This document shows positions 1 to 46,563 of a stretch of 46,563 nt of DNA, piece by piece (position 1 is the stretch's first letter; the number at the start of each line of letters is the position of its first letter). The stretch lies in the NCBI GenBank assembly GCA_022614915.1, contig JAKEHV010000272.1:1-46563 (forward strand). Reading direction: 5' to 3'. The notes under the pieces are model-generated. The model did not search any database. It saw only the letters and a list, made by a program, of their open reading frames with translations, and had not been told where the DNA came from. Source of the DNA: Gemmataceae bacterium. Lineage in GTDB: Bacteria > Planctomycetota > Planctomycetia > Gemmatales > Gemmataceae. A program made the translations under genes and the position numbers.

Positions 1-1
1 A

Positions 2-679
2 TACGTCCTGCCCACGGCGATCAAGGTCGGCGGCGCGTGGCAGGGCCTCCCGTGGCTCACGGCCGCCATGGACGCCGGGATCGGGCTGGCGCAGCAGGGG
101 CCGACGTTCGCCGCGGGCGTGGAGATTTCCGGGTGGACTTCGAAGGCGGCCTCGCCGCCGGCGCGGCGCGAGCCCGGCTCCAGCCTGAGCGCGGCGGGAT
201 TTCCGCGCGCTGCGATCGCGCTGCGGGCCGGCTACAAGTGGCGCGGCCAGGACGTCGGATTCCGGGGGCATGACGGGCTGACCGCGGGGATCGGGTTCCG
301 GATCGGCCGGCTCGGGCTCGACTACGCGTATCAGCCGTTCGGCGACCTGGCGACCAGCCACCGGGTCGCGCTGGTGTACGGCCTGCCCTCGTCCGCGAGC
401 CGCAGAACCGCGGCAGACCGGCTCGTGGAGCGCGCCAAGGTCTGCTACCGGTCCGCCGACTACGCCGGGGCGACGCGACTCGCGGAGGAAGCGCTGGAAC
501 TGGACGAGGGAAATTGGAAGGCCTGGCAAATCATCGGGAACGCGCGGTTCGCGCGGCGGGACCGTCCCGGCGCGATCGAGGCGTGGAAGAAGTCGCTTGC
601 CATCCATCCCCGGAACACCAGGCTGCGGGAATACGTCACCAAAGTGGAGCGCAAGGACGCCGCGAGGCCGAAAGAGTAG
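2..679 (+). CDS. PorV/PorQ-like outer-membrane protein with C-terminal TPR, 5' truncated by the window edge
   Basis: The reading frame is open from base 2 with no start, so the gene begins outside the window; the first ATG in frame (base 68) lies inside the domain. The first part carries beta-barrel-like alternation and the phrase LPTAIKVGGAW, then ITAGIGFR-like and LDYAYQPFG strands, which fit the C-terminal strands of PorV/PorQ (UPF0164-type) outer-membrane proteins. After about residue 140 comes a helical tetratricopeptide unit (ADYAGATRLAEEALELDEGNWKAW, then AIEAWKKSLAIHPRN). A barrel followed by TPRs suggests an outer-membrane protein whose tail binds partners, possibly in secretion. Family assignment is by pattern only; the barrel part is moderately sure and the TPR part is clear. 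Confidence 0.6.
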   Translation, partial: YVLPTAIKVGGAWQGLPWLTAAMDAGIGLAQQGPTFAAGVEISGWTSKAASPPARREPGSSLSAAGFPRAAIALRAGYKWRGQDVGFRGHDGLTAGIGFRIGRLGLDYAYQPFGDLATSHRVALVYGLPSSASRRTAADRLVERAKVCYRSADYAGATRLAEEALELDEGNWKAWQIIGNARFARRDRPGAIEAWKKSLAIHPRNTRLREYVTKVERKDAARPKE

Positions 680-685
680 GGAGTG

Positions 686-705
686 AAGGCACCCGGGGGT
701 GCCTT
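686..705 (+). terminator. Short hairpin after the PorV-like gene, possible terminator
   Basis: A perfect 9-bp inverted repeat (AAGGCACCC / GGGTGCCTT) with a 2-base centre starts seven bases after the stop codon. The T-run after it is broken (GACAGTTTTGAC), so efficiency is uncertain. Confidence 0.4.
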
Positions 706-831
706 GACAGTTTTGACACCGGATCGCGCCGAGTTCGCCGTCTTGTCACGTCGCACACATTGCCGAAACCTTCGGACCGGAGTATCTTAGGCGGAATGTC
801 CTGGGGAGCTTCCGCGGCCTTGGTCGCCATG

Positions 832-1107
832 TCATTGGTCCTCGCGCCGGCCCCGAGACAGATCGCGGCGCGACAAGCAGCGCACGAATTCGACCGTGTC
901 CGCTTTGACAAGAACGCCTATTCGGTGGTCGCCGATGCGAATGCGGTAGTATTTCGCCGTCCCAGTCAACTTCTTGAGATTGTGGATGCTTTGAAGATCG
1001 GCTGCCTTTTCGACTTCTTCGATGACCTGTTGGACGCGTTTCTTGATGTCGTCGTCCTTGATCTTCTTTACATCGCGGGCGAAGCTCTTACGAAAGGCCG
1101 ACTTCAT
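832..1107 (-). CDS. RelE/ParE-family toxin of a type II toxin-antitoxin pair
   Basis: This 91-residue protein has the RelE/ParE core: basic N-terminus (KSAFRKSFARDVKKIKD), two helices, LKKLTG, then YYRIRIGDHRIGVLV and FVRCLSRRDL strands. Known members cleave mRNA at the ribosome or block gyrase; which applies here cannot be told. Its ATG overlaps the antitoxin stop by four bases (ATGA), the usual coupled layout. The typical family ending after R-x-D-[IL]-Y-R-x-F-P is not present: the sequence continues SRGRREDQ instead. The C-terminus is thus altered at residues normally near the active site, and activity may be reduced. Confidence 0.82.
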   Translation of the reverse strand: MKSAFRKSFARDVKKIKDDDIKKRVQQVIEEVEKAADLQSIHNLKKLTGTAKYYRIRIGDHRIGVLVKADTVEFVRCLSRRDLSRGRREDQ

Positions 1108-1337
1108 GACTTGCCTTTCAAAACGCGCAAGACTTCCGCTCGGGACGCGACTTTTGTTGATTCACCTTCGCGGATGGCTTCGGCCAGCGCAAAGTCTTCC
1201 AACACTTCCGCAAAAACTTCGTGCAGCAACTCACGCTGCTCATGCAGTGTTTCCGCCATCGCTTCTTTCAAAGTTCGCTTAAGGGCATGCTCGGCCGAGT
1301 TTGCTTGTGGCATTTCGCTCTTGTCTCCCTTCGTCAT
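1104..1337 (-). CDS. Antitoxin partner of the RelE-type toxin
   Basis: A small helical, charged protein (LKRTLKEAMAETLHEQRELL, then FAEVLEDFALAEAIREGEST) ends in a basic tail (SRAEVLRVLKGKS). Its stop overlaps the start of the downstream RelE-like toxin by 4 bp, so the two are translationally coupled. The ALAEAIREGE segment resembles the toxin-wrapping tails of planctomycete and cyanobacterial antitoxins; no clear DNA-binding fold is visible. The start is unsure: ATG at 1337 has AGGTG 12 bases upstream; GTG at 1361 and ATG at 1313 are alternatives. Pairs of this type are normally autoregulated, but no operator was identified. Confidence 0.72.
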   Translation of the reverse strand: MTKGDKSEMPQANSAEHALKRTLKEAMAETLHEQRELLHEVFAEVLEDFALAEAIREGESTKVASRAEVLRVLKGKS

Positions 1338-1453
1338 TGCTTCATTATTCACCTGGAGCACCCGACTGACAAGTTAGTCCTTTTTTTCACGGCAGGACGA
1401 TTATCACGCGAAGCCTACACTATCATGGTACGAGTCGCAACTCCGTTCCAGCA

Positions 1454-3208
1454 ATGACCCACCTCCATCGCTACCTGGTCCAATTCAGCCCCAAGCACAC
1501 GCCGCACGTCTTCACGGACATTCTCGTCATCGGCGCGGGCATTGCCGGGTTGCGGGCGGCGCTCGCGGTGCCGGATGCGCTCGACGTGCTCGTGGTCACC
1601 AAGGACAAGATTCGGCTTTCGAGCAGCAGCTACGCCCAGGGTGGCATCGCTACGGTGCTGTCGCCGGAGGACCGCTTCGAAAACCACATCGAAGACACCA
1701 TCAAGGCCGGCGGCGGACTGTGCCAGCGCGACATTGTCGAAATGGTGGTGCGCGAAGCGCCGGAGCAGATCGCCGACCTCATCTCCTGGGGCACGCACTT
1801 CGACGAGGAAGACGGCCACCTGGCCCTGACGCGCGAAGGGGGCCACAGCCATCGCCGCATCGTCCACGCTTTGGGCGACGCCACCGGCTTCGAGGTGATG
1901 CGCGCGATCATCGAGCACGCCAGGAAGATGCCCCACATTACACTTTGGGACGACGCGTTTACGCTCGATCTCTTGACGCACGAAGGCCGCTGCGTCGGTG
2001 CGCTCGTGCACCGCGGCGGACACGGCAAGCTCTTGGTCTGGGCCAAACAGACAATCTTGGCCAGCGGCGGCGCGGGCATGGTCTATCGCGAGACCACCAA
2101 TCCGCCGGTGGCCACCGGCGACGGCATGGCGGCGGCGTATCGCGCGGGCGCGGAGCTGCGCGACATGGAATTTATGCAGTTTCACCCGACGGTGCTTTAT
2201 GTCGCCGGCTCGAGCCGCTTCCTCATCAGCGAAGCGCTGCGCGGCGAGGGCGCCTACCTGCGCGACAAGAACATGGACCGGTTCATGTTGGCCCCCCTCA
2301 CCCCCGACCTCTCTCCCAAAGGGCGAGGGGAGCTTTCATCGGATCCCCTCACCCCCAACCCCTCTCCCTCAGGGAGAGGGGAGAAGCTGGACACCCCCGG
2401 CCCCTCTCCCTCGATGGAGAGGGGAGTTGTTGCGGACCCACGTGCCGAATTGGCCCCACGCGACGTTGTCGCCCAGGCCATCGTCCGGCAAATGGAGAAA
2501 ACCAAGCACCCCAACGTCTATCTCGATCTGCGTCATCTCGACCCCGCGCTGGTGCGGCGGCGCTTTCCCGGCATTGACAAAATGTGCCGCGGCTTCGGTC
2601 TGGACATCACCGCGGACCTCATCCCGGTCCGCCCCGGGGCGCATTACATGATCGGCGGCGTCACGGTCGACGAGCGCGGCCAAACGGCCCTGCCGGGTTT
2701 ATGGGCCGCCGGTGAAGTGACGTCGAGCGGCTTGCACGGGGCCAACCGGCTGGCGTCCAACAGCCTGCTCGAAGGTCTCGTGTTCGGCACGGCGTGCGGC
2801 CGTGGCGCGGCCGAAGCCGCCGCGCAAATCCAGGATCGCTTCACGGCGCTGCCCATCGCCAACCGCCTCGAGCCGGAGACCGACGGCGCACTCGACGTGC
2901 CCGACCTTACGAGTTCACTGCGCAGCCTGATGGTGCGGCACATGGGGGTCATCCGCGATCAATCCGGCCTGGAACAAGCGCAGCGCGACGTCGCCTTCTG
3001 GTGCCGCTATGTCCTTAGGCGCGAGTTTGACGCCCGCTCCGGCTGGGAATTGCAAAACCTCCTCACCATCGCCCGGCTCATGATCCACTCGGCCTTGGAG
3101 CGAACAGAATCGCGCGGCGTCCATTTCCGCGGCGATTATCCGCAATCGGACGAACACTGGCAACGACACATTGCCTGTGCCGGTTTCGAATGCCTATTCA
3201 GCGCTTGA
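1454..3208 (+). CDS. nadB: L-aspartate oxidase (quinolinate synthase B) with an in-frame repeat insertion
   Basis: NadB oxidises L-aspartate to iminoaspartate with FAD, the first step of de novo NAD synthesis, in the cytoplasm. The FAD-binding GxGxxG is at residues 27-32 (VIGAGIAG), followed by SSSSYAQGGIA, the GGHSHRRIVHALGDATG substrate-site motif, FHPTVLY, SEALRGEGAYL, PGAHYMIGGV and LHGANRLASNSLLEG, all in family order. The C-terminal helical domain ends with ESRGVHFRGDYP. The chain is 584 residues against about 540 usual. The excess is residues 280-325, a three-unit repeat (xLTPxxSPxGRGE) placed between RFM and the conserved AELAPRDVV. Without it the protein aligns from end to end, so it may well still be active. 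No strong ribosome-binding site precedes the ATG. Confidence 0.93.
   Translation: MTHLHRYLVQFSPKHTPHVFTDILVIGAGIAGLRAALAVPDALDVLVVTKDKIRLSSSSYAQGGIATVLSPEDRFENHIEDTIKAGGGLCQRDIVEMVVREAPEQIADLISWGTHFDEEDGHLALTREGGHSHRRIVHALGDATGFEVMRAIIEHARKMPHITLWDDAFTLDLLTHEGRCVGALVHRGGHGKLLVWAKQTILASGGAGMVYRETTNPPVATGDGMAAAYRAGAELRDMEFMQFHPTVLYVAGSSRFLISEALRGEGAYLRDKNMDRFMLAPLTPDLSPKGRGELSSDPLTPNPSPSGRGEKLDTPGPSPSMERGVVADPRAELAPRDVVAQAIVRQMEKTKHPNVYLDLRHLDPALVRRRFPGIDKMCRGFGLDITADLIPVRPGAHYMIGGVTVDERGQTALPGLWAAGEVTSSGLHGANRLASNSLLEGLVFGTACGRGAAEAAAQIQDRFTALPIANRLEPETDGALDVPDLTSSLRSLMVRHMGVIRDQSGLEQAQRDVAFWCRYVLRREFDARSGWELQNLLTIARLMIHSALERTESRGVHFRGDYPQSDEHWQRHIACAGFECLFSA
2293..2427 (+). repeat. Three tandem units of the CCCCTCACCCC..GGGAGAGGGG palindromic repeat inside nadB
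   Basis: The units lie at about 2293-2332, 2344-2383 and 2394-2427. Each has a C-rich arm (CCCCTCTCCC) and a complementary arm (GGGAGAGGGG); the middle unit is a perfect 10-bp stem around TCA. The third unit is the most diverged. All are read in the same frame as L-T-P-x-x-S-P-x-x-R-G. Further copies at 14413-14453, 30272-30314 and 30649-30690 have the same orientation. Confidence 0.95.
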
Positions 3209-3262
3209 TTTGCGACGGCGCGGACGATTAAATACCAAAGAGACTTGTTACACAGTAGCAGC

Positions 3263-3979
3263 ATGAATGAAGAGATTCTCGACACACCGAATCCTGTTCC
3301 GCCTCCATCTCCGCTCTCGCCTCCTCCATTGGAAAACGGCGATCGCTTGAGCTGTGCGGAGTTTGAACGCCGCTACAACGCGATGCCGGAACAGAAGAAG
3401 GTCGAGTTGATCGAGGGGGAAGTGCACATGCCGTCGCCCGTGCGCTTGGAAGGACACGCTGAGCCCCACCTTGATTTGGTCACCGTTTTCGGCGTCTACC
3501 GTCATCAGACCCCACGGATTCGCGGGGGCGACAACTCGACTCTGCGGCTCGATTTGGACAACGAGTTGCAGCCCGATGCGTTCCTGTTTATTGAGGGAGG
3601 CGACGCTGTTGTCGACGCCGACGACTATGTCTCCGGAGCGCCGGACGTAATCGGCGAAATCGCGGCAAGCTCAGTCAGCATCGATTTGGGAAAGAGATTC
3701 AAGGTGTATCGAAGGAATCAAGTCAAAGAGTATGTCGTTTGGCGAGTGCTGGACAAGGCCATCGACTGGTTTGTGCTGCGTGACGCTGAGTTCGTGAGGC
3801 TGCCGCTCGTGGAGGGGATCTGCAAGAGTGAACGATTGCCGGGGCTCTGGCTCGACGCGGATGCGCTGGTGCGCCGCGATTTCGCCCGCGTCCATGCCGT
3901 GTTGCAGCAAGGGCTTGCCAGTCCGGAACACAAAGCGTTCGTTGAAAAGTTAAATAGCTCTCCGCTCGCGCAAAGCTAG
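3263..3979 (+). CDS. Uma2 family (DUF820) restriction-endonuclease-fold protein
   Basis: After a proline-rich N-terminus (residues 10-30) comes the Uma2 pattern: FERRYNAMPEQKKVELIEGEV, an inner LQPDAFLF motif (catalytic-type Asp), DVIGEIAASS (Glu) and YRRNQVKEYVVW (Lys). Together these make the D-E-K set of the PD-(D/E)XK fold. The family is abundant in cyanobacteria and planctomycetes; its biological role is not established, and nuclease activity is inferred from the fold. ATG 3263 is chosen; a TTG at 3245 would add six residues. The gene stands alone, facing a convergent gene across a shared hairpin. Confidence 0.85.
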   Translation: MNEEILDTPNPVPPPSPLSPPPLENGDRLSCAEFERRYNAMPEQKKVELIEGEVHMPSPVRLEGHAEPHLDLVTVFGVYRHQTPRIRGGDNSTLRLDLDNELQPDAFLFIEGGDAVVDADDYVSGAPDVIGEIAASSVSIDLGKRFKVYRRNQVKEYVVWRVLDKAIDWFVLRDAEFVRLPLVEGICKSERLPGLWLDADALVRRDFARVHAVLQQGLASPEHKAFVEKLNSSPLAQS

Positions 3980-4000
3980 TGTTGACACAAAAAGAGAATA

Positions 4001-4035
4001 CCCCAAGGCCGCCTGGCGATTTGCGCGGCTTGGGG
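4001..4035. terminator. Bidirectional hairpin between convergent genes
   Basis: CCCCAAGGCCGC and GCGGCTTGGGG form an 11-bp stem with one bulged base and a loop of about 12 bases. On the minus strand it is followed by a T-rich stretch (TATTCTCTTTTT), on the plus strand by TTTCCATTTC. It sits between two convergent stop codons and probably serves both genes. Confidence 0.75.
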
Positions 4036-4063
4036 TTTCCATTTCATTGCATCAGCGTAATAC

Positions 4064-4948
4064 CTACTTCAGCCGCACGATGGTTTTTTGCGTGATGCGC
4101 TGATTGAGGTTCATGCCGTTCGCCTCGATGGACATTTCCATGACCTGATCGGAAGTCATTTCCAATAGCCGGCCTGCTTCGTTGTCAAACAGGGCCACGC
4201 CTTTGCCTTCCTGGCTTTTGAGCTTGATCGGCGAGGCCGGATCGGCGTCGATTCTCACCTGGGGCTTCATCGCGATTTTCTCCAAGTGCTTGCCGCCCTT
4301 TTCAATGGGTCCTTCATAGGTGAACTCGATGTCGCCGGTCATCTTGCCGAACGGCATCTTCATGCTCACTTTCTGATTCCAGGTCTTGCCCTTGGCGACT
4401 GCCTCCTTGGGGAGAATCATGCCGCCTTGTATCATCTTCTTGAGGCCTTCTTCGGAAAACAAATCGCCCATCTGGTCGCCGCCCGGCAGGTTTTTCAATG
4501 CTTCCAAGGCCTTCGCCGGAATCTTCGCGTCTTTCACTTCGCCCGTTGCATCCATCTTGCAGTCGAATTCCAATCCCCCAATCGTCTTGACGACTTGGTG
4601 CAGAGTCTTGCCGATCAGGTCGTTCGGCTCCTCCGTGCTGGTGGAATCGACTTCCACCTTACCCGTGGGACCATCCATCGCCATCTTGGCCTTGCCAAAC
4701 TTGATGGTGATCTGCGCGACGCCGTCTTCCACTTTGCCGACAATCCAGCCCATGTCCATGTGCTGAGTCATGTCGATGCCGAACTCCTTGCCGGCAACGT
4801 TCATGGCCATCTTCATTTTCTGCTCCAGTTGGTATTGGAGCTTGTCGCCTTCCTTGAATTTGAAGCGGAGTGTTGTTTGGGCGTTGATTTGGCCGGCACA
4901 CACAACCAGCGCCACGGCCGCCAAAGCCATTTCTTTCCATGATTTCAT
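4064..4948 (-). CDS. Exported protein of unknown function (DUF6263-like)
   Basis: A 294-residue protein begins with a signal peptide (MKSWKEMALAAVALVVCAGQINA, cleavage probably after the last A), so it is exported. The rest is rich in beta-strands with alternating Lys and hydrophobic residues: TTLRFKFKEGDKLQYQLEQ, then MTQHMDMGWIVGKV, KGKTWNQKVSMKMP and FTYEGPIEKGGK. This matches a planctomycete family I associate with DUF6263; no catalytic motif is visible. AAAGG lies 7 bases before the ATG. It is a single gene, convergent with the Uma2 gene and divergent from the redoxin-like gene. The repeat region at 4967-5216 lies upstream. Confidence 0.72.
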   Translation of the reverse strand: MKSWKEMALAAVALVVCAGQINAQTTLRFKFKEGDKLQYQLEQKMKMAMNVAGKEFGIDMTQHMDMGWIVGKVEDGVAQITIKFGKAKMAMDGPTGKVEVDSTSTEEPNDLIGKTLHQVVKTIGGLEFDCKMDATGEVKDAKIPAKALEALKNLPGGDQMGDLFSEEGLKKMIQGGMILPKEAVAKGKTWNQKVSMKMPFGKMTGDIEFTYEGPIEKGGKHLEKIAMKPQVRIDADPASPIKLKSQEGKGVALFDNEAGRLLEMTSDQVMEMSIEANGMNLNQRITQKTIVRLK

Positions 4949-4966
4949 GGCAGTGCCTTTCTAAGC

Positions 4967-5216
4967 AGGAGTGAGGGGTCAGGGGTCAAGAGACAGGGGT
5001 CAATGGACAGGGTCACAACCATAAGCATTGTAACCGGGTCAGGGGTCGGGGGACAGGGGTCAGGAGTCAGAGGTCAGGGGTCAGGAGTCAGAGGTCAGCA
5101 AGAAGCACAAGTCAGAGAAACTGGACAAAAGGCAGAGCATGTGAAGCCTGGCGCCGGATCTGACCCTTGACCTCTGTCCTCTGTCCTCTGACTCCTGGTC
5201 CCCTGCCCTTGTGCTT
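4967..5216. repeat. Array of GGGGTCA/GAGTCAGAG-type short repeats with an inverted copy
   Basis: This gene-free stretch between divergent genes holds many near-copies of AGGGGTCA, GGACAGGGGTCA and AGGAGTCAGAGGTCA (4967-5099). The complementary series (TGACCCTTGACCTCTG, CCTCTGACTCCTGG) follows at 5159-5206. AAGCACAAG (5103-5111) is exactly complementary to CTTGTGCTT (5208-5216), so the block could fold into a large imperfect hairpin. No promoter could be placed with confidence. Confidence 0.8.
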
Positions 5217-5280
5217 TTTCGCCGTGTTTGGTATCGCCCGTTCAGGCAGGAACGTGTTTCTCTAGACCGCGCAGGGGGTT

Positions 5281-6699
5281 ATGGTCAATCCGCTCTGTCT
5301 CGTCACATGTGTTTTGGCGCTCGGGCAAGCGCCGGCGCGCAGTGAGTTTCTCCTAACACCGCAGCTTTCGGCTGGCTTGGAACTCGTCTATCTGGGCACC
5401 TTCGTGGACGAAGCGCTCGTTCCGAACGTGCAGTACCAAATGCAATACCAGTTGGAGACCACGATTTTTGTACTGGAATCCAATCAGCGCACGTGGGAAG
5501 CCGCATTCTTAACTTCGCTCCGTTTGCAAAACGACAAAAACAAGAAGCCCGATGGCAAACCCGTCCACGAATCGGTACGCCTGGAAGTGGTGACAATCGG
5601 ACAAGCGGGTAAGCTCGCCGGCCCTGCCGGCGTGTCCGCGACCATACCCATCTTCGGACCGCCGACGGTGGACTACGGCGCCGTCCTCGAAGCGCCTCTC
5701 GCCAGAGTGGGGCGGCAATCCAGGTGGGAAGTGAATGAGGACCGGCGGCCAGTGCGCACGTGGCAAGTATTGGGCACGGAAACATGCCAGGGCGTCGCCT
5801 GCGTCAAGCTCGCCGGCTTGCAGCAGTCGGAAGATTGGGATCAACCGCGCGCCGACAGCAAAGCCTGGCGGCGGCGCGACACCGTGTGGCTGTCGCCGGC
5901 TTTGGGCGTGGCCCAAAAAGTCGAACGCGTGATCGAGCATCGCGACCCGGCGCGGCGCGTGCCCACGCACCGCACAACCGCGGTCTACGAGTTGCACAGC
6001 CCGCTGAAGTATGCCGGCCGGCTGTTCGAGGACCGTCGCCAGGAGATCCTCATGGCCAAGCGCTTCCAGGACGAAGCCAAACCGCTCTTGGCGCAACCCT
6101 CGCAACATCGGGGACAGATCGAGACGCTCTTGAGAAGGGTGCAGTTTCACCACGAACAACAAGCGCCGACGCCTTATCGCAAGGCCGTCGCCTATCTGGA
6201 GAATCGGCTCGAGGCCGCCTTGCGCGGTGAGTTCCTGACAGAAGTAGCGGTGGAGGAGCCCGCGACGCCGATGGCCGTGGGACCCGGACAACGAGTGCCG
6301 GACTTTGTTGTGAGTTGTTGGACGGGCAAAGACTCCGCACGCCTGTCGCGCATAAGCGGACGGCCGCTCGTGATCTTCTTTTTCAATCCAGCATCCGCGA
6401 CCGGCAAAGAAGTGCTGCACTTCGCCCAAGACGTGCACCAGAAATACGCGGGCAAGGTCGGCATCCTGGCGCTGGCGCTAGGCGCCGATCCGGACTTTGT
6501 TCGCAAGCAGCACGCGGATATGAAACTGCCATTCCCGGTCCACGACGGGCACGGCTTGAAGTTGACCTTCGGCGTCGATGCCACGCCCCGGCTCCTCGTC
6601 ATCGACGGCGACGGCTTTCTGCGCCAGGCGATCACCGGTTGGGGATTTCACGTGCCCGGCGAGATTCTGGACGACCTCAAGCGCTGTCTGCCAAAGTGA
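5281..6699 (+). CDS. Exported protein with C-terminal redoxin-like domain lacking the CxxC
   Basis: The 472-residue protein starts with a short hydrophobic signal-like segment (residues 1-17). Residues 30-310 form a beta-rich region of unknown type resembling outer-surface proteins of planctomycetes (QYQLETTIFVLES, DTVWLSPALGVAQKVERV). From about residue 335 a thioredoxin/AhpC-TSA fold follows: VGPGQRVPDFVV, RPLVIFFFNPASATGKEVLHF, VGILALALG, FGVDATPRLLVIDGDGFL with the cis-Pro in TPRLL. The position where redoxins carry C-x-x-C reads A-S-A-T, so disulfide chemistry is not expected; it may be a binding or structural domain. AGGGGG lies just before the ATG. A hairpin with a T-run follows the gene. 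Confidence 0.72.
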   Translation: MVNPLCLVTCVLALGQAPARSEFLLTPQLSAGLELVYLGTFVDEALVPNVQYQMQYQLETTIFVLESNQRTWEAAFLTSLRLQNDKNKKPDGKPVHESVRLEVVTIGQAGKLAGPAGVSATIPIFGPPTVDYGAVLEAPLARVGRQSRWEVNEDRRPVRTWQVLGTETCQGVACVKLAGLQQSEDWDQPRADSKAWRRRDTVWLSPALGVAQKVERVIEHRDPARRVPTHRTTAVYELHSPLKYAGRLFEDRRQEILMAKRFQDEAKPLLAQPSQHRGQIETLLRRVQFHHEQQAPTPYRKAVAYLENRLEAALRGEFLTEVAVEEPATPMAVGPGQRVPDFVVSCWTGKDSARLSRISGRPLVIFFFNPASATGKEVLHFAQDVHQKYAGKVGILALALGADPDFVRKQHADMKLPFPVHDGHGLKLTFGVDATPRLLVIDGDGFLRQAITGWGFHVPGEILDDLKRCLPK

Positions 6700-6710
6700 G
6701 ACAGTTTCTT

Positions 6711-6758
6711 GTTTTTTGGAGTGCGGCGCTTTTCCGCCGCTTTGTTTTTTGGAGTGCG
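6711..6758 (+). repeat. Direct repeat GTTTTTTGGAGTGCG, two copies 33 bp apart
   Basis: Copies at 6711-6725 and 6744-6758 are identical over 15 bases and flank the hairpin GCGGCG/CGCCGC. The arrangement suggests a small dispersed repeat element that also supplies the terminator for the preceding gene. Confidence 0.7.
6723..6750 (+). terminator. Rho-independent terminator of the redoxin-like gene
   Basis: A perfect 6-bp GC stem (GCGGCG, loop CTTTTC, CGCCGC) is followed directly by TTTGTTTTTT, 24 bases after the stop codon. Confidence 0.8.
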
Positions 6759-6944
6759 CCCGCAGAGTTTGCGCCGCTTGCGCCCGTTGCCGCGTTGGCG
6801 TCCTCCGCAGAATCGGCATAAAAAGTCCATGTCGTTGGAACGTCGCGATGACGAATAATACCAGGAGGCAAGGCGGCAAGTTCACTTGTTTTGACGCGCG
6901 TTTGCCCGCTAGGATTGCAGGGGATGCGCGCTGGAGTCCCGGCG

Positions 6945-7430
6945 ATGACGGAATATCAGATTCAACCGATTACACGCCGTTGCGTTGTCTCGGGTCGTGA
7001 CTTGGAAGTGGGCGAGCGTTATTACACCGCCTTGCTGGAAGAGGGCGATCATTTTGTGCGGCAGGATTTCAGCGCACAGGTCTGGCAAGGACCGCCGCCG
7101 GGCGCTTTCAGTTTCTGGTCGGGAAAAGTGCCGCCGCCCGAAGACGCATACAAACCGCGTTTCGACGATGACCTTCTGGAAGAGTGCTTCCAGCGCTTGG
7201 AGGGACTGACTGATCCTGGCCGCGTCAACTTCCGCTATGTCGTGGCGCTGTTGCTCGTGCGCCGCCGGCGCTTGAAATTGGAGCAGACCAGCGTGGCCGA
7301 CGGCGTCGAGACCATGACGCTGCGCTGCCCGCGCACCCAGGAATCCTATCAGGTAGTCAACCCCGGCTTGAACGAAGAAGCCATGAGCCAAGCGCAGCAC
7401 GAAGTCTTTCAAGTGCTTGGTTGGAATTAG
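6945..7430 (+). CDS. Conserved hypothetical protein, 161 aa, with CxxxG start motif
   Basis: I do not recognise a function. The N-terminal pattern RRCVVSGRDLEVGERYYTALLEEG, followed by FVRQDFSAQVWQGPPPGAFSFW, is one I associate with a conserved planctomycete cytoplasmic family, perhaps a degenerate zinc-ribbon-like start (one Cys at about residue 10, another near 123 in LRCPRTQESY). The middle is helical (DDDLLEECFQRLEGL, FRYVVALLLVRRRRLKLEQ). ATG 6945 is preferred because GGAG lies 8 bases upstream; upstream ATG 6924 and TTG 6891 lack suitable spacing. It lies 59 bp before the lipoprotein gene and may be co-transcribed with it. Confidence 0.75.
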   Translation: MTEYQIQPITRRCVVSGRDLEVGERYYTALLEEGDHFVRQDFSAQVWQGPPPGAFSFWSGKVPPPEDAYKPRFDDDLLEECFQRLEGLTDPGRVNFRYVVALLLVRRRRLKLEQTSVADGVETMTLRCPRTQESYQVVNPGLNEEAMSQAQHEVFQVLGWN

Positions 7431-7489
7431 AGTAGTCGCCTCGCGGAAAGAGACGAACACTCTGGCGAGGCGCTTGTCAGGAGAATCCG

Positions 7490-8458
7490 ATGCAGCGATG
7501 GTCGCGTTATTTCGGCGTGGGGCTCCTCCTTACCGTGGCGGCGGCGGGCTGCTCCAGCACGCGCTGGGGTTTCGTGAAAAACGACACGCCCAAGCCGGCC
7601 GTCGCCGGCGACGTGCCGTCTGTTGCTGCTCTCGTCGATTACCTCAACAACAACGCCAACCGCATGGACAGTCTGCACGTGGAACATTTGGACATGACCT
7701 GCACGCACGGCAGCCAGAGTTTCGGCGTGAGCGGCCACATGGTGACACAGAAGCCGCGCAACTTCCGTCTGGGCGCCAAGGCCGTGGGCAATCCGGTCGT
7801 CGATTTGGGATCGAACGACAACGAGTTCTGGTATTGGATCGGAAAGGCCAAGCCGCCCTATCAAGTCTTTTGCTCGTATCAGGACTTGCATGACGGCCGA
7901 GTGCGCCGCATGCCGTTTCCGTTTCAACCGGAATGGGTGATGGAATCGATGGGCTTTGGAACACCAGCGCCGCGCGACAAGCCGCGCCTGCCGTACGGCC
8001 CACCGGAGAAGTACAAGCTGGAACACGACCGCGACACGCTGCGCCTGGTGGAAAAATCGGTGTCGTCGCAGGGCCAGCCGATTCGCAAAGTGATCGTGCT
8101 GCGCCGCCATCCGGTGCAGCCGCCGCACCCGCAAGTGACCGATTATCTCTTGGTGGACGACGCCACCGGCAAGGAAATCTGCGGCGCCAAGATCAAAGAG
8201 ATCAAGATCGACCGCCACACCGGCGCCATCGTCCCCTATCACATGGAGCTGCGCTGGCCTTCGGAAGAGTTTAAGCTGACGATGTGGCTCAAGGAGCACT
8301 CGCTCAATCAGCCCCCAGTGCCCGGCGTCTTCGTTCGCCGCCCGATGCACGGCGTGCAATCGTTCAACCTGGCCACCCTGGCGGTGGACAACACCCCGCC
8401 GCCGCAAGCCTTCTCCGATGCTGGCGGCCTGAAGACGGTGCAAGGCCTTGCCCCGTAG
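7490..8458 (+). CDS. Predicted lipoprotein, LolA/LolB-like fold possible
   Basis: The N-terminus is a lipoprotein signal (MQRWSRYFGVGLLLTVAAAGC, lipobox AAGC with Cys21), so the mature protein is lipid-anchored. The body has alternating beta-strands: VEHLDMTCTHGSQSFGVSGHMV, QKPRNFRLGAKAVGN, VDLGSNDNEFWYWIG. This resembles planctomycete proteins related to outer-membrane lipoprotein-sorting factors: a curved sheet that wipes lipid, built from 'what is removed, what model is left' strands. That link is an inference. AGGAG lies 6 bases before the ATG. The last codons are part of a long palindrome that ends the gene. Confidence 0.75.
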   Translation: MQRWSRYFGVGLLLTVAAAGCSSTRWGFVKNDTPKPAVAGDVPSVAALVDYLNNNANRMDSLHVEHLDMTCTHGSQSFGVSGHMVTQKPRNFRLGAKAVGNPVVDLGSNDNEFWYWIGKAKPPYQVFCSYQDLHDGRVRRMPFPFQPEWVMESMGFGTPAPRDKPRLPYGPPEKYKLEHDRDTLRLVEKSVSSQGQPIRKVIVLRRHPVQPPHPQVTDYLLVDDATGKEICGAKIKEIKIDRHTGAIVPYHMELRWPSEEFKLTMWLKEHSLNQPPVPGVFVRRPMHGVQSFNLATLAVDNTPPPQAFSDAGGLKTVQGLAP

Positions 8459-8510
8459 GTTAGGATTCCGTTCCTGACCATAGTCGGACAGGAACGGAAT
8501 CCTATCCTAC
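8455..8510. terminator. 22-bp stem palindrome overlapping the lipoprotein stop, shared terminator
   Basis: The left arm 8455-8476 begins GTAGGTTAGGATTCCG and the right arm 8489-8510 ends CGGAATCCTATCCTAC. They pair over 22 bp with one mismatch around a 12-base loop. The stop TAG lies in the left arm, and the convergent gene ends five bases beyond the right arm. There is no T-run. It belongs with the other GTAGG...CCTAC palindromes of the window. Confidence 0.6.
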
Positions 8511-8515
8511 GTGAA

Positions 8516-9586
8516 TCAAAGCACAACCCAACCCACATAGAAAACCGCCGCGACAGCAACCAGCGACCCCACCGCCACCAGTATGGGGTGGTCGTTGATG
8601 GCGTGCCGGATTGCTGCGAATACGCGATTGGGCGGACTGCGCCGCCGCAACGTCTTGAATTGTTGCCGCACGAATTTGCGATAAGCCAACAGCAGCTTGC
8701 GACCCTCGGCCCAATCCCGCGCCAGACATTCGCGCTGCGAGGCATCGAGCATCTTGAACATTTGCGCGGTCATTTCCAGCCGCGCCATCGCCACCACTCG
8801 ATAGCCGGGCATGCCGGGGTAGCCGAAGACCTTGGGGAACTCCGCCATGAGTTCGAAGATATGATGCAGCCAGCGCGTCAGGTCCACTTCTTCGGCGGGT
8901 TTTGTCAAAAGGCGCTGGGGATCTCGCAAATGCTTGCCGGCCTGGTCCCAAGCAATAATCATGTGCCGGGTCAAGTCGCCGCGTTCCATGACGGCTGGAA
9001 GCGTGCCTAAGCCGCGCCGGGCTTCGAGCGACTCCTGAAAGCCGCGCGACGAATCCGAGGTCGGCGGCTGACAGGGCGGCGGCGCATAGGGAGCGGCCAC
9101 TGGATAGGACACGAAAACTGCTTCGTTCACGGGCACCGGCACGGCGGCGTCCTCGCCCGTTTTCACCGGCGACCCCGACGAGCGCACCGGAGGAGGCGCC
9201 GCCTTCCAATCCGTGACCGTCATGCCGTTGACGATGGTGTCTTCCTTGTACATCGTCATGGTCTTGCCGTTGCTCGAAGACTCGGAAGCGGCGTTTTGCT
9301 TGCCGTTGCGCGCGAGCTTCTCCGTCAGGGAAATAAAGGCCTGGGCGATGCGATTGAGGCCTTCGGTGGCTTCATCCGGAAAGGAGAGCTGAAAGGAGCG
9401 CAGCCGAGCCATGCGGTCCTGCACGCGCTGTTCAATCCGCACGGGATCGGCATCGCCCGGTTGGAGGCCGAGCAAAGTGTAAGGATCGGGAGGCCAGGCT
9501 TTTTCGGGAATGCCCAGCCAGTTGCAAAGGATCTTCGCGTTCATAGCGAGTCGGCGAAATTCCTCCGTTTCGCCAGGATTGGGCAC
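8516..9586 (-). CDS. J-domain-like N-terminal region plus C-terminal membrane anchor, function unknown
   Basis: The 356-residue protein begins with a helical domain (residues 20-90) containing PDPYTLLGL, GDADPVRIEQRVQDRMARLR and GLNRIAQAFISLTE. This has the layout of a DnaJ-type domain but lacks HPD, so it should not stimulate Hsp70 in the usual way. A low-complexity linker rich in Pro and Val follows (110-190). A helical region (200-320, RGDLTRHMIIAWDQAGKHL and LARDWAEGRKLLLAYR) ends in one membrane helix (about 335-355, ILVAVGSLVAVAAVFYVGW). Start is GTG 9586 with AGAGG four bases upstream; ATG 9544 is an alternative without a well-placed site. Planctomycetes often have such proteins; the role is unknown. 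Confidence 0.7.
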   Translation of the reverse strand: MPNPGETEEFRRLAMNAKILCNWLGIPEKAWPPDPYTLLGLQPGDADPVRIEQRVQDRMARLRSFQLSFPDEATEGLNRIAQAFISLTEKLARNGKQNAASESSSNGKTMTMYKEDTIVNGMTVTDWKAAPPPVRSSGSPVKTGEDAAVPVPVNEAVFVSYPVAAPYAPPPCQPPTSDSSRGFQESLEARRGLGTLPAVMERGDLTRHMIIAWDQAGKHLRDPQRLLTKPAEEVDLTRWLHHIFELMAEFPKVFGYPGMPGYRVVAMARLEMTAQMFKMLDASQRECLARDWAEGRKLLLAYRKFVRQQFKTLRRRSPPNRVFAAIRHAINDHPILVAVGSLVAVAAVFYVGWVVL

Positions 9587-9821
9587 TTTTCCTCTCTTGG
9601 TAGAATGGCAGATTTTTTCGAAAAAGGCAAAGGAAATGTCGCGGCTCGGGCCAATTCATGCTGACTTGTTCGTGGGTGGCCGTTCTGCTAAAACCCGTAG
9701 ACCGCGTGCTCGTTTGTCCAAGCCGCGACCGTGCGGCAGCGGTGTTCGTGCCAGCACGCTCCCGGATGGTCGCGGCAGGAATGCGCTAATCGGCTCGTGA
9801 CGAGAAAGGATTCTCCCACGC

Positions 9822-11843
9822 ATGAAGAACTTCGCACGAGCCTTGCGCTTCGCCTGGCCTTATCGCTACCGCGTCCTCTTCTCGGTGTTGGCCGCCGTCC
9901 TGGCTGCGACGTTTTGGGGCCTCAACTTCACGGCCATTTATCCCATCCTCAAAGTTCTCGGCTCGCAGCAAAACCTACAGCAGTGGATCGACGGCTCCAT
10001 CGCTAATACTCAAAAGGACATCGACGAACAGCAAAAGAAAGTGGACGCCCTCGCCGACGAGGTCGCGCTGATTGTGAAAGAGCCGGCCTCAAAAACGCGC
10101 GACAACAAGCTGCGCCACAAAGACCGCGAGCTGAACGCCGAAGAAGGCCGGCTCAGTTCCTTGCGCGATGCGCTCTACCGCGACCGCGTTTTGAAGCGCT
10201 ATATCGACATGCTGATGCCCACCGACCCCTTCGAGACGCTGGCCCTGGTCCTCGGCCTGGTCTTGCTCGGCATCGCGCTCAAAGGCTTCTTCGAATTCTG
10301 GCAAGAATCACTGGTCGGCAACGTCATCAATTTGACGCTGTTCGACCTGCGCAATCGTTTCTACCGCAAAGCAGTCCATCTGGACGTGGCCAGCTACACC
10401 CAAAGCGGCACCCATGAACTCATGGCGCGGTTCACCAACGACACCGAGCTTTTGGGCAACGGCATGCGCACTATTTTCGGCAAGGTCATCGCCGAGCCGC
10501 TGCGTGCTTTGGCGTGCATCTTGATCGCCTGCTGGATCAGCTGGCAGCTCACCTTGATGTTCCTGGTCCTGGTGCCGTTCGCCTTGTTTATTCTGACGAG
10601 GGTCGGCCGCTCAATGAAACGCGCCACGCGCCGGCTGTTGGAACGCATGTCGGACCTCTACAAGATCCTGCAAGAGACCTTCAGCGGCATCAAGATCGTC
10701 AAGGCGTTCACGCGCGAAGCCAGCGAGCGCCGCCGTTTCCGCAATGCCAACAAGGAGTATTACCAGAAAGCCCAGTGGGTGGTGACGCTCGACGCTCTCG
10801 TGGGGCCGATCATCGAGTTTCTCGGCGTCGGCGCGATCCTGCTCGCGCTTCTGGCCGGCGCTTTTCTCGTCCTCAGAGGGCAGACCACGCTGTTCGGCAT
10901 TCCGATGAGCTGCCAGCCGCTCGAGCCGGAAACGCTCATCCAGCTGTACGCACTCTTGGCGGCCACCTCGGACCCGGTGCGCAAGCTGTCCAGCGTGTTT
11001 ACCAAGATCCAATCGGGCTGCGCCGCCGCCGACCGCGTTTTCTATTACCTCGACAAGGAGCCGAAAGTCGGCGTCAACACCGACGGCCCGCGCCTCGATC
11101 GGCACCACCAAGCGATCGAGTTTCAAAACGTCTGCTTTTCCTACGAGCCCGGCCACCCCATCCTCACCAGCATTGATCTCACGGTAAAACACGGCGAAAC
11201 CGTGGCACTGGTCGGCAAAAACGGCTGCGGCAAGACCACGCTCCTCGGCCTCTTGCTGCGTTTCTACGATCCCGACCATGGCGCCATCCTTTTAGACGGC
11301 GTCGATCTGCGCCTTGCCAACCTCCGCTCGCTGCGGCGCCAGATCGCCTTGGTCACCCAGGACACCATTCTGTTCGACGACACCGTTTTCAACAACATCG
11401 CCTACGGCAGACATTCCGCGTCGAAGGAGGAGATTGAACTGGCGGCCAAACAGGCGCGGGCCCACGACTTTATCCTCAAGATGCCCGAAGGCTACGACAC
11501 CCGCGTCGGCGAAGCCGGCGCCAAGCTCTCCGGCGGGCAAAAACAACGGCTCTCCTTGGCGCGGGCCATCCTGCGCGACCCGAGCATCCTCATTCTCGAC
11601 GAGTTCACCAGCCAGGCCGACGCCGAATCGGAATTGGAAGTGCACCGCTTCCTTAAGGAATTCGCCAAGGGACGGACCACGTTCGTCATCACGCACCGGC
11701 TGCACACGCTCGAAATCGCCGACCGCATTGTCGTGATCGATCATGGCCGGATCGTCGCGGTCGGCGTTCACGAGGATCTGCTGCGCACTTGTCCCATCTA
11801 TCAGCGCTTGCACGAAGCGCACACGCAACGCCGCGTGGCGTAG
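9822..11843 (+). CDS. ABC exporter, membrane and ATPase domains fused (MsbA-like), with a coiled-coil insert
   Basis: The half-transporter starts with transmembrane helix 1 (residues 15-45) and ends with a complete ATPase: Walker A GKNGCGKTT (about 465), signature LSGGQKQR (about 569), Walker B ILILDE with the catalytic Glu, and switch His in VITHRL. It should act as a homodimer exporting a lipid or other hydrophobic compound; MsbA, which flips lipid A, is a plausible relative. Unusually, residues 60-127 between helices 1 and 2 form a long hydrophilic coiled coil (IANTQKDIDEQQKKVDALAD...), making the protein 673 residues against about 580. The two glycosyltransferase genes follow in the same direction, which fits envelope lipid or glycan export. 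AAGGA lies 11 bases before the ATG. Confidence 0.9.
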   Translation: MKNFARALRFAWPYRYRVLFSVLAAVLAATFWGLNFTAIYPILKVLGSQQNLQQWIDGSIANTQKDIDEQQKKVDALADEVALIVKEPASKTRDNKLRHKDRELNAEEGRLSSLRDALYRDRVLKRYIDMLMPTDPFETLALVLGLVLLGIALKGFFEFWQESLVGNVINLTLFDLRNRFYRKAVHLDVASYTQSGTHELMARFTNDTELLGNGMRTIFGKVIAEPLRALACILIACWISWQLTLMFLVLVPFALFILTRVGRSMKRATRRLLERMSDLYKILQETFSGIKIVKAFTREASERRRFRNANKEYYQKAQWVVTLDALVGPIIEFLGVGAILLALLAGAFLVLRGQTTLFGIPMSCQPLEPETLIQLYALLAATSDPVRKLSSVFTKIQSGCAAADRVFYYLDKEPKVGVNTDGPRLDRHHQAIEFQNVCFSYEPGHPILTSIDLTVKHGETVALVGKNGCGKTTLLGLLLRFYDPDHGAILLDGVDLRLANLRSLRRQIALVTQDTILFDDTVFNNIAYGRHSASKEEIELAAKQARAHDFILKMPEGYDTRVGEAGAKLSGGQKQRLSLARAILRDPSILILDEFTSQADAESELEVHRFLKEFAKGRTTFVITHRLHTLEIADRIVVIDHGRIVAVGVHEDLLRTCPIYQRLHEAHTQRRVA

Positions 11844-11855
11844 TAATTCAAGACT

Positions 11856-11883
11856 AACCACAGAGGCACAGAGACACAGAGGA
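11856..11883 (+). repeat. CACAGAGGCACAGAGACACAGAG-type short repeat
   Basis: Three near-copies of ACAGAGGC/ACAGAGAC occur between the ABC exporter and the GT39 gene. Related motifs (CGCAGAGG, GCGGAGAACGC) occur at 23938-24046 and 44991-45018. Confidence 0.6.
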
Positions 11884-11898
11884 TACTAGGGGCAAGCC

Positions 11899-13416
11899 AT
11901 GTCCTTTCTTGACTTCGCACGTTCGCGCTGGGCGGTCTTGTTCGTGGCGGGTTACGCCGCCTTTCTCTTCTTCTTCGGACTGGGCGCGCGCGATTTGCAC
12001 AGCAGCCATGAAGCGCGGGCCGCGCAAAACGCGCAGACGATACTCGACGAAGGCAATTGGCTCTTGCCCAAGCTTTTCGACCAGCACGTCGAATTGCAAA
12101 AGCCGCCGCTCTATTACTGGCTCGTGGCCCTGTGCGGCTGGGCGCTGGGCGAACTCAACGTCTGGGCGGTGCGGCTGCCGGCGGCGCTGGCGGCGCTGGG
12201 CACGGTCCTTTGGATCTACTTCTTGTTGCGCAAGCTTGGCCGGCCCGTCGCGGGCTTGAGCGCGGCCCTCATGCTGGCTACCAGCGTGCATTTCACCTGG
12301 CTGGCGCGCATCGGCCGTATCGACATGCCGCTGACCTTCGCGGTCGCGCTCGCCGTCGGCTGTTTCTTTCTGAGCACCAGGCGCTGGTATCTTGTCGGCT
12401 ATCTGGCGTTGGCGGCAGGCGTTCTCCTCAAAGGCCCCGTCGCGCTGGTGCTCGTCGCGATTGTGATCGGCTCCTTGCTGAGTCTCGAGAAGATGACGCG
12501 CGCCCATCGAGAAAACCGGCCTCCGGCCGCGCAGGCGCTTCGCTCGCTGTCGTGGGGCGTTCCGCTGGTTCTCGCGCTGACAGCGCCGTGGTTCCTGTGG
12601 GCGAATGCGCAAACGGATAATCGCATTTGGGAAGTGTTCTTCTTCTATCACAATGTCGAACGGGCCCTGGGCGGCTCGGAGACGTTGGCCGCTTACCCCT
12701 TCTGGTATTACTTGCCGCGCCTGTTTTTGGACCTTTTGCCGTGGAGCGCGGCGCTACCGGTTGCTTGTTGGTGGCTGTGGCGTCGGCGACAAGACGTAGG
12801 ACGGGTCTCCAGGCCCGTCCTATCCGATCGGGAAGCGCGGCTGGGCGCCGTTTGGTTCTTCTCTATCTTTGTTCTTCTCTCCTGCCTGAGCTTCAAGCGC
12901 GCCGACTACCTGTTGCCGACTTATCCCGGCGTTGCCATCCTGTTAGGCTGCGCGGCGGAGAAACTGTGGCAAGCTCTAAACACGGGAAGTGTTTCGCGTG
13001 GTATGCTCCGAGCGCGAAGCGCAAGCGGTTACTCTGTTGCGGCAATGCTCATTGCCGTTGCCGCCGGCTGGGGCATCTACAACGGCATCCTTGTGCCTAA
13101 ACAGGAACAAGGTTGGCCGCTGGCGCGCTTAGGCCGGGACATCCGTGAGAAAACGCACATGCCGGTAGTCTTCTTTCGCGCGGAGTCGCATCTATTGGCG
13201 TTTCACTTGGGCCGGCCGCTGGGCACCATTCTCGAGTGGGAAAACCTCGACATCTGGGTGAGCCACAAACTGCCGGTCTACTTTGTCATGCCGCCGGACT
13301 GCGCCGAGGAATGGCCCATTCACCTGACGAAAGGCCAATTGGAAGAAGTTTGTCGCACGCCGGATTTTGGCGAGCGCCACCGCCCGCTCGTGGTGATGCG
13401 CAGCTGCCCGCAATAA
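11899..13416 (+). CDS. Glycosyltransferase family 39 (ArnT/PMT-like) membrane protein
   Basis: The family transfers sugars from a polyprenyl-phosphate donor on the outer face of the inner membrane. Visible are a first helix (residues 10-30), a periplasmic loop HSSHEARAAQNAQTIL (His-Glu where other members have Asp-Glu), ELQKPPLYYWLVAL, AVRLPAALAALGTV, RIGRIDMPL, LLKGPVALVLV, further membrane helices, and a soluble C-terminal region from about 405. These are standard ArnT-like landmarks. At residues 299-309 the short stretch DVGRVSRPVLSD is coded by a palindromic repeat. Stretch 359-371 (TGSVSRGMLRARS) also looks repeat-derived. AGGGG lies 6 bases before the ATG. It lies 55 bp after the ABC exporter. 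Confidence 0.85.
   Translation: MSFLDFARSRWAVLFVAGYAAFLFFFGLGARDLHSSHEARAAQNAQTILDEGNWLLPKLFDQHVELQKPPLYYWLVALCGWALGELNVWAVRLPAALAALGTVLWIYFLLRKLGRPVAGLSAALMLATSVHFTWLARIGRIDMPLTFAVALAVGCFFLSTRRWYLVGYLALAAGVLLKGPVALVLVAIVIGSLLSLEKMTRAHRENRPPAAQALRSLSWGVPLVLALTAPWFLWANAQTDNRIWEVFFFYHNVERALGGSETLAAYPFWYYLPRLFLDLLPWSAALPVACWWLWRRRQDVGRVSRPVLSDREARLGAVWFFSIFVLLSCLSFKRADYLLPTYPGVAILLGCAAEKLWQALNTGSVSRGMLRARSASGYSVAAMLIAVAAGWGIYNGILVPKQEQGWPLARLGRDIREKTHMPVVFFRAESHLLAFHLGRPLGTILEWENLDIWVSHKLPVYFVMPPDCAEEWPIHLTKGQLEEVCRTPDFGERHRPLVVMRSCPQ
12796..12823 (+). repeat. GTAGGACGGG..CCCGTCCTATC palindrome inside the GT39 gene
   Basis: TAGGACGGG (12797-12805) and CCCGTCCTA (12814-12822) form a perfect 9-bp stem around an 8-base loop. 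It lies in frame and adds about ten residues in a loop between membrane helices. Confidence 0.8.
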
Positions 13417-13523
13417 CATATACAGATGTTCGATTTACTCTCACGCCGCACTAGATGCTAATTCAGTACTACAGTTCGTGTGGCATTTAGGGCTGTGCCG
13501 TAAGGGAACGAGAGTTAGCGCGG

Positions 13524-14387
13524 ATGGAATACTCGAAGGACTCCCGTTTCGAACGGGCGCCGATTCGCCAAGCGCCGATCAGCGTCGTTCTGACCGCCTA
13601 TCAAAACGCATTGGAAGTACACGAAGTCGTCGCTGCTTGGCAAACGCATCTGGAAAGTCTGGAGCGCACATGTGAGATCATCGTCGTCGATGACGGCAGC
13701 AGCGATGATACGCGTGCCCAAGTCGAAGCGCTATGCCCACGTTTTCCGAATCTGCGCCTCTCCTACCTGGAACCGCATGGCGGCATAGGCAATGCTTTGC
13801 AAATCGGCATCAGCGCCGCTCAGCATCCGCTTTTGGTCACGGCCCCTTGTGACAAGCAATTCTTTCCTCCCGATCTCACGCGCGCCCTCGACGCCATCGA
13901 CCAGGTCGATCTCGTCGCCGGCTATCGTGTGGGCAAGCCGCTGCCGCTCTGGCTGCGCGTTTGGGACGGCATCCGCAGCGTGCTGGGTCGGATCTTGCTC
14001 GGCGCGACACCGGACAAGCGCGACTGCTGGCTCGGTTGGCGGCACTGGCGCAGGCGTTGCGCGGCCCGCTGGATCTTCGGCGTCCGCGTGCATGATCCGG
14101 AGTGTCCTTTTCGGCTCTATCGCAGAGAGGTTTTCCGCCGCATCCCGATTCAATGCCAATCAAGCGCCGCGCACATCGAAATCCTCGCCAAAGCGAATCA
14201 CTTGGAGTGCATCATGGCGGAGGTTCCCGTCAGTTGGGAACCGTCGAAAAGTGTCGCGCTTGATACTGTAGAAAGTCGTTATTGGAAAGAGCTGCGCCGG
14301 CTCTTCCGGCGTCCCGAGTTCGGGCCGGCACAGACGCCGCCTCAGGTTCAGGACATCCACGCAACATCTCAGGAAACTCCAATCTGA
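13524..14387 (+). CDS. Glycosyltransferase family 2 (DPM1-like)
   Basis: A GT-A fold enzyme, likely transferring a sugar from a nucleotide donor to a polyprenyl phosphate at the inner membrane. PISVVLTAYQN (17-27) is the first strand; EIIVVDDGSSDDT (51-63) binds the nucleotide; GGIGNALQIGI follows. The usual D-x-D position reads APCDKQF (107-113), keeping only one Asp, so metal binding may be altered. DPECPFRLYRREVFRRI near residue 200 is the acceptor-side motif of dolichol-phosphate mannose synthase-like enzymes. No C-terminal membrane helices are present. A polyprenyl-phosphate-sugar maker beside a GT39 enzyme that uses such donors is a coherent pair; this functional link is an inference. 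Confidence 0.83.
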   Translation: MEYSKDSRFERAPIRQAPISVVLTAYQNALEVHEVVAAWQTHLESLERTCEIIVVDDGSSDDTRAQVEALCPRFPNLRLSYLEPHGGIGNALQIGISAAQHPLLVTAPCDKQFFPPDLTRALDAIDQVDLVAGYRVGKPLPLWLRVWDGIRSVLGRILLGATPDKRDCWLGWRHWRRRCAARWIFGVRVHDPECPFRLYRREVFRRIPIQCQSSAAHIEILAKANHLECIMAEVPVSWEPSKSVALDTVESRYWKELRRLFRRPEFGPAQTPPQVQDIHATSQETPI

Positions 14388-14412
14388 TTTATCGTTTCGC
14401 GCTCGGCGCTGG

Positions 14413-14453
14413 CCCCCTCACCCCCCACCCCTCTCCCTCCAGGGCGAGGGGAG
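14413..14453 (+). repeat. Intergenic copy of the CCCCTCACCCC..GGCGAGGGGAG repeat
   Basis: One unit with arms CCCCTCTCCCT and AGGGCGAGGGG lies between the GT2 and NHL genes, in the same orientation as the copies inside nadB and cotH. It shows that the element is also found outside coding sequence. Confidence 0.9.
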
Positions 14454-14540
14454 CATGTTGAGAGCGCGAATAGCTGAATCAAGCGGAACAGGCCCGGCCC
14501 ACTAGCGTCAATCTCATAGGCATGTTATTTTGAACAGCGT

Positions 14541-15452
14541 ATGCGACTCCAATTCCCAGTTTGTATTGTGCTTTGTCTCGTGTCCGGCTGCCGTAACGCC
14601 GGCGAGGAGCCGGAGCTCGTCTGGGGCAAGCGCGGCGTCCAGGGCGGCGGACTCGTCAAACCCCGGGCCATCGCCATCGACGCCCAAGACCGGCTTTATT
14701 TAGTCGATTGGACGGCGCGCATTCAAGCGTTCGACCGCAACGGCAAGTTCTTGGGCCATTCGTGGACGCCCCCGGATTATCGCAACGGCCGGCCCAGCGG
14801 GCTTAGCGTCGATGCGGACGGCAACCTGGTCGTCAGCGACTCGCACTACCAGACTGTGCGCATCTATTCATCGGAAGGAAAACTGCTGCGCAGCATCGGC
14901 GGCACGATCGGCACGGAACCCGGGCAACTCAGTTACGTCAGCGATTGTCTGCGTGACGCCGACGGCAACTTCTACATTGCGGAGTTCGGCGACAATCAGC
15001 GCATCAGCAAGTTCGACAACGAAGGTAAGTTTTTGAAATGCTGGGGCAGCCCGGGATCGGATACCGGACAATTCGCGCGCATCCGCGCCATGGCTCTGGG
15101 TCCGGACGGCAACCTCTACGTGGCCGACGCCTGCAACCACCGCATTCAAGTATTTACGCGCGAGGGCGAGCTTGTCCGCTACTGGGGCACGGCCGGCACC
15201 GGTGCTGGGCAGCTTTCGTATCCTTATGATGTGGCTTTTTCTCCGAAGGCGGCCGACGCGCTCTATGTCGTGGAATACGGCAATCACCGCGTGCAGAAGT
15301 TTTCGCTCATAGGCAAATCGCTCGGCACGTGGGGTGGACCGGGACGCGAACCGGGCCGGCTCAGCAGTCCGTGGGCCTTGGCGGTCGATAGCCGCGGCCG
15401 GGTGCATGTAGTAGACAGCGAAAATGATCGCGTGCAAAGGATTGATTTTTAG
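14541..15452 (+). CDS. NHL-repeat lipoprotein
   Basis: A lipoprotein signal (MRLQFPVCIVLCLVSGC, Cys17) is followed by about six NHL repeats, each around 43 residues, e.g. PRAIAIDAQDRLYLVDWTA, PSGLSVDADGNLVVSDSH, RAMALGPDGNLYVADACN, PWALAVDSRGRVHVVDSEN. NHL units form a beta-propeller that binds protein or other partners; no catalytic site is visible. Length (303) suits one six-bladed propeller. It lies 34 bp before the large VWA membrane protein in the same direction, so it probably belongs to the same transcription unit and could act on the outer face of the membrane as its partner. Confidence 0.85.
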   Translation: MRLQFPVCIVLCLVSGCRNAGEEPELVWGKRGVQGGGLVKPRAIAIDAQDRLYLVDWTARIQAFDRNGKFLGHSWTPPDYRNGRPSGLSVDADGNLVVSDSHYQTVRIYSSEGKLLRSIGGTIGTEPGQLSYVSDCLRDADGNFYIAEFGDNQRISKFDNEGKFLKCWGSPGSDTGQFARIRAMALGPDGNLYVADACNHRIQVFTREGELVRYWGTAGTGAGQLSYPYDVAFSPKAADALYVVEYGNHRVQKFSLIGKSLGTWGGPGREPGRLSSPWALAVDSRGRVHVVDSENDRVQRIDF

Positions 15453-15486
15453 GGTATTCTAGGCTCCGTCTAACCAAGGTGCGGGC

Positions 15487-18400
15487 ATGGGCAGCGCGGA
15501 AATCCTGCACGACCATTGGCTGGCGATCCTCCTCCTCGTCGCGGGATTGGGACTCGCCGGCTGGATGCTCTATGTTCACCGTCAGAGCGGCCGCTGGTCG
15601 TTGCCACTCTTGTTTGGCAGTGCTTCACTTCTGCTAGTCGGCATCGGCGGCTTCACTTTCCTGCCCGAAGAATGGAATTGGTGGGGCGGCGGCATTACAC
15701 TGGGCCTGCTCGTGCTCATGCTGCTGGTTGCCATTGTCACGGGGCAATGGTCCGCGGACTTGGGTTGCGGCGTCGGCGCCGTGCTGTTGTTTTTCCTGGG
15801 CGCTTTGCTGGTGCGGCCGGTCGCAAACCGATTGCAGGACGCGGGACTTTTCCTCCTTAGCCTGCAGCCGCTCGAGCCCGTCTGGCTGCTCTTGCTCCTG
15901 CTTGTGCCCGCGCTCATCTGGTTCAGTTTTCGCAATCTGTCGGGGCTGGGTCCGGTGCGCCGCTATGTCGCCTTGACCTTGCGCGCGCTGCTCATCGTCT
16001 TCTTGGCGCTGGCCTTGGCGGAAACACACGCGCGGCGGCCGGACAAAGACCTCACCGTGCTCGTTCTGTGGGACCGTTCGCTGAGCATTCCACCCGAGCG
16101 CGAAGGCGACCGCGATTTGCGCGAAGAGCGGCTGAAGGACTTTATCAGCGAAGCCATCGCCAAGCGCGGCCCGGGTAAGGAAGGCGACAAGGTGGGTCTG
16201 ATCCTCTTTGGCCGCCGGCCGCGTTTGGAGTTGCCGCCGGCCAGCGTGCCCCAGCTTAAGCTGCCGCGCAACTTCTTAAGTCCCATCGACGACACGTACA
16301 CCAACATCGGCGACGCCATCAAGCTGGCCCTGGCTTCTTTCCCCGAAAACACCGGCAAGCGCATCGTGCTCATCAGCGACGGCAATGAAAACATGGGCTT
16401 GTCCGAAGAGCAAGCCCGCATCGCCAAGCAAAACGGCGTCGAGATCGACATCATCCCCGTGGCGGCCGGCCGGCGCAATCCCAATGAAGTGCTCGTTGAG
16501 CGCATCGAGGCCCCGCCCTTCACCGAGCGCGAAACCCGATTGCCGTTGCGCATCGTCCTGCGCAGCTTTCATCCGCAATCCGTCGTCGGCAGCTTGCAAC
16601 TCTCGAAAATCAGCCTGGACATGATCAAAGACCAACCCGTTTTCGACGGCGTGCCGCTCTTCGAGACCAAGGTCAAGCTCAAGCCCGGCCTGAACGTCTT
16701 CTACTACCAGCAACCCGGCTCGAAGAAAGACGACGCCTATACCTATGAGGCCAAGTTCGTCCCCCTCTATGTCGAGAACAACCGCGGCGAAAAGGTGCAG
16801 AAGGACTTTCCCGGTGACCGCATCGAGAATAACCGGGCCAGCGTCAGCGTGATGTCGCGCGGCCAACGCGCGGTGCTCCTGGTCGAGCCGAACGTGGGCG
16901 ATCACCAACTCCTCGCCGACCGCCTGCGCCAGGCCAAGTCCAGCATGAAGGTGGTGACCATCGACCCCAGCCGGCTGCCGCAAGACCCGATGCAGCTCGC
17001 CATCGTCCTTAGCAAGTTCGACGGCATCATTCTCGCCAACATCCCTGCCGACGCCCTGACCGACGAGCAGCAAAAAGTGATCCGCAGCAACACGCACGAC
17101 CAAGGCGCGGGCTTCATCATGGTCGGCGGACCGCAGAGCTTCGGCGCCGGCGGCTGGCAGGGCACGGAGCTGGAAAAGGCCATGCCGGTCACCTCCGACC
17201 TCAAGTCCGTCAAGGTCGAGGGCAAAAGCGGGCTGGTGCTCATCATGCATGCTTCGGAGATCGCCGAGGGCAACGCCTGGCAACGCAAGATCGCCAAGCT
17301 CGCGATAGAGAAGCTGTCGCCCATGGACATGATCGGGGTGCTCTATTATGACCATGGCTTCCAGGGCGCCGGCGGGCACACCTGGTTCATCCCCTTCCAG
17401 GAAATCGGAACCAAGCGTAACGCCCTCATCTCCAAGCTCGACGGCATGATGCCGGGCGACATGCCCGACGTTGATCCGTCTTTGATCAAGTCCTACGACG
17501 AACTCACCAAGCCGGAATACGCATTGGGCACTAAGCACATCATCTTTATCAGCGACGGCGACCACTGGGAAGCCAGTCTAGCGCTGTTGCGCAAGATCAA
17601 GAATGCAAAGATCACATGCACCACGGTGTGTATTACATCGCACGGCCAGGCGGAAATTGACAAAATGAGAAGGATGGCAGCAGTGACTGGAGGAAGACCG
17701 TGGCACGTCAAGGACCCCTCGGAGCTGCCGTCGATCTATATCAAAGAAGCGCGGCTCATCAGCCAGTCTTTCGTCCATGAGAAACCGTTCCAGCCGCAAC
17801 TGGTATTCCGCGGCGGTCCGACCGAAGGCATGTCGAATCCCTTGGATCCCTTGCACGGATTCGTACGCACCACCAAGCGGTCTTCCCCATTGGTAGAAGT
17901 GCCAATCCAGACTCCGAAGATCGGCGACGCCCAGTTTCCCATTCTCGCCTACTGGCAATATGGCTTGGGAAAATCGGTCGCGTTCACCAGCGACGCGCGC
18001 ACGCAGCCCGGCGGCAAAGCCTATTGGGACCGCGATTGGGCCAACTCCAACATCTACATCAAGTTCTGGGAGCAGACCGTCGATTGGTCGCTGCGCTCGC
18101 TCGAATCCGGCAAGTTCTTGCAGGTCAACACCGAGACGCGTGACGGCAAGGTCCGCGTCATCGTCGAAGCCCATGAGGAAGACAGCAATAAAACGCCGAT
18201 CACAGACGTGGAATTGAAGGCGGGCATTTCCTCGCCCTCGTTCAAAGGGCCCGACGGCCGCAAGATCGACCTTAAGTTTGAGCAGAAGAACGCCGGCGTT
18301 TACGAAGCGGAATTCGTGGCCGAGGAAGTGGGCTCGTATTTCCTCACCATCCAGGCCAAATGGCGCAAAGACGGCAAGGAAATCGTGGACGCGGTGCGCA

Positions 18401-18996
18401 CCGGCGTCACTATTCCGTATTCGCCCGAGTTCGCGGAGATGGAAAGCAACACCGCCCTGTTGGAACGGCTGCGCGAAATCACAGGCGGTAAACGCTATGA
18501 CGACGACTACGCCAACCTGATGTTTGCCGCCCAGAATCGCGAGGTTTTCCGCATGGCCCCGATCAGCCATCAGAGCATGCAGACATTGTGGTATTGGCTG
18601 GTGTTTTTGGCGGGTGTCTGCTTCCTGTTGGATATTGCCGTGCGCCGCATCGCCTTGGAGCCGGCGGTCGCAGTAGCCTACGCGACGCGGGTTTGGGACC
18701 GCCTGCGCCGCCGTGAGGTCGCCGAGCAAACCACGGTGTTCCTCGAGCGCCTAAAGACCAAGAAGGCGGAAGTGGGCGAGCTTCTGGAAAAAAAGAAAGC
18801 CGCCAAGCGCTTCGAAGCCGGCGAAGTGGTCGTGGGTGAGATCGTCGTCGCCGGCCCGCAGGCCGCCGGCACAGCGCCGAAGAAAGCCGAAGCCAAGAAG
18901 CTCGCCCCGGAAAAGAAGAAGGAAGAAGCCGCCGACTTCGCCTCGCGCCTCATGAAGGCCAAGAAAAAGGCCATGGAAGAACGAGACAAGAAATAA
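15487..18996 (+). CDS. Large membrane protein with VWA and glutamine-amidotransferase-like domains
   Basis: The 1169-residue protein has several N-terminal membrane helices (about 10-180). A VWA domain follows with MIDAS DRSLS at 196-200, TNIGDAI (Thr of the MIDAS) and VLISDGNEN. After a beta-sandwich region (330-450) comes a class I glutamine-amidotransferase-like fold (AVLLVEPNVGDHQLLADRL ... GAGFIMVGGPQSFGAGG). A second VWA-like segment (LVLIMHASEIAEG ... IIFISDGDHWE) has lost its DxSxS. A membrane helix lies near 1035-1055, then a Lys/Ala-rich coiled-coil tail (KKKAMEERDKK). Such proteins typically sit beside MoxR/DUF58/Bat genes, as here. They are thought to act in envelope protein assembly with a MoxR chaperone. 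The specific role is unknown. Confidence 0.85.
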   Translation: MGSAEILHDHWLAILLLVAGLGLAGWMLYVHRQSGRWSLPLLFGSASLLLVGIGGFTFLPEEWNWWGGGITLGLLVLMLLVAIVTGQWSADLGCGVGAVLLFFLGALLVRPVANRLQDAGLFLLSLQPLEPVWLLLLLLVPALIWFSFRNLSGLGPVRRYVALTLRALLIVFLALALAETHARRPDKDLTVLVLWDRSLSIPPEREGDRDLREERLKDFISEAIAKRGPGKEGDKVGLILFGRRPRLELPPASVPQLKLPRNFLSPIDDTYTNIGDAIKLALASFPENTGKRIVLISDGNENMGLSEEQARIAKQNGVEIDIIPVAAGRRNPNEVLVERIEAPPFTERETRLPLRIVLRSFHPQSVVGSLQLSKISLDMIKDQPVFDGVPLFETKVKLKPGLNVFYYQQPGSKKDDAYTYEAKFVPLYVENNRGEKVQKDFPGDRIENNRASVSVMSRGQRAVLLVEPNVGDHQLLADRLRQAKSSMKVVTIDPSRLPQDPMQLAIVLSKFDGIILANIPADALTDEQQKVIRSNTHDQGAGFIMVGGPQSFGAGGWQGTELEKAMPVTSDLKSVKVEGKSGLVLIMHASEIAEGNAWQRKIAKLAIEKLSPMDMIGVLYYDHGFQGAGGHTWFIPFQEIGTKRNALISKLDGMMPGDMPDVDPSLIKSYDELTKPEYALGTKHIIFISDGDHWEASLALLRKIKNAKITCTTVCITSHGQAEIDKMRRMAAVTGGRPWHVKDPSELPSIYIKEARLISQSFVHEKPFQPQLVFRGGPTEGMSNPLDPLHGFVRTTKRSSPLVEVPIQTPKIGDAQFPILAYWQYGLGKSVAFTSDARTQPGGKAYWDRDWANSNIYIKFWEQTVDWSLRSLESGKFLQVNTETRDGKVRVIVEAHEEDSNKTPITDVELKAGISSPSFKGPDGRKIDLKFEQKNAGVYEAEFVAEEVGSYFLTIQAKWRKDGKEIVDAVRTGVTIPYSPEFAEMESNTALLERLREITGGKRYDDDYANLMFAAQNREVFRMAPISHQSMQTLWYWLVFLAGVCFLLDIAVRRIALEPAVAVAYATRVWDRLRRREVAEQTTVFLERLKTKKAEVGELLEKKKAAKRFEAGEVVVGEIVVAGPQAAGTAPKKAEAKKLAPEKKKEEAADFASRLMKAKKKAMEERDKK

Positions 18997-19048
18997 CAAA
19001 TCCGAAACTCGAATTTGAGAATACCCAGAGCATCAAAAAGGACATTGC

Positions 19049-20065
19049 ATGACTGCGCCTCTGCCCATTCAGGAACGTGCCAACCAGTTTCGTCACGAGT
19101 ATGAGCAGGTATTCCAGGAAATCAGCAAAGTCATCGTCGGCAGCCACGACATCATCCACGGCGTCTTGACGTGTTTATTCGTGGGCGGCCACGCTCTTCT
19201 CGAAGGAGTACCGGGCCTGGGCAAGACGCTCCTCATCCGCACGCTGAGCCAAGTGCTCGACCTCAAGTTCAACCGCATCCAGTTCACGCCCGACCTCATG
19301 CCTTCTGACATCATGGGCACGAACATCATCAATGAAGCCGACGACGGCAAGCGCATTTTCACGTTTCAGCCCGGACCGCTGTTCGCGCAGATCGTGCTTG
19401 CCGACGAAATCAACCGAGCCACACCGAAGACGCAATCCGCTTTGCTCGAAGCCATGCAGGAGCACAGCGTCACGATCGGCGGCACCATCCACCGCTTGGA
19501 AGAGCCGTTTTTCGTGATGGCGACACAGAACCCTTTGGAGCAGGAAGGCACGTATCCTCTGCCCGAAGCGCAGCTCGATCGCTTTTTCTTCAAGCTGCTT
19601 GTCAATTACTCGACGCGTGCGGAGATGGGCGTCATCCTTGACCGCACTACCAAGGGCGAGTTTCCGCAGCCGGGCAAGGTGATGGACGGCGCCCGCATCC
19701 GCGAGTGGCAGTCGCTGGTCCGCGAGGTGCTGGTCGCGCCGCCGGTGCAGGACTTCGCCATCCGCCTCATTCTGGCGACGCACCCCGGCGGCGACTTTGC
19801 GGCCGGCGTCAGCAACAAGTTCATCCGCTGCGGCGGCAGCCCGCGCGGCGCCCAGGCCCTCGTGCTGGCGGGCAAAGTCCGCGCCCTATTGGAGGGCCGC
19901 TACAACGTCAGCTTCGACGACATCCGCCGCGTGTATTTACCGGCGCTCAGGCATCGCATCCTGCTCAACTTCGAAGCCCAGGCGGAGAACATCCCGCCGG
20001 ACAACGTGCTCGCCGATGTAATGCATGAAGTGAAAGAGAAACCGCCCGAAACTGGAAAGGCCTAG
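19049..20065 (+). CDS. MoxR-family AAA+ ATPase
   Basis: Walker A GVPGLGKT is at residues 53-60, Walker B VLADE at 116-120, followed by INRATPKTQSALLEAMQEHSVT and the sensor-1 region FFVMATQNPLEQEGTYPLPEAQLDRF, all hallmark MoxR sequences. The C-terminal lid carries RGAQALVLAGKVRALLEGR. MoxR proteins act as chaperones that insert metals or mature VWA-containing partners. Here the VWA protein lies upstream and DUF58 and BatA-like genes downstream, the classic set. AAGGA lies 6 bases before the ATG. The set is split by a small minus-strand cassette after this gene. Confidence 0.93.
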   Translation: MTAPLPIQERANQFRHEYEQVFQEISKVIVGSHDIIHGVLTCLFVGGHALLEGVPGLGKTLLIRTLSQVLDLKFNRIQFTPDLMPSDIMGTNIINEADDGKRIFTFQPGPLFAQIVLADEINRATPKTQSALLEAMQEHSVTIGGTIHRLEEPFFVMATQNPLEQEGTYPLPEAQLDRFFFKLLVNYSTRAEMGVILDRTTKGEFPQPGKVMDGARIREWQSLVREVLVAPPVQDFAIRLILATHPGGDFAAGVSNKFIRCGGSPRGAQALVLAGKVRALLEGRYNVSFDDIRRVYLPALRHRILLNFEAQAENIPPDNVLADVMHEVKEKPPETGKA

Positions 20066-20113
20066 TTGCATGGCTTGCCGTTTCGCACTAACAGAATCCG
20101 TGCAATGGCTGAG

Positions 20114-20437
20114 CTATGTCGGCGTAACCTGAAACGATGTCGACATGCTCTCAACCTCGCCCGCCCGAAGAAAACGAGAAAAGAGTTCGGTCTTGTTGCC
20201 TAAAACAAGTGATTCAATGGGAAAAGCTCGCTCGATTCGACGAAACTGCCAGCGAACGTGTTCGCCCGTGGCGGAATCGTACTCGTGCTCCTCGGCTTGA
20301 CCGAAGGATTCACCCTGACGGCAAGCAGCCTCCTCGGAATCAGCCTGAAAGAGGACGAGCCGTTCTTCCCAAAGGTTCTCCGAAGCCGGCTGGCCCTGAT
20401 GTACACCTTCGAATAGGAGATTGACCGCGTACCACAT
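20114..20437 (-). CDS. DUF4288 domain protein
   Basis: The 107-residue protein opens WYAVNLLFEGVHQGQP and NLWEERLVLFQADSEEAA, then GQAEEHEYDSATGEHVRWQFRRIERAF, the signature of DUF4288, a small single-domain family without known function. The last ten residues (STSFQVTPT) are unlikely to be part of the domain. Its ATG is one base after the stop of the small basic-protein gene upstream, so the two form a tight pair. Base composition is visibly more AT-rich than the flanking moxR and DUF58 genes, and the pair lies on the opposite strand inside their operon, suggesting a later insertion. Domain assignment is fairly sure; a role is not. Confidence 0.78.
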   Translation of the reverse strand: MWYAVNLLFEGVHQGQPASENLWEERLVLFQADSEEAACRQGESFGQAEEHEYDSATGEHVRWQFRRIERAFPIESLVLGNKTELFSRFLRAGEVESMSTSFQVTPT

Positions 20438-20438
20438 G

Positions 20439-20639
20439 TTAGTCCTTCGTCTTCTTGAAACGTTTGTCGCTCAGGAGTTTTTTTGCTTTCTGAGCCGCTC
20501 GATCGCCTTGTTTGGCTGCTTTGCTTATGGCTTCAGAAGTTTGATCGAGCCATTGCGCGGGGAATTCGCGAAGCACTCCGGCTTCGCACTCCTTTGCAAT
20601 TATATCACGGGCTTTCTGCTTGTCGCGCGGATCCGCCAC
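20439..20639 (-). CDS. Small basic protein coupled to the DUF4288 gene
   Basis: The 66-residue protein starts at GTG 20639 with GAGGT nine bases upstream and reads ADPRDKQKARDIIAKECEAG, then LREFPAQWLDQTSEAISKAAKQG and ends in a Lys-rich tail (KKLLSDKRFKKTKD). The frame remains open further upstream into the antisense of the DUF58 gene, but that part is a shadow; the ribosome-binding site decides the start. The protein is helical and strongly basic, so it could bind nucleic acid or ribosomes; I do not recognise the family. It overlaps neither neighbour and ends one base before the DUF4288 start, so co-translation is likely. Confidence 0.6.
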   Translation of the reverse strand: MADPRDKQKARDIIAKECEAGVLREFPAQWLDQTSEAISKAAKQGDRAAQKAKKLLSDKRFKKTKD

Positions 20640-20678
20640 GGGAGCTTGACCTCGTAGAGAACGAATAATACGAAGCGC

Positions 20679-21572
20679 ATGGCCGACACGCAACCACAAC
20701 TTCTGTTGGACCCCCAATTCCTCGTCCGGCTCGAGCAGCTTGAGCTGGTGTCGCGGAAAATCTTCATGGGCCTCATCAAGGGTGAGCGCCGCAGCAAGCG
20801 CAAGGGCCAATCTGTCGAGTTCGCCGACTACCGCAATTACGTCAAGGGCGACGACCTGCGCCATCTCGATTGGAACCTGTACGCCCGCCTCGACCGGCTG
20901 TTCGTGCGCCTCTTTATGGAAGAAGAGGACCTGCACTTCTACGTGCTCATCGACACCAGCATGTCCATGGACTTCGGCAAACCGAGCAAGCTGCATTACG
21001 CCAAGCAAGTGGCGGCGGCGCTGGCCTTCGTCGGTCTGTGCAACATGGACCGCGTGGTCATCGAAGCATTCAACGAGCGGCTGACGCGCTCGCTGCCGGC
21101 GGTGCGCGGCCGGCGCAGCCTGTGGCGCGTGCTTGACTTCCTCAACAAGATCGAGGCCGGCGGCGGCAGCAACTTCAAGGAATCGCTCCGCACTTTCAGT
21201 CTCAAGTCAAGCGGCAAAGGCATCGTTGTCGTCTTGAGCGACTTCTTCGACAAGAACGGTTACGAAGACGCGCTCCGCTACCTCGTCGCCCGCCAGTTCG
21301 ACATTTACTGCATCCAAGTGCTGGCCCATGAGGAGATCGAGCCGGAAATCGTCGGCGACCTCAAGCTCGTGGACGTGGAGGACGACGATGTAGCCGAAAT
21401 CACCGTCAGCGGCCCGCTCCTGAAGCGCTACAAGCAAAACCTGGCGTCGTTCCGCGCGACGCTCAGTGAATTCTGCACCCGCCGCGGCATCAGTTGCCTG
21501 TTCACCGACAACCAGGTGCCGTTTGACCGGCTCGTGCTGACGTATCTACGGCAGCGAGGACTGGTGAAGTGA
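20679..21572 (+). CDS. DUF58 domain protein
   Basis: DUF58 proteins are cytoplasmic VWA-like partners of MoxR. Signature segments are VEFADYRNYVKGDDLRHLDW (46-65) and LFVRLFMEEEDLHFYVLIDTSMSMDFG (74-100), with the MIDAS motif DTSMS at 92-96. Then LVVLSDFFDKNGYEDALRYL-type sequence and a C-terminal FCTRRGISCLFTDNQVPFDRLVLTYLRQRG follow. The length of 297 is typical. The stop is one base before the next ATG, so it is translationally coupled to the BatA-like gene. The preceding moxR gene lies 613 bp upstream because of the minus-strand insertion; the separate promoter this implies is not recognisable. Confidence 0.92.
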   Translation: MADTQPQLLLDPQFLVRLEQLELVSRKIFMGLIKGERRSKRKGQSVEFADYRNYVKGDDLRHLDWNLYARLDRLFVRLFMEEEDLHFYVLIDTSMSMDFGKPSKLHYAKQVAAALAFVGLCNMDRVVIEAFNERLTRSLPAVRGRRSLWRVLDFLNKIEAGGGSNFKESLRTFSLKSSGKGIVVVLSDFFDKNGYEDALRYLVARQFDIYCIQVLAHEEIEPEIVGDLKLVDVEDDDVAEITVSGPLLKRYKQNLASFRATLSEFCTRRGISCLFTDNQVPFDRLVLTYLRQRGLVK

Positions 21573-21573
21573 C

Positions 21574-23931
21574 ATGCTGAAGTTTCTCGCACGCAACTGG
21601 TTTCCGCTCGCCCTCATCGCCCTCTTCGTGTTTTCATTGCCGGGCTTCATCCTGTGCATTCTCAACCTGTCCGGCGTCGACGCCGAGTTCAACACTTGGC
21701 TGCAGGAAAACTTCAACCTCAGCTATCATCTGTCACTCGCGCCGCTGCTAACGATACTGTTTCTCTTGTTGCCGCTCGTCATCGTCATCCTCTATTTCCT
21801 CAAGCTCAAGCGCAAGCCGCTTCAGGTGCCAAGCACCTATCTTTGGAAGAAGAGCATCGAAGACCTGCACGTCAACAGCCTGTTTCAATGGCTGCGCGAG
21901 AACATCCTGCTGCTCTTGCAAGTGCTCGCCGTCATGATCCTCATCTACTCCGTGCTCGGCATCCGCTTCCACGGCGGCACGAGCCAGGGCAAGCACTACA
22001 TCCTCATCATCGACAACTCCGCCAGCATGGCCGCCACCGACGTGTCGCCCAGTCGGCTGGAGTGGGCTAAGCAAGAAGCGCACAAGGAGGTCGAAGCGGC
22101 CGACGACGACGATTACGGCATGATCCTCGTCTTCAACTCCAAGGCCACGACGCTGCAAACTTACACCAACAATAAAGCCAAGCTCCGCGACGCCATCCAG
22201 AGCATCGAGCAAACCGAGCGGCCGACGCGCATCGAAGAAGCGCTGTCTTTGGCGGAGAGCCTCGCCAATCCCGTACGCTCCACGGAAGACGTCGCCGTGC
22301 AGCCCCAGGACGTTCCGGAAGGACAAGAACGCGTGATGGTTCCGGTCAAAGGCATCTCCGCCGTCGTGCATCTTTATTCCGACGGCCGCTACGCCAAGCT
22401 GACCGAGGCCAGCCTTGCCAATCTGGCCGCCAAACAAACCGGCAAGACGCTGCTCGGCGACCTCAACCTGCGCTATCATCGCGCCGGCCAGTCGGGTGCG
22501 GACAAGGTCAACAACCTCGGCATCGTCGCCTTCAACGCTGTCCGCATTCTCAATAAGAACGTCAAGGAGGCCAACCTCGACGTCCAAAAGCTGCAAGTCT
22601 TGCTGCGACTCCAGAACTTTCGTCCGGAGGCGGCCCAAGCGAAAGTGCACTTCGACGTTTATGCCGGCGGCAAAATCGTCCACGCGGAGGCGACCACGGT
22701 GCTGTTGCCCAAGCGTGAATTCAAAAAGGCCGAGCCGGATTCGGATCTGGAAGACAAGGATGTGCCCGGCGAAAACGCAGCCAACATACTCCTGCCCCCA
22801 ATGGACGTGCGTGACAACCTCGTTCTGCATGCCCGCATCGACGGCGCCAACGACCAGTTTCCGCTCGACGACCAGGCCTGGCTCGTCGTCGGCACAGTCC
22901 GCAAGGCCAAGGTGCTCATCGTCGGCCCTAACAATCCCGTGCTCGACGCCTTCTTCGAGCAGGAAGCCTCGTTGCGGCTTGCTTCGACCGAGCAGCTTGC
23001 GGTTGCCGACTTGGGCGGCGAAGCCTATCGGAAAAAGATCAGCGGCGGCGACGTGGACCTGGTCATCTTCGACTGCTGCGCCCCCGCCGATGAAGCCGAT
23101 TTGCCGCAGGCCAACGCCTTCTTCATCGACCGGCCGCCGCCCCCCTGGCAGCGACCGAAGAACACCTTGAAGAATCCGTTCCTGGCTGTCAGCAAGCGCG
23201 AACATCCGTTGTTGCGCTACCTGACCACGCTTTGGGACGTGGGTGTCAACGAGGCCTTTGAATTCGACGTCAAGAAGAACCTCGACGAAAAAGTGAAAGC
23301 GAAGTTCGAGCTGCCCGAAGGCGATCCCAACCGGCGCGTTTATCCGCCGCTCACCAAATTGCTCGAATCGGGCGGCGGCGTGCCCCTCATGTTCACCATG
23401 CCGCGCGGGGCGTACACCGACCTCGTCATGACTTTCGCCCTGGTCGGCGAGGAAGGCGAGCTCATGTCCAACTGGCCGCTCCAACCGAGTTTTCCTTTGT
23501 TCTTCCGCAATGTGCTTTATCTCTTCGGCAACGTGGACGACGCGGTGCGGACCGTGACCGTGCAGCCGGGCGAGCCTATGATCTTGCGGCCGGAAGCTGG
23601 CGTGCAAGCGCTTGAAATCACCCCGCCGAGCGGCGCCAAGTTCCACATGAAGCGCGGCAACCGGCCCGATTTCGTGTTCTCCGCGACGGATAAGGCCGGC
23701 GTGTACCTGGTAAAGCGCGACGACGGCGGCGTGCGCAACTTCTCGGTGAACCTCCTCGACGCCAACGAGAGCAATATCGAGCCGCGCGACGAAATTCGCA
23801 TCGGCAATGAACGCATCAGCGCCGGCCAAGACCGCCCCCAGCCGCGCGACCTGTGGAAATGGATTCTGGTTTTGGCGTTGGTCCTTCTGTTAGTTGAGTG
23901 GTACATTTACACCAAACGAGTGGCGATTTAG
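21574..23931 (+). CDS. BatA-like VWA membrane protein
   Basis: Three N-terminal membrane helices (13-33, 53-76 and 106-127) surround the typical FLKLKRKPLQVPSTYLWKKS segment of BatA proteins. A periplasmic VWA domain follows with an intact MIDAS DNSAS at 147-151, RIEEALSLAE, and VVHLYSDGRYA. A long region (290-750) includes a beta-sandwich (FRPEAAQAKVHFDVYAGG) and a GATase-like stretch (KAKVLIVGPNNPVLDAFFEQE, LVIFDCCAP). A final helix is at 757-778. With MoxR and DUF58 this is the Bat-type system, linked in other bacteria to envelope stress or maturation. It directly follows the DUF58 gene (1-bp gap). Confidence 0.9.
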   Translation: MLKFLARNWFPLALIALFVFSLPGFILCILNLSGVDAEFNTWLQENFNLSYHLSLAPLLTILFLLLPLVIVILYFLKLKRKPLQVPSTYLWKKSIEDLHVNSLFQWLRENILLLLQVLAVMILIYSVLGIRFHGGTSQGKHYILIIDNSASMAATDVSPSRLEWAKQEAHKEVEAADDDDYGMILVFNSKATTLQTYTNNKAKLRDAIQSIEQTERPTRIEEALSLAESLANPVRSTEDVAVQPQDVPEGQERVMVPVKGISAVVHLYSDGRYAKLTEASLANLAAKQTGKTLLGDLNLRYHRAGQSGADKVNNLGIVAFNAVRILNKNVKEANLDVQKLQVLLRLQNFRPEAAQAKVHFDVYAGGKIVHAEATTVLLPKREFKKAEPDSDLEDKDVPGENAANILLPPMDVRDNLVLHARIDGANDQFPLDDQAWLVVGTVRKAKVLIVGPNNPVLDAFFEQEASLRLASTEQLAVADLGGEAYRKKISGGDVDLVIFDCCAPADEADLPQANAFFIDRPPPPWQRPKNTLKNPFLAVSKREHPLLRYLTTLWDVGVNEAFEFDVKKNLDEKVKAKFELPEGDPNRRVYPPLTKLLESGGGVPLMFTMPRGAYTDLVMTFALVGEEGELMSNWPLQPSFPLFFRNVLYLFGNVDDAVRTVTVQPGEPMILRPEAGVQALEITPPSGAKFHMKRGNRPDFVFSATDKAGVYLVKRDDGGVRNFSVNLLDANESNIEPRDEIRIGNERISAGQDRPQPRDLWKWILVLALVLLLVEWYIYTKRVAI

Positions 23932-23937
23932 ATTTTG

Positions 23938-24046
23938 AAACGCAGAGGGCGCGGAGAACGCGGAGAAATAGAAAGGGAAGACAAAAGGACTTTTTGCTTT
24001 TCCTACTTTCTTGTTTTCCTCTGCGTTCTCTGCGGCCTCTGCGTTT
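23938..24046. repeat. Inverted repeat of CGCAGAGG..GAACGC type
   Basis: The left arm at 23938 (AAACGCAGAGGGCGCGGAGA and on) and the right arm at 24020-24046 (ending GCGGCCTCTGCGTTT) pair over about 27 bp with a few mismatches. A T/A-rich centre of about 50 bp separates them. It separates the BatA-like and methyltransferase genes and could terminate transcription or be a small mobile element. Confidence 0.8.
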
Positions 24047-24065
24047 AGATGTGGATAAGTACACC

Positions 24066-24779
24066 ATGCCGGAGCTGCAAGATCCGTCCCCGTCGAAAAA
24101 GCGCGGCATCAAAAGCGCCATCGAATCAAAGCAACTGGCCCGCCGTTCCTTCGACAATTACCGCACTTTCATCAAGGACCATTACGACGGCCTCGCGGGC
24201 AAGCTGACCAGCTTCACTGGCTTCGTCACGGGCCACGAAACATTGGCGGGCCGGCTGATTCGCCCCGCCGCCTTCGACGTGCGCGGCTGCAAGCGCATCC
24301 TCGACGCCGGCTGCGGCAACGGCCGATATTCCAAGTTCCTTTTGCGTTGGGCCGATCCGGACGCCTTCCTGACGGGCTTCGATCTTTCCGAGCGCATGCT
24401 CAAGCGCTCGCGCCGCCGGCTTAAAAGTCCGCGCGTTTCCCACGTCGCCGCCGACATCACGCGTTTGCCATACCCCGACGCGTATTTCGACGCTGTCGTG
24501 TGCGGCTGGGTCCTGGAGCACTTGCCCGACCCTCGGCCCGGCCTTAAGGAGCTGGCCCGCGTCATGCAGTCCGGCGGCAAGCTCCTCCTACTTGTCACCG
24601 AAGACACGCTCACCGGCTCGATGTGCAGCCGCATGTGGCATTGCCGCACCTACAACCGCGAGGAACTGAAGCGTGTCTGTGCCGACTGCGGTTTGCGCTG
24701 GGTGCGTCCTTATTACTTTTCACGCCTGCACGCCTGGTTTCGCCTGGGCGGCATCATCGCCGAGTTTCATCGCGAATAA
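24066..24779 (+). CDS. Class I SAM-dependent methyltransferase (type 11)
   Basis: Motif I LDAGCGNGRYSKFLL and motif II DAFLTGFDLSERML, then VAADITRLPYPDAYFDAVVCGWVLEHLPDP and LKELARVMQSGGKLLLLV, show a complete Rossmann methyltransferase of the type 11 family. The C-terminal part (GLRWVRPYYFSRLHAWFRLGG) would set the substrate, which cannot be named. ATG 24066 starts just before the conserved region. The frame is open further up to 23898 through the inverted repeat, but that part reads as repeat sequence. No clear ribosome-binding site is seen. A PDZ remnant follows directly. Confidence 0.87.
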   Translation: MPELQDPSPSKKRGIKSAIESKQLARRSFDNYRTFIKDHYDGLAGKLTSFTGFVTGHETLAGRLIRPAAFDVRGCKRILDAGCGNGRYSKFLLRWADPDAFLTGFDLSERMLKRSRRRLKSPRVSHVAADITRLPYPDAYFDAVVCGWVLEHLPDPRPGLKELARVMQSGGKLLLLVTEDTLTGSMCSRMWHCRTYNREELKRVCADCGLRWVRPYYFSRLHAWFRLGGIIAEFHRE

Positions 24780-24811
24780 CCACGTTTCGAGGCCAATCCG
24801 GCAGAAATTAG

Positions 24812-25072
24812 CGGCCACACCTCGTCAGCGGCGATGAGATTCTCGCCGTCGCCGACCGTCCGGTCGTCAACGCGTTCGACGTCGAGCGCGCCTTTTTGGA
24901 CAAGAAACCGGGCGAGCGCGTCAACGTCAAGGTCGTGCGCGAAGTCAGAGAGATGACCGTGACCTTGACCCTGTCCGCGACGGCCGAAGCCGACGAGTCT
25001 GGGCAAACCCCGAACTCGGATGGCAAGCCGGCAATCGCGAAGAGGACCGGAAACCAAGCAGATCCACAATAA
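24812..25072 (+). pseudogene. Remnant of a PDZ-domain serine protease (DegP/HtrA-like), 3' end only
   Basis: The frame from 24812 to the TAA at 25070-25072 reads SGDEILAVADRPVVNAFDVE, then RAFLDKKPGERVNVKVVREV and MTVTLTLSA. This is the second half of a PDZ domain: carboxylate-binding strand, helix and last strand. A low-complexity tail follows. An in-frame TAG lies directly upstream at 24809-24811, and there is no start codon or ribosome-binding site before the PDZ half. Protease domain and first PDZ half are missing. It is best read as a gene fragment left by deletion or rearrangement. The stretch 25073-25281 up to rplC holds no clear plus-strand gene. Confidence 0.65.
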
Positions 25073-25281
25073 GTTTGGATGACCAAGCGCAACGACAGGT
25101 GCACTTTCTTCAATTTCCGCAGCTGAAAGCCCGCCGCCTCGAAGCGATGGCGGATTTCGAACGGCCAGAAGTGTTGCTTCAAGCCTAAGACGTTCGTCCC
25201 CTTTGCGGAACCGCTCTGGACGAAATGCGTCCCAACTCCATAATAACTTTTCCTGCAAAACTCGAATCGAAGGATTCCGCG

Positions 25282-25989
25282 ATGGCTCTCGGCTTGCTGG
25301 CCCGCAAAGTGGGCATGACCCAAGTGTTTGACGGCAAAGGGAAAATGGCGCCCGTCACGGTCTTGGAGTGCGGCCCGTGTCCCGTGCTCCTGATCCGCAC
25401 CCCCGAGCGCGACGGCTACCACGCCGTGCAGCTCGGCTTCAAGGACAAGCTGCGCCGCAAGGCCATCCGCGCCGAGCGCGGCCATGTCGCCACCGAGTTT
25501 AGCTCCAAGCGCCGCAAGCAACGCGTGGAGTCCGGCGTGCAAATCCCGGAGAAGGCAAACTGTGAGCCGCAGCGTTACATCCGCGAGTTTCGCCTCGAAG
25601 CGCCAAGCGCAGTGAAAGTCGGCGCCATCCTGACCGCCACCGAAGTTTTCAAGGATGTGCCGCGCGTGGACGTGGTCGGCACGACCAAGGGCCGCGGCTT
25701 CACCGGCGCCATGAAGCGCCACAACTTTCAGGGTCTGCCCGCCGCCCACGGCGCCAAGAAGGTGCATCGTTCGCCCGGCAGCACCGGTTCGCACGCCTCC
25801 AACCGCGGCTCCGGCCGGCCCAAGAAAGGCCACAAAGCCGCCGGGCAATACGGCAACGCGCAGCGCACCGTTCGCAATCTCGACATCGTCAAGATCGACG
25901 CCGACAACAACCTCGTCCTGGTCCGCGGCGCTGTGCCCGGCCCCAACGGCGGCCTCGTCGTCGTGCGGCCTACCAACAAGCGGGGATAG
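25282..25989 (+). CDS. rplC: 50S ribosomal protein L3
   Basis: MALGLLARKVGMTQVFDGKG is the L3 start; GATEVFKDV-like, VDVVGTTKGRGFTGAMKRHNF, HGAKKVHRSPGSTGSHAS and KGHKAAGQYGNAQRTVRNLD form the core and the long loop that reaches the peptidyl-transferase centre. It ends GAVPGPNGGLVVVRPTNKRG. Length 235 is slightly above the usual 205-220. AAGGA lies 7 bases before ATG 25282; an upstream in-frame ATG at 25225 lacks a site. The gene is alone: rpsJ is not upstream and rplD is not downstream, so it is outside an S10-type operon here. It ends 8 bp from the convergent SDR gene. Confidence 0.95.
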   Translation: MALGLLARKVGMTQVFDGKGKMAPVTVLECGPCPVLLIRTPERDGYHAVQLGFKDKLRRKAIRAERGHVATEFSSKRRKQRVESGVQIPEKANCEPQRYIREFRLEAPSAVKVGAILTATEVFKDVPRVDVVGTTKGRGFTGAMKRHNFQGLPAAHGAKKVHRSPGSTGSHASNRGSGRPKKGHKAAGQYGNAQRTVRNLDIVKIDADNNLVLVRGAVPGPNGGLVVVRPTNKRG

Positions 25990-25997
25990 TCGGCCGC

Positions 25998-26780
25998 TCA
26001 ATATAACATCACGCCGCCGCAAATGTTGTAAGCTTGGCCGGTCACCATTCGGGCCGCGTCGCTGGCCAAATACACAGCCAAAGGCGCAATATCTTCCGGC
26101 TCGAGCCGTCCGCCGATCGGCGTCATGCTTTTCTCTTGCTCCTCGAACGAGATGCCCTTCCGTTTGGCGTCGTATTCGATGCGTTTGTCGTTCATCAGCG
26201 TGTGCACCGGCCCGGGGCAAATCGCGTTGACGGTAATCCCGACTTTCGCGACTTCGAGCGCCAGCGTGCGCGTCAGGCCCAATAGGCCATGCTTGCTCGC
26301 GGCGTAGGCCGCGCCGTGGAAGCTCGGCATCTTGCTGTTGATCGATGCGATGTTGATGATGCGTCCCCAGCGCCTTTTCACCATGTGCGGTAACACCGCT
26401 TTCGACAAGCGATACGGCACGGTCAAATTGAGCCAGAGCGAGAGGTCCCAAAAGGCGTCGTCGAAATCCATCACCGGCTTGGGATTGGCGCTCGAGCCGA
26501 TGCCGGCGTTGTTCACCAGGATGTCGAGGGGCCCGAGCTGCTGTTCGACGAGCTCCAGCATTTGCGGCAGCGCTTCCGGCTTGGAAAAGTCCGCTTGGAG
26601 CGCGAGCGCTTCGCCGTTGTCTTTGCGGATGGCCTTGGTCACCTTGGCCAATTCCGCGGCCGTGCGTGCCGACACCGCCACGCGCGCTCCGGCTTCGGCG
26701 AAAGCAATGGCGATGGCCCGGCCAATACCGCGGCCGCCGCCAGTGACCAACGCAACACGGTCCGTGAGCTGAAGTTGCAT
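25998..26780 (-). CDS. Short-chain dehydrogenase/reductase
   Basis: The 260-residue protein has the NAD(P)-binding TGGGRGIG (13-20), NNAG (90-93), and the catalytic Ser146, Tyr159 and Lys163 (NIAS..., YAASK), all in place. VNAICPGPVHT and the C-terminal EPEDIAPLAVYLASDAARMVTGQAYNICGG are usual for the family. ARTAAEL after the second strand suggests NADP preference. The substrate cannot be told. It lies 12 bp after the nucleoside-transporter gene on the same strand and is likely co-transcribed. Upstream codons open to 26996 overlap the transporter and are not part of it. Confidence 0.9.
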   Translation of the reverse strand: MQLQLTDRVALVTGGGRGIGRAIAIAFAEAGARVAVSARTAAELAKVTKAIRKDNGEALALQADFSKPEALPQMLELVEQQLGPLDILVNNAGIGSSANPKPVMDFDDAFWDLSLWLNLTVPYRLSKAVLPHMVKRRWGRIINIASINSKMPSFHGAAYAASKHGLLGLTRTLALEVAKVGITVNAICPGPVHTLMNDKRIEYDAKRKGISFEEQEKSMTPIGGRLEPEDIAPLAVYLASDAARMVTGQAYNICGGVMLY

Positions 26781-26791
26781 GTTGTTTTTAT

Positions 26792-28279
26792 CTATAGGAG
26801 CACGCCCGCAATGGCCGCATTGAGCAATGTCGCCACAAAGCCCACGAACAGCGCCCGGCCGCCAAGGCGGGCCAGATCGGACCGCCGCTCCGGGGCCATG
26901 GCGCCGATGCCTCCCAATTGAATACCAATTGAGGCAACATTCGCAAAGCCGGTCAGAGCATACGTGGCCAAGATATAGGATCGCGTGCCGGGCCAAAGCC
27001 CGGCGCCGGCTGGCCTGCCCATCGTCTGCAGCGTCGTCAAGGCATCGATCGAACTAGGAACCCAGACACCGCTGAAATTGCCAAACACGCCGGCCACTGT
27101 TGCCACATCGACTTCGCGTTGCAGATTCGTGAGCTTGGCATAAGCGAGGAACTCGTTGCCCACCAGCTTGATACCCAGCAGATCCGCCACCTGGCCGACT
27201 TCCCGAGGCTCGACACCCATGAGAAACGACGCCGGTGCAAACAGCCGTGAAAAGATCGCTTTGAGCGACAGGTCGGGGTGAATCAGGCCCAGCATAAACT
27301 CGATAAGGGCGATGAACGCGATAAACGCGATGAGCATGGCGGCGACATTGATCGCAAGCACCATCCCGTCCGAAGCACCGCCTGCCGCCGCGTCCACGGC
27401 GTTGCGGTGCGGCGATTCCACCGTGGTGTCGGCCTGGCCCGCCGTCTGTGGTGTTTCGGTCTCGGGCCACAGCAGCTTCGACAAATAGAGGCCGCACGGC
27501 GCAGCCATTACGCTGGTCGCCAGGATCGCCACGGGATCGGCGCCCATGCGAATGTAGACCACCATGATGCCGCCGGAAATGGTGGCCAAGCCGCCGACCA
27601 TAAGTGCCAAGAGTTCGGACTGTGTCATGCCGCGCACATAAGGCTTGACGATAAGCGGAGCCTCGGTTTGGCCCATAAAGACGTTAGCGGCGGCCGACAG
27701 CGTCTCTGCACCGCTAGTGCCCATCAGATACATCATCGCCTTGGCAAACATGCGGACGATGAATTGCAGGACGCCAAAGTAGTACAGCACGCTGAAGAAG
27801 GACGACACGAAAATGATGGCCGGCAGTGCGGAAACAGCGAACACGAAGCCGTTATTGGGGCCGAAGACGCGCCGAAGCTGCTCGGGATCGGCCAGTGGCC
27901 CAAAAACGAAGCGTGCGCCCTCGTCGGTGAATTCCACGAACCGCGTAATTACAGAAGAGATGCCGCGAAACAGCTCATAGCCGGGGCGATAGCCAAACAT
28001 CTCCCATTTGAGAATGATGAGCGCGAACAGAACCTGCAGAGCGATTCCCCAGCCGATCGTGCTCCAACGGACCGCGCGCAGATTGCGCGAAAACGCCGCG
28101 ACAATCCCGAAGAAGCAAACGAACCCGGCCAAACCTTGGCCGCGCACACCGATCAGTGGCTGCAGCCAATAGGCGGCAATGGCCACCGCGCCGACGCCCG
28201 CGGCAATCGCCAGCCGCCAACTCACGGGTGTGGGCGATTTCGCAGCAGGAACGGGCGCCGGCGGAGTGGCTGTGTGCAT
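26792..28279 (-). CDS. nupC: CNT family nucleoside transporter (NupC-like)
   Basis: Concentrative nucleoside transporters import nucleosides with H+ or Na+ across the inner membrane. Family marks are FVSSFFSVLYYFGVLQ, then NVFMGQTEAPLIVKPYV (the G-Q-T-E-A-P substrate-site motif), LMVGGLATISGG, and YALTGFANVASIGIQLGGIG near the C-terminus. Ten or so hydrophobic helices are visible. At 495 residues it is longer than E. coli NupC (400), mostly from a longer N-terminus (helices at 20-130) and a soluble insert near 290-310. ATG 28279 has GGGGAGG four bases upstream; TTG 28330 is less likely. Coupled with the downstream SDR gene, it may serve nucleoside or sugar salvage. Confidence 0.88.
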   Translation of the reverse strand: MHTATPPAPVPAAKSPTPVSWRLAIAAGVGAVAIAAYWLQPLIGVRGQGLAGFVCFFGIVAAFSRNLRAVRWSTIGWGIALQVLFALIILKWEMFGYRPGYELFRGISSVITRFVEFTDEGARFVFGPLADPEQLRRVFGPNNGFVFAVSALPAIIFVSSFFSVLYYFGVLQFIVRMFAKAMMYLMGTSGAETLSAAANVFMGQTEAPLIVKPYVRGMTQSELLALMVGGLATISGGIMVVYIRMGADPVAILATSVMAAPCGLYLSKLLWPETETPQTAGQADTTVESPHRNAVDAAAGGASDGMVLAINVAAMLIAFIAFIALIEFMLGLIHPDLSLKAIFSRLFAPASFLMGVEPREVGQVADLLGIKLVGNEFLAYAKLTNLQREVDVATVAGVFGNFSGVWVPSSIDALTTLQTMGRPAGAGLWPGTRSYILATYALTGFANVASIGIQLGGIGAMAPERRSDLARLGGRALFVGFVATLLNAAIAGVLL

Positions 28280-28460
28280 CAAGCCTCCCCCATCGAGGAG
28301 GGGTCTTTTTTGCCCTTCCCCTGGGATCAATCCGCCCTATCTTCAAGGCCGCACTGCCGGCTCGCAAGCAAAAAAGCCGCCCCTGAAAAAACGTGCGGCG
28401 GTTCCGTTATCTCCTCCGTGACATACACTTTGTGAATCTTTGGCGTAGAATCCAAGAAGC
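28280..28460. promoter_or_regulatory. Divergent intergenic region between nupC and cotH-like gene, with a hairpin in the nupC leader
   Basis: On the minus strand, GCCGC and GCGGC (28394-28373) form a 5-bp stem followed by TTTTTT, about 95 bases before the nupC start. Just upstream, ATGTCACGGAGGAGATAA could code a five-residue peptide (MSRRR). A leader-peptide attenuator is possible but weakly supported. No promoter boxes could be placed with confidence. Confidence 0.3.
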
Positions 28461-30809
28461 ATGGGGGAAGCGATGCGTCCTCGAAACTGGCTGTTGCTGC
28501 ATTTCCTTTTTCTCATTGGCTTTATGTCCGTGCCCTACCTCGCGGCTCAACAGGGCAAAAACGAAAAGAAAGAGCCGGACAAGAAGGAATTCGACAAAAA
28601 GGCCTTCTTTTTCGCCGGTCCAGGGGGTCCATTCGGACAGAATAGCAAGCTGGTCAAGCAATTCGACAAAGACGGGGACAAACGGCTGAACAACGAAGAA
28701 CGACAGGCCGCCCGCGAGTTTCTCAAGAAAGAGCGAGCCTCGGGCAAAGGATTCGGCCCAGGTTTTGGACCCGGCGGCAAGGGTCCTGGTGGCAAAGGCA
28801 AAGGCCCGGGCGGCTTTGGACCGGGCGGGTTTTTCAGCAAGCCGTTCGTCGATGCGGTTGACTCGGACAAGGACGGCAAGCTGGCCAAAGACGAAGTGAT
28901 CGTAAGCGTCAAAAAGTTCTATGCCGACACCCGCAAAGAGAACAAGGGCGCCCTCGACGAAAAGCAGATTGCCGACGCGCTTGGCAAGATACTCCCTAGG
29001 CCGCAGTTTTTTCCCGCTCCCGTCCCGGAGGCGGGAAAGGCGGACAAGCCCGTCGTCATTGTCCAGGCCTTACCCTCAGGCGGCGAAGTCATTCCGCAAC
29101 CGCCTGGGGGAGGCGGCTTCGTCGTCGTCGGTCCGGAACGATTCGTGGCCGGCAACATCGTGCAGCGCGCCGACAGCAACAAAGACGGCAAAGTGACGCT
29201 CAATGAGTGCGTGGCGGCGGCCGAGACGCTGTTCAAGGAAGCCGACGCGGACAAAGACGGCAAGCTGAGCGACGAAGAAGTGAGCGCCGGCCTGAGCCGG
29301 CTTTTCGCGCCGCCGCAAGGTTTCCCCGGCGGATTTGGTCCCGGCCCCTTCGGCAAACGCGACCCCGCCAAGCCGGGCCCGCGCGTCACGCCTGCCGACG
29401 TCAAATCCTATGCCGACGCGCCTCTTTATGAACCGTCGGTGCTCCGCACTTTGTTCCTGGAGTTCGAAAACAAAGATTGGGAAGAAGAGCTTGCCGACTT
29501 CAAAGGCAGCGATGTCGAGGTGCCGGCCGTCTTGACCGTCGACGGCAAGAAATATCCCAACGTCGGCGTCCATTTCCGCGGCATGTCGAGCTACGGCATG
29601 ACGCCCGCCGGTTACAAGCGCTCGCTCAACCTGTCGCTCGATTTCGCCGACCCCAAGCAGCGGCTCTATGGCCAAAAGACGCTCAACCTCCTCAACGCAG
29701 CCGGCGATTCGTCGTTGCTCAGCACGGCGCTGTACTCTCACATTGCCCGGCAATACATTCCGGCCCCCAAAGCGAATCTCGTCAAAGTCGTCATCAACGG
29801 CGAAAGCTGGGGCGTCTACGCCAATGTGCAACAATTCAACAAAGACTTCGTCGCCGAGAATTACGGCAGCGACAAGGGCGCCCGTTGGAAGGTCAGCCCC
29901 GGCGGCGACGGCCTGACCTACCACGGCGACAAAATCGAAGACTACAAACGCCGTTACCAGATCAAGTCCCAAGACGACCAGAAATCCTGGAAGGCGCTCG
30001 TCAATCTGTGCCGCATCCTCAACCAGACTCCGCCGGACAAGCTCGAGGAAGCCCTGACGCCGATTCTGGACATCGACGGCGCTTTGAAGTTCCTCGCGCT
30101 CGACGTGGTCCTATCCAACAGCGACGGCTATTGGATTCGCGCCAGCGACTACAGCATCTACCGCGATCCCAAAGGCAAGTTCCACATTATCCCGCACGAC
30201 ATGAACGAAGCATTTCAGCCGGCCATGGGCTTCATGTTCGGCCCGCCCGGCGGCATCGGGCCCAAGGGCGGCCCCCTCACCCCCGACCCCTCTCCCCCAC
30301 AGGGGCGAGGGGAGAAACTGCCGAAGGGCGGCAAGAAAGAATTCGACGGTCCCAAAGGCAAGGGCGGTTTCGGCGGCCCCAAAGGCGGCATGGGCCAAGG
30401 CACGGCCGGTCCCGATCCGTTGGTTGGTCTGGACGACATGCGCAAGCCGCTGCGCAGCAAATTACTTGCCGTGCCGAGCCTGAAAGCGAAGTATCTCGAC
30501 TACGTGCGGGCCATCGCCCAAGACAACCTGGATTGGAAAAAACTCGGCCCAGTCGTCGCGCAGTATCGAGCGCTCATCGAGAAAGAAGTTGAGATCGACA
30601 CTCGCAAGCTGGTGACGCTAGCTGCGTTTCAACAAGCAACCGCCGACGCCCCCTCACCCCTCACCCCTCTCCCCCCTGGCGGCGAGGGAAAAACTGGGCC
30701 CGGCGGGCGCGGCTTCGGCATGAGCCTCAGAAACTTCGCCGAGGAGCGGCGCAACTATCTCCTGGGCCATCCGGAAGTGAAACAAGGCGGAAAGGAGGCC
30801 GCGCGGTGA
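28461..30809 (+). CDS. CotH kinase-like protein with four EF-hands, exported
   Basis: A signal peptide (about residues 5-29, ending YLAAQQ) is followed by EF-hand loops DKDGDKRLNNEE (69-80), DSDKDGKLAKDE (134-145), DSNKDGKVTLNE (238-249) and DADKDGKLSDEE (262-273), separated by Gly/Pro/Lys-rich linkers. The CotH domain starts near 325 (LYEPSVLRTLFLEF, VGVHFRGMSSYG, RSLNLSLDFADP) and includes IIPHDMNEAFQP. CotH proteins are kinase-fold enzymes that phosphorylate spore-coat protein in Bacillus. Planctomycete ones are exported and calcium-binding by their EF-hands. Two in-frame repeats lie at about 605-618 and 730-743. The stop overlaps the VTC gene start. Start 28461 or ATG 28473 (GGGGAAG just upstream) both possible. 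Confidence 0.9.
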   Translation: MGEAMRPRNWLLLHFLFLIGFMSVPYLAAQQGKNEKKEPDKKEFDKKAFFFAGPGGPFGQNSKLVKQFDKDGDKRLNNEERQAAREFLKKERASGKGFGPGFGPGGKGPGGKGKGPGGFGPGGFFSKPFVDAVDSDKDGKLAKDEVIVSVKKFYADTRKENKGALDEKQIADALGKILPRPQFFPAPVPEAGKADKPVVIVQALPSGGEVIPQPPGGGGFVVVGPERFVAGNIVQRADSNKDGKVTLNECVAAAETLFKEADADKDGKLSDEEVSAGLSRLFAPPQGFPGGFGPGPFGKRDPAKPGPRVTPADVKSYADAPLYEPSVLRTLFLEFENKDWEEELADFKGSDVEVPAVLTVDGKKYPNVGVHFRGMSSYGMTPAGYKRSLNLSLDFADPKQRLYGQKTLNLLNAAGDSSLLSTALYSHIARQYIPAPKANLVKVVINGESWGVYANVQQFNKDFVAENYGSDKGARWKVSPGGDGLTYHGDKIEDYKRRYQIKSQDDQKSWKALVNLCRILNQTPPDKLEEALTPILDIDGALKFLALDVVLSNSDGYWIRASDYSIYRDPKGKFHIIPHDMNEAFQPAMGFMFGPPGGIGPKGGPLTPDPSPPQGRGEKLPKGGKKEFDGPKGKGGFGGPKGGMGQGTAGPDPLVGLDDMRKPLRSKLLAVPSLKAKYLDYVRAIAQDNLDWKKLGPVVAQYRALIEKEVEIDTRKLVTLAAFQQATADAPSPLTPLPPGGEGKTGPGGRGFGMSLRNFAEERRNYLLGHPEVKQGGKEAAR
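30272..30314 (+). repeat. CCCCTCACCCC..GGCGAGGGGAG repeat in frame inside the CotH gene
   Basis: One unit is read as PLTPDPSPPQGRGE within a Gly-rich linker. Arms CCCCTCTCCCCC and GGGGCGAGGGG pair. Same orientation and same reading frame as the nadB copies. Confidence 0.93.
30649..30690 (+). repeat. Diverged second repeat unit in the CotH gene
   Basis: Read as SPLTPLPPGGEGK, in frame, between the helical region and the C-terminal GRGFGMSLRNF. Arms CCCCTCTCCCCCC and GGCGAGGG are partly conserved. Confidence 0.85.
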
Positions 30810-31687
30810 TGCCGCAGCCATCGGCCAACGACAACCATCGAACGAACGCGCTAATGGTGGTGATCCCCAAGCGGAGCGTGGAGTCTACGGAGGCGTTCGC
30901 ATCGCCTTCGTTGTGCGTAGACACGGCGATTCCAGCTTACGAGCTGAAGTTTCTCTTGAGCGAGGACCAGGCTGCGGGAATCATGGAGCGCGCGAGCGGA
31001 CGGCTTGCGCCCGATCCGCACGCCGATCCCGAACTGGGCAACGCCTACCGGACGCTGAGCCTCTACTGCGATACGCCCCAGTACGACGTCTTCCGCGGCC
31101 TGGGTTCCTTCGGACGCCGAAAACATCGCTTGCGCCGCTATGGCAACGCGCCGTGGATGTACTTGGAGCGCAAGAGCAAGTGGGGCGACCGCGTCAAGAA
31201 ACGGCGTACGCGCATCGACAACGGCGAACTTGCCTTTTTCGCACAAACCATGTCCGCGCTCACTTGGCCGGGTCATTGGTTTCATCGTCACCTGGTGCGG
31301 CGCTGCTTGGGCCCGGTTTGCCGCATCGCTTATGAACGCGTCGCTCTGGTCGGCGAATCCATGGACGGTCCGCTCAGGCTCACGTTTGACCGGCGCATTC
31401 GCGGTGTTTTCACCAACGAGTGGAACCTGGACGCGTTCGAGGGGGGCTTGCCCATTCTCGCCGACCACGTCGTTTGTGAGTTCAAATACCGCGGGTTTTT
31501 GCCTACGCTTTTCAAAGAGATCATTCACGCGCTGCAACTGCCGCCTTGTCCGGTGTCGAAGTTTCGGTCCTTTATGCGCGCGGTTTTACGTGGGGCGAAC
31601 ATTCCTGTTTGCCCGACTGCGCCTGTCCTTGGCAAACAAGAATGTTCGACCCACGTGTCCGGCGACGGGAGAGCAGCCGATGTTTGA
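30809..31687 (+). CDS. VTC-domain polyphosphate polymerase-like protein
   Basis: VTC domains are triphosphate-tunnel enzymes; in yeast Vtc4 the tunnel makes polyphosphate. Visible are YELKFLL (Glu45 x Lys47), RTLSLYCDT (81-89), the basic KHRLRRYG (105-112), MYLERKSKWGDRVKKRR (117-133) and, near the end, VVCEFKYRG, each a usual tunnel segment. GGAGG lies 10 bases before ATG 30809 and 7 before GTG 30806. The start overlaps the CotH stop by one base, and the stop overlaps the DUF4956 start, so all three are translationally coupled. Residues 260-283 (GANIPVCPTAPVLGKQECST) are coded by a palindromic repeat and extend the tail. In bacteria such genes often sit with CotH and DUF4956. Confidence 0.87.
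   Translation: MPQPSANDNHRTNALMVVIPKRSVESTEAFASPSLCVDTAIPAYELKFLLSEDQAAGIMERASGRLAPDPHADPELGNAYRTLSLYCDTPQYDVFRGLGSFGRRKHRLRRYGNAPWMYLERKSKWGDRVKKRRTRIDNGELAFFAQTMSALTWPGHWFHRHLVRRCLGPVCRIAYERVALVGESMDGPLRLTFDRRIRGVFTNEWNLDAFEGGLPILADHVVCEFKYRGFLPTLFKEIIHALQLPPCPVSKFRSFMRAVLRGANIPVCPTAPVLGKQECSTHVSGDGRAADV
31588..31656 (+). repeat. 26-bp-arm palindromic repeat in the 3' end of the VTC gene
   Basis: The left arm 31588-31613 (begins ACGTGGGGCGAACATT) and right arm 31631-31656 (ends ATGTTCGACCCACGT) pair over 26 bp with two mismatches around a 17-base loop. It lies in frame in the last part of the gene. Confidence 0.88.
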
Positions 31688-32372
31688 TTGGCTCGAAGGT
31701 GATTCGTCGAGCCAGACAGTGGCCGCGCTGGGCGACGTCGCGGCCCGTTTGCTCATCGCTTTTGTGCTGGGCTGCGTCGTGGGCTGCGTCTATGCCCTTA
31801 CGCAACGCAAGCCGCGCGCGGAAATCGCGCCCTTCGTCACCACGCTCGTGCTTTTGTGCATCCTGATCGCCATGGTCACGCTGGTCATCGGCAACAGCGT
31901 GGCCCGGGCGTTCAGCCTGGTCGGCGCGCTCGCCATTGTGCGCTTTCGCACCGTCGTCGAGGACACGCGCGACACCGCGTTCGTCATTTTCGCCGTCGTC
32001 GTGGGCATGGGCGTCGGCGCCAGTGACGACCTGTTTCCGGTTGTTCCTCTTTTGGGAATCCCCGTCGTTGCCGCGGCGGCCTGGCTCTTAATGCAGTGGG
32101 GCGGGTCGAACGCGACCGTGGCCCCCACGGCCGACTATGCCCTCGCCGTTCGCTTGGGGCTTGGCCGCGAGCCCAACGGCGTCTTGCAATCGGTGTTCGA
32201 AAAGCATCTTGCGCTTGTGCGCCTCAAGGCCACCACGACGGCCCGCCAAGGCGCCGCACTCGATTTGAGCTACATTGTGCGCCTGCGCCAAAAGGAAGAA
32301 GCGGTGGCCTTCGTGACCGCGCTCAATCAAATCGAAGGAGTACAAAACGTCGAGTTGCGCGAGCTACCGTAG
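31680..32372 (+). CDS. DUF4956 family membrane protein
   Basis: The 230-residue protein has four membrane helices (about 20-38, 47-69, 105-122 and 128-143). Between the second and third is the family motif RAFSLVGALAIVRFRTVVEDTRDTAFVIFAVVVGMG (about 76-111; F-R-T-x-V-[ED]-D-T-x-D-x-x-F). A soluble alpha/beta domain follows (LVRLKATTTARQG, FVTALNQIEGVQNVELREL). ATG 31680 has GGAG 8 bases upstream and overlaps the VTC stop by 8 bp. The family commonly neighbours VTC-domain proteins and may anchor or gate them; that is an inference from context. Confidence 0.9.
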   Translation: MFDWLEGDSSSQTVAALGDVAARLLIAFVLGCVVGCVYALTQRKPRAEIAPFVTTLVLLCILIAMVTLVIGNSVARAFSLVGALAIVRFRTVVEDTRDTAFVIFAVVVGMGVGASDDLFPVVPLLGIPVVAAAAWLLMQWGGSNATVAPTADYALAVRLGLGREPNGVLQSVFEKHLALVRLKATTTARQGAALDLSYIVRLRQKEEAVAFVTALNQIEGVQNVELRELP

Positions 32373-32427
32373 CAGTATTCGGCACGATTCAGTACAACGA
32401 GGATCGACCACCAATTCGGGGAGCACC

Positions 32428-33111
32428 ATGAGCGAACACCGATTCCAAGTGTTGTCGCAAGAGGGCATGGGACGAAAGCGCGCCGTTCGACTGCTGCCCG
32501 CCCTCGGCGTCGTCTTGCTGCTCGGCTTCTCGGTGTACGCCTCGCGCGCGACGATTTGGCCGGCGTCGCCATCCACCGGCGCGGCGACGGGCGACGACAA
32601 GACAACAGCCAACGCGGTGGCGAAGGCCAACGCGTTTCTGGAGTCACTCGACGCCCAGCAACGTGGCAAGGCGCTTCTGGCATACGACAGCCCCAAAAAG
32701 CCAGCCTGGTCCAACTTGCCGGTGACAATGGTGCAGCGCAATGGCTTGCCGATCGGCGAACTTACCAAGGCGCAACGCGCCGCCGCCCTGGACGTTGTGG
32801 CCGCGGTGCTGAGCAAGCAAGGGTTTCAAAAAGTCGTCGACATCATGAACGCCGACGACCAACTCGTCAAAGGCAAGGACAACAAGATGAAATTCGGCAC
32901 CGACAACTTCTACCTCGCTCTGTTCGGCAAGCCGTCGGCGACCGAGCCGTGGATGCTGCAGTTCGGCGGCCATCATTTGGGCATTAACGTCACGCTGGTC
33001 GGCAAGAACGCCGTGCTGACGCCGACGCACACCGGCACGCAACCCGATTCCTTCACAAGGGACGGCAAGACGGTGCGGCCCTTGGGTCCGGAAAACGACT
33101 TGGCGTTCTAG
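32428..33111 (+). pseudogene. DUF3500 family protein, 5' part of a gene interrupted by one TAG
   Basis: A membrane anchor or signal segment (residues 20-40, AVRLLPALGVVLLLGFSVYA) is followed by the DUF3500 body: LDAQQRGKALLAYDSP, VTMVQRNGLPIGELTKAQRAAALDV, LALFGKPSATEPWMLQFGGHHLGINVTL, TPTHTGTQPDSF and GKTVRPLGPENDLAF. At that point, where the family continues without a break, the frame hits TAG (33109-33111). The reading frame resumes at once (LVNMLDAKQQ). One substituted codon, with no frameshift, accounts for it. GGGGAG lies four bases before the ATG. The first part might still be made as a shortened protein. Confidence 0.8.
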
Positions 33112-33120
33112 CTCGTCAAT

Positions 33121-33519
33121 ATGCTTGATGCCAAGCAGCAGAAGCAGACTGTTCTTGGCGCGAAACCTAAAAACCTCGTGCTCGGTCCAGGTCAGGACGG
33201 CAAGACCATTCCACCGGCAGGGATCAAGGGGGCCGCCTTGAACGAGGCGCAGCGCGCCACGCTCTTGGAACTAATCGGGGCCTGGGTCCACATCCTGCCC
33301 CAAGACGCCGCCGTCAGCCGTCTGGCAGAGCTCAAGGCGAAACTCGACGACACCTACTTCGCCTGGTATGGCCCAACAACCAACGGTAGCGCGGTGTACT
33401 ACCGGGTCCAAGGCCCCACGCTGGTGATCGAATACGCCCCGCAAGGCGGCACGAATCACATTCACACGATCATTCGCGACCCCAGCAACGACTACGGCGC
33501 GCAACTGACCAAATCCTAA
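33121..33519 (+). pseudogene. DUF3500 family protein, 3' part after the amber codon
   Basis: Reads LDAKQQKQTVLGAKPKNLVLG, then GQDGKTIPPAGIKGAALNEAQR, YFAWYGPTTNGSAVYYRVQG and IEYAPQGGTNHIHTIIRDPSNDYG, the typical C-terminal half of DUF3500. The ATG at 33121 is an internal Met codon in the same frame as the 5' part, three codons after TAG. There is no ribosome-binding site before it, so separate translation is unlikely unless the stop is read through. The two parts together make about 363 residues, close to the family's usual size. The sequence is otherwise well kept, so the mutation is recent, or an error, or recoded. Confidence 0.75.
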
Positions 33520-33560
33520 CGGAACAAACGGAAAGATTGTGAAGAGTTTGCCAAACGGTC

Positions 33561-35216
33561 CTACGCCGCCTGCGAATACGCCTGTTCCTTCCGCTCGTCC
33601 AGCACTTCTTTCAGCAGGCGCCGGTATTCATACTGCATCGCCTGGTGTGCGCCAGGCTGCACGCGCGTAACGGCGCGGACGGTCATCTCCGTGGGGGTCA
33701 GTTCCACCAGGCCCTTGACCACGGTGTCGCCGAGCACTTCGCGGCGGCGTTCGCGCAGGCGTCGGCCCGCTTCGGCCAGGTCGCGCATCGCCTGGTCCAG
33801 GTTTTGGCTGGCTGGCATTTTGAAATCGACCACGGCATTGACGTAACCCTTCGAGAAATTGATCACGCTCTTGATTTGCCCGTTCGGGATGATGTAGAGC
33901 TTGCCTTGTTCGTCGCGGATTTGCGTGTGACGAATGCTGACCGCCTCAACGCCGCCGGCGGCGTCGCCGATCTGCACCACGTCTCCGACAAGGTACTGAT
34001 TCTCGAAAAGTATGAAAAAGCCCGACACGACGTCGGTGACCAGGCTCTGCGCGCCCAAACCAGCCGCCAAACCGAGGATGCCGGCGCCCGCGAGGATCGG
34101 GCCGGTGTCGATGCCCAAGACGCCCAGCATGATAACGCCGGAGCCGAAGTAGAGGACGTACTGCCCGATGGACTGCAAAAGCGGCACGAGCGTTTGCCCC
34201 TTCTGATCGAGCGGACGCTCTTCGTTGCGCAGGCCAAACGCTTCGTGCAAGAGCACCGTCAAAAGCTCGATGAGCACGCGCGTGCTGAAGAAAATGCCGA
34301 TGCACTGCACGATGCGCGGTCCGAAATCCGCAATGACCGCGACAAACTTCAATTCATGAATGATAAGCGACGCCGCCGAGACGTAAACCGCCGCCTCGAA
34401 GCAGCGTTCGCCGAACGGGAAGAGCCGCGTCACACGCTCCCAATAACGGCGATAGCTGCCCGCGCCGAGATGCCGATTGCCCAGACCTGCGAGCGCATGG
34501 GAGATGGTTCGGCCGGCCAGCGTCAACAGCCGGGCCACCATGATGATGGCAACCAGGCGGATCAAGAAACCGATGAACGTGTCCACCGCCTCGCGCAAAT
34601 GGACGATGCGGCCCGCGACCCAAAGGGCGGCCAGTGCCAGCGTGCACAGGGCGAACCGTTGCAACAGGTCGAACCAGCGCCGCACCGTGTCGCGATGAGC
34701 CTCTTGGCTCGTGCCCGCGTCCAGCGCCGAAGCGCCGATGACTTGCCCGGAAGTCTGCGGCGTCAAACCCAGCGCGGCCTTTTCCAGGTAAAGCCGGCCC
34801 CGGCGGACGAGTCGAATCGCGAAGAATACGCCTACCGCAAGCAATGCCAATTGACCCAAAGCCAGGCAGAGGAGAAAAATCTGCTCCGCAGTCAGTTGCT
34901 GATACCAGTCGCTTAGGTCGAGCCGGATGTCCCGGCCGAATGCGTGATAGGCAACAGAGCCCAAGATCGCGCCAAGCATCAAGCAGACGGTTGCCCAAAA
35001 AAGCAGCGCGCGAATCTTGCGCACCGCTTCCTTGCTGATGCCGTCGAGCCAGTGCAGGCCGGTCCAGCGCACCAGCACGTCGCCGCCTTGCATCAGGATC
35101 TTGCGCAATATCACCGAAACAACGAGGAAAACGGCGAGGATGACGTGCAAGCCGACGAGATTGGCCAACAAGCGGTCGTCGGCAAACCAGTCGCCGACGC
35201 GATTGAAGAAATCCAT
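33561..35216 (-). CDS. MscS-type mechanosensitive channel
   Basis: The protein opens under membrane tension to release solutes. It has several N-terminal helices (20-45, 65-95, 110-135), a further pair at about 190-240, and the pore helix GPILAGAGILGLAAGLGAQSLVTDVVSGFFILFENQYLVGDVVQIGD (about 397-440), which carries the G/A-rich packing of MscS. The cytoplasmic beta domain follows (GVEAVSIRHTQIRDEQGKLYIIPNGQI), then the alpha/beta end. At 551 residues it is larger than E. coli MscS, like other YnaI/YbdG-type members. ATG 35216 has GAGG 8 bases upstream; the upstream codons to 35573 read into the preceding gene's repeat and end. It follows the GlmU-like gene by 41 bp and is likely co-transcribed. 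Confidence 0.9.
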   Translation of the reverse strand: MDFFNRVGDWFADDRLLANLVGLHVILAVFLVVSVILRKILMQGGDVLVRWTGLHWLDGISKEAVRKIRALLFWATVCLMLGAILGSVAYHAFGRDIRLDLSDWYQQLTAEQIFLLCLALGQLALLAVGVFFAIRLVRRGRLYLEKAALGLTPQTSGQVIGASALDAGTSQEAHRDTVRRWFDLLQRFALCTLALAALWVAGRIVHLREAVDTFIGFLIRLVAIIMVARLLTLAGRTISHALAGLGNRHLGAGSYRRYWERVTRLFPFGERCFEAAVYVSAASLIIHELKFVAVIADFGPRIVQCIGIFFSTRVLIELLTVLLHEAFGLRNEERPLDQKGQTLVPLLQSIGQYVLYFGSGVIMLGVLGIDTGPILAGAGILGLAAGLGAQSLVTDVVSGFFILFENQYLVGDVVQIGDAAGGVEAVSIRHTQIRDEQGKLYIIPNGQIKSVINFSKGYVNAVVDFKMPASQNLDQAMRDLAEAGRRLRERRREVLGDTVVKGLVELTPTEMTVRAVTRVQPGAHQAMQYEYRRLLKEVLDERKEQAYSQAA

Positions 35217-35228
35217 CGCGTTGTCCTC

Positions 35229-35252
35229 GTAGGACAGGTTTTGAGCCTGTCC
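35229..35252 (-). repeat. GTAGGACAGG..CCTGTCC hairpin between the GlmU-like and mscS genes
   Basis: GGACAGG (35232-35238) and CCTGTCC (35246-35252) form a 7-bp stem with loop TTTTGAG. It lies between the GlmU-like stop and the mscS ribosome-binding site. Related to the GTAGG-palindromes at 8455, 12796 and 44161. Confidence 0.75.
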
Positions 35253-35257
35253 GCTCC

Positions 35258-36544
35258 TCACGCGGTGCGGCGCAGCTTGTCGCGCAAAGCGCGGTGCCGC
35301 TCGAGACCGGTATCGCCATGCAGCCGGGTGTAAAGCCTCACGTGGGCCGGTGTCAACTCTTGGCCGCGGCGTTTCATGACTTGCCGCGCTGTCGCCAAGA
35401 GTTGCTCCAGGTCGAAGCCCTCTTGCAGGGCGCCGTTCCACCAATTGCAGAAGGAAGGAACGTACTTGGGGGCGAATCGTCCCGCGGGCAAAAGATTGCA
35501 AAAGACACCGACGCTCGTGCCGGTGTTGAAGAGCGTGCCGAGGCCAGTTTTGACGTGGTCGCCGAGAAAGCAACCCACTTTGTTCAAGCCGGTGTCAAAC
35601 TTTTGGCCATTCAGGATTACGGATACGTCGCCATAATCATTGCGCAAGTCGCTGTTGTGAGTGCCCGCGCCGAGGTTGACCCACTCGCCGACATAGGCGT
35701 GGCCCAAGAATCCGTCGTGGTATTTGTTGCTGTAACCATGAACGATGCTGGCCTCCACTTCCCCGCCGATGCGGCATTCGGGGCCCAGCGTCGTGCCGGC
35801 GCGAATCTTGGCGCCGTGCACATGCGTGCGTGGACCGACGTAGCACGGCCCTTCCAGACGCGAAAACGCCGTTATTGTCGCGGAGTCATCGACGACCACC
35901 GGGCCGGCGGTGGTATCGGCAACAACGTAGGGTTCGATGCGCGCCTGCGGATGGACCCACAGGTCATTCGCTGGGCCGACGAGGGCAAGCGTGGACGACG
36001 GCGCGGAACCGTGTCCAAGAATCTCCGCGTAATCGCGCGTAATTTCCGCGCCGTTCCGCGCGACCAGGTCCCAAGCAAAGCGAATCCACGCGCCCTCGGC
36101 ATCTTGGGCCGGCACAGTGTCCTTCCAGTGCTCGAGAAAGTCGGGCAATGCGCTCGGAACGAAGCCACGCAGGTCGTCCTGGCCGAGTACGGCAAAGGCA
36201 ATTTCGTTCTCAAACAGGCCGACGCAAGGTCCTTTTGGAATCCGCTCTGTGGGCAGCGTTTGCATCGTGCCAGCGTACGACGCGGGCGGCAGCCAGCGAC
36301 CGTTGATCAAGACAAGAGGCCCCGCGCGCAGCCAATCCATTTCGTTGACGGGCGCATCCGGATAGCGCTGGCGCGTGGTTTCTTCCAAAAGCGGGCGCAC
36401 AAGATAACCGCACTCGGCAGCGTCGAGGCGGCGGAGTTGCTTCGATGCGAGCGAGGTCAGGCCGCAGCGCAATTCAAAAACGGGCCGAGTAAGACAAAGG
36501 GGTTCGAGAAGATCCGCCCGGTCTTCGTAAAGGCACACGCGCAT
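35258..36544 (-). CDS. Alternative GlmU-like sugar nucleotidyltransferase with left-handed beta-helix
   Basis: MRVCLYEDRADLLEPLCLTRPVFELRCG is the start of the NTP_transf_4/'alternative bacterial GlmU' family, in place of the usual GlmU pyrophosphorylase domain. The C-terminal hexapeptide left-handed helix begins near residue 195 (VHPQARIEPYVV, VVDDSATITAFSRLEGPCYVG, KIRAGTTLGPECRIGGEVEASI). HGYSNKYHDGFLGHAYVG and GDHVKTGLGTLFNTGTSVG are typical acyltransferase-end motifs. Likely role is UDP-N-acetylglucosamine or a related nucleotide sugar for cell-envelope synthesis. AAGGA lies 7 bases before the ATG. It is the first gene of the pair with the MscS channel. Confidence 0.85.
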   Translation of the reverse strand: MRVCLYEDRADLLEPLCLTRPVFELRCGLTSLASKQLRRLDAAECGYLVRPLLEETTRQRYPDAPVNEMDWLRAGPLVLINGRWLPPASYAGTMQTLPTERIPKGPCVGLFENEIAFAVLGQDDLRGFVPSALPDFLEHWKDTVPAQDAEGAWIRFAWDLVARNGAEITRDYAEILGHGSAPSSTLALVGPANDLWVHPQARIEPYVVADTTAGPVVVDDSATITAFSRLEGPCYVGPRTHVHGAKIRAGTTLGPECRIGGEVEASIVHGYSNKYHDGFLGHAYVGEWVNLGAGTHNSDLRNDYGDVSVILNGQKFDTGLNKVGCFLGDHVKTGLGTLFNTGTSVGVFCNLLPAGRFAPKYVPSFCNWWNGALQEGFDLEQLLATARQVMKRRGQELTPAHVRLYTRLHGDTGLERHRALRDKLRRTA

Positions 36545-36577
36545 GGATCCATCCTTTCGTGCCTAAGCGAGACAACC

Positions 36578-36629
36578 CTAGCCCGACGCGCAAGCAAGGG
36601 GCAACGCTAGCCCGACGCGCAAGCGAGGG
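36578..36629 (+). repeat. Tandem pair of the CTAGCCCGACGCGC(A/T)AGCGAGGG repeat
   Basis: Copies at 36578-36600 and 36607-36629 differ at one base (AAGCAAGGG against AAGCGAGGG). The same 23-bp unit forms the ends of the element at 45068-45211. The gene-free stretch 36545-36805 otherwise holds nothing recognised. Confidence 0.88.
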
Positions 36630-36805
36630 GAATTGCAGAAGATAACCGAAAATGGATTTTGCGCCCAAGAGGAGTTTGCGAGATTTGTGGATCAGAAGGT
36701 GCAGTTGGCAATCTGGAGAATCTGCGCGGACCGGATCGAACCGACTCACCCGACTTCATTAGGCATAATGGAACGAAGTATGACAGATAGGACAGACTGA
36801 ACCTC

Positions 36806-36979
36806 ATGACCAACGACGCGAAACTCGGATTGATTCTCGGTTTGGCCGTGGTCCTCCTTATCGGCATTGTCTTCGTCCGCGAAGCGCCGGCCCCGGACGG
36901 CACAGGCGCTGCGCCGACTGCCGCGCTGCCTTCACCTTCCGCATCGAACCCAGCAGCAAGCGCTCCTTTCCAACCTTGA
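36806..36979 (+). CDS. Small single-span membrane protein, 57 aa
   Basis: Reads MTNDAKLGLILGLAVVLLIG, then IVFVREAPAPDG and a Pro/Ala/Ser-rich tail ending PFQP. The N-terminal TNDAKLGL followed by one membrane helix (residues 7-24) is a pattern I have seen at the start of planctomycete proteins with LysM or BON tails; here only the helix and a short tail remain. It may be a full small protein or a cut-down one. Position is just upstream of tRNA-Arg. No clear ribosome-binding site is seen, though the codon pattern and family-like start support it. Confidence 0.55.
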   Translation: MTNDAKLGLILGLAVVLLIGIVFVREAPAPDGTGAAPTAALPSPSASNPAASAPFQP

Positions 36980-37028
36980 AGCGGCAATCCTTTGGCACGA
37001 CCGGCGCGATTTGCTACATTGAGGTTAC

Positions 37029-37102
37029 GCGCCCGTAGCTCAACTGGATAGAGCATCGGTCTTCGGAACCGAGGGTTGGGGGTTCGAATCCCTCCGGGCG
37101 TA
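37029..37102 (+). tRNA. tRNA-Arg(UCG)
   Basis: The cloverleaf is complete: acceptor GCGCCCG/CGGGCGT, D-arm GCTC...GAGC, anticodon stem TCGGT/ACCGA with loop CTTCGGA (anticodon TCG), a five-base variable loop, and T-arm GGGGG-TTCGAAT-CCCTC. Discriminator A; no encoded CCA. First pair is G-U. It should read CGA and related Arg codons. The start codon of the next gene lies only 5 bases beyond it. Confidence 0.95.
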
Positions 37103-37107
37103 ATGGC

Positions 37108-39570
37108 ATGCTGGCTGGATTCGCCTTAACTCTGGTTTTGTCCGCCAACGCCTTGGCTCAGCCTGGGGAAGTGCCGACTTTGCGGCTTGCGGGGCTGACG
37201 CCGGCGGGCGTACGCGCGTCGATGACGGACAACTTAGGAATGCTCGCCTTTCACGTCACCAATCTCACCGAACAGGATCGCAAGGGCCGAGTGGCTGTCT
37301 TCTATAAGGGTCAAGCAGACGTGCAATACGTCCGCGACCTTTGGGTGCCCGCGCGGGCCACGGTTACGTCTTGGCTGTTGATCGGCCGCGCGCCGGACTC
37401 GCCTTCCATTTCGCGCGACATCGAGATGCTGCTCTACGACCGCACGGATGGGACGGACCGCCTCATATTGCCACGCACAGAAGAAAAAATCCGTGGGCGC
37501 GGAATTCTGTATCGCAAGCCGGACCCGTTCACGGCAATCGTGCTGGACGAAGAAGGTCCGGAGCCGCCGGATTTCGGCAAACTCCCGATGCCTGAATCGC
37601 GGGCGGACGAGGTCGTTATGCTGGCGCGTACATTTCGGCACGCTCGGCGTCTTTCGGAAATGGTCGGCGTCGTGGATGCCGGGCCGTTGCCGCCCATTCC
37701 GGAGTCGTATGACGGGATCAAGCATCTGGTGATCGCTTCCAACCGCGTCGTTGCCGACGCGTCCGGTCTGCGCGCGTTGCGGCATTGGTTGCAGCAGGGC
37801 GGGAATATTTGGGTCATGCTGGACATGGTGGAGCCAGCGGTGGTCGCGGCGCTATTGGGGGACGCTCTCGATTTTCAAATCGTGGATCGCGTGCGGCTTA
37901 CTTCGTTGCGCATTGACGACACGCCCGCCAAGGACGCGGTGGCGCAAGGGCCGCCGCAGGAAAACGAGCGTCCGATCGAGTTCGTGCGCGTTTTGCTTCC
38001 GGACCCCGCGGCGGCCAGGCACTCGATCGACGGCTGGCCTTTGTGGTTCACACGGCGCGTGGGCAAAGGCAAGGTCGTCTTCACCACGCTGGGAGCCCGA
38101 GCCTGGTACCGGCCACGCGAACGCGGCGACGGCCCGTCGCCCTTCGCGGATTTCCCCGCTCAGCCTTTGCCATTGCCGCACTTGGAATTCGTGGCGGAAG
38201 AGCTGCACTCCATCCAGCCGGCGGCGCCGTTGGATGTCTCGGTGTTTGGCCCGCTACTTAACGAGGAAATTGGCTACACCGTGGCGAGCCGCGGCAGCGT
38301 CGCGCTGGTATTCGCCGGTTTTCTAGGAGGCGCGCTCGCTTTGGGGGTGATCTTGAGAAAATCGGCTCGACGGGAATGGCTTGGTTGCCTGGCCCCGGCA
38401 GGGGCGCTCGGCGCAGCGCTCGTGCTGGTCTTCCTGGCAGAGTCGTCACGGCGCTCGGCGCCGCCCACGGTGGCGGTCGCGCAAGTGGTGCATCCTGATC
38501 CCTCAGCCGCCGAGGCCAACGTTGGAGGACTATTGGCGCTCTATCGACCGGAATCGGGAGCCGCGGAATTCGGCGTCGACAAGGGTGGATTCTTTGAGCT
38601 GGACATGAGCGGCGTGGAAGGACAGACACGCCGCTTTGTGCTCGCCGATCTGGACCGATGGCGCTGGGAAAATCTCACGTTGCCGGCCGGGCTTCGCATG
38701 GCACCCTTCCAGTGGTCGTGTCCCACGTCGTCGCCGATGCACGTCCGCGCGCACTTTGGGCCAGAGGGCATGGAAGGCAAGATCGACTCCGGTCCATTCG
38801 AGGAAGTGTCGGACGCGTTCTTGTATTCACCGCACGGCCGCAACTTGGCGCTAAGCGCCGATGCCGACGGCAGATTCGGCGTCGACACCACGCGTGCTTT
38901 GCCGGAGGGACAGTTTCTTGGCGATGCAGTCTTGGATGATCGTCAGCAGCGGAGGCAGGATATCTATCGCAAACTATTGACGACGGCGCTAGGCCCGGTC
39001 GCAAAAGACCGGCATTTCGTGCTGGCGTGGGCCAAGCCCGTGGACATGGGTTTTCGACTTGTTCCCGATGCGCGCTACGTCGGCAGCGCGCTCATCGTAT
39101 TCCCCATCGAGTTTGAACGGCCGACGCTTGGTGCGAAGATCACCGTGCCGGGCACAATGATCCCTTATCGAAGGATTCTGCCCACCGGCACTACGCCGTT
39201 GATCAAGGAATTCAGCCTCGCCGCCGACTTGCAGCTTCGCTTTCAAATACCCGCCGCGGCGTCGCCGCTGCGCGTGGAGCGTGCGCGCCTGGTCGCGAAA
39301 ATTCAGGCGCCGGGGCGGCGCGTTACGGTTTCCGGCAGGGCAGCGGATGGACTGGTGCAACTGCATCAAGCCGATGGTCCGCTCGATCCTTTTCGCGTGG
39401 ACATTACCGATGCGCGGTTCTTGCAACTGGATGCCCAAGGCGGCTTGACTCTTAACCTGACAATCGGCGACGTCGGGGGAAGCAAATCGGGGCCGCGTGA
39501 TTTTGGCAAAAGCCAGAAGTGGACCATCGACTATCTTGAACTCGACGTGGCAGGAACTGTAACTCGGTAA
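37108..39570 (+). CDS. Exported or membrane protein of an ABC-2 export cluster, unknown family
   Basis: The signal peptide is residues 1-17 (LVLSANALA|QPGE). Residues 20-130 form an Ig-like sandwich; about 200-245 (YDGIKHLVIASNRVVADASG, LRHWLQQGGNIWVMLDMV) resembles the GATase-like fold found in Gld/Bat accessory proteins. Two membrane helices lie near 392-412 and 423-440, between two soluble regions, and the C-terminal half (470-820) is beta-rich. The gene is directly followed by an ABC-type ATPase and a permease, so it probably acts with them, perhaps as a GldG-like subunit. The start ATG is 5 bases after tRNA-Arg, with no clear ribosome-binding site. I do not recognise a named family. Confidence 0.68.
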   Translation: MLAGFALTLVLSANALAQPGEVPTLRLAGLTPAGVRASMTDNLGMLAFHVTNLTEQDRKGRVAVFYKGQADVQYVRDLWVPARATVTSWLLIGRAPDSPSISRDIEMLLYDRTDGTDRLILPRTEEKIRGRGILYRKPDPFTAIVLDEEGPEPPDFGKLPMPESRADEVVMLARTFRHARRLSEMVGVVDAGPLPPIPESYDGIKHLVIASNRVVADASGLRALRHWLQQGGNIWVMLDMVEPAVVAALLGDALDFQIVDRVRLTSLRIDDTPAKDAVAQGPPQENERPIEFVRVLLPDPAAARHSIDGWPLWFTRRVGKGKVVFTTLGARAWYRPRERGDGPSPFADFPAQPLPLPHLEFVAEELHSIQPAAPLDVSVFGPLLNEEIGYTVASRGSVALVFAGFLGGALALGVILRKSARREWLGCLAPAGALGAALVLVFLAESSRRSAPPTVAVAQVVHPDPSAAEANVGGLLALYRPESGAAEFGVDKGGFFELDMSGVEGQTRRFVLADLDRWRWENLTLPAGLRMAPFQWSCPTSSPMHVRAHFGPEGMEGKIDSGPFEEVSDAFLYSPHGRNLALSADADGRFGVDTTRALPEGQFLGDAVLDDRQQRRQDIYRKLLTTALGPVAKDRHFVLAWAKPVDMGFRLVPDARYVGSALIVFPIEFERPTLGAKITVPGTMIPYRRILPTGTTPLIKEFSLAADLQLRFQIPAAASPLRVERARLVAKIQAPGRRVTVSGRAADGLVQLHQADGPLDPFRVDITDARFLQLDAQGGLTLNLTIGDVGGSKSGPRDFGKSQKWTIDYLELDVAGTVTR

Positions 39571-39654
39571 TCGGGCACACCCACCCTAAACGCAAGCGAA
39601 GGAACACACAATCCTGACGCGCGAGCGCGGGAACGATTCCAACGGAGTCCATGC

Positions 39655-40602
39655 ATGGCGGCGGTGGTAGAAACCAGGGATTTGACCAAGAAATACGGCT
39701 CGTTTGTGGCACTCGACAGGCTCACCCTGTCCGTCGAGCGCGGCCAAATCCTCGGTTTCGTCGGTCCCAATGGCGCCGGCAAGACAACCACGATACGCAT
39801 CCTTGTCGGCCTGGCGCGGCCCACGAGCGGCTCCGCCAGGGTCGCCGGCGCAGATTGCGTGACCGAAGCGCGCAAGATCAAGCGGCTCGTCGGCTACATG
39901 CCAGACACCTTCGGCTCTTACGACAACATGCGCGTCGGCGAGTACCTCGATTTCTTCGGGGCGGCTTTCGGAATTCCGCGCCGCGAGCGCGTGCAACGCA
40001 TCGGCGCTGTTTTGGAAACCGCGCGGGCGAGCTCGTTTCGCGACCTGTTTGTCGAAGCGCTCAGCCACGGCATGAAGCAGCGCGTCGCTGTCGCGCGTAC
40101 GTTGCTGCACGATCCCCAAGTGCTCATCCTCGACGAGCCGGCCAACGGCCTGGACCCGGAAGCGCGCATCGAAATGCGTCATCTTCTTTTGGACTTGGCC
40201 GAGCGCGGCAAGACCCTGATCGTCACCAGCCATATCCTCCCTGAATTAGCGCGCATTTGCCATCGCGTGGCCATCATTACGCGCGGCCGGCTGCGCTCCT
40301 TCGGTACGCTCGAGGAAATCACGCGCCAATTGCGCCCCAGCCGGCCCATGGAAATCCAGCTCACAAGCGCCGCCGCCCTTGAGCACGTGACGGCGCTTGT
40401 GCGGCAAACTATCGAACCCGACGCCGAGGTTTCGTCCTCGCCGGCCGAGCTGGTCGTCCGCTTCCGCACGACCAAGCGCGACGAGGAGCTGACCGGACTG
40501 CTCGCTGCGCTGGTTGCCGCCGACGCGGGCGTGGCCCAATTCCGCGAAGTGCAGACGGATTTGGAAGAGGCATTCATGACCGTAGCGCGCGAGAGTGGTT
40601 AG
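39655..40602 (+). CDS. ABC transporter ATP-binding protein (ABC-2 type)
   Basis: Walker A GPNGAGKTTTIRI (37-49), LSHGMKQRV signature (about 138-146), Walker B VLILDEPANGLDPEA (about 156-170) and the switch His in TSHILPEL are complete. The last 90 residues form the regulatory tail typical of ATPases that drive ABC-2 permeases (MEIQLTSAAALEHV ... EEAFMTVARESG). GGAG lies 7 bases before ATG 39655. A 12-bp hairpin covers the stop codon. The permease follows 53 bp later. Confidence 0.93.
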   Translation: MAAVVETRDLTKKYGSFVALDRLTLSVERGQILGFVGPNGAGKTTTIRILVGLARPTSGSARVAGADCVTEARKIKRLVGYMPDTFGSYDNMRVGEYLDFFGAAFGIPRRERVQRIGAVLETARASSFRDLFVEALSHGMKQRVAVARTLLHDPQVLILDEPANGLDPEARIEMRHLLLDLAERGKTLIVTSHILPELARICHRVAIITRGRLRSFGTLEEITRQLRPSRPMEIQLTSAAALEHVTALVRQTIEPDAEVSSSPAELVVRFRTTKRDEELTGLLAALVAADAGVAQFREVQTDLEEAFMTVARESG

Positions 40603-40629
40603 TGGTGATGCTGCTTGCCACTAACCACT
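40594..40629 (+). repeat. AGTGGTTAGTGG hairpin overlapping the ATPase stop, followed by ACTGACCAC repeats
   Basis: AGTGGTTAGTGG (40594-40605) and CCACTAACCACT (40618-40629) form a perfect 12-bp stem around a 12-base loop. The ATPase stop (40600-40602) is inside the left arm. Further copies of CACTGACCAC/CACTGTTCACTGACCAC follow to 40650. Confidence 0.85.
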
Positions 40630-40655
40630 GACCACTGTTCACTGACCACTATTTC

Positions 40656-42311
40656 ATGAATCCCATTATTCGCCGCGAGCTTTTGGAAGTGCTGCGCACC
40701 CGCAAGGCCTTGCTATTGCAATTTGGCCTGGCGGTGGGCTGCATGCTGCTCGTCTTGGTGCGTTGGCCGACCGGCGAGGTAGCGGACCTGACGGGGGCGC
40801 GATCCGTGCAGGTCTTGCTGGTTTTCGGCTATGGCTTGCTCGCAGGCATACTTCTCCTTGTGCCCGCGTTTCCCGCCACCACCATAGTCCGCGAGAAGAT
40901 CAAAGGCACGCTGGCTTTGTTGTTCAACTCGCCGCTCTCCCCCGCTTCGATTTACTTGGGCAAACTCGGCGGCGCGCTCGGGTTTACCGCCGTCTTGCTG
41001 GTAATGACGTTGCCGGCTGCGGCGGCTTGCTATGCATTGGGCGGCGCGGGAATTCGCGGCGGCATCACGCTTCTTTATGCAGTTCTCGGCGTAGCGGTCT
41101 TGCAGATGTGCACGCTGGGATTGCTGGTGAGCTGCCGTTCCCAGTCGACAGACAGTGCGCTGCGCTTCACATACGCGCTCGTACTTGGCATCGCAGTGCT
41201 CACGCTCGTCCCGCATGCGCTCTTGCTCGGCAGCAGCGATCTTTGGGCGCAATTGGCCGGCTGGTTGCGCTGTCTGTCCCCCGTTCCAGCCGTCATGGAG
41301 GTCTTGGGGCACGCCGACGTAGGCGCCCATGGCATGATTTCCGCCCAGAGCGTGTTGCCGCGCTACTTGATTTTGGCGCTGCTCTTCAGCTTGGTCTGCG
41401 GCCTGAGCACGGTTTCCCTGCTCAATCACAATCTCTTTGACCGCTCGCGCCCCGCCGGCGTGATGACCGAAGACCTCTCGACGCAGGGGCAGACCTTTCG
41501 CCGCTTGCTTTTTCTGGTCGATCCACAGCGCCGCTCCGGCAGCATAAGCCTGTGGATCAATCCAGTGATGGTGAAGGAATTCCGCACGCGGCGCTTCGGC
41601 CGCTCCCATTGGATGCTGCGGCTCGTTGCCGTATGCGCGATCTTGTCACTCGGGCTGAGTTATGTCGCGGCGTCCGAGGCGCGCAGTTGGGGCATTGAAT
41701 ACATTGGCGGCGGCCTCGTACTTTTGCAGATCGCCTTGCTGATATTGTTCGCGCCCAGTTTGGCAGCCGGTCTGGTAAGTTCCGAGCGGGAATCCGGCTC
41801 GTGGCAGCTCTTGCGCATGACGCCGCTGTCCCCCGGCAAGATCTTGTTTGGCAAACTGTCCAGCGTTGCATGGCCGCTTTTTCTGCTTTTGTGCGCTACG
41901 TTGCCGGGCTATATCGTGATGATGACCGTCAAGCCGGAGCTGTGGTATCAGGTCCAGCGCGTCGTGGTCTGTTTGGTGCTGACCGCAGTGTTCGCGGTGC
42001 TGCTGAGCGCAGCCGCCAGCACGTTCTTTCGAGTGACGGCTCTAGCAACCACCGCTTCGTATCTCGCGCTTTTGACAATCTGCGTGGGGACCTTGCTGAT
42101 TTGGCTGGGCCGGGGCGCGCCGTTCGGCCACGCTACTGTGGCAGCCGTGCTGAGCATCAACCCGGTTGCCGCCGCCTTACAAGCCGCCGAAATGCCGGGG
42201 TTCACGCAATATGAACTCCTGCCTGCCAACTGGTGGATCATCGGCTCGGCCTGTTTGTTCTTGCTGATATTCTTGCGTTTCCGTACGTGGCAGTTGTGCC
42301 GGCCGGAATAG
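40656..42311 (+). CDS. ABC-2 type permease
   Basis: The 551-residue membrane protein has about twelve hydrophobic helices in two halves of six, each half beginning with a cytoplasmic NPIIRRELLEVLRTRKA or NPVMVKEFRTRRFGRSHWML segment, the usual start of ABC-2 permeases. Internal motifs IKGTLALLFNSPLSPASIYLGKL and SGSWQLLRMTPLSPGKILFGKL repeat the coupling-helix segment in both halves. It is thus a two-half fused permease, with the ATPase upstream. Substrate unknown. It is followed by the HEAT-repeat gene 27 bp later. Confidence 0.9.
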   Translation: MNPIIRRELLEVLRTRKALLLQFGLAVGCMLLVLVRWPTGEVADLTGARSVQVLLVFGYGLLAGILLLVPAFPATTIVREKIKGTLALLFNSPLSPASIYLGKLGGALGFTAVLLVMTLPAAAACYALGGAGIRGGITLLYAVLGVAVLQMCTLGLLVSCRSQSTDSALRFTYALVLGIAVLTLVPHALLLGSSDLWAQLAGWLRCLSPVPAVMEVLGHADVGAHGMISAQSVLPRYLILALLFSLVCGLSTVSLLNHNLFDRSRPAGVMTEDLSTQGQTFRRLLFLVDPQRRSGSISLWINPVMVKEFRTRRFGRSHWMLRLVAVCAILSLGLSYVAASEARSWGIEYIGGGLVLLQIALLILFAPSLAAGLVSSERESGSWQLLRMTPLSPGKILFGKLSSVAWPLFLLLCATLPGYIVMMTVKPELWYQVQRVVVCLVLTAVFAVLLSAAASTFFRVTALATTASYLALLTICVGTLLIWLGRGAPFGHATVAAVLSINPVAAALQAAEMPGFTQYELLPANWWIIGSACLFLLIFLRFRTWQLCRPE

Positions 42312-42338
42312 GCACGGCAATCGATAACAGGATTTCCT

Positions 42339-44156
42339 ATGGCTAGTCCGCGATTCCCTTTTCGGAAGGCGTCGTCATACCACGCCGGGTCTCTTTTCCT
42401 ATTAGGGTTGCTGCTTCTGCTCGCTAGTTCTATCGCGCGTGCCGAGGGGCCGTTCGACGACTTGATCGACTCCCCCATGTACAAGTCGCCGGACTTGCCG
42501 AGCCCAACAGTGGTCGAGATGGTTTCAAAGAAAACGAAAGATCTATGGATCAAAGCCTTGACGGCGTCGGATTTTGATTTGCGGCGCAAAGCGGCGGAAG
42601 CATTCGCGCTGGCGCATCGGCGGGGCGTCAAAGGACTCGACCTTGCTGTTGACCCGCTGGTTGCCGCCCTCGACGCGCAAGAGCAGCATCCGGCGGTTCG
42701 CCTGGCGGCTGCCCAAGCGCTAGTGACGATGGAAGCAAAAACGGCCGCCGCTAGCCTGTTCAGACACGCTCAATCCGGCGGCGATCTGCGCCACCTGGTG
42801 GAACCGGTTCTGGCGACGTGGGGCTATCGCCCCGCAGCCGAGGTCTGGCTCAATCGGCTGCACACGGCTTCCTCAAGCGATCGCGGCCTCGTACTGGCAA
42901 TGCGCGGCTTGGCCGCGCTCGGCGAACCCAAAGCAGCGGATCGGCTGCGCGAACTAGCGCTGTCCGAAGAACTGCCGCCGACCCTGCGCTTGGAAGCGGC
43001 GCGGGCCCTCGCGCAAATCCGGCGCGACGGCCTGGAAAGCGACGCGGAACGACTTGTCGCCGACGTGTCGCCGCGCGGCTTTCCGGATCGTTTGGCCGCG
43101 TCTTCTTTGCTAAGGCATCACGAGGGCAAGGTCGCCATCGGTCTGCTACGACGCTTAGCGGAAGATCAGGAGCCGTCCGTCGCAGCTCTCGCGGCCGCCC
43201 GGCTCCTCGAACTCGATCCGGGACTGGTCGTCCCCGTTGTCGAACGCTTGCTTGCCAGCCGGGACCCAAATCTGCGCTTGCTTGGAATCGAGACGTTGTT
43301 CCAGCGGCCTTCGGCAAAACACATTGGCTTCTTGGGGGATCGTTTGGACGACCCGCAGCGCGACGTGCGCCGGCGGGCGCGGCATGCGCTCGTTGATCTG
43401 GCGGCGAAGAAAGAGTGGCGCGACGTCGCCGTTGCGCAAGGAATGAGATGGCTCGAGACGAGGCGATGGCGCGCGCTGGAACAAGCGACCCTTCTATTGG
43501 CTCTGGTCGATCACAAGCCCGCCGCCATGCGCTTAGTCCCGTTGCTCAATAACCCGCGGCCCGAGGTGGGCATCACGGCGGCGTGGGGGCTGCGTCTTTT
43601 GGCGGTGGCCGAAACGCTGCCCGATGCCGTGCGCTTCATCGAAGCACAGCTCGCGCTGTCTGCTCCCAAGCCCGGAGTGCCGGCGCCGCCCGGTTATGTT
43701 GCCGAGCATCAGCTTTCGCACCTCAATCAATTGCTTGGAATGCAGAAGCATGCGCCGGCAGCGGCCACACTACGCAAGTTCATTCCACGCAAGGCGGAGC
43801 GTTTCGGGCAGGAGGCGCGGGCGGCTGCCGTCTGGGCGTTGGGCATGCTCGGGGAAGGCAAGACCGATGACGCGCTCGCGGGTCAGCTCGAAGCACGCCT
43901 CAACGACGTCAAGTCGATGCCCCCGGAAGATTATCGGGTGCGCTGGATGTCGGCGATCACCTTGGGTCGGTTGCAAGCCAAGCAAGCTGTGCCAAGCTTG
44001 CGCTTGTACTACAGCGGACAAATCACCAACGATACCGTGGGCAACGCCTGTGGCTGGGCCATTGCCCAGCTCACGGGTGAGCCGTTGCCGACGACGCCGA
44101 CTTTCACCATCCAGCGACTGGATTGGTTTCTGATTCCGCAAGAGGAGCCCGGCTAG
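42339..44156 (+). CDS. Exported HEAT-repeat protein
   Basis: The N-terminus is a signal peptide (about residues 18-36, FLLGLLLLLASSIARA). Residues 70-380 contain HEAT/PBS-lyase-type alpha-helical repeats, e.g. DLRRKAAEAFALAHRRG, AVRLAAAQALVTME, LRLEAARALAQIRRDG, DVRRRARHALVDLAAK. A further helical region reaches residue 540 (RWMSAITLGRLQAKQAVPSL). No catalytic site is visible, so it is probably a scaffold. It has AGGA 8 bases before the ATG and follows the permease, so it belongs to the same transcription unit, likely giving an envelope-side partner for the exporter. Confidence 0.88.
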   Translation: MASPRFPFRKASSYHAGSLFLLGLLLLLASSIARAEGPFDDLIDSPMYKSPDLPSPTVVEMVSKKTKDLWIKALTASDFDLRRKAAEAFALAHRRGVKGLDLAVDPLVAALDAQEQHPAVRLAAAQALVTMEAKTAAASLFRHAQSGGDLRHLVEPVLATWGYRPAAEVWLNRLHTASSSDRGLVLAMRGLAALGEPKAADRLRELALSEELPPTLRLEAARALAQIRRDGLESDAERLVADVSPRGFPDRLAASSLLRHHEGKVAIGLLRRLAEDQEPSVAALAAARLLELDPGLVVPVVERLLASRDPNLRLLGIETLFQRPSAKHIGFLGDRLDDPQRDVRRRARHALVDLAAKKEWRDVAVAQGMRWLETRRWRALEQATLLLALVDHKPAAMRLVPLLNNPRPEVGITAAWGLRLLAVAETLPDAVRFIEAQLALSAPKPGVPAPPGYVAEHQLSHLNQLLGMQKHAPAAATLRKFIPRKAERFGQEARAAAVWALGMLGEGKTDDALAGQLEARLNDVKSMPPEDYRVRWMSAITLGRLQAKQAVPSLRLYYSGQITNDTVGNACGWAIAQLTGEPLPTTPTFTIQRLDWFLIPQEEPG

Positions 44157-44160
44157 TCTT

Positions 44161-44208
44161 GTAGGATGGGCATTCTTGCCCGTCGTCGGACAGAAATGTC
44201 CGACCTAC
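44161..44208 (+). repeat. GTAGG...CCTAC palindromic element with two inner hairpins
   Basis: Outer GTAGG (44161-44165) and CCTAC (44204-44208) enclose GGGC/GCCC and the perfect GTCGGACA-GAAA-TGTCCGAC hairpin (44185-44204). It lies between the HEAT-repeat gene and the SDR gene and may terminate transcription. Confidence 0.83.
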
Positions 44209-44236
44209 CCACGGAAATCTCAATCTGGAGCAGCCG

Positions 44237-44980
44237 ATGGCATTCTTTTCCCTCGAAGGCAAAGTGGCGCTGGTGACGGGCGGCGGCCAAGGCATCGGCG
44301 AGGCCATCTGCCGCCGCCTGGGCGCCGCGGGGGCCAAAGTCGGCGTCTTCGATTTGGACGCCGCCCGAGCACAGCGAGTTGCCTTGGAAATCGGCGGCGT
44401 CGGGCAGGCCGGCAACGTCACTTCTCAAACCGACATCGAGACGGCGGTGGAAGAGTTGACCCATCGCTTCGGTCCGCCCGACATCCTGGTCAACAACGCC
44501 GGCATCACGGGCAAGGCGGGACGCATCTGGGAACTCGAGCCCACGGATCTGGAGCAAGTGCTCGCGGTCAACGTCGTCGGCCCGTGGCTGTGCTGCCGCG
44601 CGGTCGCGCCCGGCATGCGCGCGCGGCAGTATGGACGCATCGTCAATATCGCCTCGATCGCGGGCAAGGAAGGCAACCCAACGCTCGGGCCCTACTCCGC
44701 GAGCAAGGCGGCGCTCATCGCCCTGACGAAATCACTGGCGAAAGAACTGGTCGGCGCGGGCGACATCACCGTGAACGCGATTTCGCCTGCGGTCATCGCT
44801 ACGCCGATCCTGGAAGGGCTGCCGCAAGCGACCGTCGACTACATGGTGTCGCGCATTCCGATGGGTCGCACGGGCAAGCCGGAGGAGGTGGCTGCCCTCG
44901 TGCACTATTTGGCCAGCGCGGAAGCCAGCTTCACCACCGGCCAGTGCTATGACATTAGCGGCGGTCGAGCGACGTATTGA
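44237..44980 (+). CDS. Short-chain dehydrogenase/reductase (FabG-like)
   Basis: The 247-residue enzyme carries TGGGQGIG (14-21), NNAG (86-89), catalytic Ser140, Tyr153 and Lys157 (NIAS, YSASK) and VNAISPAVIATPI, then GRTGKPEEVAALVHYLASAEASFTTGQCYDISGG. It resembles 3-oxoacyl-ACP reductase and sugar/polyol dehydrogenases; the FDLDAA segment after strand two (Asp39) suggests NAD. Substrate unknown. GGAG lies 8 bases before ATG 44237. It follows the HEAT gene by 80 bp, which contain the palindromic element, so it may be a separate unit. Confidence 0.9.
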   Translation: MAFFSLEGKVALVTGGGQGIGEAICRRLGAAGAKVGVFDLDAARAQRVALEIGGVGQAGNVTSQTDIETAVEELTHRFGPPDILVNNAGITGKAGRIWELEPTDLEQVLAVNVVGPWLCCRAVAPGMRARQYGRIVNIASIAGKEGNPTLGPYSASKAALIALTKSLAKELVGAGDITVNAISPAVIATPILEGLPQATVDYMVSRIPMGRTGKPEEVAALVHYLASAEASFTTGQCYDISGGRATY

Positions 44981-45067
44981 GTAAGATCAACCGCGGAGGC
45001 GCGGAGGAACGCAGAGAGACAAAATGAAACGCCCCGCGCCGATAGAATCAATGATGGAAAGCGCGCA

Positions 45068-45211
45068 ACACTAGCCCGACGCGCTAGCGAGGGCGCACAG
45101 GTCGCCCGTGGGAAATGAATCCCTTGGCAATCATCCTGCGAGGAATCCCAGGTGGGAATTGACTTCCTCGCGGGCAACACGTCCGCCCTCGCTAGCGCGT
45201 CGGGCTAGTGT
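45068..45211. mobile_element. 144-bp element with perfect 28-bp inverted ends (MITE-like)
   Basis: Ends at 45068-45095 (begins ACACTAGCCCGACGCG) and 45184-45211 (ends CGCGTCGGGCTAGTGT) are perfect reverse complements over 28 bp. The inside (about 88 bp) has no open reading frame of note but contains a further GCGAGGAA / TTCCTCGC pair. No target-site duplication is visible. Its end unit also occurs as a tandem pair at 36578-36629. It resembles a non-autonomous miniature element; no transposase is in the window. Confidence 0.65.
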
Positions 45212-45261
45212 GGTGCGGCCCGCGCAGAGAATAGTTCGTCGGTGCCCCAAGGATTGCAGTC

Positions 45262-46221
45262 ATGTCCCGCCTCGTCGCTGCATTGTTCGGTTTCAAAGGT
45301 TGGGCGGCTTTCGCAACCATCAACCTGATTGCTGCGCCGGCGGGTAAGCCGAAGTTGCCCAAGCCCCTGCCGCAGAAAGTGCGCGACTCGTGGCAGAAAG
45401 CCGGCTTCGCTTCCGGCTGGATGGATCATCGAACTTTCGCTTTCTATTCCGACACCTTTGACGACGTCACGGGGGAGGTGCCATTCTTCCAAGTGACAGA
45501 ATGGAAAGCGGGCGAGATCAAAAAGCTGCCGCAACCCGAACGACCGTTCGGTCTGGACGTTTCCTATGCCGAAACGACGGACGGGGTGCTCGCTGAAATC
45601 GCCGGGCTCAAGCAGCTTCACTCACTTCAGCTTGCCGGATGGAACGTGACGGCGACGGGGCTGAAGCATCTCAAGTCCTTGAATAACCTGCAATCTCTTA
45701 CGCTTATCGGTGGGACGCTGACAGACCTGGGGACTAAACATCTTGCGGATCTCAAGAACTTGCGCGAGCTGGCTCTTGTTGAAACGGAAGTGACTGAGAC
45801 AAGTCTCGGCAGACTGAAGAACATACATTCCCTTAGACTTTTGGTGCCGGTCCATGAGGCCGGGTTGAAACAATTGGCTGAACTTGAAAACGTCAAAGAA
45901 CTGCGCCTTTTCATCAGCAAAGCGACGGATGCGGAACTGAAACAACTGCCCCGATTCAAGCATCTTCGAAAGCTTGACGTTTCCGCTTTTTTTACAGACG
46001 CCGCTCTGCGGCAATTGTCCGACCTGCACAACCTTGAAGAGCTGAACCTAGCCTTCACTCAGGTGACCGACGTCGGATTGAAGTATCTTGCGAAGCTCAA
46101 TAACCTTCGCGTGTTGATTCTCTCCAAGAATGGCGAATTCACGGATGCCGGCTTGGCGCGCTTGCAAAACGCTTTGCCAATGCTTAAGATCACGCGCGTT
46201 GCGCGGCGGGAAGTCCAATAG
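45262..46221 (+). CDS. Leucine-rich repeat protein
   Basis: After a short N-terminus (weak hydrophobic segment at 14-25) and a beta-like domain (residues 45-95), about eight leucine-rich repeats of 23-24 residues follow: LKQLHSLQLAGWNVTATGLKHL, LNNLQSLTLIGGTLTDLGTKHL, LKNLRELALVETEVTETSL, and so on to LNNLRVLILSKNGEFTDAGLARL. The pattern L-x-x-L-x-x-L-x-L-x-x-T-x-[IV]-T-D-x-G-[LM] is the cysteine-free relative of the F-box-type repeats common in planctomycetes. It probably binds protein. AAGGA lies 8 bases before the ATG. Confidence 0.87.
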   Translation: MSRLVAALFGFKGWAAFATINLIAAPAGKPKLPKPLPQKVRDSWQKAGFASGWMDHRTFAFYSDTFDDVTGEVPFFQVTEWKAGEIKKLPQPERPFGLDVSYAETTDGVLAEIAGLKQLHSLQLAGWNVTATGLKHLKSLNNLQSLTLIGGTLTDLGTKHLADLKNLRELALVETEVTETSLGRLKNIHSLRLLVPVHEAGLKQLAELENVKELRLFISKATDAELKQLPRFKHLRKLDVSAFFTDAALRQLSDLHNLEELNLAFTQVTDVGLKYLAKLNNLRVLILSKNGEFTDAGLARLQNALPMLKITRVARREVQ

Positions 46222-46259
46222 ACCGGCCGTTGTCGTTCTCTGGTAGGGCAAAAGGAAAC

Positions 46260-46481
46260 ATGGCTAGGCGTCGCTGGATCAAGCTCTGGGCATTTGGAAT
46301 CACTGGGGCGATCGCACTCCTAGTCTATTTCGTCTGCGGTTCTTTCGCAACGAGCATTACCGAGAAAAACGCAGCCAGAATTCGTGAAGGAATGACGTTT
46401 GCGGAAGTGGAAGCCATTCTCGGACCGCCGAGGGATGAAACTCATGGGCGCGGTATGGCCGACTCTAGCCGTCGAACGTAG
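46260..46481 (+). CDS. Small membrane-anchored BamE/SmpA-like protein, probably truncated
   Basis: ATG 46260 has AAAGGAAAC directly upstream. One membrane helix (residues 9-28, ITGAIALLVYFVCG) is followed by ITEKNAARIREGMTFAEVEAILGPPRDETHG, the start of the SmpA/OmlA (BamE-like) fold: helix, 'G-M-[ST]-x-x-E-V', 'LG-P-P'. After that the sequence changes to RGMADSSRRT and stops after 73 residues, whereas related proteins continue with several beta-strands. A frameshift or deletion after about 46440 is likely; the last 80 bases of the window show no restored frame that I could recognise. Confidence 0.55.
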   Translation: MARRRWIKLWAFGITGAIALLVYFVCGSFATSITEKNAARIREGMTFAEVEAILGPPRDETHGRGMADSSRRT

Positions 46482-46563
46482 AACCAACAGTCACTGGGCA
46501 GATTCTCGGCCGGCGTCAAGACCGACCAAAGCATTGAATCGCCAACGATAGGAACTAATCCAC

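Follow-up and report, generated by a model that had tools for sequence, protein, structure and literature searches.

A short palindromic element lying within many genes of a Gemmataceae genome

Insertions into genes normally wreck them, which is why short bacterial palindromes are called 'extragenic'. REPs are palindromes of small size (14-40 nt in E. coli) that are present in many similar copies, are extragenic and are seldom found to overlap coding regions, and MITEs are recognised by a target-site duplication, terminal inverted repeats and a size of 70-300 bp. The Rickettsia palindromic elements (RPE) are said to have been described by Ogata et al. 2000, 2002. Passages in three papers put the length of RPE at 105-146 bp or about 150 bp (PMC2229807, PMC10969869, PMC3733652), and passages in two of them record RPE in frame in 19 genes by one count and an enzyme test of gmk that showed activity (PMC2229807, PMC10969869). 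Di Nocera et al. 2013 report that most REPs are intergenic, that intragenic REPs of the GTAG/CGTC type are found mostly in Opitutus terrae and Rickettsia conorii, that their host genes include those for tRNA synthetases and repair, and that GTAG repeats occur in the PVC superphylum also (PMC3733652). The 107-bp form of Correia/NEMIS and the ERIC/RU elements are given as approximately 100-200 bp long with terminal inverted repeats (PMC2229807).

The element described here was found in a stretch of 46,563 nt (the window), which is contig C182 of a draft Gemmataceae assembly (6.14 Mb in 601 contigs, 86% complete, 4.3% contamination); a search with its NadB protein gave Planctomycetota MAGs as the closest named relatives, several of them labelled Gemmataceae. 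Judged from its sequence and distribution, it is very probably a REP/MITE-like palindrome 39-42 nt long, mobile but non-autonomous, that has turned frame-compatible and spread through genes. No report of it was found in the open-access literature, which does describe, for other bacteria, RPEs and REPs located inside genes, most subscription papers lying outside the search, and a literature search with the element's own letters returned only unrelated papers.

The element and its insertions

Alignment over the sampled genome shows an element with sharp ends and a total length of 39-42 nt, consisting in order of CCC, a C-rich 21-nt core (CTCACCCCCNNCCCCTCTCCC), a loop region mostly of 5-8 nt and the right arm GCGAGGGGAG. 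The predicted fold is a hairpin (CCCCTC.CCC/GGG.GAGGGG) with one mismatch, which is the sole inverted repeat of the element and lies behind an unpaired C-rich head whose conserved sequence, CCCCTCACCCCC, is neither GTAG nor CGTC. Calculated hairpin energies were -16.7 and -20.8 kcal/mol, with z values of -0.98 and -2.04 against shuffled sequences, only the second being clearly below them. An Rfam search of the window returned only a tRNA (37029-37102), the element matching no Rfam RNA family. A variant of related sequence, CCTCACCCCTACCCCTCTCCC with GGGAGAGG as its arm, was seen at 13319-14058 of locus L118, at 751-795 of L120 and in L087, and may represent a second family within the same genome; a pattern matching the variant, with the spacing one base shorter, found 11 copies, none of them in the window. 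Because it is a nearer-perfect palindrome, the variant is often scored as overlapping plus and minus matches.

Six core matches with at most three mismatches occur in the window (at 2297, 2348, 2390, 14417, 30276 and 30653), where shuffled sequences lead to an expectation of 0.01, and all six are on the plus strand, as the original prediction had stated. Three of them make up an insertion of 138 nt, or 46 codons (2294..2431, plus strand), in nadB (1454..3208, plus strand), which encodes an L-aspartate oxidase of 584 aa (Pfam FAD_binding_2, 2.6e-98; PDB 1chu, 8.7e-104); two units have CTC starts at 2297 and 2348, the one at 2390 is degenerate, and codon phase 0 is common to all three. A 40-nt copy (14414..14453) lies between two plus-strand genes and is itself on the plus strand, again as predicted. 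The remaining two are in a gene (28461..30809, plus strand) for an EF-hand and CotH kinase-like protein of 782 aa (Pfam CotH, 9.3e-40; EF-hand_1, 1.2e-11). The first (30273..30314, plus strand) is 42 nt long, is missing from relatives and has a possible 9-nt flanking direct repeat, AAGGGCGGC, giving a net insert of 60 nt, and the second (30650..30691, plus strand) is diverged. Both had been claimed to share the reading frame of the nadB copies. This proved correct for the copy at 30276, in which CTC is at codon position 0 as in the three nadB copies, but not for that at 30653, which is in phase 2; the register proposed for it holds only for a second CTCACCCC word inside the copy, at 30660. In the whole-hairpin alignment the first copy reads PLTPDPSPPQGRGE and the second PSPLTPLPPGGEGK. 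The six plus-strand units do not amount to six independent events, since three belong to a single array, two occupy the same gene and the genes of the window mostly point to the right.

The window also carries a second repeat with a 29-nt unit, CTAGCCCGACGCGC.AGCRAGGG, as a tandem (36573-36601 and 36602-36630) and a distant copy (45066-45094) that are 86-93% alike, and words of this repeat adjoin an element copy in L058 too. A tandem CAGGGGTCA/GGAGTCAG minisatellite (4966-5097) lies beside the gene at 4064-4948.

That the units are true insertions is shown by the genes of relatives (NadB, the CotH-like protein) and by PDB homologues (DXR, GrpE, NAD kinase) that are without them. The stretch of NadB from RFM to APRD is 16 residues long in 108 of 109 homologues (29 from the relatives searched and 80 from the search that gave the named relatives), 26 in the other one and 62 here, and the 46-codon gain corresponds to a 46-residue insert present in 0 of the 109. 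A NadB-like match was obtained in all 40 relatives searched; in those with the two halves of the true orthologue listed, it stops at residue 278-284 and resumes at 315-331. Aligned with the E. coli enzyme (1chu), the insert is placed between residues 278 and 282, immediately ahead of the ELAPR motif. The arginine of this motif is number 290 in the alignment, and Arg290 is catalytic in L-aspartate oxidase. An AlphaFold2 model of NadB has a mean pLDDT of 82, with the stretch 281-329 under 50, and these residues are thus predicted to form a disordered loop; low pLDDT is also to be expected here because no homologue covers the insert. The inserts in DXR, GrpE and NAD kinase were seen against solved PDB homologues, and in the CotH-like protein both copies are in loops that vary among relatives, the first in a Gly-rich loop. 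The insert peptides predicted for NadB, DXR and GrpE are LTPDPSPSGRGE-like and SPPTPLPQGEG-like, and Pro/Gly/Ser-rich segments of this kind would persist as disordered, near-neutral loops.

Placement and length of the insertions

The core occurs 209 times in the genome with at most two mismatches, as against 12 matches for the reversed pattern. Gene context was determined in 1.07 Mb, about one sixth of the genome, comprising the window and 80 fetched contig stretches chosen for listed copies, for Y1 transposase genes (three contigs) or, in one case, as a further contig. A loose definition yielded 136 copies in this sample, but its reversed-pattern control was poor (103 matches) owing to the similarity of the motif to its own reverse; a stricter definition yielded 125 units, making up 109 independent insertions, with 18 units in a replacement control that combined whole-sequence reversal with a tighter arm. 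Genes were called with a small in-house codon model rather than a published annotator, and a Pfam match in 71 of 78 host genes indicates that the calls are sound for this purpose.

By the strict count 52 insertions are sense to their host gene, 34 antisense, 18 intergenic and 5 overlap gene ends (58, 45, 28 and 5 by the loose count), so that 86 of 109 (78.9%) lie wholly inside predicted genes, which is the share (78.7%) found for random 42-mers. There are at least 78 host genes in this sixth of the genome, and in 19 of the 78 a copy of one or the other orientation is enclosed by a single above-cutoff Pfam domain match, examples being DXP reductoisomerase, GrpE, a class I tRNA synthetase, DUF1501, carboxyltransferase A/B, a sulfatase and an amino oxidase. 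In DnaA the copy is near the N-terminus, ahead of the ATPase domain, and in NAD kinase it is between the domains. The Lhr-like helicase genes of L083 and L113 each hold two copies, at different places.

An important consideration is whether such a distribution could be left by purifying selection acting on insertions of random length and any orientation, with the only survivors being frame-preserving, stop-free copies in tolerant loops. This is a serious competitor, though appreciably short of an even chance, and it is favoured by the location of copies in loops or between conserved blocks, by the absence of all 86 genic insertions from the frame that carries a stop, and by the scarcity of candidate frameshift-broken genes, of which there are few among the 23 insertions not wholly genic, as judged by gene spacing only. 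However, with random insert length and five of six frames open the genic share is expected to be 50.7%, about half of the survivors thus falling outside genes, and the observed 86 of 109 departs from this with p = 1.9e-9, so that an added preference for genes or a loss of intergenic copies would be needed. Furthermore, 68 of 99 genic units have an element length divisible by three, as do 17 of 26 units not wholly genic, and the latter figure is unexplained by selection itself.

The preferred explanation, a mobile palindrome of frame-compatible length, would have each event add the element and a short target duplication, 48-60 nt in total, and a genic insertion would usually add 16-20 residues without a frameshift because this length is compatible with codons. 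A duplication is suggested by tests with a variable offset, which were above chance: in 10 of 106 insertions the end of the left flank is found again, over at least 6 nt, immediately after the element, whereas permutation gave a mean of 1.28 and at most 4, and repeats of at least 5 nt flank only 13 of 106 insertions against 4.3 expected. A test for target duplication at a fixed offset was negative, with a best value of 3.62 and a permuted mean of 3.24 (maximum 4.19). Element, spacer and repeat together come to a multiple of three in 10 of the 13 insertions resolved by repeats of at least 5 nt, at 48-60 nt, namely in 7 of 9 within genes, where selection demands it, and in 3 of 4 outside; total insert length was measured for NadB alone (138 nt) and inferred for these 13. 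Among 13 genic tandem pairs the spacing as printed is a multiple of three in 11, the exceptions being L059, where a spacing of 41 reflects a misplaced start and is otherwise 48, and L113, where 49 is real. Three pairs outside or at the edge of genes have spacings of 51, 45 and 53, the last again due to a misplaced start and otherwise 45.

A bolder version holds that the insertion (element, spacer and target duplication) is quantised in codons wherever it lands, making the element a genome-wide peptide inserter that lengthens the loops of housekeeping enzymes in either orientation. Genes would then be no barrier, since every insertion would add a multiple of three, but such strict quantisation is judged unlikely.

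Relatives, transposases and the direction of insertion

The strict element is present in 16 of 95 genomes of the family, with 92 copies in the source genome and 24 in the next. Its length is a multiple of three in 29 of the 42 exact copies listed here (of 92), compared with 20 of 82 listed in 15 relatives, in which the commonest length among the copies listed is 41 nt and the share varies from 7 of 7 (G089) to 0 of 24 (G018). It may well be the case, then, that a codon-compatible version, 39 or 42 nt long, multiplied in this lineage, although such lengths also predominate in certain low-copy relatives, G089 among them. In G018 the copies are often divergent pairs (minus then plus) 47-54 nt apart, resembling BIME dimers and unlike the tandem arrays of the source genome, and contigs C47 and C146 of G017 carry tandem core arrays of 5 and 6 copies with an exact 57-nt period.

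A different picture is found in G021, of the same family, which has 442 core matches. Its element has the same 21-nt core and the same hairpin position, with the right arm GAGAGGGGAG instead of GCGAGGGGAG, and of the 70 units in 630 kb of this genome 67 fall between genes, 2 within them and 1 at a gene end; in 20 stretches taken regardless of copies all 31 units are intergenic. That the G021 copies come out as intergenic shows that the method of calling genes is not biased towards placing copies inside them. On an informal look in nine genomes, the open frames that surround the nadB insert peptide agree with this contrast. Flanking direct repeats were none above chance for the G021 element. 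The loci examined (L214-L253) have longer conserved flanks, GCGCCACGTCGCAC ... AAATGCAGGCGCCGCTCGCC, and two loop subtypes.

In gammaproteobacteria REPs are moved by RAYTs, which are Y1 transposases, and it could be supposed that the same holds for this element. Among 41 genomes, with cut-offs set after the tables had been viewed, a Y1_Tnp match (E <= 1e-13) was present in 10 of 10 with at least 10 core copies as against 7 of 31 others. However, no convincing copy was seen beside any of 32 distinct Y1_Tnp loci, for which up to about 1.5 kb of flanking sequence was fetched, the one match, in L190, being weak and unconvincing, and flanking direct repeats, which to our knowledge are not expected of this class of transposase, are present, leaving mobilisation by a RAYT rather improbable.

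The plus-strand bias of the window had originally been taken to suggest directional spread, or selection for one reading frame as a functional Pro/Gly linker. Beyond the 6 of 6 plus-strand units, it accords with this proposal that the proposed frame (sense frame 0) is the commonest. Nevertheless, directional spread is refuted by the use of both strands genome-wide (98 forward and 111 reverse core matches), and 34 of the 86 insertions in genes are antisense. The frames of the 86 are 26, 9 and 17 for sense 0, 1 and 2 and 16 and 18 for antisense 1 and 2, so that five of six are occupied, with antisense frame 0 unused because it carries TGA from CTCA. A rule of one strand or one frame is ruled out by these counts and by the CotH-gene copies, which are in phases 0 and 2, and the proposal as a whole is left with very little probability. 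What stands is the idea that stop codons limit the frames used, along with the Pro/Gly/Ser-rich character of the insert, its predicted disorder in NadB and a mild preference among frames. The sense share of genic insertions, 60.5%, is close to the 59.3% predicted (p = 0.91) by counting the stop-free frames in the 125 units, each used in proportion, whilst use of the open frames is mildly uneven (p = 0.023), with sense frame 1 the rarest. A mild frame preference may exist alongside the refuted rule, and the strand and frame pattern would be what remains after avoidance of stop codons and a mild preference at the level of the protein.

Chance C-rich low-complexity sequence or an assembly artefact, for which only the C-rich core and the 18 units of the reversed-sequence control against the true 125 could be cited, can be dismissed in view of the sharp ends, the paired hairpin, the expectation of 0.01 matches in the window and the presence of inserts inside conserved proteins on many contigs.

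Comparison with known systems

The element is thus a high-copy palindrome placed as though genes were absent, while a relative's version with the same core keeps outside them, and this poses the testable question of whether a change in length of 1-3 bases, to a multiple of three, makes coding sequence accessible to a mobile element. The dozens of naturally occurring insertions in known proteins (NadB, DXR, GrpE, DnaA, NAD kinase) likewise allow tolerance of insertion to be gauged.

In size, palindromic structure and copy number (39-42 nt, a hairpin, 209 core matches) the element agrees with the REPs, but whereas REPs are extragenic, most copies here are wholly genic, the G021 element being the one that keeps to the rule. 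Nor were the repeats found to flank a Y1 transposase gene as in a REPtron, 0 of 32 Y1_Tnp loci having a convincing copy in the flanks fetched. Intragenic GTAG/CGTC REPs, as far as the source describes them, share the short hairpin with an unpaired head and the location of some copies inside genes; the head here is CCCCTCACCCCC, however, and 79% of insertions are genic. At 39-42 nt, and with the hairpin as sole inverted repeat, the element differs from MITEs in size and in terminal inverted repeats. A likeness to the 107-bp form of Correia/NEMIS and to ERIC/RU, compared here by description from part of the source, lies in their being small and non-autonomous, with open frames fused in frame to genes (PMC2229807). 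Set against RPE, likewise by the descriptions in the passages cited, the element is shorter at 39-42 nt, is C/G-rich, belongs to another phylum and uses both orientations and five frames. What it has in common with RPE is that short palindromes lie in frame in many unrelated conserved genes and are tolerated in the protein, with homologues that are without the insert, and the hallmark of RPE, an in-frame insert in a conserved gene that is missing from homologues, is seen here in NadB, the CotH-like protein, DXR, GrpE and NAD kinase.
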